DNA of 64,000 nt from assembly GCA_902788095.1 (NCBI GenBank), contig CADAIT010000012.1, forward strand, positions 1-64,000, read 5' to 3'. The translations under genes were made by a program, and so were the position numbers. Shown one piece after another: positions 1-64,000 of this stretch; position 1 is the first letter of the stretch; every line of letters starts with the position of its first letter. Source of the stretch: an uncultured Bacteroidia bacterium (GTDB taxonomy: Bacteria > Bacteroidota > Bacteroidia > Bacteroidales > UBA932). A model generated the notes under the pieces. It did no database searches, was not told the DNA's origin, and saw only the letters and a program-made list of their open reading frames with translations.

Positions 1-273
1 GTTTCTCTAAAGAAACTGACGCTCGTTTAAATTAGAAATTGTTGTTACAACTTCCGGTACTTGCTTGTACTTCCTTTCAGTCTTTTCAATGAGCTTTTTT
101 TATTCTTTGTCTATTTTTCCAATCTCTTCGTCAAACTTGGTTTCCGGTCCTCACGACCAAAAGGTCGCTCCGGTCCTCAACCTGCGTTTTCCTTGACCTT
201 GGAAAAATATCTCAAAGAACTTTAAGCCTCCCTTTCGGGGGTTAAAAATCCCGCTCGTTTCCGAACGGGAATG
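1..273 (-). promoter_or_regulatory. rRNA operon leader with boxA-like antitermination element
   Basis: No protein gene is visible here. Read leftward, the stretch holds GCTCATTGAAAAGA (positions 94 to 81), which resembles the boxA/TGCTCTTTGAAA antitermination element of bacterial rRNA leaders, followed by a conserved-looking tract containing GGAAGTACAAGCAAGTACCG (about 76 to 57). A strong promoter lies immediately upstream at 274-304. A GC-rich hairpin near 250-270 lies at the 5' end. I infer that a 16S rRNA gene begins just beyond the left edge on the minus strand; the gene itself is not in the window. Confidence 0.6.
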
Positions 274-304
274 CAAAGGTAGTAACTATTTTTGAACCCG
301 CAAA
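274..304 (-). promoter_or_regulatory. Bacteroidota sigma-A promoter driving the rRNA leader
   Basis: On the minus strand TTTG (304-301), a 19-nt spacer and TACCTTTG (281-274) match the Bacteroidota -33/-7 consensus exactly. The surrounding 300-350 stretch is very AT-rich, as expected of an UP-like region. It points at the boxA leader and away from the neighbouring protein gene. Confidence 0.75.
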
Positions 305-436
305 TTTTTTTGAGAATTTTTTTAAGAAATTTTTTAATTATTCTGCAAGTGTGTGCAAATCAATAACTTAGCAACAACGAAAAGCGCAAACAGCTGAACA
401 GCAATCACTTACGCACAATAAGCGGGTTTTACGGGT

Positions 437-832
437 TCAAAGCCGCTCGACAAAGGCCCGGGCCTCCTGTGAGCGAGGAAGGAAACGCTTCGCGGCGCGG
501 ACCCAGGCATCGGCCTCGTCTTCTCCTACGCCCTTGAGGGGGAACTCCGCCTTGACATCCCCGCACTGAGCCGTAATGACCACGCTGAGGGCAGTCTGGC
601 TCATTGAACCGGCCGTTTCCATGCGGTCCAGGACTTCTCCGGAGACAAAAATTTCGATACCGTCCTCCCCTACTGTATGCCCGCCGGCTTCCAGCATCTG
701 GGCAAAACGTTGCACAAGGATCTCCTGCGCCGCTGCCGGCACGGACGTCGAATCCACTCTTATAGAATACTCGCGCGCATATACGCTCGCGCATGCAAAC
801 AAAACCGCAAGAGAGAGAAAAACTTTTTTCAT
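437..832 (-). CDS. small secreted protein of unknown function
   Basis: 131 residues. A typical signal peptide (MKKV, hydrophobic LAVLFACASVYA, cleavage near residue 19) is followed by an Ile-Arg-Val-Asp stretch and a mixed alpha/beta-looking soluble domain of about 110 residues. There is no lipobox cysteine and no recognised motif. The pattern of a charged strand, a helix rich in Gln/Ala/Leu and a Gly-rich turn resembles small periplasmic proteins, but I cannot assign a family. It lies 62 nt downstream of the membrane-protein gene at 895-1650 on the same strand with no promoter between them, so it is probably the last gene of the suhB-led operon, just before the rRNA promoter. Confidence 0.6.
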   Translation of the reverse strand: MKKVFLSLAVLFACASVYAREYSIRVDSTSVPAAAQEILVQRFAQMLEAGGHTVGEDGIEIFVSGEVLDRMETAGSMSQTALSVVITAQCGDVKAEFPLKGVGEDEADAWVRAAKRFLPRSQEARAFVERL

Positions 833-894
833 ATCTGAATCAATCTACAAAACGCTGCGACAAAAATCGGGCCCGAAGGGAACTCGCCCCGCGA

Positions 895-1650
895 CTACTT
901 CTCCTCGTCTTCTCCCGGAACATAGACATGGAGGAACCAAGCCTTCTTGAAGGCATCGTTGAAATCTTTTTTCCGCCTATCCTCATTCCTTTGGGGATTG
1001 ATGCCGCCGTAAACGTCGTACAGATGCCTCATGTACTCCCAGAGGAGGTATATGAAAAGTATCAGGCCGGCAACGCAAGCGATTGCTATGGGCCAGGCCG
1101 TGCATTTCATTCCGGGAGTATTCAGCAGCAGGAACAAGCTGAGCCCCAGCATCGAACAGGATATAAAGTTGATTATGTAAAAGGAGTATGTTTCGGCGCT
1201 GAAAAGGTTCTTTTTCACAAAGAGCCGCCATGACAAGACGTCGTCCTTGAGCGTAAACGGCTTGGCATTCAGTTTCATTGTCATCGCAAACATGGCCTGA
1301 ACGTTTTTCTTGGTCACTTTGTCCTCTTTCAGGTACGGCATTTTGGTGAGGGTGGAACAGGTAATCCAGTGCACTTCCTTGTACACGCGGTAGCGGATGA
1401 CGATTTTGCAGAACATTACGCCAACCAGGGCTGCCACCAAGGACAGTATCCCGCTGTTCAATACCTCCTGCTGCTTTTCCCCGAAAGCGAGGGATACCAT
1501 AAGGCCGCACACGACCAGATACAGGTTTATGACCAGGTCGCGTTTTTCCTGCTGCACGCCAAGTTCTTTGCAGGCAAGCTCATAGATTTTGGACCAGTCG
1601 TGGCTCACCGACAATTTGAGGTCCTCAGGGTTTATGGTAAAATTATTCAT
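895..1650 (-). CDS. four-helix membrane protein of unknown function
   Basis: 251 residues, no signal peptide. Hydrophobic segments at about 41-57, 68-86, 152-175 and 187-207 predict four membrane spans, with charged cytoplasmic regions at both ends and a Lys-rich middle loop (residues about 95-145). The pattern is of two membrane hairpins separated by a soluble loop. The C-terminus is acidic (GEDEEK). I do not recognise the family. Its start overlaps the 3' end of the suhB-like gene by 8 nt, so the two are probably translationally coupled. Function cannot be inferred from the neighbour, which is a common housekeeping phosphatase. Confidence 0.6.
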   Translation of the reverse strand: MNNFTINPEDLKLSVSHDWSKIYELACKELGVQQEKRDLVINLYLVVCGLMVSLAFGEKQQEVLNSGILSLVAALVGVMFCKIVIRYRVYKEVHWITCSTLTKMPYLKEDKVTKKNVQAMFAMTMKLNAKPFTLKDDVLSWRLFVKKNLFSAETYSFYIINFISCSMLGLSLFLLLNTPGMKCTAWPIAIACVAGLILFIYLLWEYMRHLYDVYGGINPQRNEDRRKKDFNDAFKKAWFLHVYVPGEDEEK

Positions 1651-2431
1651 TGTACGGGAGTTTTTTCAAGTGTTTGCCGATAATGGTGTTGAGGGTGGCC
1701 AGGTTTTGGGCCGAATTGGCACCGGCCACGAGCATAGGCCCGTTCTGCCAGCTTAAAGGAGCGCCGCCGAGCCCGCTTGCGAACCCGCCGGCCTCGTGAA
1801 GAATCAGGAGCGCCGCCGCACAATCCCACGGCTGGACCCGAAGTTCGAAATAGAGGTCGCAAAGGCCTGCGGCGAGGTAACACAGTTCCAGGGCGCAGCC
1901 TCCGAAGCGGCGGACATCGTTGCAGCGGGCATACGCGTCCATGATGATGCGGTTGCACACGGGCGCGAATTCCTTACGGTACAGGCTCATGGCCGTACAG
2001 AGCAGCCCATCCTCGAATACACGATCCGACACCTGTATCTTTTTTCGGCCCCAGCGTGCGCCTTTCCCCGCGCGTGCGGTGAAAAGGTCCCCGGTGGAAG
2101 GGTTGAAAACGACGCCGAGGATAATCCGGCCCTTGCGGGAGAGCGCCACGCTCACGGCATACTCCGGGATACCCCTGGAAAAATTGGCCGTGCCGTCGAT
2201 GGGGTCGATAATCCACACATACTCCCGGTCGCAAATACGGAGGTCGTTCTCTTCCCCCAGAAAACCGCTTCCGGGCAGTATCTCGGCAAGGCGGTCGGCC
2301 AAAAAGGCCTGTATCTCCTTGTCGGCCGAAGTGACCAGATTCTCAAAGCCGCCTTTGCTCTCCACGGTGAAATCCCTTTTGAGGGCCAGGGCGCCGGCCT
2401 CCCGGACGATGGCAACTACTTTCTTTAGCAT
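1643..2431 (-). CDS. suhB: inositol monophosphatase family protein (SuhB-like)
   Basis: 262 residues from MLKKVVAI. All signatures of the Mg-dependent, Li-sensitive phosphatase family are present: GEEN after FLG (motif A), WIIDPIDGTANF (motif B, metal ligands Asp and Asp) and WDCAAA near residue 210 (motif C). The family hydrolyses inositol-1-phosphate or related sugar and nucleotide phosphates; in enterobacteria SuhB also joins the rRNA antitermination complex, which is notable because a boxA leader lies less than 2 kb away. The substrate cannot be read from sequence. An in-frame upstream Met at 2575 would add 48 residues with no family similarity and would lie upstream of the promoter, so I reject it. 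Confidence 0.85.
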   Translation of the reverse strand: MLKKVVAIVREAGALALKRDFTVESKGGFENLVTSADKEIQAFLADRLAEILPGSGFLGEENDLRICDREYVWIIDPIDGTANFSRGIPEYAVSVALSRKGRIILGVVFNPSTGDLFTARAGKGARWGRKKIQVSDRVFEDGLLCTAMSLYRKEFAPVCNRIIMDAYARCNDVRRFGGCALELCYLAAGLCDLYFELRVQPWDCAAALLILHEAGGFASGLGGAPLSWQNGPMLVAGANSAQNLATLNTIIGKHLKKLPYNE

Positions 2432-2451
2432 ACACAGTCTTTTTACGAGCG

Positions 2452-2483
2452 TAAAATTAGCAATAATCCCGCGACCCTGCAAA
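2452..2483 (-). promoter_or_regulatory. promoter of the suhB-like operon
   Basis: Minus strand TTTG (2483-2480), a 20-nt spacer and TAATTTTA (2459-2452), one base from the TAnnTTTG consensus. It would give a leader of roughly 20 nt before the ATG at 2431 and excludes the longer start. Confidence 0.45.
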
Positions 2484-2500
2484 TTTCCGGAAATCGAATC

Positions 2501-2550
2501 TGGCAGCGCCTGCCAAATTGTCAGTTCGGGCCGATTGGCACAGCTGTTGA
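2501..2550 (+). promoter_or_regulatory. candidate sigma-54 promoter with upstream palindrome for groESL
   Basis: TTGGCAC (2535-2541), five bases and TTGA (2547-2550) match the sigma-54 -24/-12 pattern TGGCAC-N5-TTGC except for the last base, with exactly ten bases between the GG and the G of the -12 element. No TAnnTTTG box is present between here and the groES start. A perfect palindrome TGGCAG-CGC-CTGCCA lies at 2501-2515, placed like an operator. No CIRCE element is seen. Confidence 0.4.
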
Positions 2551-2589
2551 TTAACTTCAGTCGGCCGCTTGACATTCCGGGCTCCCGCT

Positions 2590-2617
2590 TGTCATTCTGA
2601 GCGAAGCGAAGAATCTC
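2590..2617 (+). repeat. interspersed GTCATTCTGAGCGAAGCGAAGAATC-type repeat, copy 1
   Basis: A short imperfectly palindromic repeat (GTCATTCTGAGCGAAGCG followed by AAGAATCTC) in the groES 5' region. Related copies lie at 2924-2952 and 13795-13820. This repeat type is widespread in bacterial genomes; its role is not settled. Confidence 0.7.
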
Positions 2618-2652
2618 ATCGGCACAAAGAAACTGATTAAAAACACAATATC

Positions 2653-4589
<1,937 letters not shown>

Positions 4590-4603
4590 TCCCTATCATG
4601 AGG

Positions 4604-4713
4604 TGTGACACCTAATCGCCACATTTTCAATCATTTTCTATACAATCCTCGTTCAGATTTTGAACGAGGATTTTGCTTTAACCACCTGTCAGACAGATGA
4701 TTAGCTATCACAA
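4604..4713 (+). repeat. ~110-bp palindromic element with central hairpin (copy A), also groESL terminator
   Basis: The central hairpin AATCCTCGTTCA-GATTT-TGAACGAGGATT (4644-4672) is followed by TTTT and can act as the groESL terminator. Outer arms are TGTGACA..TAA (from 4604) and TTAGCTATCACAA (4701-4713). The same architecture occurs at 5600-5706 and five times at 34168-34807. Confidence 0.65.
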
Positions 4714-4723
4714 TTCCCGGGGC

Positions 4724-4754
4724 TTGGATAGGTCTGAAAAAATGTGTAGCTTTG
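4724..4754 (+). promoter_or_regulatory. promoter of the DUF3737 gene
   Basis: TTG (4724-4726), 20-nt spacer, TAGCTTTG (4747-4754). The -7 box overlaps a potential upstream ATG at 4752, which therefore cannot be the start. The next in-frame ATG (4761) lies only 6 nt beyond the box, so the mRNA would have almost no leader. Confidence 0.6.
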
Positions 4755-4760
4755 TATGCT

Positions 4761-5609
4761 ATGGAAACAATAAAAGATAAATACTTCGAGGGCGAACGTC
4801 CCTTATATTGCAAGAAGAACGGCCTGTATCTGGAGCATGTCTCCATCGGCCCGGGAGAATCCTCCCTAAAGGAAGGTGCAAACATTGAGGCAGTTGCGTG
4901 TGAATTCAACGGCAAGTATCCCTTCTGGGAATGTGACGGATTCACCGTGCGCAACTGCATTTTCCGGGAAGGCGCCCGCGCCGCCCTGTGGTACAGCCGC
5001 GGCTGCAAAATGTACGACACGCTGGTGGAAGCGCCCAAAATGTTCCGCCGCATCAGCGACGTTTATCTGGAAAACGTGAAAATGCCCATGGCCCAGGAAA
5101 CGTTCTGGGACTGCTCGGACATCAAGCTCCGCAATGTGGTGACGGCCGATGCCAACTACATTTTCATGCACTGCGAGAACATAGACATCGACGGGTATGA
5201 ACTGCACGGGAACTATTCTTTCCAGTACGCCAAGAATGCCGTCATCCGCAATGCCAACCTCCAGACCAAAGACGCTTTCTGGGAGAGCGAGAACGTCACG
5301 GTTTACGACTCCGTCATCAACGGCGAGTTCCTGGGCTGGTATGCCAAGAACCTTCGCCTGGTGCGCTGCCACATCGGCGGGTCCCAGCCCCTGTGTTACT
5401 GTGAAAACCTCATCCTGGAAGACTGCACCTTTGCCGATGACGCAGACCTCGCCTTCGAGTACTCTTCTGTCCAAGCCACGGTGAAGGGACATATTGTCTC
5501 GGTGAAGAATCCCCGCACCGGCGTCATCAAGGCCGGCTCCATCGGGGAGGTCATCCTGGATGAGAACATCAAAGCGCCCGGTGATTGCCGGATATCCCAT
5601 GACAACTAA
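4761..5609 (+). CDS. DUF3737 family right-handed beta-helix protein
   Basis: 282 residues from METIKDKYF. The protein is a run of short strands with repeated asparagine, cysteine and aromatic turns (for example LRNVVTADANYIFMHCEN and VIRNANLQTKDAFWESEN), typical of the DUF3737 family, which is predicted to fold as a beta-helix related to pectate-lyase-like proteins. No signal peptide, so it is cytoplasmic. The biochemical role of the family is unknown to me. The gene is bracketed by two copies of the ~110-bp palindromic element; the right copy overlaps its last codons and supplies the stop. The ATG at 4752 is rejected because it lies within the promoter -7 box. Confidence 0.8.
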   Translation: METIKDKYFEGERPLYCKKNGLYLEHVSIGPGESSLKEGANIEAVACEFNGKYPFWECDGFTVRNCIFREGARAALWYSRGCKMYDTLVEAPKMFRRISDVYLENVKMPMAQETFWDCSDIKLRNVVTADANYIFMHCENIDIDGYELHGNYSFQYAKNAVIRNANLQTKDAFWESENVTVYDSVINGEFLGWYAKNLRLVRCHIGGSQPLCYCENLILEDCTFADDADLAFEYSSVQATVKGHIVSVKNPRTGVIKAGSIGEVILDENIKAPGDCRISHDN

Positions 5610-5706
5610 CTCATTGACACAGAGCGAGTAACATACTATTCCTCGTTCAAAATCCGAACGAGGATTGTGCAGGAAAACACTGATACAGAAACACTTAACT
5701 GTCACA
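5600..5706 (+). repeat. ~110-bp palindromic element (copy B) spanning the DUF3737 stop codon
   Basis: Central hairpin ATTCCTCGTTC..GAACGAGGATT (about 5638-5666), left arm beginning TGACAACTAAC (which contains the DUF3737 stop TAA at 5607-5609) and right arm TTAACTGTCACA (5695-5706), ending 2 nt before the ATG of the next gene. It also offers a terminator hairpin for DUF3737. Confidence 0.55.
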
Positions 5707-5708
5707 CT

Positions 5709-6899
5709 ATGACTTACAACTTTGACCAATGCCCGGACCGCCGGGGTACCGAAAGTGTAAAATGGGACCTGTATCCCGGAACGCTGCCCCTTTGGGTGGC
5801 CGACATGGATTTCAAGGTGGCTCCGGAGATTCAGGAGGCCCTGCAGAAGCGCCTGGAGCACGGGGTGTTCGGCTATGAACTGGTGCCGGACAGCTACTTT
5901 GAAGCCATGAGCCGATGGTTCGCGCAGCGGCATGGATGGGAGGATATCGGCAGGGACAACATTGTGCCCACCACCGGCGTCATTGCCGCATACAGCGCCG
6001 CCATCAAGGCCATGACCGTTCCCGGGGACAAAGTGATGGTGATGACGCCCTGCTATAACGCCTTCTTCCCGGCCATCCGCAACAACAAGTGCGTGCAGCT
6101 GGACAGCCCGCTCAGTTACAACGGCCGCTACATCGTGGACTGGAACGACCTGGAAAAGAAGGCCGCGGAGGCCAAGGTGCTGCTGCTCTGCAACCCTCAC
6201 AATCCCGCCGGACGCGTCTGGACGCGGGAGGAACTTTTGCTGATAGCGGAAATCTGTCGCCGGAACCGGGTTTTCGTAATTTCCGACGAAATCCACGGCG
6301 AACTCACCTACCCCGGCCACGACTACACCCCCTGGGCCACCCTGCCGGAGGAATATGTAGCCAATTCCGTTTCCTGCATCTCCCCGACCAAGGCGTTCAA
6401 CCTGGCGGGCATCCAGATAGCCAACATTTACGCCAAAGACCCGGCCGTCCTGGCAAAAATGGACCGCGCCATCAACGACAATGAGTGCTGCGACGTAAAC
6501 GTGTTCGGCGTCACCGCCCTCAAGGCCGCCTATACGTCGGGCGGCGAATGGCTGGACCAGCTGCGTAACTACCTGTATCACAACGCAAGAACCGTATCCT
6601 GTTTCCTGGAAGACGAACTGCCTGCCGTGAACGTACTTCCGCTGGAAGGCACCTATCTGATGTGGGCCGACTGCCGGGGCGCCCTGCGCAAGGGCGAACC
6701 GCTGGAAGGGTTCAGCGAGCGTTTCGGCAAGTTCCTCCAGGAAAAAGTGCAGCTCACCCTGAGCGCCGGTTCCATTTACGGCGCCGCCGGCGAGGGTTTC
6801 ATGCGCATAAACATCGCCTGCCCGCGCAGCCGCCTGCTGGACGGCATGCAGCGCCTGATTGTAGGTTACGAAGCTTATAAATCCACCCCCTGGAAATAA
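5709..6899 (+). CDS. MalY/PatB-type cystathionine beta-lyase (PLP aminotransferase fold)
   Basis: 396 residues from MTYNFDQCPDRRGTESVKWD, the usual N-terminus of the family; an upstream Met at 5667 lies inside the palindromic element and adds nothing recognisable. Fold-type I PLP enzyme: NPHNPAGR (about residue 167), SDEIHGEL (Asp/His near the cofactor) and SPTKAFNLAG with the Schiff-base lysine. Members cleave C-S bonds of cystathionine or cysteine conjugates, releasing homocysteine or thiols plus pyruvate and ammonia. No methionine-pathway neighbour supports a specific substrate. The macroglobulin gene starts 9 nt downstream, so co-transcription is likely although the functions look unrelated. 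Confidence 0.88.
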   Translation: MTYNFDQCPDRRGTESVKWDLYPGTLPLWVADMDFKVAPEIQEALQKRLEHGVFGYELVPDSYFEAMSRWFAQRHGWEDIGRDNIVPTTGVIAAYSAAIKAMTVPGDKVMVMTPCYNAFFPAIRNNKCVQLDSPLSYNGRYIVDWNDLEKKAAEAKVLLLCNPHNPAGRVWTREELLLIAEICRRNRVFVISDEIHGELTYPGHDYTPWATLPEEYVANSVSCISPTKAFNLAGIQIANIYAKDPAVLAKMDRAINDNECCDVNVFGVTALKAAYTSGGEWLDQLRNYLYHNARTVSCFLEDELPAVNVLPLEGTYLMWADCRGALRKGEPLEGFSERFGKFLQEKVQLTLSAGSIYGAAGEGFMRINIACPRSRLLDGMQRLIVGYEAYKSTPWK

Positions 6900-6908
6900 C
6901 AAATAACG

Positions 6909-9900
6909 ATGAAATTCTTTTTGAAAGCATGGGCGGCCGCCATCCTCTGCATGGCTGCTGCAGCCTGCGGCTCCCGTAGCATAGCCCCGGAACCGTCGGC
7001 CAGTGAATTCGCTCCTTATATCAAAGCCTATACCGGCGGCATGGTGCCGGAAAACGCGGAACTGCGCGTGGACCTGACCGAGGACGCCGCAGGACAAAAC
7101 CCGCAGACCCTGTTCCAGTTTGAACCGCCCATTGCAGGCAGCGCCCGCTGGAACAACGCCTCCTCCGTAAGTTTCATTCCCGCCGACGGTGCCCTGAAGG
7201 CCGGTCAGACCTACAAAGCCACCTTCCACCTGGAGAAAATCCGCGAAGGCGCACCCACTTTCGTGTATCCGCTGTTGGTGAAGGGCAAAACGGCCGACGG
7301 CGGCAACACCGTGCTGGTGAAAGACAACGGCCGTGCCTTCCGCGTGGAACAAGTGGCCCTGAAAGACGGGCTTGTGGAGGTGAGTCTGTCCCGGACTCCG
7401 GTCAACGCCTCCCTCCGGGGCATGGTAGAGTTGGACGGTGCCGCACGCAGTTACACGCAGGTGCAGGATAATCTGCTGCTGGTCTTCTTTGAAGGACAGC
7501 AGGAAGACCTCACCCTCACGCTGGACGCCGGGCTCAAAAGCGCCGACGGAGAAGTCCTGGGAGAGCCCTATACCTATACTTTCCTCCGGCAAGAGCAGAA
7601 GCCTGCCGTGCAGATATCGCTGAAAGGCAACATTCTGCCGGAGAAAGACAAGTTCTTCCTCCCCTTCCGCGCCGTGAATCTGAGCGCGGTGGAAGTCCGC
7701 GTGGTGAAAATTTACGAGAAAAATGTCCTCATGTATTTGCAGGACAACGAACTGGAGCGGGGAGGCAATGCCCTGCGCCGGGGCGGCCGCCTGATTTACC
7801 GGGGCGATGTGCAGCTGGACCCCTCCAAGGACCTGCACAGCTGGAACGAGCACAGCATCGACCTGGGCGGGCTCATCAAAAAGGAGCCGGGCGCCATTTA
7901 CCGCGTGCGGCTGAGTTTCCGTCAGGACCAGTCGCTCTATGGCGGAGCGGAGGCCCTGTTGCAGCCTTCCGCCCCGTCCGGGCAGCCGTCGGCAGAAGAC
8001 GAGGCCATCTGGGACCGGCCCAGCAGCTATTACTGGGACAACGACTACGACTGGAACCTCTATAACTGGGAAGACGCCGAGGACCCCTCCAAACCGTCCT
8101 ACTACATGGACAACGAGCGTTTCCCCGTGGTGCAGCTGCTGGCCTCCGACATCGGCCTGGTGGCGGAATACGCCGACGGTGAAAAGCTGTGGGTGGCCGC
8201 TACGGACCTCCTTACCGGCGATCCCCTGCCCGGCGCCAAGCTGGAGGTATATGACTTCCAGCTCCAGTGCATCGGCAAGGGAAAGACGGACGGCAAAGGC
8301 CTGGCCGATTTCACCTTGGAGCACAAGCCCTTTGCCATTGTGGCCAAGGCGGGCGGCAGCACGGCCTATCTCAAGACCACCCTGGACGGAGAGCGCTCCC
8401 TGAGCCGCTTCGACGTAGGCGGTGAAACCGTCCGGCAGGGCCTCAAAGCCTTCATTTATGGCGAGCGCGGCGTATGGCGCCCCGGCGACACCCTGCACGT
8501 GAACATGCTGCTCAGCGACAAAGGGCACAATCTTCCGGGCGGCCATCCTGCCACCCTGGAGCTCTACACCCCGGAAGGCCGGTTCCACACCCGTATGGTG
8601 CGCACCGGCGTGGACGGCTTCTTCTCCTACGACATCCCCACCCGCGCCGATGACCCCACAGGCTATTGGAATGCCTATTTCAAGGTGGGCGGAAGCAGTT
8701 TCCACAAAATCCTGCACATTGAAACCATCAAGCCCAACCGGCTCAAAATCCACGCACAATACCCCTCCGTGCTGGAAGCCGGCGACAAACGGACGGCACA
8801 GATCGACGCCCAATGGCTCACCGGCGGTGCGGCAAGCGGTGCCAAGGCCCGCGCCCAGCTCACCTTGCGGCGCATGAAAGGCTCTCCGTTCCAGGGTTTC
8901 GAGGCATACAACTTCAACAATCCCGCCTCGCAGTTCAAGGAGGCCCAGGCCGAACTGTTCTCAAGCTGGCTGGACGGCAACGGCGGCGCCACCGTTCAAC
9001 TGGCCCTGCCCGAAGCCACCGACGCCCCCGGCATGCTGGAGGCCTTCGTGGTTACCTCCGTGGAAGAAAAAGGCGGCGACGAGAGCTTCACCACCCAAAC
9101 CCTTCCCTTCTCCCCGTACAGCGCCTACGTGGGCATCAAGCTGCCCAAGGGCGACTACCTGGAAACGGACAAGACCCACGCCATCGGCCTGGCCGTGGTG
9201 GACGCGAAAGGCCGTCCCGTCAGGGGCCACTCGCTGGAATATGTGCTGTATAAGGTAGGCTGGAACTGGTGGTGGGACATCCAGGGCCAGGGACTCGACA
9301 CCTATGTAAACGGCAATTCCGTCAAGGTGGTGATGCAGGGACTCCTGACATCGGCCACGCAGGATGTCATGCTCAACGTGAACGTTCCCAAGGATGATTG
9401 GGGCCGCTACCTGCTGCTGGTACGGGACCGCGAGTCCGGCCACGTGAGCGGACAGAGCTTCCTGGCCGACTGGCCGGACTACGAAGGCCGTGCGGGCCGC
9501 CGGGATCCGGAAATGCTCACCATGCTCAGTTTCTCCACGGACAAGCCTTCTTATACCGTAGGCGAGCAGGCGACCGTTTACATTCCTGCCGCACAGGGCG
9601 CCCGGGCCTTGGTTTCACTGGAAAATGCCGGAAGCGTACTGCACCGCGAATGGGTAAGCCTCTCGGAGAAAGACACGCCCTGGCGTTTTGCCGTCACACC
9701 GGAAATGGCGCCCAACATTTACGTGCACATCACCTTGCTGCAACCCTACGGCAACACGGTGAACGACCTCCCGCTCCGTCTGTACGGCGTGCAGCGCGTG
9801 CGGGTGGAAAACCCCGGTTCCAAACTGCACCCGCAGGTACAGATGCCGGACAAACTGCATCCGGAAGAGGCTTTCACCATCAAGGTATCGGAGAAAAACG

Positions 9901-11960
9901 GCCGGCCCATGACTTATACCCTGGCCATCGTGGACGAGGGGCTGCTGGATTTGACGGCCTTCAAGACGCCGGACCCGTGGTCCCGCATGAACCGGGACGA
10001 GGCGCTGGGCGTGAAAACCTGGGACCTCTACGACCAGGTGGTGGGCGCCATGAACGGACGGCTCACGCCGATTTCCGCGATCGGCGGTGACGAAGATGCC
10101 GTGCGCAGCGCCCGCAAGGACAACCGCTTCAACCCGGTGGTGCTCACCTTCGGGCCCCGCAGCGTAGCGGCCAAAGCCAGCGACGAGCTCCGCGTAAAAC
10201 TGCCCCAATATGTCGGCAGCGTGCGCGTGATGGTGGTGGCGGCACACGACGGCGCCTTCGGCAATGCCCAGAAGACGGTGCCCGTGCAGAGCCCGCTCAT
10301 GGTCATTTCCACCCTTCCCCGCCAACTGGGCTGCGGCGAAGAAGTGAGCGTCCCGGTGAACGTATTCGCCCTGGAAGACGGCGTGAAAGACGTCACCGTC
10401 ACCCTGGAAGCCGACGGTCCCGTGGAATTGGAAAAGCGCACGGAAAAAGTGCATTTCAGCAGCGCGGGAGACCAGTTGGTGCGCTTTAAGTTGCGCGCCC
10501 TGGCCGAGGAAGGCATCGCGCACCTCCGCGTTTCCGCCTCTGCCGCCGGACACAAGGCAGGCGAAGAGATTGCCCTGCCCGTCGTGCATCCGCAGGCCCG
10601 GGTTACCCGCGTGGAACGCTTCAGCCTGGCCGCCGGCGCCAGCCGAAAGGTGGCCGACGGGCAGCTGCAGGTGAGCGCCTTCCCGGTGCCGGACGCCCAC
10701 GGCCTTTACGCCGCCATGCGCGACTACCCGTACGACTGCACCGAACAGCTCAGCGCCCGCGGACTCACCCTGGTGAACCTGCTGCCGCAGTTGAACCAGG
10801 CCGATTCCACCGAAGCGCACGCATTGGTGCCACAGCTCATCGCCCGTCTGTATGCCCGGCAAAACACCGACGGAGGCTTCAGCTACTGGGGCGGCGGACA
10901 GTCCGACAGTTGGGTGTCGTCCATGGCCGGCATTATGCTTGTACAGGCACAGAAAGCCGGTTTTGAAGTGAACGAAGGCGTCCTCAAGGCCTGGAAGAGC
11001 TATCAGGAGAAACTCTCTCAGGCTTACCGTATAGCCGGCAGTTCCCTCTTCTCGCAGGCCGATGAGGCGTACAGGCTCTACAGCCTGGCCGCAGCCGGAG
11101 CATCGTCACAGTCCGGCATGAACCGCCTCCGCGAAGCACAGGAGCTTACGCCGCAGGCCCGCTGGCTGCTCGCAAGCGCCTACGCCTTGAGCGGAAAAGC
11201 CTCCACGGCCCGCACCGTGCTGGATGCCGTGGGCCGCGACTTCCCGGAATACAGCCCTTACAACCTCACCTACGGCAGCGCCACCCGCGACCGTTTCGCC
11301 GCGCTGGAGGCTCTGGTGCTCTGCGACCGCATGAACGAGGCCATGATGCTGGCTCAGGAGCTGCCGCTGGAACGCAGCCTGTCCACGCAGGAGAGTGCCT
11401 TTGCCGCCGTGGCCCTGGCCCGCCTGTTCCAGAAAGTACCCACCCGGGAAGCGCAGACGGTGCTCGAAAAAGGCGTGCTCACCAACAAGAGCGAAGGCAC
11501 GGTATATGTAACGCTGGCCACGGTTTCCCGCGAAGCCCTGCCGGCCACCGCCAACGGCCTGGGCCTGGAGGTGAGCTATATCGGCACCGACGGCACTCCG
11601 GTGAATCCCGCTTCGCTGAAACAGGGCGACCGCTTCACCGCACGCATCAAGGTGCAGTCCAAGCAGGCCGGACGCGATTTGCAGCACCTGGCCCTGAGCC
11701 TGAACGTACCCTCCGGCTGGGAGATTGTGAACGACCGCATGAACGGTTCCGCCGAGGATGGCTACGACCACAAAGACATCCGGGACAACGCCGTCCGCTG
11801 GTACTTCTCCCTGCCTGCAGGACGGTACAAGACCTTCTCGGTACAGCTGCGGGCCGCCTATGAAGGCCGATTCGTACTGCCCGCCACCGTGGTGGAAGCC
11901 ATGTACGAGCCCGGAGTGACGGCCGCCACCGCCCCCGGCTCTGCCGTGGTGCTGCCCTAG
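6909..11960 (+). CDS. bacterial alpha-2-macroglobulin, thioester type, lipoprotein
   Basis: 1683 residues. A lipobox (MAAAACGS, Cys20) anchors it in the membrane. The central MG region has ERGVWRPGDTLHVNM (about residue 518), then the A2M domain, and a thioester motif CTEQ within YPYDCTEQLSARG (Cys about 1277) at the head of an alpha/alpha thioester domain (NTDGGFSYWGGGQSDSW). The C-terminus is the receptor-binding-like domain. Such proteins trap invading proteases covalently in the periplasm. Family members with CxEQ are regularly encoded beside pbpC, as here (the TTG start follows after about 130 nt), and are thought to guard the cell when peptidoglycan is damaged. Between the genes lie three ~51-bp repeats. 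Confidence 0.92.
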   Translation: MKFFLKAWAAAILCMAAAACGSRSIAPEPSASEFAPYIKAYTGGMVPENAELRVDLTEDAAGQNPQTLFQFEPPIAGSARWNNASSVSFIPADGALKAGQTYKATFHLEKIREGAPTFVYPLLVKGKTADGGNTVLVKDNGRAFRVEQVALKDGLVEVSLSRTPVNASLRGMVELDGAARSYTQVQDNLLLVFFEGQQEDLTLTLDAGLKSADGEVLGEPYTYTFLRQEQKPAVQISLKGNILPEKDKFFLPFRAVNLSAVEVRVVKIYEKNVLMYLQDNELERGGNALRRGGRLIYRGDVQLDPSKDLHSWNEHSIDLGGLIKKEPGAIYRVRLSFRQDQSLYGGAEALLQPSAPSGQPSAEDEAIWDRPSSYYWDNDYDWNLYNWEDAEDPSKPSYYMDNERFPVVQLLASDIGLVAEYADGEKLWVAATDLLTGDPLPGAKLEVYDFQLQCIGKGKTDGKGLADFTLEHKPFAIVAKAGGSTAYLKTTLDGERSLSRFDVGGETVRQGLKAFIYGERGVWRPGDTLHVNMLLSDKGHNLPGGHPATLELYTPEGRFHTRMVRTGVDGFFSYDIPTRADDPTGYWNAYFKVGGSSFHKILHIETIKPNRLKIHAQYPSVLEAGDKRTAQIDAQWLTGGAASGAKARAQLTLRRMKGSPFQGFEAYNFNNPASQFKEAQAELFSSWLDGNGGATVQLALPEATDAPGMLEAFVVTSVEEKGGDESFTTQTLPFSPYSAYVGIKLPKGDYLETDKTHAIGLAVVDAKGRPVRGHSLEYVLYKVGWNWWWDIQGQGLDTYVNGNSVKVVMQGLLTSATQDVMLNVNVPKDDWGRYLLLVRDRESGHVSGQSFLADWPDYEGRAGRRDPEMLTMLSFSTDKPSYTVGEQATVYIPAAQGARALVSLENAGSVLHREWVSLSEKDTPWRFAVTPEMAPNIYVHITLLQPYGNTVNDLPLRLYGVQRVRVENPGSKLHPQVQMPDKLHPEEAFTIKVSEKNGRPMTYTLAIVDEGLLDLTAFKTPDPWSRMNRDEALGVKTWDLYDQVVGAMNGRLTPISAIGGDEDAVRSARKDNRFNPVVLTFGPRSVAAKASDELRVKLPQYVGSVRVMVVAAHDGAFGNAQKTVPVQSPLMVISTLPRQLGCGEEVSVPVNVFALEDGVKDVTVTLEADGPVELEKRTEKVHFSSAGDQLVRFKLRALAEEGIAHLRVSASAAGHKAGEEIALPVVHPQARVTRVERFSLAAGASRKVADGQLQVSAFPVPDAHGLYAAMRDYPYDCTEQLSARGLTLVNLLPQLNQADSTEAHALVPQLIARLYARQNTDGGFSYWGGGQSDSWVSSMAGIMLVQAQKAGFEVNEGVLKAWKSYQEKLSQAYRIAGSSLFSQADEAYRLYSLAAAGASSQSGMNRLREAQELTPQARWLLASAYALSGKASTARTVLDAVGRDFPEYSPYNLTYGSATRDRFAALEALVLCDRMNEAMMLAQELPLERSLSTQESAFAAVALARLFQKVPTREAQTVLEKGVLTNKSEGTVYVTLATVSREALPATANGLGLEVSYIGTDGTPVNPASLKQGDRFTARIKVQSKQAGRDLQHLALSLNVPSGWEIVNDRMNGSAEDGYDHKDIRDNAVRWYFSLPAGRYKTFSVQLRAAYEGRFVLPATVVEAMYEPGVTAATAPGSAVVLP

Positions 11961-11965
11961 TTTTC

Positions 11966-12096
11966 ATCCTTGAAAACGGGCAAAATTGAGGACGAGAGAG
12001 GATTTTTGGCCCTCTCGTCCTTAAAAAAAGGCAATTTTGAGGATGAGAGGGAGAATTTGACCGTCTCGTCCTTAAAAAAGGGCAAAATTGAGGACG
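11966..12096 (+). repeat. three tandem ~51-bp hairpin repeats between the macroglobulin gene and pbpC
   Basis: Copies begin at 11966, 12017 and 12067 (periods 51 and 50). Each has the form (C)GTCCTTAAAAAAGGGCAAA..TTGAGGACG, with CGTCCT/AGGACG arms able to pair. The last copy contains the TTG that starts pbpC. The stretch is formally readable as a short peptide on the plus strand, but I see no sign it is a gene. Confidence 0.7.
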
Positions 12097-14292
12097 AAAC
12101 ATGTCATATGGGGCGTGGGGGCCGGGCTGGTTTTGGCCTGGCTGTGCTGCTTGCCGCGCAACTTATTCAAGGACGCGAGCTATTCCACGGTGGTGGAGAG
12201 TGAGGAAGGAGCGCTGCTGGGCGCGCGCATTGCGGCCGATGAGCAGTGGCGCTTCCCTCCCTGCGACACCGTGCCGGAAAGGTATGCCACGGCCCTGGTG
12301 CAGTTCGAGGACCGGGCGTTCTGGTGGCATCCGGGCGTAAATCCGGTGGCGCTGGTGCGCGCCGCTGCGGACAATATCCGCGCAGGACACGTGGTCAGCG
12401 GCGGCAGCACCCTCACCATGCAAGTCATCCGCCTGAGCCGGCAGAAAGAGCGCACCCTGTGGCAGAAAGCCATCGAGGCGGTGCAGGCCACGCGGCTGGA
12501 GCTCCGCTATTCCAAGAAACACATCCTGGCGCTGTATGCCGCCCATGCCCCCTACGGCGGAAACGTGGTAGGGCTGGAGGCCGCCTCCTGGCGCTATTTC
12601 GGGCGGCCGGCATCGGAGCTTTCCTGGGCGGAAGCGGCCACGCTGGCCATTCTGCCCAACGCGCCGGGAACGCTGCATCTGGGCCGCGGCCGGGAGCAGC
12701 TGCTCTCCAAGCGGAACCGCCTGCTGAAACGGCTGCTGGAGCACGGGGACATTGACCGGGACACCTACGAGGCATCCCTGGAGGAGCCGTTGCCGGGGGC
12801 TCCCCTGCCCTTGCCGGCCCTGGCGCCGCACTATGTGAACCGCTGTCCGCAGGGGGTGCGCACCCGGACCACGCTGCGAATCGGCCTGCAAAAAGCCGTG
12901 TCCCAAGCAGTGGACCGCCGCTCCAACGACCTGGCTGCGGAAGGCGTGGCGGACATGGCTGCGGTAGTGATTGACAATGTGAGCGGCGAGGTGGTGGCGT
13001 ACATCGGCAATGCCGGCATGGACCGCGAAAGGCAGGGAATGCAGGTGGACGTGGCGGCATCGGCACGGAGCACGGGAAGTATCCTGAAACCGCTGCTCCA
13101 TGCGGCGGCCCTGCAGGAAGGAGTGATACTGCCCCGGACCTTGCTGCCGGACGTGCCCATGAACCTGGGAGGCTTTGCGCCGCAGAACTTCGACCGGCAA
13201 TTCTACGGGGCAGTTCCGGCCGACGAGGCGCTTGCACGCTCGCTCAACGTTCCTGCGGTGTACCTGCTGCGCCAGTATGGCGTGCCCAAGTTTCACGCGC
13301 TCCTGCAAGAGGCGGGACTGAGCACGCTCAGCAAAGCGCCGGAGCACTATGGACTGTCGCTTATCCTGGGCGGCGCGGAGGCAAGGCTGGACGAGGTCAC
13401 GGCGGCGTACGCCCGGCTGGTGCAGCTTCTTCAGGGACGAAACGGGGCCGATTCGCCCCTTGGCGGGGAAAGGACAAAACAGGGCACTTTTGCCCGTGAC
13501 TGGGCCATCTGGCACACCCTGGATGCCCTGAAGGAGGTGAACCGGCCGGACGAACTGGACTGGCACCTCATTCGCTCCGTACGGAAGGCGGCCTGGAAAA
13601 CGGGCACCAGCTACGGATTCCGCGACGCCTGGGCCGTGGGCATGACGCCGGCCTACACCATCGGCGTGTGGGCGGGAAACGCCGACGGTCATGGCGTCCC
13701 GGGCCTTACGGGAGCCCGCGCCGCCGGTCCGGTGATGTTCGACATCCTGAACCTGCTGCCGGAAAGCGAACGCTGGTTCGACGGGGAGGCCGTCTGTCAT
13801 TCTGAGCAAAGCGAAGAATCGGCCTGGGCAGCGGTATGCAGGCAGTCGGGCATGCTGGCCGGACCGGAATGTCCGGACAAAGAGGATATCCTTATCCCTG
13901 CGGCGGGGCTGGAAACGGAGCCCTGTCCCTATCACAAGAACGGGGACTTCGTGCTGCCCCCGGCCATGGAATGGTACTACAAGCCCCACCATCCGGAATA
14001 TACCGGAGCCCGCCAAACGCAAAATGGGAAAACCGTGGAATTCATTTACCCGGCATCGGGCAGCACCCTCACCCTCCCCCGGCAGCTGAACGGCGCCATA
14101 GAAGGGGTGGTCTTCCGCGCTGCCCATCACAAGGCCGATGCCACCCTCTGGTGGCACCTGGACAACGAATACATTGGGGAAACCCGCTTTCTGCACGAGC
14201 GCAAGCTGGCACCCGCCCCGGGAAAACATACCCTCACCGTGGTGGACGGCGAGGGTAATACAGCATTTGTAAGATTTACCGTAGCGGAGTAG
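12088..14292 (+). CDS. pbpC: penicillin-binding protein 1C (bifunctional peptidoglycan synthase)
   Basis: 734 residues. An N-terminal membrane helix (HVIWGVGAGLVLAWLCCL) leads into the GT51 glycosyltransferase domain (EDRAFWWHPGVNP, then GGSTLTMQVIRL) and a transpeptidase domain with STGSILKP (SxxK serine), a middle SLN motif (ARSLNVPA) and KTGTS. The C-terminal ~90 residues match the beta-rich domain typical of PBP1C. The only usable start is TTG at 12088: TAA lies in frame at 12073 and no ATG is available before the membrane helix; GTG at 12115 would cut that helix. Residues about 570-577 (CHSEQSEES) are a translated copy of an interspersed repeat. Partner of the upstream macroglobulin. Confidence 0.92.
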   Translation: MRTKHVIWGVGAGLVLAWLCCLPRNLFKDASYSTVVESEEGALLGARIAADEQWRFPPCDTVPERYATALVQFEDRAFWWHPGVNPVALVRAAADNIRAGHVVSGGSTLTMQVIRLSRQKERTLWQKAIEAVQATRLELRYSKKHILALYAAHAPYGGNVVGLEAASWRYFGRPASELSWAEAATLAILPNAPGTLHLGRGREQLLSKRNRLLKRLLEHGDIDRDTYEASLEEPLPGAPLPLPALAPHYVNRCPQGVRTRTTLRIGLQKAVSQAVDRRSNDLAAEGVADMAAVVIDNVSGEVVAYIGNAGMDRERQGMQVDVAASARSTGSILKPLLHAAALQEGVILPRTLLPDVPMNLGGFAPQNFDRQFYGAVPADEALARSLNVPAVYLLRQYGVPKFHALLQEAGLSTLSKAPEHYGLSLILGGAEARLDEVTAAYARLVQLLQGRNGADSPLGGERTKQGTFARDWAIWHTLDALKEVNRPDELDWHLIRSVRKAAWKTGTSYGFRDAWAVGMTPAYTIGVWAGNADGHGVPGLTGARAAGPVMFDILNLLPESERWFDGEAVCHSEQSEESAWAAVCRQSGMLAGPECPDKEDILIPAAGLETEPCPYHKNGDFVLPPAMEWYYKPHHPEYTGARQTQNGKTVEFIYPASGSTLTLPRQLNGAIEGVVFRAAHHKADATLWWHLDNEYIGETRFLHERKLAPAPGKHTLTVVDGEGNTAFVRFTVAE
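13795..13820 (+). repeat. interspersed repeat copy 3, inserted in frame in pbpC
   Basis: TGTCATTCTGAGCAAAGCGA followed by AGAATC is the same repeat as at 2590-2617 and is read through as CHSEQSEES in the linker between the transpeptidase domain and the C-terminal domain of PBP1C, with no loss of frame. Confidence 0.75.
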
Positions 14293-14295
14293 CCG

Positions 14296-16233
14296 CTACC
14301 AATTGATGGTTCCCGTATAGTCGGAAACAGTCCACTTGTCAGGAATCACACCCATCCAGTTGTAGCCATTCCTTCCATAGACCATATCGGGATGCTTGAC
14401 AAACTGACTCGTGGATTTGTTATTCAAGGGCGAATTACTTGTAGTGACCAGCCACTTGTTAAACACACTCCAGGCGCTGATCATATCCCAGGTTTCCACA
14501 TTATCAGCCGGAGGATCACCATCGTCACTGTACTTATTCTTGTCGGGATTCAGATACGAACTCCTTTGCTCCGCTGTGAGCAGCATCAGGCACTTGACAT
14601 AGCTAATATTCGTGCAGTTCCTGAATATGGCAAAGTAGCAGGCCGGAGCAGGCGTGGTTGCCAGCAAATCCGGAGCTACCGTTAAGCTGGAGCATCCAAA
14701 GAACATACGGAGGTAACAAGCCTTGGCCAGCGTGAGCGCAGGAAGAAGGTCGGACGGGATTGTAGCCAGCTTAGAGCAACCCTCAAACATTTTCCGGTAG
14801 CAGGCAAAGGCCAGCTGGGTCCAGGGAAGGAAGCCCTCCGGAATGGTTGTAAATTTGTTGTTCGAACAGCCCAAAAACATGGAATCGAAGCAACGGGGAG
14901 CGAGCGCCGTTGTCACCGGAGGGAGCTGAATCCCGCCAAGTGACTCCAGTCCCGTACAGCCGGAGAACATCTCGGCATAACAGCCCCTGGAAAGGGTGGT
15001 AGCCGACAACGTCAGCGGCTTATGTTTTAGCGGCCGGTCATCGATTCGTAGCCAGGTGCAGCCCTTGAAGAGCCCCTGGAATGCGAACTCAGCCATACCG
15101 GTCTTGGGCTTGAACTTGCTGTCGCAGGTAAGGAACATGAGGTCTCCGTACACATAGCAAGGCTTGTTCCCAGTCACCGTAATAAGCGGCTTCGATCCGG
15201 TATTCTGGTAACTGGTGCGTTTACTACGGAAATAGACAAAACATCCCGCCTCGGGCAAAGAAATGGCGCCATCCGTGGTCTTGTAATTGGTCCACTCAAA
15301 GCCGTCCCGGCTATACTGGACACCGTCGGCAGCCTCCGCGTAATTGAACGTAACCTGCGTGCCGGCCTGTATGGCCTCGATGGTGAAATAGTTCTGCAGG
15401 TAGGTTGTGCGCTGGAACGTATAGAAGCTGTTCAGCGCCATGGTTTGGTCCGCCATTCTCAGGTTCACATCGTCCTTGCCTTCCTGACTTACAGTCATTT
15501 GCGCATTTGTGAAAGACCTACCGGGGGCAAAAGGAATCACCCAGGACACCTCAATGGCCCCGTCCACATCCGTGGCGGGAGCCGTATGGGTATGGACGAC
15601 TTCGGACTGAATAGTAGAGGCGTTGTTCACGATGCGCGCCGTCACGGAAGTGCCTGCAGGCGTATTTTCCCCGTCAAAACTCAGGGAGCAAACCAGGAAG
15701 GAGGATTGCTGCTGAAGCGTATAGGAATAGTCCCCAAATGTGCCGGAACCGGTAAAATGCGCGTACTTATGAACGGCGTCTGCAAGGGACGAGGCCGATT
15801 TGCCTGCATAGTCCACCCCGGTCACCTTGCCGTCTACAATGGTATGCAGGTCATCTGCAGGACCCACAAGAGTAAGGCTGATGGGGGTTTCGGCCGTAGG
15901 GGTAAAATCGGCGGCACTGGTCAGGTCCCCTTCAAAAACGGCCCTTGTTTTTCCGACCCCTTCCGTGTAGGGCATGGACAGGAAGCCATACAGTTTGCCG
16001 GCATCGTCTCCGGTGCTCTCCACGTAAATCCGGTCGCCGGTCTCAAACAGGTGCTTGAAGTCCTCACCCAGGGTGGAGCGGGTGTCCATCCCCTCAATGG
16101 TAAGGGCGTAATGGATGGTCTTGGTTTCCGGGGAAGGAGCAGGGACAGGAAGGTCTTTCTCCTTGGTGCATGCACCAAAGAGCAGAAGCATTGCCGCCCA
16201 AAGGATGTATATGTATGAAGATTTCTGCATCAT
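14296..16233 (-). CDS. fimbrial-locus lipoprotein with BspA-like leucine-rich repeats
   Basis: 645 residues; lipobox LLFGACTK (Cys22). Residues about 40-290 look like the beta-rich domain of Bacteroidales fimbrillins (TRSTLGEDFKHLFETGDRIY, SLTLVGPADDL). Residues about 385-545 contain about five ~26-residue repeats with the pattern CYxxMFxGCxxL (CYAEMFSGCTGL, CYRKMFEGCSKL, CYLRMFFGCSSL), the cysteine-rich LRR type of BspA-like surface proteins that bind host matrix or other bacteria. It is the last gene of the fimbrial operon, overlapping the preceding gene by 4 nt, and ends 3 nt from the pbpC stop on the other strand. A tip adhesin role is inferred from domain type and operon position. Confidence 0.75.
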   Translation of the reverse strand: MMQKSSYIYILWAAMLLLFGACTKEKDLPVPAPSPETKTIHYALTIEGMDTRSTLGEDFKHLFETGDRIYVESTGDDAGKLYGFLSMPYTEGVGKTRAVFEGDLTSAADFTPTAETPISLTLVGPADDLHTIVDGKVTGVDYAGKSASSLADAVHKYAHFTGSGTFGDYSYTLQQQSSFLVCSLSFDGENTPAGTSVTARIVNNASTIQSEVVHTHTAPATDVDGAIEVSWVIPFAPGRSFTNAQMTVSQEGKDDVNLRMADQTMALNSFYTFQRTTYLQNYFTIEAIQAGTQVTFNYAEAADGVQYSRDGFEWTNYKTTDGAISLPEAGCFVYFRSKRTSYQNTGSKPLITVTGNKPCYVYGDLMFLTCDSKFKPKTGMAEFAFQGLFKGCTWLRIDDRPLKHKPLTLSATTLSRGCYAEMFSGCTGLESLGGIQLPPVTTALAPRCFDSMFLGCSNNKFTTIPEGFLPWTQLAFACYRKMFEGCSKLATIPSDLLPALTLAKACYLRMFFGCSSLTVAPDLLATTPAPACYFAIFRNCTNISYVKCLMLLTAEQRSSYLNPDKNKYSDDGDPPADNVETWDMISAWSVFNKWLVTTSNSPLNNKSTSQFVKHPDMVYGRNGYNWMGVIPDKWTVSDYTGTINW

Positions 16234-19200
16234 AAGCTACCTCCGTCGTTAAGGCCGCCACCCAGGTCAACATCTCCGCCACCGGTGTCTCCCGTTGTAT
16301 TCAGGATTCCGTGGAAGCCCTTGGCTAAGAGCCGGTTAATTACAATATCCCTGCCGGAAGCGGCATCAATCACCAGCCTGCCGCCGGTTTCTCCGTAAGG
16401 AAGGCTCCAGATATACTCCCGGTTGTTCCCCTGGTATCCGTAATAAATACTGCCATCCGGGTGCGGATCCACGGAGCGCGGTTTTAATACGGAGCCATCA
16501 TTCCCCACAAAATAGAACAACTGGTTGTAGAACAGGTAAAAATCGTGGTGGTCGGACCCGATGTTCACTTCTATCTCATAATGGCCGCCCGCGGGGAGCA
16601 CAATGCCGTCGGTGGTGCTATTGGCGCCGGTATGTGCCCCAATGGGTTTGTTGCCGGTTACCTCAAGCGTAAACGTGCAGGTTTCCAAATGGTCATCTAC
16701 CTTTGAGGTTTTCCGGAGACGATAGTCATACAAGTCGTCGTCCTGCGAGTCCAGATTGTTAACCAGGCCGTTCCAGTCGTTGGCGCTCTTGAAATCGTAG
16801 GTGTAGATATGGCCTTTGAAACGGGGGGCCGAGATGGTCTCTTCCACATAGCCCACAGCAGACAGGGTAAGGGAAATGGGCTCCATACCCGCCAGGGTTT
16901 TCATCCATTTCTCCCGGTACAGTTCCTGAGCAGTGGCGGAAAGCGGGCCGCTGTCTTTCCAGGTGGTATTACCCTCGCTCACAACACCCTGCAGGTCCTT
17001 TATGGTTGTTTCGGGCCTGGGAGCCGCCGAATCTGTAAAATAGCCCACAAGCAGTAACTTGTCTGCCACGCTGTTGACATGCCCCGCCACCACATTGGCA
17101 TGGGAGCCTCCCGTGTGGCTGCCGCCATTCGGCGTAGCCATATCCATCACCTTGGCCTCCCGGAAATGCCAGGGCGTAAGCACCGCAGGCTCGTAGGAGG
17201 GATCCTCCGAGAGCAGCGTCACACAGACATCGCCGCTAGTTACCCGGGTCCGGAGAAGGAACGTCATCTCGTCGGCAGTGGGCATGTACTTATACATTCC
17301 CTTGGCGTCGTCCCAGGTAATATTGGAGCCGGCGGCCGGTTCCAGGCCCTGCAGCATCAGATACACCGGCACATAGGTATCCGGCGTTACCATCAGCTGG
17401 GCCGATACATTCACCGGGGCATACAGGGTGCGGGCAATGGGCGTGGTGAACTTGGGCTCACGGAAGGAGGAATAATTGCTGAAGGACGTACTTTGGGTGA
17501 AGAAGTACTCGTTGGCCACATAAACAACGGTGGCACTGTGCTCGCAATTGGTCTTGAAATAGCTGGAGAATGTACGCCAGCGGGAATCGTCCTCGTAATC
17601 CAGCCAGGCGGTGAGCGCCTTGTACTCACTCCACTCCAGCGTGCGCTGGAAATGGAAGGACGGATAGTCGCCGATGATGGAGGTCTCGGAAATCACCGGA
17701 AGGTCGTTATCGTCCACGGAAGTGTCCGGAGTGAGGGTCAGGTTCTGCGCCTCAATCATAAAATGGAGGGGGAACATGGATTCCACCAGACCGTCCGGAA
17801 TGTCTATGTCTACCCGTTGCTTTTCTCCTGTTACCAGCAGGACGCGGGAGTTCTCGCATCTGACGCGCATGGGCTGCGTGGGAAGCAGCGAAATCACCAC
17901 ATCGCGGTACAGGGGACTCTCGTCTTCGTCGTTGGGATTCACTTTGCACTTGATGCGCAGGGTCTGGGTACGGCCGGCGGCCTCGTCCGGGCTGGCGATG
18001 GCAAAAGAGACGGGCCTCCAGCCATAGTTCGAGTGGGTGGGATCGGCATCTGCCTCCCCTATTTCCACATCCTTCACGATACCGGCGCTGGCCGGAATGA
18101 GTTCATACGTGACACAGCCATCTGCGGCCAGGGACAGGTTCGGGGCAGGATTGTCCCCGTTGATGTCGTTATAGAAGGTAACGTAAAGCTGCTCCTGCTT
18201 GGACTCCTGATGGGTGAAGGTCTTGGCCATCCAGGGCTGAATGGCCATCCGGCGGGTTCCGTCGGAGATATCCGGCAGCGCAGAGGCGTTGATATCGGCC
18301 GATACGTCGGCACTGCCGGCGGCAGCCGCTGCTTCTTCGGGAGTAGCGTGGCCCCGGGCCGAAATCTTGTCTATCTTGACCAGGTACTTGAAGTTACGGA
18401 GGACCGGATAGTACTCACTCCCGGTCATCAGGTCCACTTTATAGTAGCACAAGGCGCCACCGGCATCTATTTCTTCCTGCGTGAGGGAAGACAGGTCGTC
18501 CGGATTGTAGTACCTGCCGAACACAATGACATAGGAAGGCTGGATATTGGCATCCGGGATGGGCCGTTCATACAGGTAGACGGCGTAGTTTTCGTTGTCC
18601 GCGGGCGCATTCTCCGCATAACGCTTTGCCCCACCGGTAAAGTTCACAAAATCCGACGCGGAAGGAAGGTACGAATCAAACTCTACGGATGCCGGCAGGT
18701 TGCCGCCGTAATTGTATTCGTCGCTGCGTAAATCCTCGAAGCTCAGGTCTTTGTAATTGGTGATGAAGCCCTTTACACCGCCATAAGGAACAAGGGTACC
18801 TTGTTTGGGGACATTGGAGACGGCAAAACTGATGGGCGTAAAGTTGGATTGCTCCGCAGGTTTGGCCCGAAGCTCGATCTTGGCCCAGTTACGGATAAGG
18901 GGGACGCGGCTAAAGGCCTGCTGGAGCTCCACGCTGGGAATATACGCCTCTCCCTGCTGACGGACTCTGGTTCCCCCGTTACCGTCCGGCGTCAGATAGT
19001 TGCCTTCGGCATCTTGCAGGGCCGTGATATGATCCAGGGTAATCACTTGCCAGTAGCCGGTTTCCTTTTCTCCCAGCAAGGCGGGAAGGACTTCGTAGTC
19101 CCTGCCAAAAGGAATGCTGGCGGGACCGTTCCCGATAAAATGGACGCGACGGGAAGAGTTGGAAAGGGTGATGTAAACGCTATAGGTAAACTCCGGCACC

Positions 19201-19493
19201 GGCCGGACCTGCTCATGATGGGACGCGTCGTAATAATGATACTCATAGGTGCCGGTACTCAGGAGCGTAGCAGGCACATATTCTTTCAAATAGCCCGAAC
19301 CGCCAAAGACGGCAATATGCATGGTCTCCAGCTGGTGGGCCTCCCCTAAAGTCTTGGTGGCCACCTGGTCTCCGGTAACGGTGAAGGTTACCTCCACCTT
19401 GCCTTCCGGCTCCACAAGGAGCTCCTGCTCCTTCTCACGGGAACAGGACAGGGCGGCAAGCGCAGCCGCTGCTATGACAATCCACTTTCTCAT
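16230..19493 (-). CDS. large fimbrial-locus lipoprotein (DUF4906-like)
   Basis: 1087 residues; lipobox AALSCSRE (Cys17). Entirely beta-rich with many Tyr/Thr/Gly strands, as in large Bacteroidales fimbrial accessory proteins. The N-terminal ~350 residues resemble the fimbrillin-like domain of the neighbouring 844-residue protein (both have KVEVTFTV or VIELSVSC strands directly after the lipid anchor); the middle region carries BACON/Ig-like repeats. The C-terminal 150 residues (ASGRDIVINRLLAKGFHG then a Gly/Asp tail) look like a carbohydrate- or matrix-binding domain, but I cannot name it. The DUF4906 assignment is from general resemblance and is not certain. Coupled to both neighbours by 4-nt overlaps, so stoichiometric co-expression is likely. 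Confidence 0.65.
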   Translation of the reverse strand: MRKWIVIAAAALAALSCSREKEQELLVEPEGKVEVTFTVTGDQVATKTLGEAHQLETMHIAVFGGSGYLKEYVPATLLSTGTYEYHYYDASHHEQVRPVPEFTYSVYITLSNSSRRVHFIGNGPASIPFGRDYEVLPALLGEKETGYWQVITLDHITALQDAEGNYLTPDGNGGTRVRQQGEAYIPSVELQQAFSRVPLIRNWAKIELRAKPAEQSNFTPISFAVSNVPKQGTLVPYGGVKGFITNYKDLSFEDLRSDEYNYGGNLPASVEFDSYLPSASDFVNFTGGAKRYAENAPADNENYAVYLYERPIPDANIQPSYVIVFGRYYNPDDLSSLTQEEIDAGGALCYYKVDLMTGSEYYPVLRNFKYLVKIDKISARGHATPEEAAAAAGSADVSADINASALPDISDGTRRMAIQPWMAKTFTHQESKQEQLYVTFYNDINGDNPAPNLSLAADGCVTYELIPASAGIVKDVEIGEADADPTHSNYGWRPVSFAIASPDEAAGRTQTLRIKCKVNPNDEDESPLYRDVVISLLPTQPMRVRCENSRVLLVTGEKQRVDIDIPDGLVESMFPLHFMIEAQNLTLTPDTSVDDNDLPVISETSIIGDYPSFHFQRTLEWSEYKALTAWLDYEDDSRWRTFSSYFKTNCEHSATVVYVANEYFFTQSTSFSNYSSFREPKFTTPIARTLYAPVNVSAQLMVTPDTYVPVYLMLQGLEPAAGSNITWDDAKGMYKYMPTADEMTFLLRTRVTSGDVCVTLLSEDPSYEPAVLTPWHFREAKVMDMATPNGGSHTGGSHANVVAGHVNSVADKLLLVGYFTDSAAPRPETTIKDLQGVVSEGNTTWKDSGPLSATAQELYREKWMKTLAGMEPISLTLSAVGYVEETISAPRFKGHIYTYDFKSANDWNGLVNNLDSQDDDLYDYRLRKTSKVDDHLETCTFTLEVTGNKPIGAHTGANSTTDGIVLPAGGHYEIEVNIGSDHHDFYLFYNQLFYFVGNDGSVLKPRSVDPHPDGSIYYGYQGNNREYIWSLPYGETGGRLVIDAASGRDIVINRLLAKGFHGILNTTGDTGGGDVDLGGGLNDGGSL

Positions 19494-21991
19494 CGTGCTC
19501 TATCTCCCCAGGTAAATATACTGGGCAGGCCGTTGCCGTCCAGTACACGGTCGTCGCCCCAGTACCAAGTGTCGTATACGCAGCGAAGCAGGGCTACGGT
19601 AACGTCGGGCTTCAGCGTAATCTTCTTGGTAGTCTTATTCACTTCCACCGCCCCGTTGGCCGACCAGTAGGTACCACCGAACTGCCACTCAAACACGCCG
19701 TGGGCAGAAAGGTTGGAGATAAAGCGAATCTCCGCTTCCGTGGGGATGCGCCAGCGGCCGGCGGGAAATCCGCTTTCCTGCAGGGCGGCGCAGCGCATCT
19801 TGGCCTGCTCCATGGGCGTTCCATTGTATTCACTACCACTCAGCTTGGTAGAGATGCGGTAGGACGGGGCCAGCATGTGCCGGGTGCGTTCGGAGTTTTC
19901 CGTGGGATAGTAATGCAGCAGGGAGCGCTCTCCGCCTTCAATGGCCGGAGCTGTGGCAAATGGTTCATTATAAGGCGCTTCAAGCCCATCCCGAAGATGA
20001 GCCTCCGTGCTTTGGCGCGGGTCTCCCAGCACAAACTCAAAGGTGCCGGACACATCGGAAATATCCGGAAGGACCGATACGTCAATCTTGTACATATCCG
20101 TACCGCCACTGGAATAGTGAACCACGCGCCAAATGTGGTCCAGTCTCCAGGCGCTGTTATTTTTATTCGGGTCGGACTCGAAGCGGGCACGGGTGAGCTG
20201 GTCGTTATTCACATACACATAGCCCCAATGGTCCGGCGTAGTGGCACCGGTGACGCCCGTCCAGGTATCCGGATTGGGCAGGGCCTCAATAAACAGGCCG
20301 GGCTTCTGGACAATGGTTACGTGCTTGTCGTACTTCATCATCCAGGCCTCCTTGTTGTCGGCGTGGCCCACCGCAAAAGTAATGGTATAGGGCGAATAGT
20401 CAAAATCGTCCGTCTGGTAGTCGTTGTTCAGCTTATGGGTATAGCGGACCACCCCGTCTTCATCCTGCAGCCAGTCTTTTCCATCAGGATCCAGGGCCTT
20501 ACGCTGGGCCTCCGAATACTCCAGATACCAGCTTCCGTCGGGATAAATATCGTCATACGCAATCTCGTCCGTATGACTCACTTGCCTCACCGTAGCGCCG
20601 TACTTTATCTGGCCCGCGGAAGGGTTTTCCCCGTAATAGGGACGGGTGACATGGATATCCTTGATGGTAATGGGATTACTGGTGGTGTAACGCACATCCA
20701 CGCCGTCCTGGTTATTCAGGATGTATTCCTCTTTCTCTACGGACAGATAGCGGGCATTGCCAATGCTCACCTGCTTAATCACCACATCCTTGTCCTGCCA
20801 GTACACAATGAACATACTGGCCTCCAGCGGCACGGCGGCTTCGTCGGTCTCGGAGCCCAGAACGCCCACGCCAATGTTGTAGTGATACCAGTTGTTGCGC
20901 ACAAAACTGTTCAGGAATTCTCCGCCGCGACTATCCTGCGGAATAAGGATCTTGTAATAGAACTCCTTCTGGGTGGGAGTGATATTATGCTCCGCATCGG
21001 CCTCGCGGTCCCAGGGAAGGACCAGCTTCAGATAAGGCTCCCGGCTTCCCACCTCGATAGAGCCCGGTTCCCAGTGGTAAGGATAGGTATACATGGGGAA
21101 GGTCTGGTAGTACTCGCCCTCCTTGTCAAAATAGAGCTTCCCCGCATTGTTGTAAAAACGCATGGGATTGCCCCGGTAGCTCAGGTAATCGCTGCCCTCG
21201 TTGCTCTCCTGGGGGACCACCGTTGCTCCCACCCCGGCAATGGACCCGTCCAGGGCAACCTTATTCACGCCATCCACCAGGTAAATCTGCATCTCCTTTG
21301 GACGAGGCTTCCAGACTTCGTAAACGGGATTATCCTCCGCGTCTTTCCGGCCGGTATCCACCTCAACGCGGTCATCCATCTTGATGCCCACGGTAATCTT
21401 GCCGGCATAGCGGGAAAGCCCCACTAAACCCTGGGACACCACCTTCTTGCTGCGCCCCGTCAGGGTAAGCTGGGTCCGGCCGCTCATCATAAAGTTGTCT
21501 TGACGGTGGTTTATATGGCTTACGTTTACGAATTCCGTCGAGACTGTCTGCCGTCCGATATTGTCCAGCGAGGTATCTTCCAGACCGTCCAGCAACTCCC
21601 TGGGGCCGTTGGCGATGGCAAAAACCGTAGCCGTAGTGGTCTCAGACTGGGCCGGGAAAATCCTGGAGTTTACCTGGTTGGTGGTAAGCTCAATGCGGAA
21701 AACATCGTTTTCCCGTTTGCCGGAGGTTTTGCGCACATGGTAGGTGGCCGGCTCGGAAGTGGCCTCCCCCGGATAGAAGAAGAAATCCACCCAGGCAATA
21801 TCATTCTCGTGATATGGGTTCTCACCTGCTTCCACACCGCTTACGCCCGCCTTGGTAGGATCTGTGGGTTCTACGCAGCTGACGCTAAGCTCAATCACCG
21901 GTCCGTCCCACGTCTCCTCCTGCCCTTCCTTCTCACAGGAAGGAAGCAGCAGCACAAGCACGCAGAGCAAACCGTATGAAAGACGCTTCAT
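19490..21991 (-). CDS. fimbrial-locus lipoprotein (DUF4906-like)
   Basis: 833 residues from MKRLSYGLLC, with lipobox LLLPSCEK (Cys19); an upstream Met at 22024 would place 11 non-signal residues before the signal peptide and is rejected. Beta-rich N-terminal fimbrillin-like part (to ~400), then Ig-like stretches, and a C-terminal module of about 130 residues with AKMRCAALQESGFPAGRWRI, PTEAEIRFI and GGTYWSANG, the pattern of formylglycine/FISUMP-like C-terminal domains seen in Bacteroidales fimbrial accessory proteins. Starts by a TGATG overlap with the preceding gene's stop. Probably a minor or tip subunit. Confidence 0.68.
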   Translation of the reverse strand: MKRLSYGLLCVLVLLLPSCEKEGQEETWDGPVIELSVSCVEPTDPTKAGVSGVEAGENPYHENDIAWVDFFFYPGEATSEPATYHVRKTSGKRENDVFRIELTTNQVNSRIFPAQSETTTATVFAIANGPRELLDGLEDTSLDNIGRQTVSTEFVNVSHINHRQDNFMMSGRTQLTLTGRSKKVVSQGLVGLSRYAGKITVGIKMDDRVEVDTGRKDAEDNPVYEVWKPRPKEMQIYLVDGVNKVALDGSIAGVGATVVPQESNEGSDYLSYRGNPMRFYNNAGKLYFDKEGEYYQTFPMYTYPYHWEPGSIEVGSREPYLKLVLPWDREADAEHNITPTQKEFYYKILIPQDSRGGEFLNSFVRNNWYHYNIGVGVLGSETDEAAVPLEASMFIVYWQDKDVVIKQVSIGNARYLSVEKEEYILNNQDGVDVRYTTSNPITIKDIHVTRPYYGENPSAGQIKYGATVRQVSHTDEIAYDDIYPDGSWYLEYSEAQRKALDPDGKDWLQDEDGVVRYTHKLNNDYQTDDFDYSPYTITFAVGHADNKEAWMMKYDKHVTIVQKPGLFIEALPNPDTWTGVTGATTPDHWGYVYVNNDQLTRARFESDPNKNNSAWRLDHIWRVVHYSSGGTDMYKIDVSVLPDISDVSGTFEFVLGDPRQSTEAHLRDGLEAPYNEPFATAPAIEGGERSLLHYYPTENSERTRHMLAPSYRISTKLSGSEYNGTPMEQAKMRCAALQESGFPAGRWRIPTEAEIRFISNLSAHGVFEWQFGGTYWSANGAVEVNKTTKKITLKPDVTVALLRCVYDTWYWGDDRVLDGNGLPSIFTWGDRAR

Positions 21992-23556
21992 CACAGATAG
22001 AAATGATAAACCTGATCCACACATTCGGAAGAACCTGCAATTTCGCGGTCTCCGTCCGGCGTATACGCCTTGAACGAAAGGGTGATGGTTTTGCCGGACG
22101 TGTCTCCGGTATAGGAGCGGTTGCGGTCGATGGTGATATCGATGCGTCCGCCATTCAGGGAAGGGTTGATGGTGGCCTCAGCAGACGAGGTCCCGGAAAC
22201 AGTGACCGAAAAAGCCTCCAAATCGCTTACGGCCCCTTCCTTGATAATCTCCAGTTTCCCGCCCTGGGGCGTGGTTACATACAAATATCCGTGCGCGGCC
22301 CTGTTGGCGTCCAGGAACACGTTGTAATGGTCCTTTACATCTGTTTTCACAACGATGGCCGAGTTCTCGTCCACCGTGAATTTCTGGGTAACCTGCAGGG
22401 ACGAAGTGCTGAACTCGATGGTATAGTTGTTTTTGTCCCAGGGCAGTACGCTCACGCCCAGCTGAAGGGTGCGGTCAGAGATGAAGTAGCCGTACACCGT
22501 CCAGGTATGGTTGCGGGCAAAGTCTCCGGGAGAAGCCATGGAGAAAGGAAGAACTTTGTCTGTCCGCACATCGGGATTGCCGTCCCGGCCCTTTTTGACG
22601 ATGGTGTAATGCACTTCTCCGCTGAGCGGCTTGTCCGACTCCCTCAGGTAAAACGTTCCCAGGTGGGAGAGTTTGGAGGCGCTGATTCCGTCAGCAATCA
22701 GTTTCTCATAAGTGGGACCGTCCTGTCCGGCATAGGAATAGAGCTCCGGAGAATCCGTGGAGGCAAGTTCCCCGCCGGGCCAAGGGGTTTCCATGGAAGC
22801 CGATACATAGTTGTCCGGAAGAATGTTACAGCCCCCTCCGGGAGAGAAGACGTATTCCTCCATGGGAATCTGGCCACCGTGGAGCACCACCTTCCGGACG
22901 GCGAATTCCTCCTCGGTATTATTCTCCGTAAGCATCTGGCTGAATACATAACGAAGCTTGGAGACGGCGCGGCTCACCGACACGGTGGGAATCTTCAGGA
23001 AAGGCTCTTCTCCCGTAACATCCACACCCATGCCGACTCCGCTCATGGGAAGGCCCGTGGAAGGAACGGCCGTGACAGGAATCTTGGGACTGAAGAGATT
23101 GTCCCCGCCAAAGGCGGCGCCCTTCACTTCTTCCCAGCCGGAACCCTCATTCAGAGATCTGGCAATGGATTGGCGGTTCACCAGGACAAACACGTCCACC
23201 GGAGGCTTGTTCAGCAAGAACTGCGGATCCTTGATAGGAAGGGCGTACTTGCGGACACCGCCCGCCGACGGGAGCTCGTCAGAGGAATTGTCGTTAACCC
23301 ACAGGGGATCGGTTACCGGCCGATGGTCTCCGGTAGACTCAAAAACCCAGATGGCCAGGTCGTGGATGGCATTCTCCTCGATGGAAGCAGGGACCTCGCC
23401 CACATCGGCCTTTGAAGGAAGGTACGTATCCCGGGGGAACTCCACCGAGATGCTAATCTCCGCGCATTCCACCTCCGAAGGACTGTCATAGATGAGCCGG
23501 CAGCCGGTCAGAAAGGCCAGCGGCATCAGGAACCCTATGAGGATACGTTTTACCAT
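21991..23556 (-). CDS. fimbrial accessory lipoprotein, Mfa2/FimB-like N-terminus
   Basis: 521 residues; lipobox AFLTGCRL (Cys19). The start after the lipid cysteine (ECAEISISVEF) and the block AIHDLAIWVFES near residue 63 match the beta-sandwich N-terminal domain of FimB/Mfa2- and fimbrillin-type proteins, where this strand-turn carries 'DLAIWVF'. The C-terminal 130 residues look like a second beta-sandwich (VVKTDVKDHYNVFLDANRA). Lies 1 nt after the paralogous stalk gene and overlaps the next gene's start (TGATG). Likely a minor subunit joining stalk and tip; anchor function is possible. Confidence 0.6.
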   Translation of the reverse strand: MVKRILIGFLMPLAFLTGCRLIYDSPSEVECAEISISVEFPRDTYLPSKADVGEVPASIEENAIHDLAIWVFESTGDHRPVTDPLWVNDNSSDELPSAGGVRKYALPIKDPQFLLNKPPVDVFVLVNRQSIARSLNEGSGWEEVKGAAFGGDNLFSPKIPVTAVPSTGLPMSGVGMGVDVTGEEPFLKIPTVSVSRAVSKLRYVFSQMLTENNTEEEFAVRKVVLHGGQIPMEEYVFSPGGGCNILPDNYVSASMETPWPGGELASTDSPELYSYAGQDGPTYEKLIADGISASKLSHLGTFYLRESDKPLSGEVHYTIVKKGRDGNPDVRTDKVLPFSMASPGDFARNHTWTVYGYFISDRTLQLGVSVLPWDKNNYTIEFSTSSLQVTQKFTVDENSAIVVKTDVKDHYNVFLDANRAAHGYLYVTTPQGGKLEIIKEGAVSDLEAFSVTVSGTSSAEATINPSLNGGRIDITIDRNRSYTGDTSGKTITLSFKAYTPDGDREIAGSSECVDQVYHFYL

Positions 23557-23557
23557 T

Positions 23558-25465
23558 TTATTCCAAAAGCAAAGTGGTAGGAGAAGACAGTATCCAGCTG
23601 GTCCGCGTTTGGACGCCCAACACCAGCTGCTGTTCTGTCAGGTCCGGAACCGCATTATAGGCCCCGGCCAGGGAATGGATAGTGCAGGAAAGCGTAGTCA
23701 CATGATCCTTCACGAAAATGCTTTCAAAAAGGCGTTCCGCGGAGTTCTGGGGAAGCTCCAGCTTTCCTACCATATAGAACTTTCTCCCCGGAAGCACGCG
23801 TCCGTCGGCCCCATGGAAGGTCTTTCCCGAGTCGTTCCGGAATTCCAGGGTGAAATAAACGTCCTCACCCTCCAGGGTGGGCAGGGAAAGCGTCCGGATG
23901 GGGGCCGATGTCTCCTGCGTGAGACAGACGCCCGGCACTTCCTGGTCGTAGGTAAAGTACTCCTCGCCGCCGGGGATGGGCTCAAAGGCAAAATTCTGGG
24001 CATATTGCCCGCCCAGAATGATGCCGGTCAGGGGCAGATTGTCTCCCGTAGCGTCAACGGTGGTCTCCGGAAGGTTGTCGTTGTCCTGCAGCCAGGAGCG
24101 GTCGGCCTTCACGGTGGCGGACAGCATCGCCACGGCATAGTGCATCGGTTGCACCAAGGCCACGGAGCGGGTATTGCTGGTAACGGAAGTGCCCAGGGTA
24201 TAATCATCCAACAGAGCGCTCCATGAGGTATGGCTGGTATAGGCCGACGCGATGTCTTCGTCCTGTGACGTCCTGATGCCCGTATTGGCATAGTAGTACA
24301 GGGCCGGCGGGAAGCAGTAGCGGTTGATGGGTGCGATTCCCTCTACACCGCTGATCTGGGGCACCACGAAGCCGGCGGGCGTCCAGCGCAGGATGGCACA
24401 GCCGGAAGGGAGTCCCAGGTTTTCCGGATAGGCCCTCAAATCTTCCCGTTTGAAGGCTACCGCATGCGTGGAAGGGTCCACCTGCAAATTGTCCTGGGCA
24501 AAGGCGGTATAGGTGAAACGGTCCAGTACCGTTTCCCTGAGACCGTTCAGAAGGTCCTTGTAGAGAAGCGGATTGCCCTGGGCATCCGTCAGTTCATAAG
24601 GGATGCCGTTCACCGTAATTTCATAAACATCGGAATTATGGCTCTCATACTCCCAGAACAGGGCGTAAAGTTCCGACAGGAGGGACTCCATCAAGGGACC
24701 GGACCCCGGAATCACGGCTCCGTCATTGGTTATTCCCCTATATGCCTCCCGAAGATTGTTGTCCGGAACGCTTTCGTTCCAGTTCAGGTTAAGCAGTACG
24801 CTTTCCTTCTCCGAAGAGGGACTGGGCCGATAATAGGCCGTAACCCTGTAAGGCGCTCCCAGCACGATGGCATTCAGGATGGTGGCAATCTGTGAAGCCT
24901 GCGCAGGAATGGCTCCTCCGGGGCTCATCACATCCGGAGCGAAACCCAGGGAAGAGGCCGGGGGAGCATTGTTCTCCCTGTCAAAGCCACGGAGTACCAG
25001 CGAGCCGTAACGCCGCTTGGATTCAAGCGCATCCAAGTCTGCGCCCTCATCTGCCGGGGCCCGGCCGTACAAAAGGACGGACGAAGTGCCGATGGGAATA
25101 AACGCATCAACTCCGGAAGGGTAGAAAAAGGCCGGCAGGTTGGAATACAGGTTCGAGAAGGACGGGATGCTGAGCGGAGTGCCATGCGCCACGTCATCGG
25201 CCGTAACGGTTCCCGCCTTCTCAAAGGAAACCATCTTCATGTCCGTAAGACCGCGGAAAACAGGTGCAGACTCATGCACCTCCGTATAATGAGAGGCGTC
25301 CGCCTTGCTTGCCTGGGGCGTACCGACAATCAGGGACAGGCGGACGGACTGGAGCTCTCCGTTCAAATCCCCGATGCCGTCCTCCTTTTTGCAAGAGGAC
25401 AATCCCGACAGCGCGACAAGCACCGTCAGGCACAAAAGGATATGTGAACGGAAAATCCCCTTCAT
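23558..25465 (-). CDS. FimA/Mfa1-type fimbrillin (second, shorter stalk paralogue)
   Basis: 635 residues; lipobox LSGLSSCK (Cys25). It shares its whole architecture with the 820-residue protein at 26483-28945: an early VSFEKAG/LLAYQLDD-like strand, a block FPPALYYYANTGIRTS matching YPPELMYYGNSSIRVS, then SNTRSVALVQPMHYAVAML matching SSTRSVAMTNNINYGTALL, GIILGGQ, a final KFYMVGKLEL strand and a C-terminal LVLGVQTRTSW donor-like strand. These are fimbrial shaft subunits that polymerise by strand exchange after proteolytic removal of an N-terminal strand. Coupled (1-nt overlap) to the FimB/Mfa2 gene upstream. Whether it forms a separate fibre or a minor subunit cannot be told. Confidence 0.75.
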   Translation of the reverse strand: MKGIFRSHILLCLTVLVALSGLSSCKKEDGIGDLNGELQSVRLSLIVGTPQASKADASHYTEVHESAPVFRGLTDMKMVSFEKAGTVTADDVAHGTPLSIPSFSNLYSNLPAFFYPSGVDAFIPIGTSSVLLYGRAPADEGADLDALESKRRYGSLVLRGFDRENNAPPASSLGFAPDVMSPGGAIPAQASQIATILNAIVLGAPYRVTAYYRPSPSSEKESVLLNLNWNESVPDNNLREAYRGITNDGAVIPGSGPLMESLLSELYALFWEYESHNSDVYEITVNGIPYELTDAQGNPLLYKDLLNGLRETVLDRFTYTAFAQDNLQVDPSTHAVAFKREDLRAYPENLGLPSGCAILRWTPAGFVVPQISGVEGIAPINRYCFPPALYYYANTGIRTSQDEDIASAYTSHTSWSALLDDYTLGTSVTSNTRSVALVQPMHYAVAMLSATVKADRSWLQDNDNLPETTVDATGDNLPLTGIILGGQYAQNFAFEPIPGGEEYFTYDQEVPGVCLTQETSAPIRTLSLPTLEGEDVYFTLEFRNDSGKTFHGADGRVLPGRKFYMVGKLELPQNSAERLFESIFVKDHVTTLSCTIHSLAGAYNAVPDLTEQQLVLGVQTRTSWILSSPTTLLLE

Positions 25466-26478
25466 TACAGTTCTATTTCATGTTCCATACCCGGACTCCA
25501 GTCCAGCACCACGCTCACGCTCACGCTAGGGTCACCCTCCTCAGGCACGAGCGCGCCGTTTCCGTAAATTTTTCCCTTAATGATTTTCACCATGCCGGCC
25601 TCCAAAGGGCTGGTCACATGCACCACCGACTCCGCAGTCTTTCCGTCCGGCATGGTAGAATATACGCGCAGCTGCCAAAGGGCACCGGAGGCATCGGCCT
25701 TGCTTTCCCGAGACACGCGGGAAGGGAAGGTAACGGTGGTGTAGCACAGCGGCTCGCCGGGGACGGAACCCACCTCAACCTTCCGGGACCGAATCACGGG
25801 CGTGTAGGGGAAATGGTACACACTGTCGGCCAAGTCGAATTCCGTGGCAAAACCGACCCCGTAAACACGGACATCCTTCACATGGCTGCCCAAGGTATCC
25901 AGCACGATGGCGGCCGAGCTGTTGGCCATGTACAGGCGGACATCAAACTCCTGGTCCACCCCCTCGCGTATATCCATGGGGAGACGGGCCGTGAAAATGC
26001 CCTTGGTCTGGGAGTCCAGCGTGTCGGCGAGCTGCTGCCTCAGACTGGCCGTAGTGGATTGTCCGTCGTCTTCCAGCCTTACGTTTCCGCTTCCTTCCAG
26101 GTTGGCCACAGCCAGGTGCATGTAGCGCCTCACCGGAATATACAGGGTATAGCTGGTCTGGGAAGCATCCATCACATGCCGCTCGTGGTGCAGGCGCTCC
26201 ATAGGCTCCGCCACATCGTAGAACGAAAGGTCCACGTCATGGGCCCGGCTGCTGAAAATCTCTTTCCAACAGGCCTCCAAGGCCGCTACCACCTCCGCGT
26301 CAGCCTCCTGGCTCAACTGCGTCTGCAACTCCGTGGTCATATTGGTGACCAGGCGCAGTTCGTAGTCTATCCGGGTGTCGGCCTCGCAGTCGCGCATATC
26401 CTCGTCAATGAGGGAGCAGGCTGCCGCCATCAGCAGGCAGCCGCCCCCCAGGACGATATGTTTCAGATGCTTTATCAC
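25465..26478 (-). CDS. FimB/Mfa2 family fimbrial anchor/assembly lipoprotein
   Basis: 337 residues; lipobox LMAAACSL (Cys21) followed by the family hallmark IDEDMRDCE and a short spacer to DYELRLVTN. Typical length for Mfa2/FimB, which sits in the outer membrane, caps the base of the fibre and limits its length. Two beta-sandwich domains (to ~190 and ~190-337) ending in SVVLDWSPGMEHEIEL. Placed directly after the major fimbrillin gene (4-nt gap), the same order as mfa1-mfa2 in Porphyromonas gingivalis. Its end overlaps the start of the second fimbrillin gene. Confidence 0.85.
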   Translation of the reverse strand: MIKHLKHIVLGGGCLLMAAACSLIDEDMRDCEADTRIDYELRLVTNMTTELQTQLSQEADAEVVAALEACWKEIFSSRAHDVDLSFYDVAEPMERLHHERHVMDASQTSYTLYIPVRRYMHLAVANLEGSGNVRLEDDGQSTTASLRQQLADTLDSQTKGIFTARLPMDIREGVDQEFDVRLYMANSSAAIVLDTLGSHVKDVRVYGVGFATEFDLADSVYHFPYTPVIRSRKVEVGSVPGEPLCYTTVTFPSRVSRESKADASGALWQLRVYSTMPDGKTAESVVHVTSPLEAGMVKIIKGKIYGNGALVPEEGDPSVSVSVVLDWSPGMEHEIEL

Positions 26479-26482
26479 GGAA

Positions 26483-28945
26483 TCAGTTCAAATTACCCAT
26501 TTCCACTTCAAAGGCCAGGCCCGGCTTCCATTCCATATCGATGGAAACGCCCAGGGAAATCTGGCTGGAGCGAAGGTCGGGAACTGTCACATAAGCATGC
26601 TGCAGGGAGGTCTTCGTCAGAATCAGGGAAGCCGTGGTCATATAATCCTGCATGAACACGCGGGGAGCCTCGATGGTTGCTCCGTTTGTCGGATTGAATG
26701 GAGGATAGCAATAGTCCGTGCGGCTGATGCCGGATTTGATAACGTTGAGATTCGTTGCCTCCGATAGGTCAATCTTCCCTACCAGGTAGAACACGCCGCT
26801 TTGGCGGATCAGGTTCATCTCACCCCAGAAATCCTTGCCGGTATTGTTCAGCAGTTCGATGGCCACATACACGTCACTCTGGTCGTCAGCAGCCTTGGTG
26901 GCATCGTAGTTGTCCCACAGCATCGTGTAAATGGGAGTGGTGGAGCTTCCAACCTTATAACCGCCCCCAATCCGGTCGTACACCATTTTGTCAAAGGGGT
27001 TGTTAGTATAGACGCCACCGGTAAACTTCTTCTCGGTTTCATCATAACCTTCGGCAACGGTTTCGGCATTGTCGGGGCGGCGGACATAATCCCAGCCCAC
27101 CACGTCGGGCTGGCCGCCGATGATAATGCCGGTCACCAGCAATCCATCGGCAGGAATCTGGATATTCTCCTCGCCGGGATGCAGATTGGCGTTGTTGTCC
27201 TCCAATGTGGTGACCCCGTCGGCATACTTGACATCCGATTTGAGCAAAGCCGTACCGTAATTGATATTGTTGGTCATGGCCACACTGCGGGTGGAGGAAG
27301 TTACGACTCCGTGCTTGGTCCAATCCGTCCACATCCCGTCGTTGTTCCAGTTTACCACAGAAGTGGGATAGTTTTCTTTAACCTCATTGGATACACGGAT
27401 GGAAGAATTGCCGTAGTACATGAGCTCCGGCGGATAGCGGTAATTCTTGATGGGGAAGGTGGCGCCGCCCATGCCGTATGCGGGAATGTCCGTCGTGTAG
27501 GCGAAAACATCCACATGCGCCTGTGCTGCCGGTTTAACCACCCCCGTATTCTCTCCGGTTGTAGTACAAGTCATGATGGACGCGCCGTAGGGGAGGCCAA
27601 CGTTGATGGGAAAGCCGTAGACGATATTTTGGGGATCGGAATTGTCATAAAAATAGTCCTTGTCCAAATACTGATTCACGGACGGAACCTGATCCGCCCA
27701 GGGCGTATTTGCGGTAGCCCTTTCGTTGGCACCCTTTAAGGCACCGATATCAATTCCGTTATCGTTCCGAAGGAAAGTCAACTGCCCTTCCTGCATCATA
27801 AAAAAGGCTTTCATGCGAGACTCAAGCTGCTTGGCCATCAACTTTGCACACTGCTCGCTCCAAGAAGTGGGCGTTGCATCGGCGCAACGCTCGGCAATGG
27901 CATACAAGTCCTGGCAAATACGCAGCACGGATGAGCAGCTGCCGGCACGAAGTTCCTTCAAGCCATCCTGCTCATTCTGTTTGATGGTGGTTAGTGCATT
28001 GTATGCGCTGCCCATAGCCTCCACCAACGGAGCATATTCCATGGCAACGGCAGCCTTCCCCCCGTTACCCTTCGTTTTCACATTTGCGTTGGCATAGCTT
28101 GTTCCTGAGACATCGTCGTTCTCATAATAGAACATTTCTCCCATTTGCTTCCAGGAGACCTCTCCGGTGTAATAAGTGAAACTTACGCCTTCTGCCATTG
28201 CCGTTTGCTGGTCGGTCGGATTGGAGGGAAGTGCAGCCAGCTCCGTATCAGACGGGATGGGCCACCAAAAACCGTAACTCCTGTCATTGCTGCCAGCCTT
28301 CCGGACCCAGAATGTTTCCTCATTCACAAGACCCGTCGATGTAAAGTAAGTGAGGATGCCGGAGAAGAAAGCCGCTCCCGCCTGGAAGGCCGCAACGTCC
28401 GTCATCCGGGACTTCAAGCTGTATTTTATGCTTCCGAGATTATGGATGTCCCCCCCGGTCTGGGTATAACCCTGCAAATCGTCGCTGTACGTTTTGGTAG
28501 CCTTTCCATAGAAAAGAAGGGCGTTGGTTCCCAGCGGAAGAGCCAGCTCTACAGTACGGGAAGATTTGCTGGAAGAGACCGCTCCCGCGCCAAAAAGGGT
28601 GCCCAGGTTAAAATCCCGGACAGCCGCCACGGGCTTAGCACTCGCATCTATTGTCCTGAAGAAATAGTGGCCGTGGTCGCCCGTATTGTAACTGTCGTCC
28701 AACTGGTAAGCCAGCAGATGCACCTGGTCCATGCCCAGGAATTTGGCATCGCTTCCCACCTGGGCCATCTCGGCCGTGGTCTTGGTGTCCTTTCCTGTTC
28801 CCGTAGAAACACTCATGACAAACTGCGTTTTCACCGTATTTTCCTGCGGATCATACGTGGGGTTGTCGGCCACCTTGGCCTCGCGCTGGCAAGCCACCAG
28901 GGCTACCAATCCGAGTGCACTTAAAACTGTAAGTCTCGTCTTCAT
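26483..28945 (-). CDS. major fimbrillin, FimA/Mfa1-type stalk protein
   Basis: 820 residues, longer than usual for the family (350-600). Lipobox ALVACQRE (Cys19). N-terminal sandwich with VHLLAYQLDD (about 77) and ALPLGTNALLFYGKAT, the strand signature of the FimA/Mfa1 N-domain; a long insert (about 240-430) rich in Lys/Gln/Ala; then the C-domain with YPPELMYYGN, SSTRSVAMTNNI, GIIIGGQ and FYLVGKIDL; the final strand ISLGVSIDMEWKPGL is the probable donor strand. Secreted as a lipoprotein, trimmed at the surface and polymerised. The first structural gene of the operon, 14 nt after the DUF3575/OmpA gene. The insert could form a variable surface region. Confidence 0.82.
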   Translation of the reverse strand: MKTRLTVLSALGLVALVACQREAKVADNPTYDPQENTVKTQFVMSVSTGTGKDTKTTAEMAQVGSDAKFLGMDQVHLLAYQLDDSYNTGDHGHYFFRTIDASAKPVAAVRDFNLGTLFGAGAVSSSKSSRTVELALPLGTNALLFYGKATKTYSDDLQGYTQTGGDIHNLGSIKYSLKSRMTDVAAFQAGAAFFSGILTYFTSTGLVNEETFWVRKAGSNDRSYGFWWPIPSDTELAALPSNPTDQQTAMAEGVSFTYYTGEVSWKQMGEMFYYENDDVSGTSYANANVKTKGNGGKAAVAMEYAPLVEAMGSAYNALTTIKQNEQDGLKELRAGSCSSVLRICQDLYAIAERCADATPTSWSEQCAKLMAKQLESRMKAFFMMQEGQLTFLRNDNGIDIGALKGANERATANTPWADQVPSVNQYLDKDYFYDNSDPQNIVYGFPINVGLPYGASIMTCTTTGENTGVVKPAAQAHVDVFAYTTDIPAYGMGGATFPIKNYRYPPELMYYGNSSIRVSNEVKENYPTSVVNWNNDGMWTDWTKHGVVTSSTRSVAMTNNINYGTALLKSDVKYADGVTTLEDNNANLHPGEENIQIPADGLLVTGIIIGGQPDVVGWDYVRRPDNAETVAEGYDETEKKFTGGVYTNNPFDKMVYDRIGGGYKVGSSTTPIYTMLWDNYDATKAADDQSDVYVAIELLNNTGKDFWGEMNLIRQSGVFYLVGKIDLSEATNLNVIKSGISRTDYCYPPFNPTNGATIEAPRVFMQDYMTTASLILTKTSLQHAYVTVPDLRSSQISLGVSIDMEWKPGLAFEVEMGNLN

Positions 28946-28959
28946 ACTTTTTATGGTTA

Positions 28960-30621
28960 TTATTTATTGTTTATCAATTCTTTCCAAGCCTCATACTCCT
29001 TGCGGGCGGGGCCGTAGCTTTCTATTCCTTTCAAATTCTGCGCGGCAGCCTCGGACCCTTCGCGAGCGGCTTTCTGAAGCAGCTGCAAGGCTTCGCGCTC
29101 GGCCTGGGAGTCCTTCTTGTCCAAAGCCGTAAAATACAGGGCCACGCCATAGGCATTGGCCGCCTCGGGGTTGCGGGCCACCAGTTCCATCACCGCCTTG
29201 TCGGCCCTGATTTCCTGCACGGCCTCGTGGTGCTTCTTGGCGCCGATAAGCGCGTAAACGGGGCCGTTGAGTTTCTCTGTGGCGGGGTCCGGTTTGTTGG
29301 AGTAGTACACCCGGATGTAGCCAGCGTTGCGCTGGTCTTCCAAGAAGGTGTTTACCACCTTGCGGTACAGGGCGGGACGGGTGCGGAGCTGCCGCTCGCG
29401 TTCGTCGGCGTCCTCAATGTCGTACACCAGTCTCAGCAGTTCGGACACCTCGTCCCGGGAGAAGCCCTCGCCGCCGTCCGGAATGGCTTCCAACTGGTCC
29501 TTGAACCAGTCCCATGCCTCTCCCTTGCCGATTGTTTCAAAAAACTTGCGGCTCACGAAGGTTCTGGCGCTCAAATAATCGGCCACAGCACGGGCACGGC
29601 GCACGGACAGGCTGTCGTTCTGCGCCCGGGGGCCCTCGATGGAAGACAGTCCCACGATGGATACCAGTATCTCATCCGTGGCTTCGTCGTCACGGATGGT
29701 CTCGATGGCGCCCTGCAGCTGGTCCAGCACAGCGGCGTTGCGGCCCGTCTGCCGTTCAAGCACAGCGCTGGAGGCGGGGAAAACCACATACTGGATGCTG
29801 TCTTTGCCGGGGCGCGTCAGATAATCCAAAGGCCGATATTTCTCGATGGGAATCACCCAGGGCTCCTGTTTGGCCAGACTGTCACCGGCGCTCCCGGGGC
29901 CCGCCACCTCCTTGAGGTTCACCACAAAGGCCACTGGGGCCGACAGCACCGTAAGGGTATCCGTTTTCTCTATCACCCGCACACGAGATTTCCGCTTGTC
30001 GCGGGCCACGGGGTTGTAGGCAATGTTCAGGCCCAGCTTGGGCACCACGGCGGCACGGCGAACTTCTTCCAGCTTGCTGCCGCAATGGTCACAATCAAAG
30101 GTATCATAGGCGGCCAGACCGACTCCGGCACCAGCCTCCACTTCGATGCGCCAATGCTGCCAGGGCCACCAAGCATATCCGGCAAAGAGGCCGGCACCCC
30201 ACCAGGAGCCCTGCTCCCGCCGAGTGGCCACCTCCGGATACAGACCGAAAGGAAATTTCACGTTGCCTACGTTGAAATGGGTGTACACAAAATCGGTCCC
30301 CACGAAGGCACCCTTGAACACCTCGCTGAAATAGTACCGACCCTCCGGCGCCACCAAAAAGTGCCGCCAGTGGGTGGTGTTGTTCACATTGTCGTTGTCC
30401 CAGGCCAGGAAACGGGGCCAACTTTTGAAACCACCGTTCACTCCTACGGAGAAGTGGTCTCCCACCTGGAATTCCACTCCTGCATTTACAGTTCCGGTTG
30501 CACTGTAAAGCAGGTTGGTACTAACGGACAAATCCTGCGCGTTCGCACCAGGAGAAAATTCACATAGTATAACTACTATGCCTACAAGAAAGGATGCCAG
30601 TCTCTTTGACAAAACAGACAT
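28960..30621 (-). CDS. DUF3575-OmpA fusion protein of the fimbrial operon
   Basis: 553 residues. Signal peptide (residues 1-28, ending GANAQ), then an 8-strand-type outer-membrane barrel (about 30-220) with DLSVSTNLLYSATGTVNAGV, typical of DUF3575, a linker, and an OmpA-like domain (about 290-400; VSIVGLSSIEGPRAQNDSLS and RRARAVADYL) that binds peptidoglycan. The C-terminal ~130 residues are helical, TPR-like (PEAANAYGVALYF, ALQLLQKAAREGSEAA). Such proteins head Bacteroidales fimbrial operons and are thought to tether or position the assembly site. First gene after the operon promoter at 30697-30728. Confidence 0.82.
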   Translation of the reverse strand: MSVLSKRLASFLVGIVVILCEFSPGANAQDLSVSTNLLYSATGTVNAGVEFQVGDHFSVGVNGGFKSWPRFLAWDNDNVNNTTHWRHFLVAPEGRYYFSEVFKGAFVGTDFVYTHFNVGNVKFPFGLYPEVATRREQGSWWGAGLFAGYAWWPWQHWRIEVEAGAGVGLAAYDTFDCDHCGSKLEEVRRAAVVPKLGLNIAYNPVARDKRKSRVRVIEKTDTLTVLSAPVAFVVNLKEVAGPGSAGDSLAKQEPWVIPIEKYRPLDYLTRPGKDSIQYVVFPASSAVLERQTGRNAAVLDQLQGAIETIRDDEATDEILVSIVGLSSIEGPRAQNDSLSVRRARAVADYLSARTFVSRKFFETIGKGEAWDWFKDQLEAIPDGGEGFSRDEVSELLRLVYDIEDADERERQLRTRPALYRKVVNTFLEDQRNAGYIRVYYSNKPDPATEKLNGPVYALIGAKKHHEAVQEIRADKAVMELVARNPEAANAYGVALYFTALDKKDSQAEREALQLLQKAAREGSEAAAQNLKGIESYGPARKEYEAWKELINNK

Positions 30622-30696
30622 TTACTTACTCTTTTTGTTTTACAAAAGCATCTGTCCGGAAACGGGGACAGCGTGTACTATGACATATCGTATTTA

Positions 30697-30728
30697 CAAA
30701 GATACACTCGTGCCTAAAAAAAAACAAA
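30697..30728 (-). promoter_or_regulatory. promoter of the fimbrial operon
   Basis: Minus strand TTTG (30728-30725), 20-nt spacer, TATCTTTG (30704-30697). A leader of about 70 nt precedes the ATG at 30621. The divergent promoter of the regulator gene lies within 70 bp, so an operator between them could control both. Confidence 0.7.
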
Positions 30729-30765
30729 TCCGGACAAGGACTACATGTTTCATTTTATAAAAAAA

Positions 30766-30796
30766 CTTGTCCTTTCGCTGTTTTTTATTAATTTTG
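30766..30796 (+). promoter_or_regulatory. promoter of the membrane AraC-type regulator
   Basis: CTTG (30766-30769), 19-nt spacer, TAATTTTG (30789-30796). An alternative ATG at 30767 would lie inside the -33 region, so translation must start at 30818, about 20 nt after the predicted transcription start. Confidence 0.7.
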
Positions 30797-30817
30797 AAAC
30801 ACGAAACAACGGACTTC

Positions 30818-31939
30818 ATGATACAGCAAACCGCTCTTCTGTTTTCTCTTGTAACCGCGTCCATAGAGATGGCCGCATGTTTTATTTGTTCCTGGCTGAT
30901 GTGGCGCCTGCAGAAAGAAACAAAGGACCGTTCCAGCCGTCTTTTGGTGATGGGGGCGTTCATCTGCGGCCTTACCGCCCTATGGGTGGTGACAAAAAAC
31001 ATGCTCATGTTCAACCATGGGACAGCGGCCGTCAACCTTTTAAACCCCTGGATGTGCATTGTCTATCTCTCACTGCACATTGTCATGACCCTTTACCCTA
31101 TTTCCATCGTGAAGCAGGACTGGCTCACCCCCCGTCACTTCACCTATCTGTTCCTGCCCGTCCTTGTACTGACCGTCGTTTTTCTTTTTTTCACCGGCGC
31201 ATGGACCCCTTTGGAAACGCCCGCGGATATACGGATGCAGCTGGGAAAACCCGATGTGCTGGTCAGGGTCATTTCGCAATGTATCATGCTTCCGTACAGC
31301 TTTATCCTCTTTGTCATCCCTTACAATCCGCACAGCAGCAGCGCCTCCGCCAGATGGATTAATATCTATTCCCTGCTCTTGCTGGCGCTTAGTCTCATGC
31401 ATCTTGTTAACTGCTTCTTCGGCAATCGTCCCCTGATGATAGTCTTTCCGCTGCTGGCAACGTTCTTCTTTCTGGTATCCACACAGTTTGAAATGGAAGA
31501 CCGACTGAATCCCGGCAAAGAGACGACAACAGAAAAACACGGAAAGGCATCGGCAGAACGAGAAACATCGGAAACGCAGACCGCTCCCGCCGCAGATGAC
31601 GAAGCCCTATGGCAACGGATTTGCCGGGCAATGGACGAAGAACAGGCCTGGAAAGACCCTAATATCAGCATTTTGACAATGAGTCGGCGTTGTACCACCA
31701 ATACCACCTACCTGCTTCGGACCATACGGGGACACACCGGAGGAGGCGGTTTCAAGGAACTGCTCAACAGCAAACGGGTGGCGGCGATAGTGAGCCAAAT
31801 CAAAGAAAATCCGGACATTGACGTCCAGGCCGCTTTTTACAATGCCGGGTATCGGTCCAGAACAACGGCCTGGCGCAATTTCAAGGAAATTACCGGGATG
31901 TCTCCTGCAGAGTATCGCCAGTCGCTAACGAAGCAATAG
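30818..31939 (+). CDS. membrane-anchored AraC-type transcriptional regulator (7-TM plus HTH)
   Basis: 373 residues from MIQQTALLF. Seven hydrophobic segments (about 4-28, 42-62, 73-93, 104-126, 150-168, 180-200, 203-220), then a polar linker rich in Glu/Thr/Ala (about 225-262), then an AraC-type DNA-binding domain of about 100 residues: first HTH around ISILTMSRRCTTNTTYLLR, second around VQAAFYNAGYRSRTTAWRNF, closing with ITGMSPAEYR. No signal-binding or histidine-kinase domain is present, so the membrane part itself is the likely sensor. Divergent from the fimbrial operon with back-to-back promoters, so it probably controls fimbriae; that is inference from position. The 3' end overlaps the convergent phosphatase gene by 15 nt. 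Confidence 0.82.
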   Translation: MIQQTALLFSLVTASIEMAACFICSWLMWRLQKETKDRSSRLLVMGAFICGLTALWVVTKNMLMFNHGTAAVNLLNPWMCIVYLSLHIVMTLYPISIVKQDWLTPRHFTYLFLPVLVLTVVFLFFTGAWTPLETPADIRMQLGKPDVLVRVISQCIMLPYSFILFVIPYNPHSSSASARWINIYSLLLLALSLMHLVNCFFGNRPLMIVFPLLATFFFLVSTQFEMEDRLNPGKETTTEKHGKASAERETSETQTAPAADDEALWQRICRAMDEEQAWKDPNISILTMSRRCTTNTTYLLRTIRGHTGGGGFKELLNSKRVAAIVSQIKENPDIDVQAAFYNAGYRSRTTAWRNFKEITGMSPAEYRQSLTKQ

Positions 31940-33061
31940 CTTCAGGATTTTCTGCGCCACCTGCTCGTTGCCCTGAACGCCCATGAAATCCTGGGCATGA
32001 GGGCCATAGGAGAAGATGGGCACCGGGATGGCGGTATGACTGGTGCTGATGTGCACCCCTTCCACGTTGCCCTTCTTGGGTTCGCCGTCCCAAATGGCCA
32101 GGCCGGACGTCTCGTGGTCGGCGGAGATGACGACCAGGGTATTGCCGTCTTCATCGGCAAACTTGAGGGCCTCCGCGATGGCCTTGTCAAAGTCCAGGAG
32201 CTCCTTTACGGCGCTGGGGAAGTCGTTGTCGTGGCAGGCTTTGTCTATCCGGGCGCCTTCCACCATGAGGAAGAAGCCTTTATCCTCTTTGCTGCGCTCG
32301 TTCAGGAAGTCGATGGCCTGGCGTGTGGCGCGCGGAAGGAAATCCGTACGGCCATTCACAATATAGCCGGTCTCTTTCTTAGGGGGAAGTACGCCCACAC
32401 GGTCGGCGGCTTTGATGGCAGGGTCATCCAGGGAATTAACGATGGTAAATACCTTCTTCACAGCCACTTGTGTTTCCTGCGGAGTAGCCTCGAAAACCTC
32501 CTTGCTGCCGGCGGCGAAGTATTTGAGCACGCTGGAAGGGAGGTCTGCCCATATCTCGTTTTTCATCTGTCGGCCCGCCTGGTGGGCAAAAAAGCTCGCA
32601 GGTGTAGCGCCGCTCATATTGTCGGTCGTCACGATTCCGGAGATGACGCCATAGCGGATGACGCGTTCCGGGATATTGGCCAGCGGGCGCTTGTGCACAT
32701 CCACGCCCACCGCATAGTTGTAAGTCTTGTGACCGGTGGCATAGGCCGTTCCCGACGCTGCCGAATCCGTGGTGAAGTCCGTGGCGCTCTTGGTGGTCAC
32801 CCAGCCCATGTGCTTGAGATTGGCATAAGTAAGCTCTTCATTGTTGGCAAAATAGCCAGCCGAAATCTGAGCCAGCCCCACGCCGTCGCCTATCATCAGA
32901 ATGATGTTCCTGGGCAGCGAGCAGGCGCCGTCCGACGAATAGGTGGGATGATAGGAGCCTTGGGCCGGAACGCCTTCAATGGCACCTTTTACAATTTCCT
33001 GTGCGCCGGCCGGGAATGCAGCTGCAGCCACAAGAGCGAGAAGGAAAAAGAGCTTTTTCAT
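31925..33061 (-). CDS. alkaline phosphatase (PhoA superfamily)
   Basis: 378 residues, shorter than E. coli PhoA. Signal peptide to about residue 20 (FPAGAQ). Metal and active-site motifs are intact: MIGDGVGLAQIS (Asp metal ligand, about 57), TDSAASGTAYATG with the nucleophilic serine (about 98), VEGARIDKACHDND (about 267, Glu/Asp/His ligands) and ADHET (about 314). Periplasmic phosphomonoesterase releasing inorganic phosphate. The start overlaps the stop of prsW by 4 nt, so the two are co-translated, an unusual pairing; no Pho box was identified. Confidence 0.93.
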   Translation of the reverse strand: MKKLFFLLALVAAAAFPAGAQEIVKGAIEGVPAQGSYHPTYSSDGACSLPRNIILMIGDGVGLAQISAGYFANNEELTYANLKHMGWVTTKSATDFTTDSAASGTAYATGHKTYNYAVGVDVHKRPLANIPERVIRYGVISGIVTTDNMSGATPASFFAHQAGRQMKNEIWADLPSSVLKYFAAGSKEVFEATPQETQVAVKKVFTIVNSLDDPAIKAADRVGVLPPKKETGYIVNGRTDFLPRATRQAIDFLNERSKEDKGFFLMVEGARIDKACHDNDFPSAVKELLDFDKAIAEALKFADEDGNTLVVISADHETSGLAIWDGEPKKGNVEGVHISTSHTAIPVPIFSYGPHAQDFMGVQGNEQVAQKILKLLLR

Positions 33062-33789
33062 TGTTCGTCAATGGTTTTGATTTGAGTGAAAGAATCGACT
33101 GTCAGATGGGATTTGATGTGTTTTTGGGCCCACTTGAGCATGCCGAAACAGAGCAGGAGAATGGCCAGGGCGATGGCACCGCCCAGTTCCGGCGCTACCT
33201 CCTGGGACATGGCAATCCAGTCGTACGCGCCGTGAAGCAGCACCGGATACAGCCACATCTTGATACCGGCGCCCGGAGCGCGGTAGCGGTCGAAATGATT
33301 CAGGGAAAAGAAATAGCCCATGACCACGGCAAAGCCGAAGTGGCCGGGGATGGCCGTGAGAGAGCGGCTGATACCTACCGTAACCCACTGGGAACCTGCG
33401 CCTATCAGGTATTCCAGGTTCTCGAAAGCGGCAAAGCCCATGCCTACACATACGGCATACACAATGCCGTCCATACGCTCGTCAAAATCCTGGCACTTCC
33501 GGAGAAAGAGCCACAGGAGAAACAGTTTGGCGCTTTCTTCCGGGATGGCCGCACCAAAAAAGGCGCTGCGGAAAGCGTCCGTTGCAGCGTGAATTTCCTG
33601 CGGGAACAGGCCCAGGTGCATGAAAGGCACGGAGATGAGGAGCGAGGCGAAAACCGACGCGCCGCCGTAGAAGAACGCCTTCACCAAATTTTTGCTGGGT
33701 TCCCGCTGCAGGCTGTCCTGCTGGTAAACATAATAAACAAGAATGAAGGCAGGAAGTACTGCCAGGGCAATTACAGAAAGCATATCCAA
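33058..33789 (-). CDS. prsW: PrsW family intramembrane metalloprotease
   Basis: 243 residues with about seven or eight hydrophobic segments. Family motifs are present in order: AIPEESAK (EExxK, about residue 82), AAFENLEY (FExxEY, about 119), IPGHFGF (about 146) and LLHGAYDW (about 188). PrsW proteases cut anti-sigma factors within the membrane in Gram-positive bacteria; Bacteroidota members have unassigned substrates. First gene of a two-gene unit with the phosphatase. A near-consensus promoter (TTTG 33833-33830, 18-nt spacer, TATCTTAG 33811-33804, minus strand) gives a leader of about 12 nt. Confidence 0.85.
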   Translation of the reverse strand: MDMLSVIALAVLPAFILVYYVYQQDSLQREPSKNLVKAFFYGGASVFASLLISVPFMHLGLFPQEIHAATDAFRSAFFGAAIPEESAKLFLLWLFLRKCQDFDERMDGIVYAVCVGMGFAAFENLEYLIGAGSQWVTVGISRSLTAIPGHFGFAVVMGYFFSLNHFDRYRAPGAGIKMWLYPVLLHGAYDWIAMSQEVAPELGGAIALAILLLCFGMLKWAQKHIKSHLTVDSFTQIKTIDEQ

Positions 33790-33861
33790 TCTCTATCGAT
33801 TCGCTAAGATAGCCAATTTTTTGCGATTCCAAAACAGACCTTTTCGTATTGGCAAAAATAA

Positions 33862-33892
33862 TTTGTAAATCCGAAAAATCTTAGTACCTTTG
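33862..33892 (+). promoter_or_regulatory. tRNA-Val promoter
   Basis: TTTG (33862-33865), exactly 19 nt, TACCTTTG (33885-33892): a full match to the Bacteroidota consensus, 14 nt upstream of the mature tRNA 5' end. Confidence 0.8.
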
Positions 33893-33906
33893 CAGTCCGC
33901 AAATCC

Positions 33907-33981
33907 GGGCGGTTAGCTCAGCTGGTTCAGAGCACCTGCCTTACAAGCAGGGGGTCACTGGTTCGAATCCAGTACCGCCCA
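33907..33981 (+). tRNA. tRNA-Val (anticodon TAC)
   Basis: Acceptor arms GGGCGGT (33907-33913) and ACCGCCC (33974-33980) pair fully; discriminator A at 33981; CCA is not encoded. Anticodon stem-loop CCTGC-CTTACAA-GCAGG gives anticodon TAC; the T arm has CTGG-TTCGAAT-CCAG. It reads GUA/GUG (and with modification other Val codons). A stem-loop terminator follows. Confidence 0.95.
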
Positions 33982-33991
33982 CACGTTAAAA

Positions 33992-34028
33992 ATCAAGCAC
34001 TTACGGCTCTCCGCAGGTGCTTGATGCT
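33992..34028 (+). terminator. intrinsic terminator after tRNA-Val
   Basis: ATCAAGCAC (33992-34000) pairs with GTGCTTGAT (34017-34025) with an inner CGG/CCG pair, followed by GCTTTATAT. Confidence 0.6.
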
Positions 34029-34167
34029 TTATATAAGGGGGAACATATTGCGGATTCGGAGAAATGGTCCGATCAAAGCGCACTTTTGAGGCCTGGCTGT
34101 TTTGGCTCAAGCACCATGAACATAGGGGAAATAATGGCAATTCACCGTTTTCACGGCATCACATCCA

Positions 34168-34807
34168 TGATCGATAAGTATCTGGCTATCAGCAGCTTGC
34201 TAACATTCCTCGTTCATTTTTTGAACGAGGAATATCAGCATTTCGCTGAGTATCAAACGGTTAGCGATCACAATGGTTATACTCACGACACCGGCCTGTG
34301 ACAGGTAAGTTATTGTTATCCAGCATGTTACATCATAATCCTCGTTCATTTTTTGAACGAGGAATATCGGCATTTCACTGAGTACCAAATACTTAGCGAT
34401 CACAAAGACTCCGCCACATTGACACAGGCACTGTGATTGATAAGCAATTCATACACAATGAGTTACACAACATTCCTCGTTCATTTTTTGAACGAGGAAT
34501 ATCAGCATTTCGCTGAGTATCAAATACTTAGCGATCACAAAGACTCTGCCACCTTGACACAGACACTGTGATTGATAAGCAATTCATACACAATGAGTTA
34601 CACAACATTCCTCGTTCATTTTTTGAACGAGGAATATCGGCATTTCACTGAGTATCAAACGGTTAGCGATCACAATGGTTATACTCACGACACTGGCCTA
34701 TGACAGATAAGTTATTGTTATCCAGCACGTTACATCATAATCCTCGTTCGAAAAACGAACGAGGATTATACGTAAAAACACTGTAAACCAATTACTTATC
34801 AATCACA
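34168..34807 (+). repeat. array of five ~110-bp palindromic elements, no protein gene
   Basis: The gene-free 34029-34883 interval is filled by five elements at 34168-34273, 34297-34405, 34431-34540, 34566-34675 and 34700-34807. Each has a left arm with TGTGATTGATAAG or a variant, a central 12-bp-stem hairpin (ATTCCTCGTTCA/TGAACGAGGAAT type; spacing about 135, 135, 135 and 132 bp), and a right arm ending TTAGCGATCACAA. Left and right arms are imperfect inverted copies. Elements 3 and 4 and their spacers are almost identical, so part of the array arose by tandem duplication. Nothing else is visible; two small hairpins near 34830-34870 precede the next gene's end. Confidence 0.8.
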
Positions 34808-34883
34808 CTTGCCGCTGGGGGAAAGTGCGCTTCAGTATCGGTGAACCGATATCAGGACTATACTCCACAAGGGAGTGTCGGAT

Positions 34884-37800
34884 TTACTTGTCGCTTACAA
34901 TGAGGGCAGGACGGAAGGCGGAGTTGGCGCGATAGTGGGGAGCGTATAGGGACTCTATCTCCACTACGGGCGCCTGGAAGGTACCGGCCTGCTGCACGTA
35001 GAATGTCTCCGATATTTCCGTATTTTCTTCCGGATAGGAATCAAAGTAATATTCAGTGGCAGAGGACTTTACATTTCTGTAGCCTTGCGGAGTATATCCC
35101 CATGTTACACCAGGACGGAGCGGACGGATGAAGCCGTAGCCGATATGTCCGGAAAGCTGATGCTCCGGCTGCAGCGCTGCTTCCCGACCGGCCGTCAGTT
35201 TGACAAAGCTGCGGTTCTCGCCATTCCAAATCTTATATGTGACCACAATCTGGTCGCCGACGGCCAGCACGTCTCCGGGCTTGAGTTCCACGTCGCTTCC
35301 CTTTTTGTAGAACTTTCGCTCCAGTTTGAAGCCGTTGCCTGCCGTCTTGATGGCCTTGAACGGGGCCCGATAAGCACCGGACAAGGCCAGCACACGGGTG
35401 CGCATAAGGCTTTCAGAACCATCCAGGATGGAAGTAATGGCGTCGATATATGCAGGTTCAGTGTCCCAGTGCTGGGTTTCCTTCTGCAGCATGAGCCAGA
35501 GGCGGATACCATCGGCAATGGCAGCGGGAGATTGCTCGGCCCCGGCTGTGGTTCCGCCCGACATGACAGAACCGGCGGAGGAAGTTCCGGCCGTGGCCAG
35601 GAGGTCGCACAGGAGGGCATGGGCATAAGCCTCGCTTTCCATCAGACCACGCCAAGGCATTACGGCATTGGGATAGTAGTAACCGCCGGACTTATGCGGA
35701 ACTGCGTACTCCACCAAAGACATCAAGTCGGCCTGCATGGATTTATCCAGCCTGGTTTTTGTACCCAGGGATACCCCCAAAGCCTGTGCCAGGGCAACAC
35801 CTCCTTCCCGTTCCAGAAGGTTCCGGAGCGTAAGCAGCCGACGACTCTTGGCCAGGATTTGTCCCTGAAGGCCACGGCCATCTTTCTTCTTCGGTGTCAG
35901 ATAATCCACCGCCCACTTGGTAAACGTTTTAAAACGTTTTTTATCCTGCTCCGTAACGGGTTTCACCTGGAACGGAATGTGGGCATACAAGGCGCGCACA
36001 TGCAGGTACTGGGCATCGGAAATGCCTCCGCACCAATACGGACGTCCGGGCCCAAACTGGTTATTGTCCAGATACTTCACGGCCGATGTTAGGTCGCTCA
36101 CCGCAAAGCCGCGATCGCGCAGTTTGGCTGCACGTTCAAGCAGCACCGCGGTAATGGCCGGCGAGGAATGCATGCCTTCGAACCAGCCGAAACCGCCGTC
36201 AGCATTGCGGCAGGCCAGTATCTTCGCAAGGAGAGATTTCTCGGCTTCGCTCGAAGTGGCGGAGGGCGTGCCCAGTCGGGAGGCAAGGCGGGAAATGTAC
36301 AGGGCCTCGGAAAGGGAGAGAACATCTTTCCCCCGGGGCTCCACGTGGGAAGGGATGGCGTCCCGGACCATATCCATGACGGTGATTTCGCGCAGGGTGG
36401 CCGAAGACGCCGGCATGTTCACGAAGCGGGAACGGAGTTCCTGCAGCAGGGTTTCGCAGTTTACACCGTCCGACAATACGGCCGAATGGGCCTCCGTGAG
36501 GGTCTGTGCCGCCGGATATACGGGGACGTTCACCTGAACGGCATCGGAGAATTCGGCCGCCTTGAAGACCGCTTTCAAAGTAATTGCTCTCTCCGTTGCG
36601 CCCGTAGCTGAAGCCTCCACCGAAGCAGCCCCACTCGAAGCACCAACACCCGAAGCAGCCCCACTCGCAGCACCACCACCCGAAGCAGCAGGCACGGTGA
36701 TGCGGAAGCGGTGATTCACGCTGGCGCCGGGTTGCACGGTGACGGGCACCATCTGCGAATTCACAGGCATACCGGGGTCGGAAAGCACCAGGACGATGGT
36801 TCCGGAAACCGGCTTGTCACTCACGCTGGATACGGTAACGGCCGCCTCGTACACGTCTCCCTCGTACAGAAAACGCGGTTCCAGCAGACTCACCTTCACA
36901 GGCAGCGACACCACCATCTCGCGCTCCACCAGGGCATTGTGCATGGCGGCGTCGTGCGCATACGCACGGATATAGAAGGTGGACAGTTTGTCGGAAGTCT
37001 TGAAGTCGAACTGCACGCTCCCATCGGCCTGCGGACGCAGATGCGGCCGGAAGGCAAGGGCGCTGGCAAAGTCGCTGCGCACAGGCGTCCCGTCGTCCGC
37101 GGCGGCGTCATCGGCCCCGGCAAACGCAGCCTTGCTCATGACCGCCGATTCTTCCACGGCTTCGTACTCCACCCGGGCGGCATCGTCCATGGTCATGGCC
37201 GTCGCGTTCATCATCACTTTTCCGCCGGAGCGCATCAAGACGGGCCGATGCTGCTGCCAGCCTTCTCCGACCATGCCGCAGGCTGGCGTAATGTAAATCT
37301 CCGGCACCCCGTAGTCACGTGTGCTCACCTGCGGCCAATCGTTCCGCGCAATCGCATCCAGGCTCTTGTCCCAGGCGGCAGCCAGCACCTCCGCGTCGGG
37401 CGCCGTCTTGAGCGTGAATGAATAACGGGTTCCGGGATAGGCCTTGTCCTCAAAACGGGTAAACTGCAAGGGAAGCGTGTAGCGGTCCTTTTCCCGCCGA
37501 TACTCCCAGTCATAGCTCACGGACGAGCCGTGCAGGAAATAGAACACCTGCAGATGCACCACGTCCGGCCAAGATTTCCGATAAGGGAAAACAAGGTCCT
37601 CCAGACTGCCATCGCGCACTGTAAGCGACTTGCTCTCAATCAGTTGTTCCCCAGGACCATAGAGCAGTACCAGGGCATGCGCGCTGCCTTCGCCCGTGCC
37701 GATGCGGGCCTTGACCGAACCGCCCTCCTCCACAGTCGAAGGGCCCGGAATAAACACCCGGCGGACCTGCGGCACCAGCTCCTGTGTCTCCGGGAGGATG

Positions 37801-40169
37801 CAGAAGACGGCAAACGTGCTTTCCTTAAAGGCCTTTGCCCCGCTCTTGCTCTCCCCTTCCACCTGCGTGTGCACCTTGTAACAGCCACTGCCCGGAAGCT
37901 CTACGGAGAAGCTGTTGCCGGACTGCACCTGGCCGGTAGCCAGCGTACCGCCATCGGCCGACAGCACCTGGAAACGGACCGGAAGCGGCACCTCGTTCCC
38001 GTTCTCGTCCCGGGCCTGCAGGGTCATGCGCAAGGTCTTTTGCAGCAGCGTATAAGTGGGCACGTAGTACCGGTCCTCCTCATTGCGGAAGGCTTCCAGC
38101 TCCACGGAGGCGGCATCGGCCACGGATACCGATATATCCAGTCCGTCACCCACATAATAACCTTTTCCGAAGCTGCGGGTTTCGCCGGTGAAATCCGTCA
38201 CCGTCACCGTAGCGTGGTAATAGCCCGTTTCCCGTGTGGGGAAATCGAAGCGGAAATGGCTGTCGGAATCGGCCTCCCGCACGTCTTCGTACACCGTTTC
38301 ACGATAACGTACCACTTTCACGGCTACGCGCGCACCGGCCAGGCTGTGGCCGGAATAGCTCTGCAGACGACCGCTGACGGGGATACTGTCGCCGGCCATG
38401 CAGAATTCCTCCAGCTTGTCGAAAATGACCTCATAGCCGGGCAGGACGAATTCATCCACCCGGAAAGAATCATACGCCAGGCCTTCCACCTCCAGTGCAA
38501 AATGGCCGTTGCGCAGGCCCTTGGGCAGCACAAAGCAGCCCGAAGCCGCACCCCAGGCATTGGTAACCAGCTTCTGCGATGCCAGCTGATTGCCTTCGGA
38601 ATCACGCAGACGCACCTCGACAACGCGGTCCTTGCACACCGCAAAACTCCGCGAAGGCTCGCCCTCGAACACAAGCGCCTTGAAGCGGACGGTGTCGCCG
38701 GGATGGTAAGCGCCCTGGTCCTTGAATATGCTGCAACGGACGACGCTTTTCGCCGGCTGTTCTTCCCGCGGCATCCTGAGGCTCACCGGACGCGATTTCC
38801 GCTCGCCGCTCACCGCCACCACTTCATAGTAGCTCCCCTCGTCCATCTCCTTGACAAAGGCCGACGGCAGCACGGTAAAGCCGTTGAGCCGCAGCGAGGT
38901 CTTGGCCACCTGCCGGTCTCCCTTCATCAGGAGCAGGGTGACTTTGGAAAGGGGCTCGCCGCTGTCATAATCGGCCACGTACACGGAAGGGCCGCGGCTG
39001 TCCGTACGCGAGGCGATGGACAGCGTATATTGCGTATAACGGGCCTGGTCCGACAATTTCCCGTTCAGCGCCTCCACCGTATAGTCTCCGTCTGCAAGTC
39101 CGGGCATGGCGACGGACAGGGTGTCCGGCACGTAAAAACTCCCGACCGTATTCTTTAACTTCCAGGTTTTCAGCACCTTTTTGCCGTCCCGAAGGTTCAC
39201 AGTCACCTGCGGGAGATTGCGCAGCTGCACCCGGATGCGACGGTCCCGCAGGCTCACGTCCACATCGGAGGCGGTAAGGGTTCGGATGAGTCCGTCGGCC
39301 TCCGGGCAGGCATCGGCAATGGTGGCCTCCGTGCCCGTATATGCCTTGCGCTCCTTTTCCAGCGTACGGGCCGAAGCGCAAAGGGAAGCGTACGCACTGC
39401 CGGCGCCCTTTTCCTTGTCCAGGTCCTCCTTCCGCATCCGGAGCAAATCGGCCTTGGGGAAAACGGAAACGGCTTTTCCTTTGTACTTTTGCGCCAGCAG
39501 GCCTAAAGCCTGGCGCCGCTCTTCGCGCTGTTCCTGCGAATAGTAGCGCGAGCGAACCATGTGGTACTCCAGGGCCGCCTGCGAGGGATATCGGCCCTCC
39601 ACCTCCTGCAACAGGGCCTGACAGACCGCACTGTTCTCCAGCTTGCCGTCGTGGTTGGAACCCAGCAGGCGCCACAGGACGTATTCGTGGTCGTTCCCGA
39701 TAAATAGAGGCAAGGCTCCGCCCAGGTACCCGCCGGCATCCTGATAGAACGCGTCCGTGCGGCCCTTGAACCCGTCCGGATGTGCCTGGACATAAGCCCA
39801 GAGCGCATCGGAGGAGGCATTTTTCCACCTGCTCATCCATTGGAACGTGACGATGGGCTCGTCAAAAGTGCTCACCTCCTCGTCCAAGGCCTTTTGCAAG
39901 GCATCCCGCTGCTTCCAGTCGCGGCGCTGGACGGTGCTCACATACAAAGTGGCGGCGTCGTAAAAATCCACCGGCAGATGCCGGGAAATGGCCTCCTGCT
40001 TTATCTGCGCGAGGATTTCCGCCTCAAGCTGCGGACGGTCGGCCTTCCGGGCGGCGTCGTATTTCTTCCAAAGGGACGTTAAACTGTGACCGTCACTCAT
40101 AGTCTGGGCAAAAGCAACCATGCCGGCCAGAAACGCCAGCACGCAGGTTATCCATATTTTTTTCATCAT
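34884..40169 (-). CDS. giant alpha-2-macroglobulin-like protein lacking the thioester
   Basis: About 1761 residues from MMKKIWITC, signal peptide to AFAQ; the Met at 40205 adds a non-signal stretch and is rejected. Contains MG-type domains (DQGAYHPGDTVRFKALVFE about residue 490; a carboxypeptidase-regulatory-like fold nearby), an A2M core, and a TED-like helical barrel (NADGGFGWFEGMHSSPAI about 1330). The CxEQ thioester of the paralogue at 6909 is not seen; the corresponding place reads SDGVNCETLLQEL. Two Ala/Ser/Gly-rich insertions occur (around 36610-36690 and 35530-35590 in DNA), with a near-tandem GAASG/ASSGAAS pattern. It has no pbpC neighbour. It may be a non-covalent protease trap or surface scaffold. 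It runs into the folC side with a ~46-nt gap. Confidence 0.82.
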   Translation of the reverse strand: MMKKIWITCVLAFLAGMVAFAQTMSDGHSLTSLWKKYDAARKADRPQLEAEILAQIKQEAISRHLPVDFYDAATLYVSTVQRRDWKQRDALQKALDEEVSTFDEPIVTFQWMSRWKNASSDALWAYVQAHPDGFKGRTDAFYQDAGGYLGGALPLFIGNDHEYVLWRLLGSNHDGKLENSAVCQALLQEVEGRYPSQAALEYHMVRSRYYSQEQREERRQALGLLAQKYKGKAVSVFPKADLLRMRKEDLDKEKGAGSAYASLCASARTLEKERKAYTGTEATIADACPEADGLIRTLTASDVDVSLRDRRIRVQLRNLPQVTVNLRDGKKVLKTWKLKNTVGSFYVPDTLSVAMPGLADGDYTVEALNGKLSDQARYTQYTLSIASRTDSRGPSVYVADYDSGEPLSKVTLLLMKGDRQVAKTSLRLNGFTVLPSAFVKEMDEGSYYEVVAVSGERKSRPVSLRMPREEQPAKSVVRCSIFKDQGAYHPGDTVRFKALVFEGEPSRSFAVCKDRVVEVRLRDSEGNQLASQKLVTNAWGAASGCFVLPKGLRNGHFALEVEGLAYDSFRVDEFVLPGYEVIFDKLEEFCMAGDSIPVSGRLQSYSGHSLAGARVAVKVVRYRETVYEDVREADSDSHFRFDFPTRETGYYHATVTVTDFTGETRSFGKGYYVGDGLDISVSVADAASVELEAFRNEEDRYYVPTYTLLQKTLRMTLQARDENGNEVPLPVRFQVLSADGGTLATGQVQSGNSFSVELPGSGCYKVHTQVEGESKSGAKAFKESTFAVFCILPETQELVPQVRRVFIPGPSTVEEGGSVKARIGTGEGSAHALVLLYGPGEQLIESKSLTVRDGSLEDLVFPYRKSWPDVVHLQVFYFLHGSSVSYDWEYRREKDRYTLPLQFTRFEDKAYPGTRYSFTLKTAPDAEVLAAAWDKSLDAIARNDWPQVSTRDYGVPEIYITPACGMVGEGWQQHRPVLMRSGGKVMMNATAMTMDDAARVEYEAVEESAVMSKAAFAGADDAAADDGTPVRSDFASALAFRPHLRPQADGSVQFDFKTSDKLSTFYIRAYAHDAAMHNALVEREMVVSLPVKVSLLEPRFLYEGDVYEAAVTVSSVSDKPVSGTIVLVLSDPGMPVNSQMVPVTVQPGASVNHRFRITVPAASGGGAASGAASGVGASSGAASVEASATGATERAITLKAVFKAAEFSDAVQVNVPVYPAAQTLTEAHSAVLSDGVNCETLLQELRSRFVNMPASSATLREITVMDMVRDAIPSHVEPRGKDVLSLSEALYISRLASRLGTPSATSSEAEKSLLAKILACRNADGGFGWFEGMHSSPAITAVLLERAAKLRDRGFAVSDLTSAVKYLDNNQFGPGRPYWCGGISDAQYLHVRALYAHIPFQVKPVTEQDKKRFKTFTKWAVDYLTPKKKDGRGLQGQILAKSRRLLTLRNLLEREGGVALAQALGVSLGTKTRLDKSMQADLMSLVEYAVPHKSGGYYYPNAVMPWRGLMESEAYAHALLCDLLATAGTSSAGSVMSGGTTAGAEQSPAAIADGIRLWLMLQKETQHWDTEPAYIDAITSILDGSESLMRTRVLALSGAYRAPFKAIKTAGNGFKLERKFYKKGSDVELKPGDVLAVGDQIVVTYKIWNGENRSFVKLTAGREAALQPEHQLSGHIGYGFIRPLRPGVTWGYTPQGYRNVKSSATEYYFDSYPEENTEISETFYVQQAGTFQAPVVEIESLYAPHYRANSAFRPALIVSDK

Positions 40170-40214
40170 ATCGCATTTCTCTGGTCCGAAAGAGGACAAA
40201 AGCAAGTATCGTAC

Positions 40215-41621
40215 CTACTTGAACAAGGGTAGCGCCTCCGCGACCACGAACGTACTGCCGCCGATGTAGATGAGCGGCGGGGCGGGATTCTCGGCCGAAG
40301 CGCTGCGGTTCAGCTGCTGGGAAAGCTTTTGAGACAGCTGCACCGCCATTTGGACGGCGTAACGGACGGAAGTGAAGGCGTATGCCCGGGCCGACAGGGT
40401 TATCGGCCCGCGGTGGTCGGTCTCCTGCACTTCGAATGTTTTTTTCGCCGCATGGAAGGCGTTGAACCTGCGCAGGATATCGTCGGCGGGAAGTGCCCTG
40501 GGCGTATCCGGCGCCGTAAAAATATAGGTGGCATTTTCCGGCATCAGGGGCAGGATGGCATCGAGGTCTTTGTCGGCCATGATGCCGTACACGATGATGA
40601 GCGAAGAGTAAGTGCCGTCCGCCAGCAGTTGCTCCAGCTGCCGGAAATTGTGCTGCAGCGCCTGGGCATTGTGGCCGATGTCGGCAATGACATACGGCTG
40701 GGTGGACAGGCGTTCCCACCGGCCGTGGAAGTGCATGTTGCGGGCCGTATGGACAATGCCGTCCACGACGGCGTCGTCGTTGCGAAGCGGCTCGAAGGCA
40801 TCCTGCTCCCGCAGCATGTCGATGGCGGTGAGCACCGTCCGGAGGTTCTTTTCCTGCACCTTCGCCTGCAGGTCCATCTGCTTGAGCATCTGCGTATGGC
40901 GAGGCCACAGCGACGGCGTATATTCATCGGCATAAGTGAGCGGGCAGAACATCCAGGCCTTTTCCTCGAAGACACCGGCCGTTTCCTTCTGGCGCTCCCC
41001 TATCAGCGCCGGCACGCCTTCCTTGAAGATGCCGGCCTTCTCCGCCGCGATTTCCTGCAGCGTATGTCCCAGGAGGTCGCAGTGGTCCAGACCGATGGAA
41101 GTGATGACGCTCAGATGCGGACGTTCCAGGATGTTGGTGGAATCCAGGCGTCCGCCCAGCCCGGTTTCGATAATGGCCACGTCCACTTTCTGCGAAGCGA
41201 ACCAACTGAAAGCCAGGCCGGTAGTTATTTCAAAGAAGGAAAGTTCGTGCGTGATAATCCAGTTCATCCACTTGGTGAGGAAGGAGAACACGTATTCCTT
41301 GGAGATGAGCGCTCCGTCCACACACATCCGCTCGCGGAAGTCCTTGATATGCGGCGAGGTGAACAGGCCGGTCCGCAGCCCGCAGGAAGTGCAGGCCGAT
41401 GCCAGCATATTGGCTACCGAGCCTTTTCCGTTGGTCCCGGCTATGTGAACGCTCCGGAAACTGCGCGTCGGATGTCCCAGGGCTTTCTCGAAAGCCAGCA
41501 TGCGCTGCAGGCCGGGTTTGTAGGCGCCCTGTGTGAAACCGTCTCTCTGCACCGACGGAAACCTGCGGAAAATGTCCTGGACAAGCCGCAGGTATTCTGT
41601 TTCTGAATAACTCGCTTCCAT
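40215..41621 (-). CDS. folC: bifunctional folylpolyglutamate / dihydrofolate synthase
   Basis: 468 residues from MEASYSETEY; the upstream Met at 41708 is in the divergent promoter region. The Mur-ligase-type P-loop HIAGTNGKGSVANML (about residue 60), SPHIKDFRERM (about 95, folate loop), ETGLGGRLDSTN (about 155) and SIGLDHCDLLG (about 182, catalytic His) are all present, and DIGHNAQALQ opens the C-terminal domain. Adds glutamate to folates and makes dihydrofolate from dihydropteroate. The -7 box TATATTTG (41636-41629) ends 7 nt before the ATG, so the mRNA has almost no leader. Confidence 0.94.
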   Translation of the reverse strand: MEASYSETEYLRLVQDIFRRFPSVQRDGFTQGAYKPGLQRMLAFEKALGHPTRSFRSVHIAGTNGKGSVANMLASACTSCGLRTGLFTSPHIKDFRERMCVDGALISKEYVFSFLTKWMNWIITHELSFFEITTGLAFSWFASQKVDVAIIETGLGGRLDSTNILERPHLSVITSIGLDHCDLLGHTLQEIAAEKAGIFKEGVPALIGERQKETAGVFEEKAWMFCPLTYADEYTPSLWPRHTQMLKQMDLQAKVQEKNLRTVLTAIDMLREQDAFEPLRNDDAVVDGIVHTARNMHFHGRWERLSTQPYVIADIGHNAQALQHNFRQLEQLLADGTYSSLIIVYGIMADKDLDAILPLMPENATYIFTAPDTPRALPADDILRRFNAFHAAKKTFEVQETDHRGPITLSARAYAFTSVRYAVQMAVQLSQKLSQQLNRSASAENPAPPLIYIGGSTFVVAEALPLFK

Positions 41622-41628
41622 TTCTTCG

Positions 41629-41636
41629 CAAATATA
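41629..41636 (-). promoter_or_regulatory. -7 box of folC
   Basis: TATATTTG on the minus strand, ending 7 nt before the folC ATG. No good -33 element lies 19 nt upstream. It sits back to back with the promoter at 41650-41681. Confidence 0.45.
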
Positions 41637-41649
41637 CAAAAAAAGCGCG

Positions 41650-41681
41650 TTTGTAGTTCTGCCGATTTTTATGTAATTTTG
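41650..41681 (+). promoter_or_regulatory. promoter of the PurL-like gene
   Basis: TTTG (41650-41653), 20-nt spacer, TAATTTTG (41674-41681); the ATG at 41686 is only 4 nt after the box, implying a leaderless transcript. Confidence 0.6.
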
Positions 41682-41685
41682 AGCC

Positions 41686-42798
41686 ATGGCCGATTTGCTA
41701 CATTGCAACTACATCATCGACGGTGTGCAAATGACACTGTCGCCGGAACGCATGCTGCGGGAATGTACCGCAGAACCACCCCTGGAGCCGGACGGAGACG
41801 CGGAGACCCTGGCCGATGAAACCCTGGACCTGTCTCCGGACCATTTCCAGTTCAAGGAAAGCTCCGTGGCCGCCTATGCCAAGGCCATCGGGGAAAAGCG
41901 TTCCTTTCCGCTGCCTTTCGCCGCATCCTATACTGCCGGAAAGGTGGCGCAGGCGCTGCTGGATGCCATCTGGATGGCCGGACACTTCCGCCTGGGAGAC
42001 CTCACCCTCAAGGCGGACTGGAAGTGGAGCTGCAAACAGATAGGAGATGCCGCCGCCTTCTATCTCTCCGTAGAGAGCGCCTGCAATTACATGGACGCGC
42101 TGGGGGTTAAGATAGACCGGTACAGCGTATGCAACGGGCAGCCGGCGGTAAGTTTCAAGGCCGTTACCGTGGCGGAGGAAGACGCTGCGGACGAGGAAGA
42201 AGTCCAGCTGCTGCGCGAACTGCCGTTCCGCACCGCCAATCCACGGATTTCGCGCCGGCGCAAGGCATCGGCCACCCTGCTTCCGGAAAAAAGCGACTGG
42301 CTCATTTACATTCCCTTCGACACCTGCGATTACCGGCTGGGCGGCAGTGCGCTGGCCCAGGCGGTGGGGGCCCAGCCCAGCACCGCGCCGGACATCTCGG
42401 ACGCAGACTACTTCATCGACTGCTACGAAGTGGTGCGGGAACTGGTGGAAGACGGCGTAGTGAAGGCAGGCGCCACCGTGGGCGACGGCGGGCTCATGAC
42501 CTGCCTCCGCAAACTTGCTTCCGGCGGCACCGGGGCCGATGTCAGCATCCGCAACGTGTGCAAGGCCCATGGAGAGGATTCGCAGGTACGCGTGCTCTTC
42601 AGCGAGGTCCCCGGCGTGGTGCTGCAAATTGCCGATATCGACTATGATTATGTCGATGCAGAACTTATTCTGCAGGACGTCGTATATTTTCCGTTGGGGC
42701 ACCCGGCGCCCGGACGTTCTTCCGTTCGGCTCACCGAGGCCGTGGAAATTCCGCAAATTCTTGAGTCTCTGCTAAATACACTTGAAGGAGAAGACTAA
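41686..42798 (+). CDS. solitary PurL-derived (AIR-synthase-fold) protein, probably non-catalytic
   Basis: 370 residues. Residues about 100-360 follow one AIRS-type half of the large FGAM synthase PurL: LGVKIDRYS where PurL has GINIPTGKDSLSM, then LIYIPFDTCDYRLGGSALAQ, DADYFIDCYEVVRELVEDG, a DGGLMTCLRKLA stretch matching the (H)DISAGGLITTLLEM region, and GVVLQIADIDYDYVD near the end. The substrate-binding GKDS motif is lost, and the N-terminal linker, the other AIRS half and the glutaminase domain are absent. It is therefore a PurL relative of unknown role, not a working FGAM synthase. Its stop overlaps the phoH start (TAATG), so the two are co-translated. Confidence 0.6.
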   Translation: MADLLHCNYIIDGVQMTLSPERMLRECTAEPPLEPDGDAETLADETLDLSPDHFQFKESSVAAYAKAIGEKRSFPLPFAASYTAGKVAQALLDAIWMAGHFRLGDLTLKADWKWSCKQIGDAAAFYLSVESACNYMDALGVKIDRYSVCNGQPAVSFKAVTVAEEDAADEEEVQLLRELPFRTANPRISRRRKASATLLPEKSDWLIYIPFDTCDYRLGGSALAQAVGAQPSTAPDISDADYFIDCYEVVRELVEDGVVKAGATVGDGGLMTCLRKLASGGTGADVSIRNVCKAHGEDSQVRVLFSEVPGVVLQIADIDYDYVDAELILQDVVYFPLGHPAPGRSSVRLTEAVEIPQILESLLNTLEGED

Positions 42799-44123
42799 TG
42801 ACCAAAATTTTCGTTCTCGACACCAACATTATCCTGCACGACTACAAAAGCGTGCGGCAATTCCAGGAAAACGACATTGTGATTCCCATTGCCGTCATTG
42901 AGGAACTGGACAAGTTCAAAAAGGGCAACGACGCGCTGTCATTCAATGCGCGCGCTTTCATGCGGGACATCAACAAACTGACGGACCGGAAGGCTTTTGG
43001 CCCGCGGGGCGTTCCCCTGGGCGGCAAATTGGGATATATCAAGATAGAACCCAACCATCCGTTTGCCCCCGAGTTCCAGGATTTGTTCCGGGACGATATC
43101 CAGGACCACCGGATTCTGTCCACGGCCATGTGGGTGCGGGACCAGCATCCCGGCCAGTTCGTGGCGCTGGTGACCAAGGATATCAACTTACGCTTGAAAG
43201 CCAAGGCCGCCGGCATGGAAGCGCAGGATTATCTGCGCGGCCGTGTGGACGACGAAGTCATGGAAGGGCTTGAACATGAGGTGCTTGTGGCCGACGCTTC
43301 TTCGGAGGCGGTGCAGCGGCTTGCCTACGGGCAGGACAATTTCCTGCCGTGGAAAGAGGTTTCCCCCAAGGAACCCAAGCCCAACCAGCTGTACAAGTTT
43401 TCGCTGGGCGGAGAAATGGTTTGCGGCCGATACGACGCCGCGCGGGGCGTCATCGCCCTGGTGCGCACGCGCACGGCCTACGGTATCCGGCCCCGCAACG
43501 ACGAACAGAAGTTCGCGCTGGACGCCTGCCTGAATCCGTCCATTCCGCTGGTTTCTCTGACCGGAGGCGCGGGAACGGGCAAAACCCTGCTGGCCCTGGC
43601 CGCCGCGCTGGAGCAGGCCGACGACTATGACCAAATCATCTTGAGCCGCCCCACGGTGGTGCTGGGAGGCCAGGATATCGGCTTTTTGCCAGGAGACCAG
43701 AAGAGCAAGATGAGCCCGTACGTGCAGCCGCTCATGGACAATCTGGACGTCATCAAACGCTGTTTCAAGCCCGGGAGCAAGCAGGCTTTGCGGATAGAGG
43801 CCATGCTCAAGGACGAGCGTCTGATCATCTCGCCCCTCGCCTACATCCGCGGCCGTTCTTTAGGAAAGGTGTATTTTATTGTGGACGAGGCGCAGAACCT
43901 CACCCCGCACGAGGTGAAAACCATTATTACGCGGGCCGGAGAAGGCACCAAGATGGTCTTCACGGGAGATATCTTCCAGATAGACCAGCCCTACCTGGAC
44001 CAGTGGTCCAACGGCCTCACCCACCTGGGCGAAAAGATGAAGGGCCAGGCTCTCTTCCAGCACGTCCTTCTCCGCAAGGGCGAGCGCTCCCCCCTCTCCG
44101 ACATCGCCGCCAAACTGCTGTAA
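42798..44123 (+). CDS. phoH: PIN-PhoH fusion ATPase (YlaK type)
   Basis: 441 residues. N-terminal PIN ribonuclease-like domain (FVLDTNIILHDYKS with catalytic Asp; DHRILSTAMW; VTKDINLRLKA; about 1-140) and C-terminal PhoH ATPase with Walker A GGAGTGKTLLALA (about residue 255), LSRPTV and Walker B VYFIVDEAQNLTPHE (about 355), then FTGDIFQID. Members are nucleotide-dependent RNA helicase/ribonuclease-like proteins of the stress response. Overlaps the PurL-like gene by 1 nt. A strong hairpin at 44211-44246 probably terminates the transcript. Confidence 0.93.
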   Translation: MTKIFVLDTNIILHDYKSVRQFQENDIVIPIAVIEELDKFKKGNDALSFNARAFMRDINKLTDRKAFGPRGVPLGGKLGYIKIEPNHPFAPEFQDLFRDDIQDHRILSTAMWVRDQHPGQFVALVTKDINLRLKAKAAGMEAQDYLRGRVDDEVMEGLEHEVLVADASSEAVQRLAYGQDNFLPWKEVSPKEPKPNQLYKFSLGGEMVCGRYDAARGVIALVRTRTAYGIRPRNDEQKFALDACLNPSIPLVSLTGGAGTGKTLLALAAALEQADDYDQIILSRPTVVLGGQDIGFLPGDQKSKMSPYVQPLMDNLDVIKRCFKPGSKQALRIEAMLKDERLIISPLAYIRGRSLGKVYFIVDEAQNLTPHEVKTIITRAGEGTKMVFTGDIFQIDQPYLDQWSNGLTHLGEKMKGQALFQHVLLRKGERSPLSDIAAKLL

Positions 44124-44210
44124 CGGAGCCGCCAGGCACTCCACGGGCAATCACAGGACAATCACAGGACACTTCGCGGGCAATCCAGGGGCACGAAAAA
44201 GGCCCAAACC
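44124..44210 (+). repeat. short direct repeats downstream of phoH
   Basis: CAATCACAGGA occurs twice in tandem (period 11) within a stretch that also repeats CGGGCAATC. No gene; the function, if any, is unknown. It precedes the phoH terminator. Confidence 0.5.
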
Positions 44211-44250
44211 GTAGCGCTGGCGGGCCTTTTGGCCCGCCAATGCTACGTTT
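44211..44250 (+). terminator. phoH terminator
   Basis: GTAGC-GCT-GGCGGGCC, TTTT loop, GGCCCGCC-AAT-GCTAC (44211-44246), followed by GTTTTC. Confidence 0.6.
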
Positions 44251-44294
44251 TCGCCCCCAAATGCTCCCCTGGCCGTCCCTTTCCGCCATGCCCG

Positions 44295-44430
44295 GCCGCG
44301 AATGCAAAAAATCGTCCCCACACCATACTCCAGCTGCAGTCGCGGCAAGCGTTGGAGCCCCAAGGGCCGTTTTCCCGGCCACGAATGCAAAAAATCGGCC
44401 CTACACCATACTCCAGCTGCAGTCGCGGCA
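44295..44430 (+). repeat. two diverged copies of the 83-bp REP family
   Basis: Two units start at 44295 and 44378 (period exactly 83). Core arms are GCCGCGAATGCA/TGCAGTCGCGGC and GCCACGAATGCA/TGCAGTCGCGGC. Compared with the arrays at 52.4 and 54.9 kb (GCCGCGATTGCA/TGCAAACGCGGC), several bases changed but the stem is kept. Same orientation as the main arrays; between the converging genes phoH and ppdK. Confidence 0.75.
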
Positions 44431-44436
44431 AGCAGC

Positions 44437-44478
44437 AAAAAAAGTTGCGGCCCCCGAAAGAGGGTCGCAACTTTTTTG
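44437..44478. terminator. bidirectional terminator between phoH and ppdK
   Basis: AAAAAAAGTTGCG (44437-44449) pairs with CGCAACTTTTTT (44466-44477) around a GC-rich loop; A- and T-runs flank both sides, so it can act for ppdK (minus) and as a back-up for phoH. Confidence 0.75.
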
Positions 44479-44493
44479 CTGTAGCGCAACGCC

Positions 44494-47220
<2,727 letters not shown>

Positions 47221-47243
47221 AAGAAATATAATTAGGTTTTAAA

Positions 47244-47273
47244 GTATATTTGCGCGTAAACGTGCAAATATAC
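47244..47273. promoter_or_regulatory. 30-bp palindrome carrying divergent -7 boxes upstream of ppdK
   Basis: GTATATTTGC (47244-47253), GCGTAAACGT, GCAAATATAC (47264-47273). Each arm contains TATATTTG, so the same palindrome places a -7 box on both strands. On the minus strand it is the ppdK promoter; the plus-strand box has no obvious gene directly after it. It could be an operator. Confidence 0.55.
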
Positions 47274-47406
47274 AATTTTTTAGCAAAAAAGAGAAATGAT
47301 TGTTACACCCGGCGGCAATGTTTTGGCGTAAACGATTGAACCTTAGCCCGTTAATCTTACATTTTCGTAAATAAAATAATTTATTTATTGAAAACTGTAA
47401 GAAAAA

Positions 47407-47437
47407 TTTGTTTTTTGGATAAAAGATTGTAACTTTG
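47407..47437 (+). promoter_or_regulatory. promoter of the small-RNA candidate
   Basis: TTTG (47407-47410), exactly 19 nt, TAACTTTG (47430-47437); a full consensus match with no protein gene downstream on the plus strand. Confidence 0.7.
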
Positions 47438-47439
47438 CT

Positions 47440-47528
47440 CTTGGACATCGAAGTCATTCATGTCCATTTGTTAAGTTCGTTTTATATACCAGAGCGGCAC
47501 CCTTGGGGAGGGGTGCCGTTCACTTTTT
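47440..47528 (+). ncRNA. candidate small RNA, about 90 nt
   Basis: Bounded by a consensus promoter at 47407-47437 and an intrinsic terminator: stem AGCGGCACCC/GGGTGCCGTT (47493-47520) followed by CACTTTTT. A first hairpin TGGACAT/ATGTCCA (47442-47448 with 47460-47466) lies at its 5' end. No ORF of useful length is inside. It lies in the 417-nt gap between ppdK and tlpA, both on the opposite strand, so the promoter serves neither. Targets unknown; I do not recognise a known family. Confidence 0.5.
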
Positions 47529-47653
47529 GTGGCTCCAAGATTCTCACAAACCGGTCTTTCAGGGGCGATTGTCTGGTGGCCGGTGCGGTTTGTTCAGCGC
47601 CCGGATGGAACAGCCGGCCCCAAGGAAACCGCTCCCGGGCACCGCACAGCGGG

Positions 47654-48163
47654 TTACTTCAGCCGGGCGGCGACTTTGGAGAAGACTACGGTGGCCAGCT
47701 GGATTTTGCCGTCCGGGCCGATGAGATAGGTGGCGGGAATCCACTGCACATGATAGGCGGAGCCGACGGTGGATTCTTTTTTGCCGGAACTGTCGAAAAG
47801 CTGTACGCCGCCGAGGTCATTTTCACGAACGTATGACTCGAACGCCTCAAACTTGCGGTCGAAGGAGACGGATACGAAAACCACCTTCTCCGGGTCCAGA
47901 GAACGCTGCAGGGCCTTGATTTCCGGCACTTCCGCACGACAGTCCGGGCACCAGGACGCCCAGAAATGCAGTACGACCTGTCTGCCGCGGAAATCTTGCA
48001 GCGAAACCTCGCGGCCATAGATATCTTTCAGGCTAAAGTCCGGAGCGGCCGTACCCTCCTTCAGCAGGTCTTTTCCGTACATTGCATCCGGATCTCCATC
48101 CTGCTGGGCATAGGCCGCTGCACCCACCAGGAGCGCGGCCAAAAGAGCGAAAATTCTTTTCAT
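47654..48163 (-). CDS. TlpA-like periplasmic thioredoxin
   Basis: 169 residues; signal peptide ends AAAYAQ (about 20). Single AhpC/TSA-thioredoxin fold: GTAAPDFSLKDIYGREVSL, then VVLHFWASWCPDCRAEVPEI with the redox CPDC centre (about residue 72), and WIPATYLIGPDGKI with the cis-proline. Reduces or oxidises periplasmic disulfides or haem-protein cysteines. The start overlaps the stop of the galactanase gene upstream by 1 nt, so they share a transcript. Confidence 0.88.
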   Translation of the reverse strand: MKRIFALLAALLVGAAAYAQQDGDPDAMYGKDLLKEGTAAPDFSLKDIYGREVSLQDFRGRQVVLHFWASWCPDCRAEVPEIKALQRSLDPEKVVFVSVSFDRKFEAFESYVRENDLGGVQLFDSSGKKESTVGSAYHVQWIPATYLIGPDGKIQLATVVFSKVAARLK

Positions 48164-49254
48164 TATTTAAACAAATCGATGACTCCCGTAGATTTTCCAT
48201 CGGCAAAGGCGCCATAATCATAGCCGTTGCGTCCGTGCTCCGCCTCCGGTTCCCAATAGAAAACGCCCTTGAACCAATCAAAATCCTTCACGCTGTCAAG
48301 CACATATTTCAGGGCGGCCTTTGACATATCCGGCTTGCTGGCAGGCATGCCGAATTCCACCAGCATAACCGGCTTTTTATAATCCGAGTACAGCTGCCGG
48401 AAATTGGAAACGGCGGACTTACAGGCTGCGTTCCAGTCGGGGTAAGCCTTCTTTTTATCGTCCCAATACGAAGGGTACAGCGACAGGCCAATCATGTCGA
48501 ACTTGGCGCCGCCTTTGTCGATAAGCGTGTAAAACCACTGATTTTCATCCAGATTCTGCGCGTTGCTGTGGTGCGAAATGACCAGGGCGTCCGGATAAAC
48601 GGACTTGACGGCATCGTACCCGGCATTGGCCAGTTTGACAAAGCCGGAGACGTCGGTTTTGGACACCTCTCCCACGGGTTTGCACATGCCCGTATTGGTT
48701 TCATTGCCCACCTGCACCCAGGCGACGTCCACCCGGGCATCCTTCAGCGCCTGCAGGACATCCTTGGTATGCGCGGCAAGTGCGCCGGCCATCTCATCCG
48801 CATTCATGTTTTTCCAGGCTGCGGGAGGATTCTGCTTGCTCGGATCCGCCCAGTTGTCCGAATAGTGGAAGTCTATCATGACGGCCAGGCCGAGAGACTG
48901 GGCCCGCTTTGCCTTCACAAGGACATCGGCCTTGTTGCACCAGCCCTCCGTCGGATTCACCCAGACGCGATAACGTACGGCATTGGCGCCCAGCTCTTTC
49001 ATGAGCGCGGTGCATTCCGTCTCCGTGCCGGAAGACGTATAGAACTTGTAGTTTTTCTTTTCCATCTCGGTCACCCAGCTGATATCCGCGCCCTTGGCAA
49101 AGGACGGGACCGCGACGACAGGCTCTTCCGGCGCAGGAGGCTCAGGCACAGGCGTTTCCGGCGTAGGACCGGGATTGACAGGGTCTTCCTCCTTTGCGGC
49201 AGGTCCACAGGCAAAAAAGGCGAACAGGGCCGCCAAAAGTGCAATTTTCTTCAT
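48163..49254 (-). CDS. GH53 arabinogalactan endo-beta-1,4-galactanase, lipoprotein
   Basis: 363 residues; lipobox FFACGPAA (Cys16), then a Pro/Glu-rich linker (to ~45). The (beta/alpha)8 domain starts at GADISWVTEMEK; WVNPTEGWCNKAD, VMIDFHYSDNWADPSKQ, the acid/base VQVGNETNTGM (about residue 185) and the nucleophile MLVEFGMPA (about 300) match GH53. Splits beta-1,4-galactan side chains of pectin; the lipid anchor suggests surface or periplasmic use. No SusC/SusD pair is in the window, so it is not part of a full polysaccharide utilisation locus here. Directly upstream of tlpA. Confidence 0.88.
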   Translation of the reverse strand: MKKIALLAALFAFFACGPAAKEEDPVNPGPTPETPVPEPPAPEEPVVAVPSFAKGADISWVTEMEKKNYKFYTSSGTETECTALMKELGANAVRYRVWVNPTEGWCNKADVLVKAKRAQSLGLAVMIDFHYSDNWADPSKQNPPAAWKNMNADEMAGALAAHTKDVLQALKDARVDVAWVQVGNETNTGMCKPVGEVSKTDVSGFVKLANAGYDAVKSVYPDALVISHHSNAQNLDENQWFYTLIDKGGAKFDMIGLSLYPSYWDDKKKAYPDWNAACKSAVSNFRQLYSDYKKPVMLVEFGMPASKPDMSKAALKYVLDSVKDFDWFKGVFYWEPEAEHGRNGYDYGAFADGKSTGVIDLFK

Positions 49255-49294
49255 GGCGGCAAGTTAACGATTTTTGCGGGAAAAACAAAGGACG

Positions 49295-49942
49295 TCAGCG
49301 GTAAAGTTCCCGCAATACGGCGAGCGAACGCACCTGGACAGCCGATTCGGTATGATAGGAAAGGTACTGCAACAAACTGTCACAAAGGGCGTTTCGCGAA
49401 GCGCCCGTCAGCGGGACAAGCATGGATTCGCTGAAGCTTGCCTGCAGGAAAGGCTTGAGGTCCTGCAAATGTTCGCGGGCAAACGGGGCGATGTCGTCAA
49501 AGGTCGGCCGAAAACCCAACGCGCCCGCCAGCTCCAGCAGAAAGCGGATGTGGAAGTTGGCATAATCGGCCTCCAGCGCGTTGAGCGTCAGGATGGAGCC
49601 TACGCACCATTCGTACAGTCCTTCCTCGAAAATGCCCTCACGGACGGTGCGGAACAGCACCTCCGACAAGAAAAGCGTCATGGTGTTTTTGTGCAGGTTG
49701 CCCCGGATACCCGGCAGACCGTCCTTCAGCAGGATATTTTTAAGGCCCCACAGCTGCGACTTGGGGTTTTCGACCACATCGGCCTCCAGGATATTCAGCG
49801 GAAGAAAGAGCGCCATGGCCGACTTCTTCCCGGGCCGAACCATGAACCCGCGCCGGCCATACTCCCGCGAAAGGGTGTGGACCACAAGCGCGTTCTCCCC
49901 CACCTTGGTGGTGGCCAGCACTATAAGCTCGATGGTGTTCAC
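49295..49942 (-). CDS. recO: DNA repair protein RecO
   Basis: 215 residues, slightly shorter than the usual 230-250. N-terminal OB-fold: IVLATTKVGENALVVHTLSREYG then FMVRPGKKS; helical C-terminal domain with FHIRFLLELAGALGFRP (about 145), the family's most conserved part. The zinc-binding cysteines found in some RecO proteins are absent. RecO loads RecA on SSB-coated single strands with RecR. The start overlaps the end of rdgB by 4 nt. Confidence 0.9.
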   Translation of the reverse strand: MNTIELIVLATTKVGENALVVHTLSREYGRRGFMVRPGKKSAMALFLPLNILEADVVENPKSQLWGLKNILLKDGLPGIRGNLHKNTMTLFLSEVLFRTVREGIFEEGLYEWCVGSILTLNALEADYANFHIRFLLELAGALGFRPTFDDIAPFAREHLQDLKPFLQASFSESMLVPLTGASRNALCDSLLQYLSYHTESAVQVRSLAVLRELYR

Positions 49943-50559
49943 TTCTTCAGGAACTCCGCCATGGCGTGAAGGGCCTTGCTGCGGTGCGAAATGGTGTTTT
50001 TCACTTTATCGCCCAGCTCCGCGTTGGTCTGGGCATAGCCGTCCGGAATAAAGATGGGGTCATAACCGAAACCACCGTTTCCGCGGCGTTCCCTGCCGAT
50101 ACGCCCCTCCATGACACCGTCGAAAAAGTGGTGCACGCCGCCCACGATGAGCGTCACGCAGGTGCGGAAGCGGGCCCTGCGGCCGGCCTTCGCCGTAGAG
50201 ATGCCGTTGGTGCGGGCCATGGCGGCCTCTTTCTCACGACGCGCCATCTCGCACAGGAGTTTGTCCATGTTGGCATTGGAATCGCGCTCCGGGCCGGCGT
50301 AACGGGCCGTTTCCACGCCCGGGGCTCCGCCCAGGATATCGACCTCCAGACCGGAATCGTCGGCAAAACAGTCCAGGCCGGTCTTTTTGTAAATATAATC
50401 TGCTTTTTGCTGGGAATTGGCACGCAACGTGGTGCCCGTTTCCGGAATTTCTTCGGTGATACCTACTTCGGCGGGGGTAACGAGCTCAAATCCCTCGCCC
50501 AGAATGGCGGCCGCTTCCTGTAATTTGCCAGGATTGCCCGTTGCAAACACAATCTTCAT
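49939..50559 (-). CDS. rdgB: non-canonical purine NTP pyrophosphatase (RdgB/HAM1)
   Basis: 206 residues. FATGNPGKLQE at the N-terminus, CFADDSGLEVDIL GG-type motif (about 67-80), GAPGVETARYAGP, and C-terminal GFGYDPIFIPDG then HRSKAL match the family. Hydrolyses ITP, dITP and XTP to monophosphates, keeping them out of DNA. A stretch MARTNGISTAKAGRRARFRT around residue 115 is longer and more basic than in most relatives. Its -7 box TACCTTTG (minus, 50589-50582) overlaps the divergent promoter of the S41 protease gene. Confidence 0.93.
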   Translation of the reverse strand: MKIVFATGNPGKLQEAAAILGEGFELVTPAEVGITEEIPETGTTLRANSQQKADYIYKKTGLDCFADDSGLEVDILGGAPGVETARYAGPERDSNANMDKLLCEMARREKEAAMARTNGISTAKAGRRARFRTCVTLIVGGVHHFFDGVMEGRIGRERRGNGGFGYDPIFIPDGYAQTNAELGDKVKNTISHRSKALHAMAEFLKK

Positions 50560-50581
50560 ATTACATACCCATTAACCACTG

Positions 50582-50610
50582 CAAAGGTAACATATTTTTT
50601 GTTAACTTTG
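50582..50610. promoter_or_regulatory. overlapping divergent -7 boxes for rdgB and the S41 protease gene
   Basis: TACCTTTG on the minus strand (50589-50582) and TAACTTTG on the plus strand (50603-50610) lie 13 bp apart. The plus box ends 7 nt before the protease ATG, so that transcript is nearly leaderless. -33 elements are weak on both. Confidence 0.5.
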
Positions 50611-50617
50611 CCCCGTC

Positions 50618-52243
50618 ATGAAACGAATCATACTGTTTGTGGCCGCCGTTGCGGCCTTTTCGCTGGGCGCCAATGCGCAATCCAAGGACTTCTCCCTGGG
50701 GAAATGGGTAGAGGTAAACAACGCCATACTGAAGGAACTGAACCGCTCGTATGTGGACTCACTGCAGATAAGCCGCATCGAACGGGCGGGCATCGACGCC
50801 ATGCTGGAAGCGCTGGATCCGTACACCATCTATGTGCCGGAAGAAGAGCAGGAGGACTTCCAGATGATGCTCAACAGCGCCTACGGTGGCGTGGGTGCCA
50901 TCATCTACAAGCCCGATGTCCAGGGCAACGTCATCATCAACGAGCCCTATGAAGGCTCCCCCGCCGCCCTGGCGGGTCTGCGCTGCGGCGACGAAGTGGA
51001 AGCTATCGACGGGATATCCACCCACGGCCTCACCAGCGCCGAAAGCAGCGAAAAAATGCGCGGCAAGCCGGGCACGACCGTCGTGCTCACAGTCAAGAAG
51101 TTACGCGCCGGCGCAAACTGGAAGGCCGGCGATGTGCTAGAGGTTCCGGTGGTGCGCAAACGCATCGTCCTGCCGTCCATGGAATACGCCGGCATGCTCA
51201 ACGAGGCCGATGGCTACATCTACCTGAGCAAATTCACGGAAGGCGTAGGACAAGACATCCGAGATGCCTATAAAAAACTGAAAACCAAAGGGATGCAACG
51301 CCTGGTTCTGGACCTGCGCGGCAACGGCGGCGGCATTATGGGCGAGGCTGTGAACATTGTGTCGCTGTTCATCCCCAAAGGTTCAGTGGTGGTAAGCGCC
51401 AAGGGCAAGGCTGCCCAGGAGCAGGTGTACAAGACCACCACGGACCCCATCGACACGGACATCCCGATTGTTGTCCTGGTTGACAATGCATCGGCATCGG
51501 CATCGGAAATTGTCTCCGGCGCCCTGCAGGACTACGACCGCGCCACCATTGTGGGCACCCGCACGTACGGAAAAGGCCTGGTGCAGAGCATCCGTCCCCT
51601 GCCCTACGACGGCCAGCTCAAGCTCACCACCGCCAAATATTATACGCCTTCGGGCCGATGCGTGCAGGCCATAGACTACTCCCGCCGCAACGCAGACGGT
51701 TCGGTAGGACACATGCCCGACTCGCTCACCCACACTTTTACCACCGCCCACGGACGCACGGTGCGCGACGGCGGCGGCATTACGCCGGATTTCATCGTCA
51801 AGGCGCACAAGTATTCCCGCCTCACCTATTCGCTGGTTTACAGTGGCCTTATCGAGCAGTATGCCCTGGAATACGTGCGTGCCCATGAGAGCATCCCCGC
51901 ATTGGAGGATTTCCATTACACTGATTACGAGGAGTTTATTGCTTTTGCGAAGGACAAGAAGTTCGACTACCGCTCGTCGGCCCGGGCCCTCTTTGACGAG
52001 ATGAAGAAATCGCTGGAGGAAGACGGGCTCACGGAAGCGCTGTCCGACGAACTGGGCGCCCTGCAGAAGTCTCTGGAGATGGATAAAGAAACCTTCCTGC
52101 GCCTGAAGAAGGACGAGATTGTACCGTTCATCGAAGAGGAGATTGCCGTGCGCTATTATTTCCAGGAAGCCGGCATCCAGGTGCGTCTCCGCCACGACGA
52201 CCAGCTCCACGAAGCCCTGAAGCAACCCGCCATCAGCTGGTAG
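50618..52243 (+). CDS. S41 family C-terminal processing peptidase
   Basis: 541 residues. Signal peptide to LGANAQ (about 21). PDZ domain about 85-185 (GGVGAIIYKPDVQGN, GSPAALAGLRCGDEV), then the S41 catalytic fold: FTEGVGQDIRDAYKK, LDLRGNGGGIMGEAV and VDNASASASEIVSGAL with the catalytic serine (about 294), TYGKGLVQS with the lysine. The C-terminal ~130 residues are helical and charged (TEALSDELGALQKSLEM). Periplasmic Tsp/CtpA-type protease that degrades or trims envelope proteins. Its downstream gap holds a 19-bp repeat and the left REP array. Confidence 0.92.
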   Translation: MKRIILFVAAVAAFSLGANAQSKDFSLGKWVEVNNAILKELNRSYVDSLQISRIERAGIDAMLEALDPYTIYVPEEEQEDFQMMLNSAYGGVGAIIYKPDVQGNVIINEPYEGSPAALAGLRCGDEVEAIDGISTHGLTSAESSEKMRGKPGTTVVLTVKKLRAGANWKAGDVLEVPVVRKRIVLPSMEYAGMLNEADGYIYLSKFTEGVGQDIRDAYKKLKTKGMQRLVLDLRGNGGGIMGEAVNIVSLFIPKGSVVVSAKGKAAQEQVYKTTTDPIDTDIPIVVLVDNASASASEIVSGALQDYDRATIVGTRTYGKGLVQSIRPLPYDGQLKLTTAKYYTPSGRCVQAIDYSRRNADGSVGHMPDSLTHTFTTAHGRTVRDGGGITPDFIVKAHKYSRLTYSLVYSGLIEQYALEYVRAHESIPALEDFHYTDYEEFIAFAKDKKFDYRSSARALFDEMKKSLEEDGLTEALSDELGALQKSLEMDKETFLRLKKDEIVPFIEEEIAVRYYFQEAGIQVRLRHDDQLHEALKQPAISW

Positions 52244-52255
52244 GCCGGGTAGGGC

Positions 52256-52375
52256 CGAATGGGCGAGGTCTGGGCTGAATTGCCGAGGTCCGGGTCGAAT
52301 TGCCCAGGGCTGGCCGAATTGCCCAGGTCTGGCCGAATTGCCCAGGTCTGGCTGAATTGCCCAGGTCCGGCCGTA
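52256..52375 (+). repeat. 19-bp tandem repeat, about six copies
   Basis: The unit TGGCCGAATTGCCCAGGTC recurs with period 19 (for example GCCCAGGTC at 52321, 52340 and 52359) with decaying copies to the left. It starts 12 nt after the S41 stop and abuts the REP array. No gene. Confidence 0.75.
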
Positions 52376-52417
52376 GTCGTGCAGGCTATGTTTCCGGCCG
52401 AAGGAGGCGATTCTCCG

Positions 52418-52930
52418 GCCGCGATTGCACAAAATCGACCTTCTGCGGTACTCCAGTTGCAAACGCGGCAAGCATTCCGGCCGAAGGAGGTGTTTCTCCG
52501 GCCGCGATTGCATGAATTCTGCGTTCTGCGACACTCCAGATGCAAACGCGGCAAGCTTTCACACCAGAGCATACAGCGTGAGCCGTCGCGGCGAGGTGTT
52601 CTCCCGGCCGCGATTGCACGAAATCGGCCTTTGCGGCACTCCAGCTGCAAACGCGGCAAGCATTCCGGCCAAAAGGGGCGTTCTCCCAGCCGCGATTGCA
52701 CAAAATCGGCGTTCTACAGCATTCCAGCTGCAAACGCGGCAAGCTTTCACACCAGAGCATACAACGTGAGCCGTCGCGGCGAGGTGTTCTCCCGGCCGCG
52801 ATTGCACAAAACCAGCCTTCTGCGGCACTCCAGCTGCAAACGCGGCAAGCATTCGGGCGGAAAGGGGCGTTCTCCCAGCCGCGATTGCATGAAATCGGCC
52901 TTCTGCAGCACTCCAGCTGCAAACGAGGCA
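52418..52930 (+). repeat. left REP array: six 83-bp-type palindromic units
   Basis: Cores start at 52418, 52501, 52607, 52689, 52795 and 52878 (steps 83, 106, 82, 106, 83). Each core has GCCGCGATTGCA, a ~28-nt centre and TGCAAACGCGGC (about 52 bp). The 106-bp steps carry a 23-bp longer linker with ACACCAGAGCATACA and GTGAGCCGTCGCGGC. All units lie in the + direction between the converging S41 and J-domain genes. No protein gene; long ORFs on either strand are by-products of the repeat. Confidence 0.88.
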
Positions 52931-53050
52931 AGCAGAACAGAGCCAGAACAGAACAGAACAGAGCGGGGCGCGGCAGAACGCGGAAAAACGCGATGAAGCG
53001 CAGCGCGGCAGAACGCGGCAGAACGCGGAAAAACGCGATGAAGCGCAGCG
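52930..53050 (+). repeat. decayed AGAACAG and 45-bp tandem repeats
   Basis: AGAACAG-type short repeats (52932-52962) are followed by two 45-bp copies (from 52973 and 53018) of GCAGAACGCGGAAAAACGCG plus GATGAAGCGCAGCGC. They fill the gap to the J-domain gene's stop. No gene is visible. Confidence 0.65.
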
Positions 53051-53064
53051 CAACAGGCCGCAAG

Positions 53065-53817
53065 CTACAGACCGCGCTCCCGTTTGATGGTCTCGTAGGC
53101 CTCCTGGACCTGGCGGAACTTCTCCGCCGCGGCCTTTTGGACATCCGGTCCCAGCGTAGCCACCTTGTCCGGGTGGTTTTTCATGGCCATGCGACGATAG
53201 GCCGCACGAATCTCGTCGTTGCTGGCCGAGGGAGAAACCTCCAGCACGGCATAGGCCGATTCCGCGCCTTTATAGAACATGGCGATGACGGAATTCACGT
53301 CGGAGCCGGAGAGCCGAATCACCGTCCCAATGGCTTCCAACACGCTTTTCTCCGATTGGGAGAACGTTCCGTCGGCGGTAGCAATCTGGACCAGATAGTG
53401 AAACAGCTGCAGCCGCTGGGAGTAGTTCATGTTGGCGGCAATCTGGTCACCGACCTGATAGATATTCACGTTCTGGGCATTCAGGCGCTCCAGCATCGGC
53501 ATGGCCTGTCTGGCGGCATCTTCCCCGAAATTCCGACGGAAAAAGTCCCGTACGCAATTCATCTCCGCCGGGTGGATTCTGCCATCGGCCTTGATAATTG
53601 CCGATGAAAGCACCAGCAAGCTCACAAAAAAGCTGTTCCGCTGCTCGGTGGCCGTGTAGTTGCGCGTGCTGCCGGCAGGGGCCTCGCCGCCCGGAAGCTG
53701 GCGGGACATGTCGATGTACTGTTCAATTGCGCTTCCCAGCAGATATCCGATGAGGCCGCCCAGAGGGCCGAAGTAGGCCCATCCCAGAACGCCCGTTATC
53801 CATTTTGTTACTCCCAT
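53065..53817 (-). CDS. TerB-J-domain co-chaperone (DjlA-like)
   Basis: 250 residues. An N-terminal Gly/aromatic stretch (ITGVLGWAYFGPLGGLIGYL, about 7-27) is a glycine-zipper membrane segment; then a TerB-type helical domain (LLVLSSAIIKADGRIHPAEM to VLEAIGTVIRLSG, about 65-165); then a C-terminal J domain (SAYAVLEVSPSASNDEIRAA, HPDK motif, AYETIKRERG). This is the DjlA arrangement. It recruits DnaK to the membrane. Divergent from the RAYT gene; both flanking convergent gaps carry REP arrays. Confidence 0.88.
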   Translation of the reverse strand: MGVTKWITGVLGWAYFGPLGGLIGYLLGSAIEQYIDMSRQLPGGEAPAGSTRNYTATEQRNSFFVSLLVLSSAIIKADGRIHPAEMNCVRDFFRRNFGEDAARQAMPMLERLNAQNVNIYQVGDQIAANMNYSQRLQLFHYLVQIATADGTFSQSEKSVLEAIGTVIRLSGSDVNSVIAMFYKGAESAYAVLEVSPSASNDEIRAAYRRMAMKNHPDKVATLGPDVQKAAAEKFRQVQEAYETIKRERGL

Positions 53818-53891
53818 TTCTCAAGTGTTGTGTTTCCCGCCCTACATCAAAAGTCAGTCCATTCCACGAAAAACTGACAAAATGGCGCAGG

Positions 53892-53951
53892 CCAAATCGG
53901 TTGAAACAGAAAAAAAACATGTGAAACAACACTTTTTTTCAACCGATTCTT
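53892..53951 (+). promoter_or_regulatory. long inverted repeat upstream of the RAYT gene
   Basis: CCAAATCGGTTGAAA (53892-53906) and TTTCAACCGATTCTTGG (53937-53953) form a 12-bp perfect stem (AATCGGTTGAAA) extended by CCA/TGG around a ~30-nt loop. It lies 32 nt before the RAYT ATG and upstream of the divergent J-domain gene. No consensus -7 box is nearby. It could be an operator, an attenuator or a transposase recognition palindrome. Confidence 0.55.
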
Positions 53952-53984
53952 GGTTCTACGCCTTCGCGGACGTATCTTGCAGGC

Positions 53985-54902
53985 ATGAAAGAATCGTATC
54001 ACCTATGTTTCACCTCGCACGACGAGGTCATGTTCAGGGACGCGGAAGACCACGGAATGTTCCTGAACATCCTCGCGCTGCGCGGGTTTTCGACGGAAAC
54101 GGAAGTGGAATGCGAGGCGGAGATGTCCACCCACGTGCACATAAATACACTTACAGCACAACCCGGCCGATTTGCCGGACAGGTTCGCATGTCCTACACC
54201 AAGTGGTTCAACGCCAAATATGGACGGGAAGGGCGCTTCGGGGAAAAATACACTTTTATCTCCAAGGTGGATGGTTTTTACCATCAGCTGGTGGTATTCA
54301 ATTATATTTTACGAAACGGGCTGCACCATTGTGCCGCCGCCACCGCTTTGGGCTATCCGTATTGCTCTGTCCGTGAGCAGTTTGCCTTCGATTTGGGCAT
54401 GGAGAAAGAACTTGCCGCCAACTGGAGCAGGCAGGAGATGGCCAGTTTCCTGCCACGTTATGCCGAGTTTCCGGACGAGTACCAGATGACCGCCTCCGGC
54501 ATCTTTCTCCGGCATTCTTTCATGGAAATCCGGAAAGTGGAACAGTACTATGTCACTCCGCGCAACTATTTGTACCAAATGAACCGGCTTACGGACGAGA
54601 GCTGGACCACCGAGCAACAGCAGGACCGGACAGGACCTCCCATTACTTTGCGGGATGTGGAGCAGGCCGATGAAAAAACCATTGCGCAACTGTTGAAGAA
54701 TGAGTCCGGGCGCAACTACAAGCACGGGCGCATGCAAGACCTGGATGTGTGCCGACTCATAGACCGGGACATCCTCCCCGGATATGGCGTGCAGTCTGTT
54801 TATCAGCTTTCCGCCACCCAAAAGCAGCACATTGCCCGACAGCTCCTGTACGATTTCCACCTTCCGGAGTACCAGATTCGCCGCTGCCTGGTCATGGGTT
54901 AA
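53985..54902 (+). CDS. REP-associated tyrosine transposase (RAYT, IS200-like Y1 fold)
   Basis: 305 residues. The Y1/HUH fold is shown by STHVHINTL (HVH at residues 50-52), the stretch SYTKWFNAKYGREGRFGEKY (70-89; typical RAYT block FNxKYGRxGxLFxxRF), and VFNYILRNGLHH with the probable nucleophile Tyr107 (equivalent to YIHxNPVRAG). The C-terminal ~130 residues are a helical domain ending LYDFHLPEYQIRRCLVMG, resembling a winged or HTH part of Bacteroidota members. RAYTs nick single-stranded palindromes and spread REP sequences. No insertion-sequence ends flank the gene; instead it sits between REP arrays (52.4-52.95 and 54.9-56.5 kb), the second beginning about 10 nt after its stop. Confidence 0.85.
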   Translation: MKESYHLCFTSHDEVMFRDAEDHGMFLNILALRGFSTETEVECEAEMSTHVHINTLTAQPGRFAGQVRMSYTKWFNAKYGREGRFGEKYTFISKVDGFYHQLVVFNYILRNGLHHCAAATALGYPYCSVREQFAFDLGMEKELAANWSRQEMASFLPRYAEFPDEYQMTASGIFLRHSFMEIRKVEQYYVTPRNYLYQMNRLTDESWTTEQQQDRTGPPITLRDVEQADEKTIAQLLKNESGRNYKHGRMQDLDVCRLIDRDILPGYGVQSVYQLSATQKQHIARQLLYDFHLPEYQIRRCLVMG

Positions 54903-54910
54903 AAGGAGTG

Positions 54911-56595
54911 TACGCGGCAAGCACTCGGGCGGAAAGGGGCGTTTCTCCGGCCGCGATTGCATAAAAACGGCATTCTGCGGCACTCCAGCTGCAAACGCGG
55001 CAAGCATTCGGGCCGAAAGAGGCGATTCTCCGGCCGCGATTGCATGAAATCGGCGTTCTGAGGCATTCCAGTTGCAAACGCGGCAAGCATTCCGGCCGCA
55101 GGGGGCGTTTTTCCGGCCGCGATTGCATGAAATCGGCCTTCTGCGGCATTCCAGATGCAAACGCGGCAAGCATTCCTACCGGAAGAGGCGTTCTCCCGGC
55201 CGCGATTGCATGAAATCGGCCTTCTGCGGCATTCCAGATGCAAACGCGGCAAGCATTCGGGCCAAAAGGGGCATTTTTCCGGCCGCGATTGCATGAAATC
55301 GGCGTTCTGCAGCGTTCCAGCTGCAAACGCGGCAAGCATTCGGGCCGAAAGAGGCGATTCTCCGGCCGCGATTGCACAAAATCGCCCTTCTGCGGCACTC
55401 CAGCTGCAAACGCGGCAAACATTCCGGCCTAAAGGGGCGTTTTTCCGGCCGCGATTGCACGGAATCGGCCTTCTACGGCACTCCAGCTGCAAACGCGGCA
55501 AGCATTCGGGCCATAAGGAACGTCTTCCCAGCCGCGATTGCACAAAATCGGCGTTCTGCGGCACTCCAAATGCAAACGCGGCGGCATTCCGGCGGAAAGG
55601 GGCGTTTTTCCGGCCGCGATTGCACAGAATCGGCCTTCTGAGGCATTCCAGTTGCAAACGCGGCAAACTTTCACACCAGCGCATACAGCGTGAGCCGTCG
55701 CGGCAGGGCGTACGGCGAGGTGCGGGGTGTACGATAGGGGGCGCACAATGCAGCAAGCAGTCGCACCGGAGCACACAGCACGCCGCGGCAAGCGTTCGAG
55801 CGGAAAGGGGCGTTTCTCCGGCCGCGATTGCACGAAATCAGCGTTCTGCGGCACTCCAGATGCAAACGCGGCAAGCATTCCTGCCGCAGGGGGCGTTTTT
55901 CCGGCCGCGATTGCACAAAATCGGCGTTCTGCGGCACTCCAGCTGCAAACGCGGCAGGCAGAACAGAGCACACAGCGTGAGCAGTCGCGGCAGGGCGTAC
56001 GGCGAGGGGCGGGCGTACGATAAGGGGCGCACAATGCAGCAAGCAGTCGCACCGGAGCACACAGCACGCCGCGGCAAGTGTTCTGGCCAAAAGTGGTGTT
56101 CTCCGGCCGCGATTGCACGAAATCGGCCTTCTGCGGCATTCCAGATGCAAACGCGGCAAGCATTCGGGCCAAAAGGGGCATTTTTCCGGCCGCGATTGCA
56201 TAAAAACGGCGTTCTGCAGCGTTTCAGCTGCAAACGCGGCAAGTGTTCCGGCCGAAAGGGGCATTCTCCCAGCCGCGATTGCATAAAATCGGCGTTCTGC
56301 GGCATTCCAGCTGCAAACGCGGCAAGCATTCGGGCGGAAAGGGGCATTTCTCTGGCCGCGATTGCATGAAATCGGCCTTCTGAGGCATTCCAGCTGCAAA
56401 CGCGGCAAGCATTCCTGCCGCAGGGGGCGTTTTTCCGGCCGCGATTGCACAAAATCGCCCTTCTGCGGCATTCCAGCTGCAAACGTGGCAAGCAGGCGCA
56501 CCGGAGCACACAGCATGCCACGGCAAAGCGCCACGCCAGGCGCGCCGGAGCACACAGCACGCCGCACCAAAGCGCCACGGCAAAGCGCCAAAGCG
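54911..56595 (+). repeat. right REP array: sixteen 83-bp palindromic units
   Basis: Cores start at 54950, 55033, 55116, 55199, 55282, 55365, 55448, 55531, 55613, 55821, 55904, 56106, 56189, 56272, 56355 and 56438. Thirteen steps are 83 bp (one 82), and two long steps (208 and 202) hold a ~120-bp insert with TGAGCCGTCGCGGCAGGGCG-type sequence that occurs twice (about 55675-55795 and 55965-56073). Each core is a 52-bp palindrome with arms GCCGCGATTGCA and TGCAAACGCGGC. From 56490 the array decays into CACACAGCA/CGCCACGGCAAAG fragments up to the convergent membrane-protein stop at 56596. No gene is present. Confidence 0.9.
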
Positions 56596-57741
56596 CTACA
56601 GCAGCGAAACGAGCAGGTATGTGAAGTGGGCGATGATGCCCGCGCAGAGGCCGGCGATGGCGTGCGCGCCGATGGCTTTGGAAATCACCTTGCGGTAGCC
56701 CAGGGAGTCCAGCATGGCGGTGTGCGTGGAGAGGAAACCGCTCCAGCACATGCCGCTGGCGGTGAACACCGCGATGGCATTGCCGTCCAGGATGCCGGCG
56801 GCGTCAAAGGTAGGCAGCAGGCCCAGGGAAGCCCCGACGGCGCCCAGCGAAGTCATCGGGAAGGCAATGAGCTCCATGTGCTCGAAGCCGAACAACCACT
56901 CAAACACCCAGTGAATTTTTTCTGCCAGCCAGGGCAGGATGGGGACGCCCTGTGACGATGAACCGTCATACACGCCGGAAGGCCCCGTTCCGAACGTAAT
57001 CATGATGACCGCGGTGGTAATGATGAGTACGCCGGGAATAATTTGCATGCCCAGATCCACGCCGTTTTTACCGCCGTCGAGAATGGCGTTCAAAAAACGC
57101 ATGAAAATACCCTTCTGCTCCGATTCCTCTTCCTGCTCCTCCCGGACATCATCGGCCAGCTGCTCCTGGACGGGACTGTCCAGCTCCGGATAGGCCTTCA
57201 GACAGCTGCGCTGCATCAGGCGCGTGGAGATGACGGAACCGCAGAAGGCCCCGAACAGGCCCACCAGCGCTCCGCTCAGATGCCCGTAGCCGATCATGGT
57301 GATGATGACCACGAAGCCCATCCCGAAAGCCGTGCCGAAATTGGTCAGGGAAATGAGCTGGTATTTTTTGAAATAGGCACTGAACGTCTTGTCCTTGGAA
57401 AGGGAGATGATGGCGGGATTGTCCGACAGGAAAGTCATCACGGCACCCAGGGCCGCCACACCCGGCAGGTTATAGACCGGCTTCATGAGCGGACGCAGAA
57501 AGCGCTCCAGCAGCGTCACGACGCCGAACTCCGACATCAGCTTGGAAAGCGCTCCGGTAAGCACCGTGATGCCCATCAGGTAAAACACCGTGTTCAGCAA
57601 CAGGTCATGTGCCGTGTTCATGATGGTTTTGAGCATATTGCCGCCTCCCATGCGCATTCCCAGCAGGGAGAAAACCGTAATCAGGAGGGCAAGGAAAACC
57701 AACGCCTCAATTGTCGAGCGTCGAGTCCGGTTTTTTTTCAT
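56596..57741 (-). CDS. nucleoside-recognition (Gate) domain membrane protein
   Basis: 381 residues, about eight to ten membrane spans. Two Gate-type domains: ALSKLMSEFGVVTLLERFLRPL and VMTFLSDNPAIISLSKD in the first half, GVDLGMQIIPGVLIITTAVI and LIAFPMTSLGAVGASLG in the second, separated by an acidic loop (DDVREEQEEESEQ, about 200-215). Related proteins (SpmA/SpmB, YjiG/YjiH) transport or recognise nucleosides or take part in sporulation in other phyla; the substrate here is unknown. The stop lies at the edge of the right REP array. Starts 4 nt after the porin's stop codon region, so both are in one operon. Confidence 0.78.
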   Translation of the reverse strand: MKKNRTRRSTIEALVFLALLITVFSLLGMRMGGGNMLKTIMNTAHDLLLNTVFYLMGITVLTGALSKLMSEFGVVTLLERFLRPLMKPVYNLPGVAALGAVMTFLSDNPAIISLSKDKTFSAYFKKYQLISLTNFGTAFGMGFVVIITMIGYGHLSGALVGLFGAFCGSVISTRLMQRSCLKAYPELDSPVQEQLADDVREEQEEESEQKGIFMRFLNAILDGGKNGVDLGMQIIPGVLIITTAVIMITFGTGPSGVYDGSSSQGVPILPWLAEKIHWVFEWLFGFEHMELIAFPMTSLGAVGASLGLLPTFDAAGILDGNAIAVFTASGMCWSGFLSTHTAMLDSLGYRKVISKAIGAHAIAGLCAGIIAHFTYLLVSLL

Positions 57742-57744
57742 AAA

Positions 57745-58737
57745 TTATTTTCGATATTTTTTGATAATCTTGACAAAGTCGAGGTTGTAAGTGACACCTG
57801 CGCTTGCGCTTACTGTTTTGGTTACGCTCTCCACCCAGGCGGCGGCATGAATGCGGAGCTCGCTGTTTCCCAGCGGGAAAAACTCCGTGCCTCCGCCGCC
57901 ACACCAATAAACGGTGCCGGGAGGGACGGTCAAATCGTACGCGATTCCATTCTCATCTACATTCTGCCCGTTCCCCTCGTAGCTGCCTTTGAGGAAGAGT
58001 TTCCATTTGTCATTGATTCGGAAATCCAGCTTGGCGACTGCGCCGCCGTCAAACTGCGCTTTTTTCTGCGTAAGGCTGCGGCGGTACATCAAATCCAGTT
58101 CCAGGGCTGCCACCTGCCCTATCTCGAAGCGGTTGCCAAGGGAGACATAGCCCATCATGTGATGGTAATAGTCGTCAATCCAGTTGACGCTCCACAAGGT
58201 TTTCCACCAGGGGAAAAAGCTGCCCGTCCAGCCCAGGCCGACATCCATGCGGGAAAGGTCGCCGCCGTGCAGCGGCGAATGGCCCACCTGAAGCAGCAGT
58301 TCCTGGCCCTCCCGGGGACGGAAAAACACGGTGCCGCCCAGGGCGTACACGTGCTGGATGTAGTTGCAGAAGCCGCCGTAGAAATAGACGTCGATAGGGG
58401 CGGCGTCCCACTCGTACCCGCCGATGTAGATGGGCTGTTTTCCGCCCCCGATGCTCCATTTGGGCGAAATGTCCCAGGTGAGGGAAAGGATATCGGTGCC
58501 GTTCAGCGGGTTTTTGGCGTCGTAAATGGGTTTGGTGAGGCGATGACGGAAGCGGAAGCGCAGGGACGGGGTGATACGTCCCATTATGTGGATATTGGCA
58601 AAATCCGCACGCAACCCCGGTTTCTGTTGCTGCAGGACTACGGAGGCACGGGCTTCTATGGCTGCATAGTCTATCTGGGCCGAAGCTAAAAAGCTGGCAG
58701 CCAGGAACGCCGTGACGACAAGGAATATTTTTCTCAT
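57745..58737 (-). CDS. outer-membrane porin-like protein (O/P family)
   Basis: 330 residues from MRKIFLVVT, signal peptide ending SFLASAQ (about 21). The 41 residues before it from an alternative Met at 58860 overlap the U32 promoter and are not a signal. The rest is a beta-barrel pattern of alternating strands (RPREGQELLLQVGHSPLHGG, IDDYYHHMMGYVSLGNRFEI, FRINDKWKLFLKGSYEGNGQ) ending in a terminal strand with Leu-Asp-Phe, as in phosphate-selective-porin-like proteins of Bacteroidota. The solute is unknown. Divergent from the U32 gene. Confidence 0.7.
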   Translation of the reverse strand: MRKIFLVVTAFLAASFLASAQIDYAAIEARASVVLQQQKPGLRADFANIHIMGRITPSLRFRFRHRLTKPIYDAKNPLNGTDILSLTWDISPKWSIGGGKQPIYIGGYEWDAAPIDVYFYGGFCNYIQHVYALGGTVFFRPREGQELLLQVGHSPLHGGDLSRMDVGLGWTGSFFPWWKTLWSVNWIDDYYHHMMGYVSLGNRFEIGQVAALELDLMYRRSLTQKKAQFDGGAVAKLDFRINDKWKLFLKGSYEGNGQNVDENGIAYDLTVPPGTVYWCGGGGTEFFPLGNSELRIHAAAWVESVTKTVSASAGVTYNLDFVKIIKKYRK

Positions 58738-58760
58738 TAAAGTTTTGTGGTTAGCGGCTG

Positions 58761-58789
58761 CAAAGATAGCAATTAAATGCGTACCTTTG
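58761..58789. promoter_or_regulatory. divergent -7 boxes between the porin and U32 genes
   Basis: TATCTTTG on the minus strand (58768-58761) and TACCTTTG on the plus strand (58782-58789). The plus box ends 3 nt before the ATG at 58793 of the U32 gene, which must then be leaderless; the minus box leaves about 24 nt before the porin ATG. Confidence 0.55.
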
Positions 58790-58792
58790 CAC

Positions 58793-60043
58793 ATGATGCA
58801 GAAAAAAGAATTGGAAATTATGGCGCCGGCCGGCGGCTTCGACTGCCTGCACGCCGCCATTCAGGGAGGGGCCGATTCCGTATATTTCGGAATAGGCCAT
58901 CTGAACATGCGTTCGCACTCGGCAGGGAACTTCACGCGGGAGGACCTGCCGGAGGTCATGCGCCTTTGCCGGGAAAACGGCATCAAAGCCTATCTGACGC
59001 TGAATATCACCTTGTACGGCGAAGACCTGCAGGCGGCCTATGACACGCTGGACGCGGCCAAGGCGGCGGGGGTGGATGCCATCATCGCCTCGGACATGGC
59101 TGCCATCCTGTACTGCCGGAAAATCGGCCTGGAGGTGCATATTTCCACGCAATTGAGTATTTCAAACGTGGAAGCGCTCCGCTTTTACGCCCAGTTTGCC
59201 GATGTGGTCGTGCTGGCGCGGGAACTGAACCTGGACCAGGTGAAGGCCATTCACGAAACCATTGTTTCCGAGCACATTACCGGCCCCTCCGGGCAGCCGG
59301 TACGTATAGAGATGTTCGCCCACGGAGCCTTCTGCATGGCCGTTTCCGGCAAGTGCTACCTGTCGCTGGCCGCATACGGAGAAAGCGCCAACCGAGGCTC
59401 CTGCCTGCAGGTTTGCCGCCGCGGCTACCTGGTCACCGACTACGAGACCGGAAACCAAATCCATATCGACAACAAATACCTGATGTCGCCCAAGGACTTG
59501 TGCACCATCGACTTCTTGGACAAGTTCGTGGAGGCGGGCGTGAAGGTGTTCAAGATTGAAGGCCGCGCCCGCAGTGCAGACTACGTGAAAATCACCGCCC
59601 GGTGTTACCGGGAAGCCGCCGATGCCGTGGCCGACGGGACCTTTACGCCGGAGATGGGCACCCGGCTGAAGGAGCAGCTGGCCACCGTCTTCAACCGGGG
59701 CTTCTGGGACGGATACTACCTGGGGGCCCGCATGGGAGAATGGAGTTCGAAATATGGTTCACAGGCCACCCGGCTCAAGGTTTATGTGGGAAAAGTGACC
59801 AACTGGTTCGCCAAGATAGGCGTTGTGGAAGTGCAGGTGGACGCCACGCCGCTGCACCGCGGAGAGACGCTGCTGTTCATCGGCAACACCACCGGGGCGC
59901 TGGAAGTGGAAGCCACGGATTTGCGCGTGGACTATGAGCCTGCGGAGATGTGTCCCCAAGGCAGGCGCTGTTCCGTCGCCATTCCCGAAGGTCCGGACCA
60001 CCCCCGCCGCGGCGACAAAGTTTACATCTGGACAAAAGCCTAA
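58793..60043 (+). CDS. U32 family protein (TrhP-like)
   Basis: 416 residues from MMQKKELEIM; the Met at 58712 is upstream of the promoter. Family blocks: IMAPAGGFDCLHAAIQGGAD, VYFGIGHLNMR, TLNITLYGEDL, IEMFAHGAFCMAVSGKCYLS, and the cysteine motif RGSCLQVCRRGY (about residue 205). The C-terminal part (from ~330) is a beta-barrel-like domain. U32 proteins described as peptidases include TrhP, which hydroxylates tRNA wobble uridine using prephenate and Fe-S chemistry, and RlhA for 23S rRNA; the four conserved cysteines favour an RNA-modifying role rather than collagenase activity. Confidence 0.85.
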   Translation: MMQKKELEIMAPAGGFDCLHAAIQGGADSVYFGIGHLNMRSHSAGNFTREDLPEVMRLCRENGIKAYLTLNITLYGEDLQAAYDTLDAAKAAGVDAIIASDMAAILYCRKIGLEVHISTQLSISNVEALRFYAQFADVVVLARELNLDQVKAIHETIVSEHITGPSGQPVRIEMFAHGAFCMAVSGKCYLSLAAYGESANRGSCLQVCRRGYLVTDYETGNQIHIDNKYLMSPKDLCTIDFLDKFVEAGVKVFKIEGRARSADYVKITARCYREAADAVADGTFTPEMGTRLKEQLATVFNRGFWDGYYLGARMGEWSSKYGSQATRLKVYVGKVTNWFAKIGVVEVQVDATPLHRGETLLFIGNTTGALEVEATDLRVDYEPAEMCPQGRRCSVAIPEGPDHPRRGDKVYIWTKA

Positions 60044-60144
60044 AAAAGGCTGCCAAGCCTGGGCTTTAGTGCCATAAAAAGGCTAAATTTATGGCTCTAA
60101 AGGCAGGGAGGCAGGCATTGCAATGCCATTTGCGGGATTTTGCG

Positions 60145-60170
60145 TATCTTTGTACTCGATTTATCGAGTA
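60145..60170 (+). promoter_or_regulatory. rnr -7 box and leader palindrome
   Basis: TATCTTTG (60145-60152) is followed by the perfect palindrome TACTCGATTTATCGAGTA (60153-60170), which lies at the transcription start and ends 3 nt before the rnr ATG. It could fold in the 5' UTR or bind a repressor. Confidence 0.5.
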
Positions 60171-60173
60171 AAT

Positions 60174-62228
60174 ATGGGAAAACGCAACAACCGAAGCAAA
60201 AATCGCAGTTCCAAAAGAAAGAAGACCAAGGTAGTCCCCGAATTCGAGGGGAAGGTCCTGATGTCGCGGGAAGGATTTGTATTCGTACGCATCGAGGGCC
60301 AGGAAGAGGACGTCTATGTGAAGGCCTCCAAAACCCGCGGAGCGCTGCACGGAGACATCGTACGGGTGGCTGTCACGCAGGAGCGGACCGGCAATGCCAA
60401 GCGGCGCAGCGGCGAAATCATCGCCATTGTAGAACGCTCCGGACGGCCCTTCGTCGGCATCCTGCACACCGTCGGCAAGCAGGCCTGGGTGCTTATGAGC
60501 TCCAAGACCATGCCCTATGACATCGAGGTTCCCGTACCTGAAGGCGCCAAGCGCGGCATGAAGGTCGCCGCCGTCGTGGACGGCTGGGAGCGCGGTGCCA
60601 ACTGCCCTTACGGCCATGTGGTGGATATCCTGGGCATGCCCGGGGAAAACGAGACGGAAATGCACGCCATCCTGGCGGAGTTCGGCCTTCCGTACAAGTT
60701 CGAAAAGAACGTGGAAAACGCCGCGGACCAGATTCCGGACACCATCACGCCCAAGGACCGCGAGGGCCGCAAGGACTTCCGCAAGGTGCTCACCTTTACC
60801 ATCGACCCTGCCGACGCCAAAGACTTTGACGATGCCCTGAGTTTCCGCAAACTGGAAAACGGCAACTTCGAGGTGGGGGTTCACATTGCCGATGTCACCT
60901 ATTACGTGCATCCCGGAACGGCCGTGGACAAAGAGGCCGAGGCCCGCGGCACGTCCGTATATCTGGTGGACCGCACCGTGCCCATGCTGCCGGAAAAACT
61001 GTCCAACAAGTTGTGCTCGCTGCGTCCGGGTGAGGAAAAGCTCACCTTCTCGGCCGTCTTTGAACTTACGCCGCAGGCCAAGGTGCTCAATCCCTGGTTC
61101 GGCCGGACAGAAATCATTTCCGACTATCGCTTCGATTACGAAGGCGCCCAGGCCATCATCGAGGCAGGTCCGGAGGCCCTTGAACAGGAAATGGGCGCCG
61201 GTACGGAATGCGGGATTGTTCCGCTGCCCGTCAAGGAGGCCGTCCTTACCCTCAATCAGCTGGCCGCCAAACTTCGCGCCAAGCGTTTCAAGGCCGGGGC
61301 CGTAAACTTCGACCGCCCGGAAATGAAGGTGGAAGTAGATGCCGACGGCAAACCCGTGGGCGTGCACCAGAAGATATCCAAAGAATCCAACTGGCTCATC
61401 GAGGAGTTCATGCTGCTTGCCAACCGCAGCGTGGCGGAGTTCGTGGCCAAGGCCAAGAAAACCTTCGTTTACCGCATCCACGACCTGCCCAACATGGAGA
61501 AACTGAGCGGCCTGCGGGATTTCGCGGGGCACTTCGGCTACAAGGTGGGGCCCATGGAGGACGGGAAAGCCGTCGCCAAAACGCTCAACGGCCTCATGCA
61601 GGACGCCAAGGACAAACCGGAACTGGGCGCCATCCAAATCCTGGCGCTCCGCTCCATGGCCAAGGCCTGCTACTCCACGGAAAATATCGGCCACTACGGC
61701 CTGGCATTCCCCTACTACACGCATTTCACCTCGCCCATCCGCCGCTATCCGGACATGATGGTGCACCGCCTGCTGGCCCAGTACCTTGCCAAAGGCGAAT
61801 CGGCCTCCAAGGACTACTACACGATGGAATGCAAGCACGCGTCCGAGCGGGAGAACGTGGCGGCCGAAGCGGAGCGCGAAAGCATCAAGTACAAGTTGGT
61901 GGAATTCATGCAGGACAAGGTGGGGCAGGAATTCGACGGCCACGTGTCCGGCGTTACCGAATGGGGCATTTACGTGGAAATCGAGCCCACCAAAATTGAG
62001 GGCATGATTCCCTACCGCACCATCAAGAGCGACTTTTTCATCTACGACGAGGAACATTACCGGGCCGTCGGACGGCGCAGCCATCGGTCCATCCGCCTGG
62101 GAGACCCGCTCCGCATCCGCGTCAAGGGCACATCGCTGGAGCAGAAACTGCTGGACTACGAACTGGTGGAAGACCTGCCGGAAAGCCCGGCTCCCGAGGA
62201 GGCCGCACCCCGCAAAAAACGCAAATGA
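60174..62228 (+). CDS. rnr: ribonuclease R
   Basis: 684 residues from MGKRNNRSKN; the Met at 60123 lies before the promoter. Lys/Arg-rich N-terminus, cold-shock-type OB domains (GKVLMSREGFVFVRIEGQEE; NCPYGHVVDILGMPGENETEM), then the RNB catalytic domain with DPADAKDFDDALSF (metal-binding Asp cluster, about residue 213) and FTSPIRRYPDMMVHR (about 520), and a C-terminal S1 domain (GQEFDGHVSGVTEWGIYVEI). The 3'-to-5' exoribonuclease degrades structured RNA and rRNA. The C-terminus is basic (RKKRK). Overlaps the next gene by 4 nt (ATGA). Confidence 0.95.
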   Translation: MGKRNNRSKNRSSKRKKTKVVPEFEGKVLMSREGFVFVRIEGQEEDVYVKASKTRGALHGDIVRVAVTQERTGNAKRRSGEIIAIVERSGRPFVGILHTVGKQAWVLMSSKTMPYDIEVPVPEGAKRGMKVAAVVDGWERGANCPYGHVVDILGMPGENETEMHAILAEFGLPYKFEKNVENAADQIPDTITPKDREGRKDFRKVLTFTIDPADAKDFDDALSFRKLENGNFEVGVHIADVTYYVHPGTAVDKEAEARGTSVYLVDRTVPMLPEKLSNKLCSLRPGEEKLTFSAVFELTPQAKVLNPWFGRTEIISDYRFDYEGAQAIIEAGPEALEQEMGAGTECGIVPLPVKEAVLTLNQLAAKLRAKRFKAGAVNFDRPEMKVEVDADGKPVGVHQKISKESNWLIEEFMLLANRSVAEFVAKAKKTFVYRIHDLPNMEKLSGLRDFAGHFGYKVGPMEDGKAVAKTLNGLMQDAKDKPELGAIQILALRSMAKACYSTENIGHYGLAFPYYTHFTSPIRRYPDMMVHRLLAQYLAKGESASKDYYTMECKHASERENVAAEAERESIKYKLVEFMQDKVGQEFDGHVSGVTEWGIYVEIEPTKIEGMIPYRTIKSDFFIYDEEHYRAVGRRSHRSIRLGDPLRIRVKGTSLEQKLLDYELVEDLPESPAPEEAAPRKKRK

Positions 62229-63682
62229 AACGTGCGCTGCGCATAGGAATCGCCATCTGGCTATGCTGTACCGGATTTTCTGCCGGTGCGCAGGAGGGGG
62301 CCTTTTCTTTTCAGCCCACATCTACGCTCACCCCGGACCTGAAAACCGGCGTCTTCCGGCTGCACATGCAGGCAAATCGGCCCACGGAAGTGTTTTATGA
62401 GCTCCTGGATCCGGACGGCGTAATCGTCGCAGACGCCATTTTCTCCTTTCGCGGTTCCCTCAGAACCCCGGCCGACAGCATTCCGGCCATACGGCCCTGG
62501 AACCCGGAAACGACGCAGACCTATACCCTGCGGCTTAGCGTGAACGGAAAAGCCAGCCTGCACCCGATTTGCTTTTTCCGGGAAGAAAACGGCCTCTTCA
62601 ACGGAAAAAAAACACGGAACAAGGGCGTACAAACCCGCAATGGCCGCCATCTTCCCGCAGAGGACTTCGCCCGCATGAAGGAGGCCGGCATCAACACCCT
62701 GCAGGACAGCACCCTCACCCCGGAGCAATGCCATGCGCTGGGTTTCTACCTGCAGCCGGGCGGCAACTTCCCGCACTGGGAAGAGGTCCGGGCCGACACC
62801 CTTCTGCTGCCGCTCAAAAAAGCGTATCAGAACATATCCATTACGCTGGAGGACGCGTCCACGGGCCGGTGCACCCTTCACAACAGGCACGACTTTGTTG
62901 ATTTAAGCGCCTTCACCCTGCACTATTGGGTGGAGCGGAACGGCAAGCGCCCCTTCTGGTATTTCCGGAGAAAACTGCACTTCACGACGCCTGCCCAGGC
63001 AGACGAATCTTTCCGCGTAAAACTGCCCCGCATGTGGCGGAAGGGCGAATACCGCCTCTTCTTTGAGCTCCGGACAAAAGGGAAGGTGGCAGCCACGGAG
63101 GAATTCTTGCTCAAAGACACCAGCCCGCGAGAAAAAAAGCAGATCAAAGGGCAACTGCGCTACACGGAAGCAGATACGCAGATTGTGATACGCGGCGCCC
63201 GCTGCGAATGGGTCCTTGACAAAGTCCACGGCACCGTACGCAGTTGGATGGTCAAAGGCAAGTCCCTGCTGAATCCGGGAACCACACTGTCCCTCTGCGA
63301 GGAAAATCCGCGGCAGGTTTCCGTCGGGAAAGGGCCCGGCAACTGCGTATCCGTGTACCTCGCGGGTGCCGGACAGACGCAGTATCTGACTTTCTACCCG
63401 GACGGGGCCCTGAAGATAACGCGCGCCGGCGGAAGCGTCCGTTTTACCGCCGGCGATGGAAAGGTTTCCTATTTCGGGCGGCCTCCCGGCGGGGGCAAAC
63501 GTCGGCGGGAAGGGTCCCCGGAGGGGCTGCAGACCGAGACCTCATGGCTCCGCTGCAAGCGCATTACGGTCCTTTCCGACAGTCCTTTCTCCTTCCGGAC
63601 AAAAGAAGGACGAACCTGCATTTACTACAACGGAAACCTGGTGCTGACACCTAAAAATACCAAGTTGAATGATTATGAGTAA
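62225..63682 (+). CDS. GH2 beta-galactosidase relative lacking the catalytic barrel
   Basis: 485 residues; signal peptide ends FSAGAQ (about 23). Its parts follow a GH2 beta-galactosidase: sugar-binding domain with RPWNPETTQTYTLRLSVNG (compare PWSAExPxLYxL), a short remnant GVQTRNGRHLPAEDFARMK EAGIN then ALGFYLQPGG (compare the GH2 GR..S.EDM..DL..MK.ANINAVR and ELCDELGLYV), a beta-sandwich with FVDLSAFTLHYWVERNGK, and a Bgal-small-chain-like domain (VIRGARCEWVLDKVHGTVRS). The catalytic TIM barrel with its acid/base and nucleophile glutamates is missing, about 300 residues short. A carbohydrate-binding or regulatory role is inferred. Between rnr and a patatin by overlaps, one operon. Confidence 0.6.
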   Translation: MKRALRIGIAIWLCCTGFSAGAQEGAFSFQPTSTLTPDLKTGVFRLHMQANRPTEVFYELLDPDGVIVADAIFSFRGSLRTPADSIPAIRPWNPETTQTYTLRLSVNGKASLHPICFFREENGLFNGKKTRNKGVQTRNGRHLPAEDFARMKEAGINTLQDSTLTPEQCHALGFYLQPGGNFPHWEEVRADTLLLPLKKAYQNISITLEDASTGRCTLHNRHDFVDLSAFTLHYWVERNGKRPFWYFRRKLHFTTPAQADESFRVKLPRMWRKGEYRLFFELRTKGKVAATEEFLLKDTSPREKKQIKGQLRYTEADTQIVIRGARCEWVLDKVHGTVRSWMVKGKSLLNPGTTLSLCEENPRQVSVGKGPGNCVSVYLAGAGQTQYLTFYPDGALKITRAGGSVRFTAGDGKVSYFGRPPGGGKRRREGSPEGLQTETSWLRCKRITVLSDSPFSFRTKEGRTCIYYNGNLVLTPKNTKLNDYE

Positions 63683-64000
63683 GAAGGTTGCCCTTGCGCT
63701 GGCCAGCGGCGGCCCGCGCGGATTCGCATACATCGGCGCCATTGAAGAACTCCTGGCCCGCGGATACGAGATTACGTCCATCGCCGGAGTGAGCGCCGGT
63801 TCGCTGGTAGGCGGCATTTACGCCGCCGGCGGCCTGCAAGCCTTCAAAGAATGGCTCTTCGGCCTGGACCCCGTGAAAGTGGTGTCGCTCATGGACTTTT
63901 CCGTGAGCAAAAACTACCTGGTGAAGGGAGAGAGGGTGATAAGCGCCATCAAGGAACGGGTTCCGGACGTGAACATTGAAGACCTGCCTATTCCCTTCAC
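63675..64000 (+). CDS. patatin-like phospholipase, N-terminal part (runs off the right edge)
   Basis: The first 108 residues are visible, from MSKKVALALASGGPRGFAYI. ASGGPRGFA is the GGxRG oxyanion loop and GVSAGSLVGG (about residue 40) holds the nucleophile elbow GxSxG, both typical of bacterial patatins (RssA/YchK type). These act on phospholipid or lysophospholipid; a catalytic Asp-Gly lies beyond the window. ATG at 63669 is an alternative start two codons earlier. It overlaps the end of the GH2-like gene by 8 nt. Confidence 0.85.
   Translation, partial: MSKKVALALASGGPRGFAYIGAIEELLARGYEITSIAGVSAGSLVGGIYAAGGLQAFKEWLFGLDPVKVVSLMDFSVSKNYLVKGERVISAIKERVPDVNIEDLPIPF

Follow-up and report, generated by a model that had tools for sequence, protein, structure and literature searches.

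IS200/IS605 elements, as known from work on IS608, carry two subterminal hairpins in the same orientation. The REPtrons of gammaproteobacteria are described as a single HUH/Y1 gene with flanking palindromes and dispersed extragenic copies of these, in which RAYT and REP coevolve (PMC2817692). In that account one third of the RAYTs adjoin BIME arrays, in which orientation alternates, and the REPs flanking a RAYT are inverted and share a conserved 5' head. In Pseudomonas fluorescens the replicative unit is reported to be an inverted doublet, the REPIN, which can form one long hairpin, and tandem REP arrays with even spacing occur in a few cases (PMC3116915). Head-to-tail (HT) dimers of GTAG/CGTC REPs are a named, rare arrangement (PMC3733652). 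For Bacteroidetes, TnpAREP subclass 2.6 (RAYT group 5) is reported to have "atypical secondary structures" next to the gene and further copies elsewhere; the published table gives a length of 179 aa with the motifs NH[LIV]H and YIH[QN]NP (PMC6006769).

Here we describe a window of 64,000 nucleotides from an uncultured Bacteroidales bacterium. With a probability of about 0.72, we read it as holding a divergent Bacteroidales RAYT/REP system in which the unit is a head-to-tail doublet and not an inverted REPIN.

A RAYT-like gene and its flanking hairpins

The gene at 53985-54902 (+ strand) encodes a RAYT-like Y1/HUH protein of 305 aa with an HUH stretch at H50-V-H52, in the context THVH and at the residues named by an earlier, sequence-only reading of this DNA, and a single Y1-class tyrosine at Y107. 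In an alignment with 48 relatives, H50, H52 and Y107 were invariant. The class-2 signature Y---NP (PMC6006769) was not matched in the form published, as the protein has Y107-ILR-N111-G112, with the N kept and the P replaced. A C-terminal segment (residues 252-302) is helical and perhaps an HTH. Searches of the window protein against Pfam and NCBIfam returned no family at a meaningful score, Y1_Tnp and REP_Tyr_transpos included; at E ≤0.1, the NCBIfam model REP_Tyr_transpos was matched by 14 of the 48 relatives and the Pfam model Y1_Tnp by 13. A profile of the protein family compared with known structures retrieved the IS200-type transposases 2ec2 (E 0.02) and 2f4f (E 0.06). The best 27 Foldseek matches were all transposases, nearly all of the IS608, ISDra2 or IS200 type (IS200/IS605), at probability 1.00 and E 0.0022-0.013 (none at 0.001), for a weak AF2 model whose pLDDT of 48.8 is too poor for a description of the active site. 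The invariant residues and these fold matches agree with the RAYT-type HUH protein proposed from sequence alone: the protein looks like a divergent member of that type, apparently a tamed single-strand DNA transposase.

The RAYT gene is conserved, mostly single-copy, vertically inherited and under purifying selection. Of the 38 genomes in which a homologue reached 55% identity or more, 36 had one copy at E 1e-70 or better, and no second match was found in the window's own genome at E 0.001. Gene neighbours were common to three species. For the S41/TerB-DnaJ site, where the upstream hairpin array lies, 16 other relatives were compared, and the TerB-DnaJ flanks examined in them contained none of the other eight neighbour proteins. 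The dN/dS ratio was 0.055 and 0.071 against the two closest relatives and 0.055-0.074 among the three genes.

Both flanks of the gene carry head-to-tail hairpin units, 22 in all (6 + 16) and of one orientation, as first read; all lie on the + strand, so that the flanking hairpins in the window are not mutually inverted; in one relative (G037), the doublets flanking the RAYT are inverted. The upstream array (52418-52929) has six units of 51-52 nt with spacers of 31, 54, 31, 54 and 31 nt. The downstream array (54950-56489) has 16 units; its spacers are 31 nt in 12 of 15 cases and 30, 156 and 150 nt in the remaining three. A mostly exact 83-bp period had been noted, and it was present in 14 of the 20 within-array intervals, the others being 82 bp (two), 106 bp (two), 202 bp and 208 bp. 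The arrays had also been placed immediately beside the gene. This is true of the 16-unit array, which starts 47 nt past the RAYT stop codon, but not of the upstream 6-unit array: about 1.05 kb, including a TerB-DnaJ gene (53065-53817, - strand), separates it from the RAYT gene.

When at most three mismatches were allowed, a fixed 52-nt pattern recovered 21 of the 22 array units and one at 44295; it missed the unit at 52607, whose length is 51 nt. Over both strands the window contained 44 pattern matches, against none in 100 dinucleotide shuffles. A truncated unit (54880-54949, + strand) overlaps the 3' end of the RAYT gene and continues into the first full unit, and a doublet model matched across it (54880-55001, 76 bits). 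The window also contains a solitary head-to-tail doublet of the same hairpin family at 44295-44429 (+ strand; 31-nt spacer), which scored 113.7 bits in the doublet model, of which it is itself one row. The palindrome is imperfect: of 63 units in the genome, 60 have an A.A mismatch at position 7 of the stem. A 91-nt stretch with one unit was predicted to fold as DNA at -20 kcal/mol (z -1.96). No GTAG/CGTC tag consensus was found in the 5' flanks of hairpins from this genome and other RAYT loci; the flanks tended to end in YT or CYG where they adjoin the hairpin. Just upstream of the RAYT gene, a 12-bp perfect inverted repeat, AATCGGTTGAAA / TTTCAACCGATT (53895-53948, no strand assigned), is a candidate operator or promoter feature; it is perfect in G037, has one mismatch in G005 and has a similar counterpart in G349.

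Head-to-tail doublets across the RAYT subfamily

Hairpins of 51-53 nt with 12-bp covarying arms occurred at 28 of the 29 other loci of the subfamily examined, L097 being the sole locus at which none was found; some loci (e.g. L032, L074, L077 and L091) had single hairpins only. Two-sided changes in the arms numbered 102 against 37 in shuffles, for units chosen partly by pairing. Across 118 flanks, partners beside a seed hairpin peaked at a spacer of 31 nt (50 flanks). A spacer of 30 nt was scored in another 30, probably identical hairpins read one base off, spacers of 41 and 42 nt in eight each, and other offsets from 15 to 69 nt in 0-2. Of 41 spacers counted at other RAYT loci, 34 were 31 nt long and seven, all from G391, were 42 nt; the count omitted L097, a chance palindrome in L034 and any cluster whose orientation was undecided. 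The examined parts of the window's own genome hold 63 units dispersed in 12 clusters, with 31-nt spacers in 40 of 51 cases; a weak hit (C4:81606) was excluded here and from the counts of unit similarity and stem mismatches. Orientation agreed in 59 of 60 neighbouring hairpin pairs from this genome and three relatives, and a crude loop motif scored opposite orientation in 6 of 42 neighbouring pairs at other RAYT loci and 4 of 34 at extra loci.

The unusual trait is this subfamily-wide head-to-tail doublet with its 31-nt spacer, more than the long array to which the sequence-only reading had given first place; the long arrays are real and represent additional amplification in certain species. 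The system is like IS200/IS605 elements such as IS608 and ISDra2 in its probable fold and two same-orientation hairpins, and differs in that the window gene was not seen as a mobile multi-copy element. It shares with gammaproteobacterial REPtrons, as published, one HUH/Y1 gene between palindromes with dispersed extragenic copies, whereas doublets and arrays here run head-to-tail and are without GTAG. The likeness to the REPINs reported so far lies in a doublet that would replicate as one unit, but here both hairpins face the same way across 31 nt. Subclass 2.6/group 5 is likewise from Bacteroidetes, with structures beside the gene and copies elsewhere; going by its published description, the window protein is set apart by its 305 aa, THVH, YILRNG and C-terminal helical domain. 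The head-to-tail arrangement, rare in the account of GTAG/CGTC REP dimers, prevails here. Published accounts already include REP arrays with even spacing (PMC3116915) and rare head-to-tail dimers (PMC3733652), so the earlier description of this behaviour as undescribed was too strong, and the novelty, judged against these reports, is that of a variant within RAYT/REP systems.

Association of RAYT genes with hairpins

As expected of a RAYT/TnpAREP gene, the window's RAYT gene lies between its probable cognate palindromes, which also occur dispersed through the genome. At 11 of 23 distant loci, arm 8-mers were common to both RAYT flanks (control mean 0.18, maximum 3). Arms differ among species, and RAYT lineages have their own arms beside the gene. 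The nine RAYT pairs of more than 80% identity differed at 1.4 of 24 arm bases, compared with 5.5 when every pair was counted (permutation p 1e-4). For the whole set of 25 loci that had a protein as well as a unit, the correlation between RAYT and arms was weak (Mantel r 0.15, p 0.06). These tests used 25 of the 29 unit-bearing sequences (the window and 28 loci). No protein came from L075, L085, L088, L090 or L097, and L050 was left unaligned; L085, L088 and L090 are also not represented in the doublet model.

Doublets were present in every one of the 38 genomes that have a close RAYT. A first association test (38/38 against 2/38) was confounded by clade, since 34 of the 38 negatives lie outside the clade delimited with RNase R as marker (E 1e-300 or better; 85 of 400 genomes), and we therefore rely on the weaker result within that clade. 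There, doublets were present in 36 of 36 genomes with the RAYT (the positives G263 and G164 fall outside the clade) and in 33 of 49 negatives, that is, genomes without a homologue of at least 55% identity. At least three of the 49 hold a member of the family (G224 at 48% identity, and G241 and G422 in pieces). Median doublet matches were 14.5 with the RAYT and 2 without (p 2e-8 for number, 4e-5 for presence), numbers that are rough because the candidates scored per genome were bounded (at most 44 in the first test and 74 in the clade negatives) and doublets also match the model weakly on the reverse strand. The 14 clade positives outside the model rows all matched; their median was 13 matches, compared with 2 (p 1.5e-4 for number, 0.009 for presence). 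A further sample of 20 negative genomes lay nearly all outside the clade. Equal abundance of the repeat in genomes without the gene had been named as evidence against the pairing; the doublets proved rarer where no RAYT was detected, though far from absent within the clade. The arms common to both flanks, the tracking of arms in close RAYT pairs and the enrichment of doublets with the gene agree with the earlier proposal that the hairpins are probably the cognate REPs of the adjoining RAYT.

Copying of doublets and arrays

Comparison of doublets suggested that they tend to be copied whole. In the 17 of 19 genomes tried that had two usable doublets, same-position identity (0.72) exceeded cross-position identity (0.61, p 0.002); the difference between same-position and within-doublet identity was not significant (p 0.07).

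It is quite possible, if somewhat short of an even chance, that the RAYT placed only the original doublets and that the arrays then grew without the enzyme, as passive satellites, through unequal crossing-over or replication slippage on the hairpin DNA. Multi-unit blocks repeat inside arrays with periods of 188 and 285 nt, a 106-nt unit form recurs, units resemble others of their own array more than those of most other arrays, and arrays are present in only some of the species examined. However, adjacent units were no more alike than random pairs in three arrays (p 0.55, 0.89 and 0.87), unlinked arrays on C10 and C12 draw on one common pool of variants, and the pitch is constant among arrays whose spacer sequences are unrelated. 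The first of these results leaves duplication of neighbouring units, including single-unit slippage, unsupported as the sole cause.

The repeats might instead be structural elements of the host, such as terminators or sites for nucleoid or replication proteins, that lie near the gene by chance. GC-rich hairpins are able to terminate transcription, the arrays and units inspected (in the window, on C4 and at four loci in other genomes) sit between genes, and many genomes have doublets without a detected close RAYT. We consider this unlikely: no Rfam family reached the gathering score in 52000-57000, and the arms vary by species, follow the RAYT for close pairs and are lineage-specific beside the gene. 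Less likely still is an origin of the unit from an ordinary IS200/IS605 element, as its non-autonomous derivative, with the gene encoding such an IS transposase and not a domesticated RAYT. Same-orientation hairpins do resemble the ends of such elements, and the best fold matches include the TnpA proteins of IS608 and ISDra2, but an ordinary mobile IS is disfavoured by the single copy in 36 of 38 genomes and in the window's own, the neighbours common to three species and dN/dS below 0.08.

Under the RAYT/REP reading with a head-to-tail doublet as the unit, a RAYT dimer would bind both same-orientation hairpins while the doublet is single-stranded, and Y107 would cut beside each hairpin. The RAYT may then move or copy the doublet much as IS200/IS605 TnpA does with its two same-orientation end hairpins; such movement is proposed from sequence comparisons. 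Insertion next to an existing unit would lengthen doublets into arrays at unchanged pitch, and recombination or gene conversion between units may also help to extend them. More tentatively, and with real doubt, we suggest that this whole Bacteroidales RAYT lineage retained the end geometry of IS200/IS605 or evolved it anew: the doublet would be a gene-free single-strand transposon of about 135 nt, with two same-orientation hairpins 31 nt apart, whose self-adjacent insertion builds tandem arrays. One enzyme would therefore make both dispersed doublets and satellite-like arrays.

The window's subfamily went unrecognised by the Pfam and NCBIfam models used, so surveys built on models of this kind may overlook it. 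Work on how RAYTs spread REPs, in the literature covered here, has dealt with inverted doublets, chiefly those of gammaproteobacteria. A lineage dominated by head-to-tail doublets of fixed spacing would allow a geometric test of whether two same-orientation hairpins are needed, as in IS200/IS605, and its arrays may serve as a natural record of unit-by-unit copying.

Arrays and hairpin units in the window genome

The sequence-only reading had placed 22 same-orientation units around the RAYT gene (53985-54902, + strand), and all were recovered on the + strand, as an upstream array of 6 units (52418-52929) and a downstream array of 16 (54950-56489). The period was said to be mostly an exact 83 bp, and 14 of the 20 within-array intervals have this length. 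That the arrays lie immediately beside the gene is true of the 16-unit array, which starts 47 nt past the stop codon, but not of the 6-unit array; that array lies upstream of the RAYT, with a TerB-DnaJ gene on the opposite strand between them. Short tandem repeats border the two hairpin arrays, at 52253-52373 (19 bp), 52969-53037 (~10 bp) and 56493-56603 (44 bp). A separate tandem repeat at 34202-34769 comprises 3.5 copies of a 135-bp unit, inside which lies the palindrome ATTCCTCGTTCA...TGAACGAGGAAT.

In the parts of the window's own genome examined (2.16-Mb assembly, 28 contigs, 83% complete), we counted 63 units in 12 clusters, with 16, 15, 6, 5, 5, 4 and 3 units, four doublets (two units head-to-tail) and one single. 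Each unit consists of a hairpin and a spacer. The arms are mostly GCCGCGATTGCA / TGCAAACGCGGC with an A.A mismatch at stem position 7 (60/63 units), and the loop is a variable 27-28 nt. The spacer is exactly 31 nt in 40 of 51 cases, 30 or 32 nt in 3, 150-156 nt in 2 and 54 nt in 6, the last in arrays on contigs C10 and C12 (the 75-kb contig that includes the window). Clusters differ in spacer sequence, yet spacer length is mostly constant. Counting this genome together with three relatives, neighbours face the same way in 59 of 60 pairs; the single exception is a symmetric-armed unit whose loop is consistent with that of its neighbour.

Hairpins across the subfamily and their link to the RAYT

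Hairpins are present on one or both sides of the RAYT at 28 of 29 loci in other genomes, L097 being the sole locus without them; the arms differ in most, and some loci have only single hairpins. A partner of the seed hairpin was found at a 31-nt spacer in 50 of 118 flanks, a sharp peak, and at 30 nt in 30 flanks, which are probably the 31-nt hairpins read one base off. Partners at 41 and 42 nt numbered 8 each, and other offsets from 15 to 69 gave 0-2. Spacers read at these loci were 31 nt in 34 of 41 cases and 42 nt in 7, all from genome G391. The G391 arrays (loci L088/L124) have a 93-bp period, and their 42-nt spacer is 11 nt (about one helical turn) above the usual 31. Core lengths of 51, 52 and 53 correspond to periods of 82, 83 and 84.

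Among 33 aligned doublets, 102 cells were changed on both sides of a pair, compared with 37 in shuffles, and a one-base slide abolished pairing. Because units were partly selected by pairing, the percentage paired is biased. For partners chosen by position, using those with at least 7 pairs (48 of 117), we counted 447 unchanged pairs, 31 changed on both sides yet still paired, 16 turned into G-T and 49 broken. Other palindromes accompany the genus's more distant RAYT-like genes; 8-mers are common to both flanks at 11 of 23 such loci (control mean 0.18, maximum 3), and periods near 52-53, 70-74 or 77-80 occur at some. Three NHVH-type genes of this distant group (L051, L053 and L057) have 52-53 bp tandem repeats nearby, which are palindromic at L051 and L053.

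A RAYT homologue of at least 55% identity is present in 38 of 400 genus genomes (positives). Cores of the window lineage (at most 1 mismatch) occur in 7 of the 400, 6 of these being positives (Fisher p 3e-6). Two further arm types were found in 6/38 and 4/38 positives and in 0/20 negatives, nearly all of the latter outside the clade set by an RNase R marker. Of 24 arm bases, 1.4 differ in the nine pairs of RAYTs with more than 80% identity, compared with 5.5 for all pairs (permutation p 1e-4); over all 25 loci, RAYTs and arms correlate weakly (r 0.15, p 0.06).

A doublet covariance model matched 38/38 positives and 2/38 negatives, 34 of these negatives lying outside the clade. Inside it, the model matched 36/36 positives and 33/49 negatives (presence p 4e-5), with median matches of 14.5 and 2 (p 2e-8), both uncorrected for phylogeny within the clade. 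All 14 clade positives from which the model had taken no row were matched (presence p 0.009, number p 1.5e-4, again uncorrected). At least 3 of the 49 clade negatives hold a member of the RAYT family, at 48% identity in G224 and in pieces in G241 and G422 (20 loci inspected in 11 such genomes). On the question raised by the sequence-only reading, whether the repeat is as common without the RAYT, these counts mean that doublets are enriched with the gene, yet many genomes that have lost it, or in which it was missed, contain them too.

The RAYT protein and its locus

The gene codes for 305 aa, and the HVH noted earlier does lie at residues 50-52. The window protein matched no Pfam or NCBIfam family with a meaningful score. 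Among 48 aligned proteins, Y1_Tnp was matched by 13 and REP_Tyr_transpos by 14 (E 0.1 or better), and the six invariant columns include H50, H52 and Y107. A profile of this alignment matched two IS200-type transposases among structures, weakly (E 0.02 and 0.06). The AlphaFold2 model, built from 9 sequences, was poor (pLDDT 48.8), but its first strands and helices, by our own reading, appear to keep the Y1 order. The best 27 Foldseek matches to it were all transposases, nearly all of IS608, ISDra2 or IS200 type, at E 0.0022-0.013, with none reaching 0.001. Fairly confident helices at residues 252-302 are perhaps, again by our reading, a helix-turn-helix. Across the three closest RAYT genes dN/dS is 0.055-0.074. 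The window's genome has one match to the protein; at a cutoff of E 1e-70, the copy number is one in 36 of the 38 positives and two in G304 and G333. Copies L085 and L090 (genomes G180 and G434) carry an in-frame stop and L213 (G422) is split over two frames, and hairpin units still adjoin all three.

Three species share the neighbour order RecO, NTPase, S41 peptidase, TerB-DnaJ, RAYT, transporter, outer-membrane protein (OMP), U32 and RNase R, names that rest partly on our own reading of translations. In G005 (L105, about 10653-10659) the S41 gene directly adjoins TerB-DnaJ, whereas in the window (52244-53064) some 820 bp, which include the 6-unit array, separate the two, so this array site is a presence/absence difference between species. 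In G037 (L106), two blocks, TerB-DnaJ/RAYT and transporter/OMP/U32, each run opposite to their direction in window 50618-60043 and in G005, and doublets lie at the junctions. Just upstream of the RAYT, at 53895-53948, lies an inverted repeat, perhaps an operator, whose 12-bp arms match perfectly and enclose a 30-nt loop; it is perfect in G037 and has one mismatch in G005, and G349 has a similar repeat.

Probable copying of doublets and growth of arrays

In 17 genomes with at least two usable doublets, hairpins of different doublets were more alike at the same position (mean identity 0.72) than at the other position (0.61; Wilcoxon p 0.002), which suggests that copying tends to take in the entire doublet, in direct orientation. 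The difference between same-position and within-doublet identity (0.64) was not significant in these genomes (p 0.07).

Longer runs are not peculiar to one assembly, since at least 5 units adjoin the RAYT in G193 and G391 and runs of 3 to 6 occur at four sites in G310. Amplification by tandem duplication or by the transposase had been proposed from the exact period and shared inserts. In three arrays of the window's genome, adjacent units resembled each other no more than randomly drawn pairs do (p 0.55, 0.89 and 0.87). Repeated blocks of 188 and 285 nt are present as well. One variant pool is common to the C10 and C12 arrays, and likewise for two arrays on contig C4. In our reading the arrays probably arose through transposition or gene conversion, which would copy sequence among units and arrays, together with duplication of blocks.

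The ends of IS200/IS605 elements have the same-orientation geometry. At the level of sequence, our comparisons show conserved HUH/Y residues, apparently cognate hairpins, a set spacing and whole-doublet copying as a tendency. A dimer would engage two same-orientation hairpins in single-stranded DNA and would cut and rejoin beside both, with insertion near existing units; what the enzyme contributes to array growth is the least secure part of this scheme. Strand-specific action on single-stranded hairpins is described for IS200/IS605 enzymes and TnpAREP in PMC8266576. Other papers describe inverted REPs flanking RAYTs and BIMEs that alternate in orientation (PMC2817692), 'atypical secondary structures' in Bacteroidetes subclass 2.6, and C-terminal HTH domains without REPs in subclass 2.1 (both PMC6006769). 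Head-to-tail dimers of GTAG/CGTC REPs are in print as a rare arrangement (PMC3733652). In the accessible portions of the open-licence literature, nothing we found describes head-to-tail doublets as predominant in Bacteroidales. P. fluorescens SBW25 is reported to have evenly spaced arrays of same-type REPs at two of its positions (PMC3116915). Whole-doublet copying has likewise been argued there for REPINs, from which the doublets of this subfamily differ by their direct orientation.
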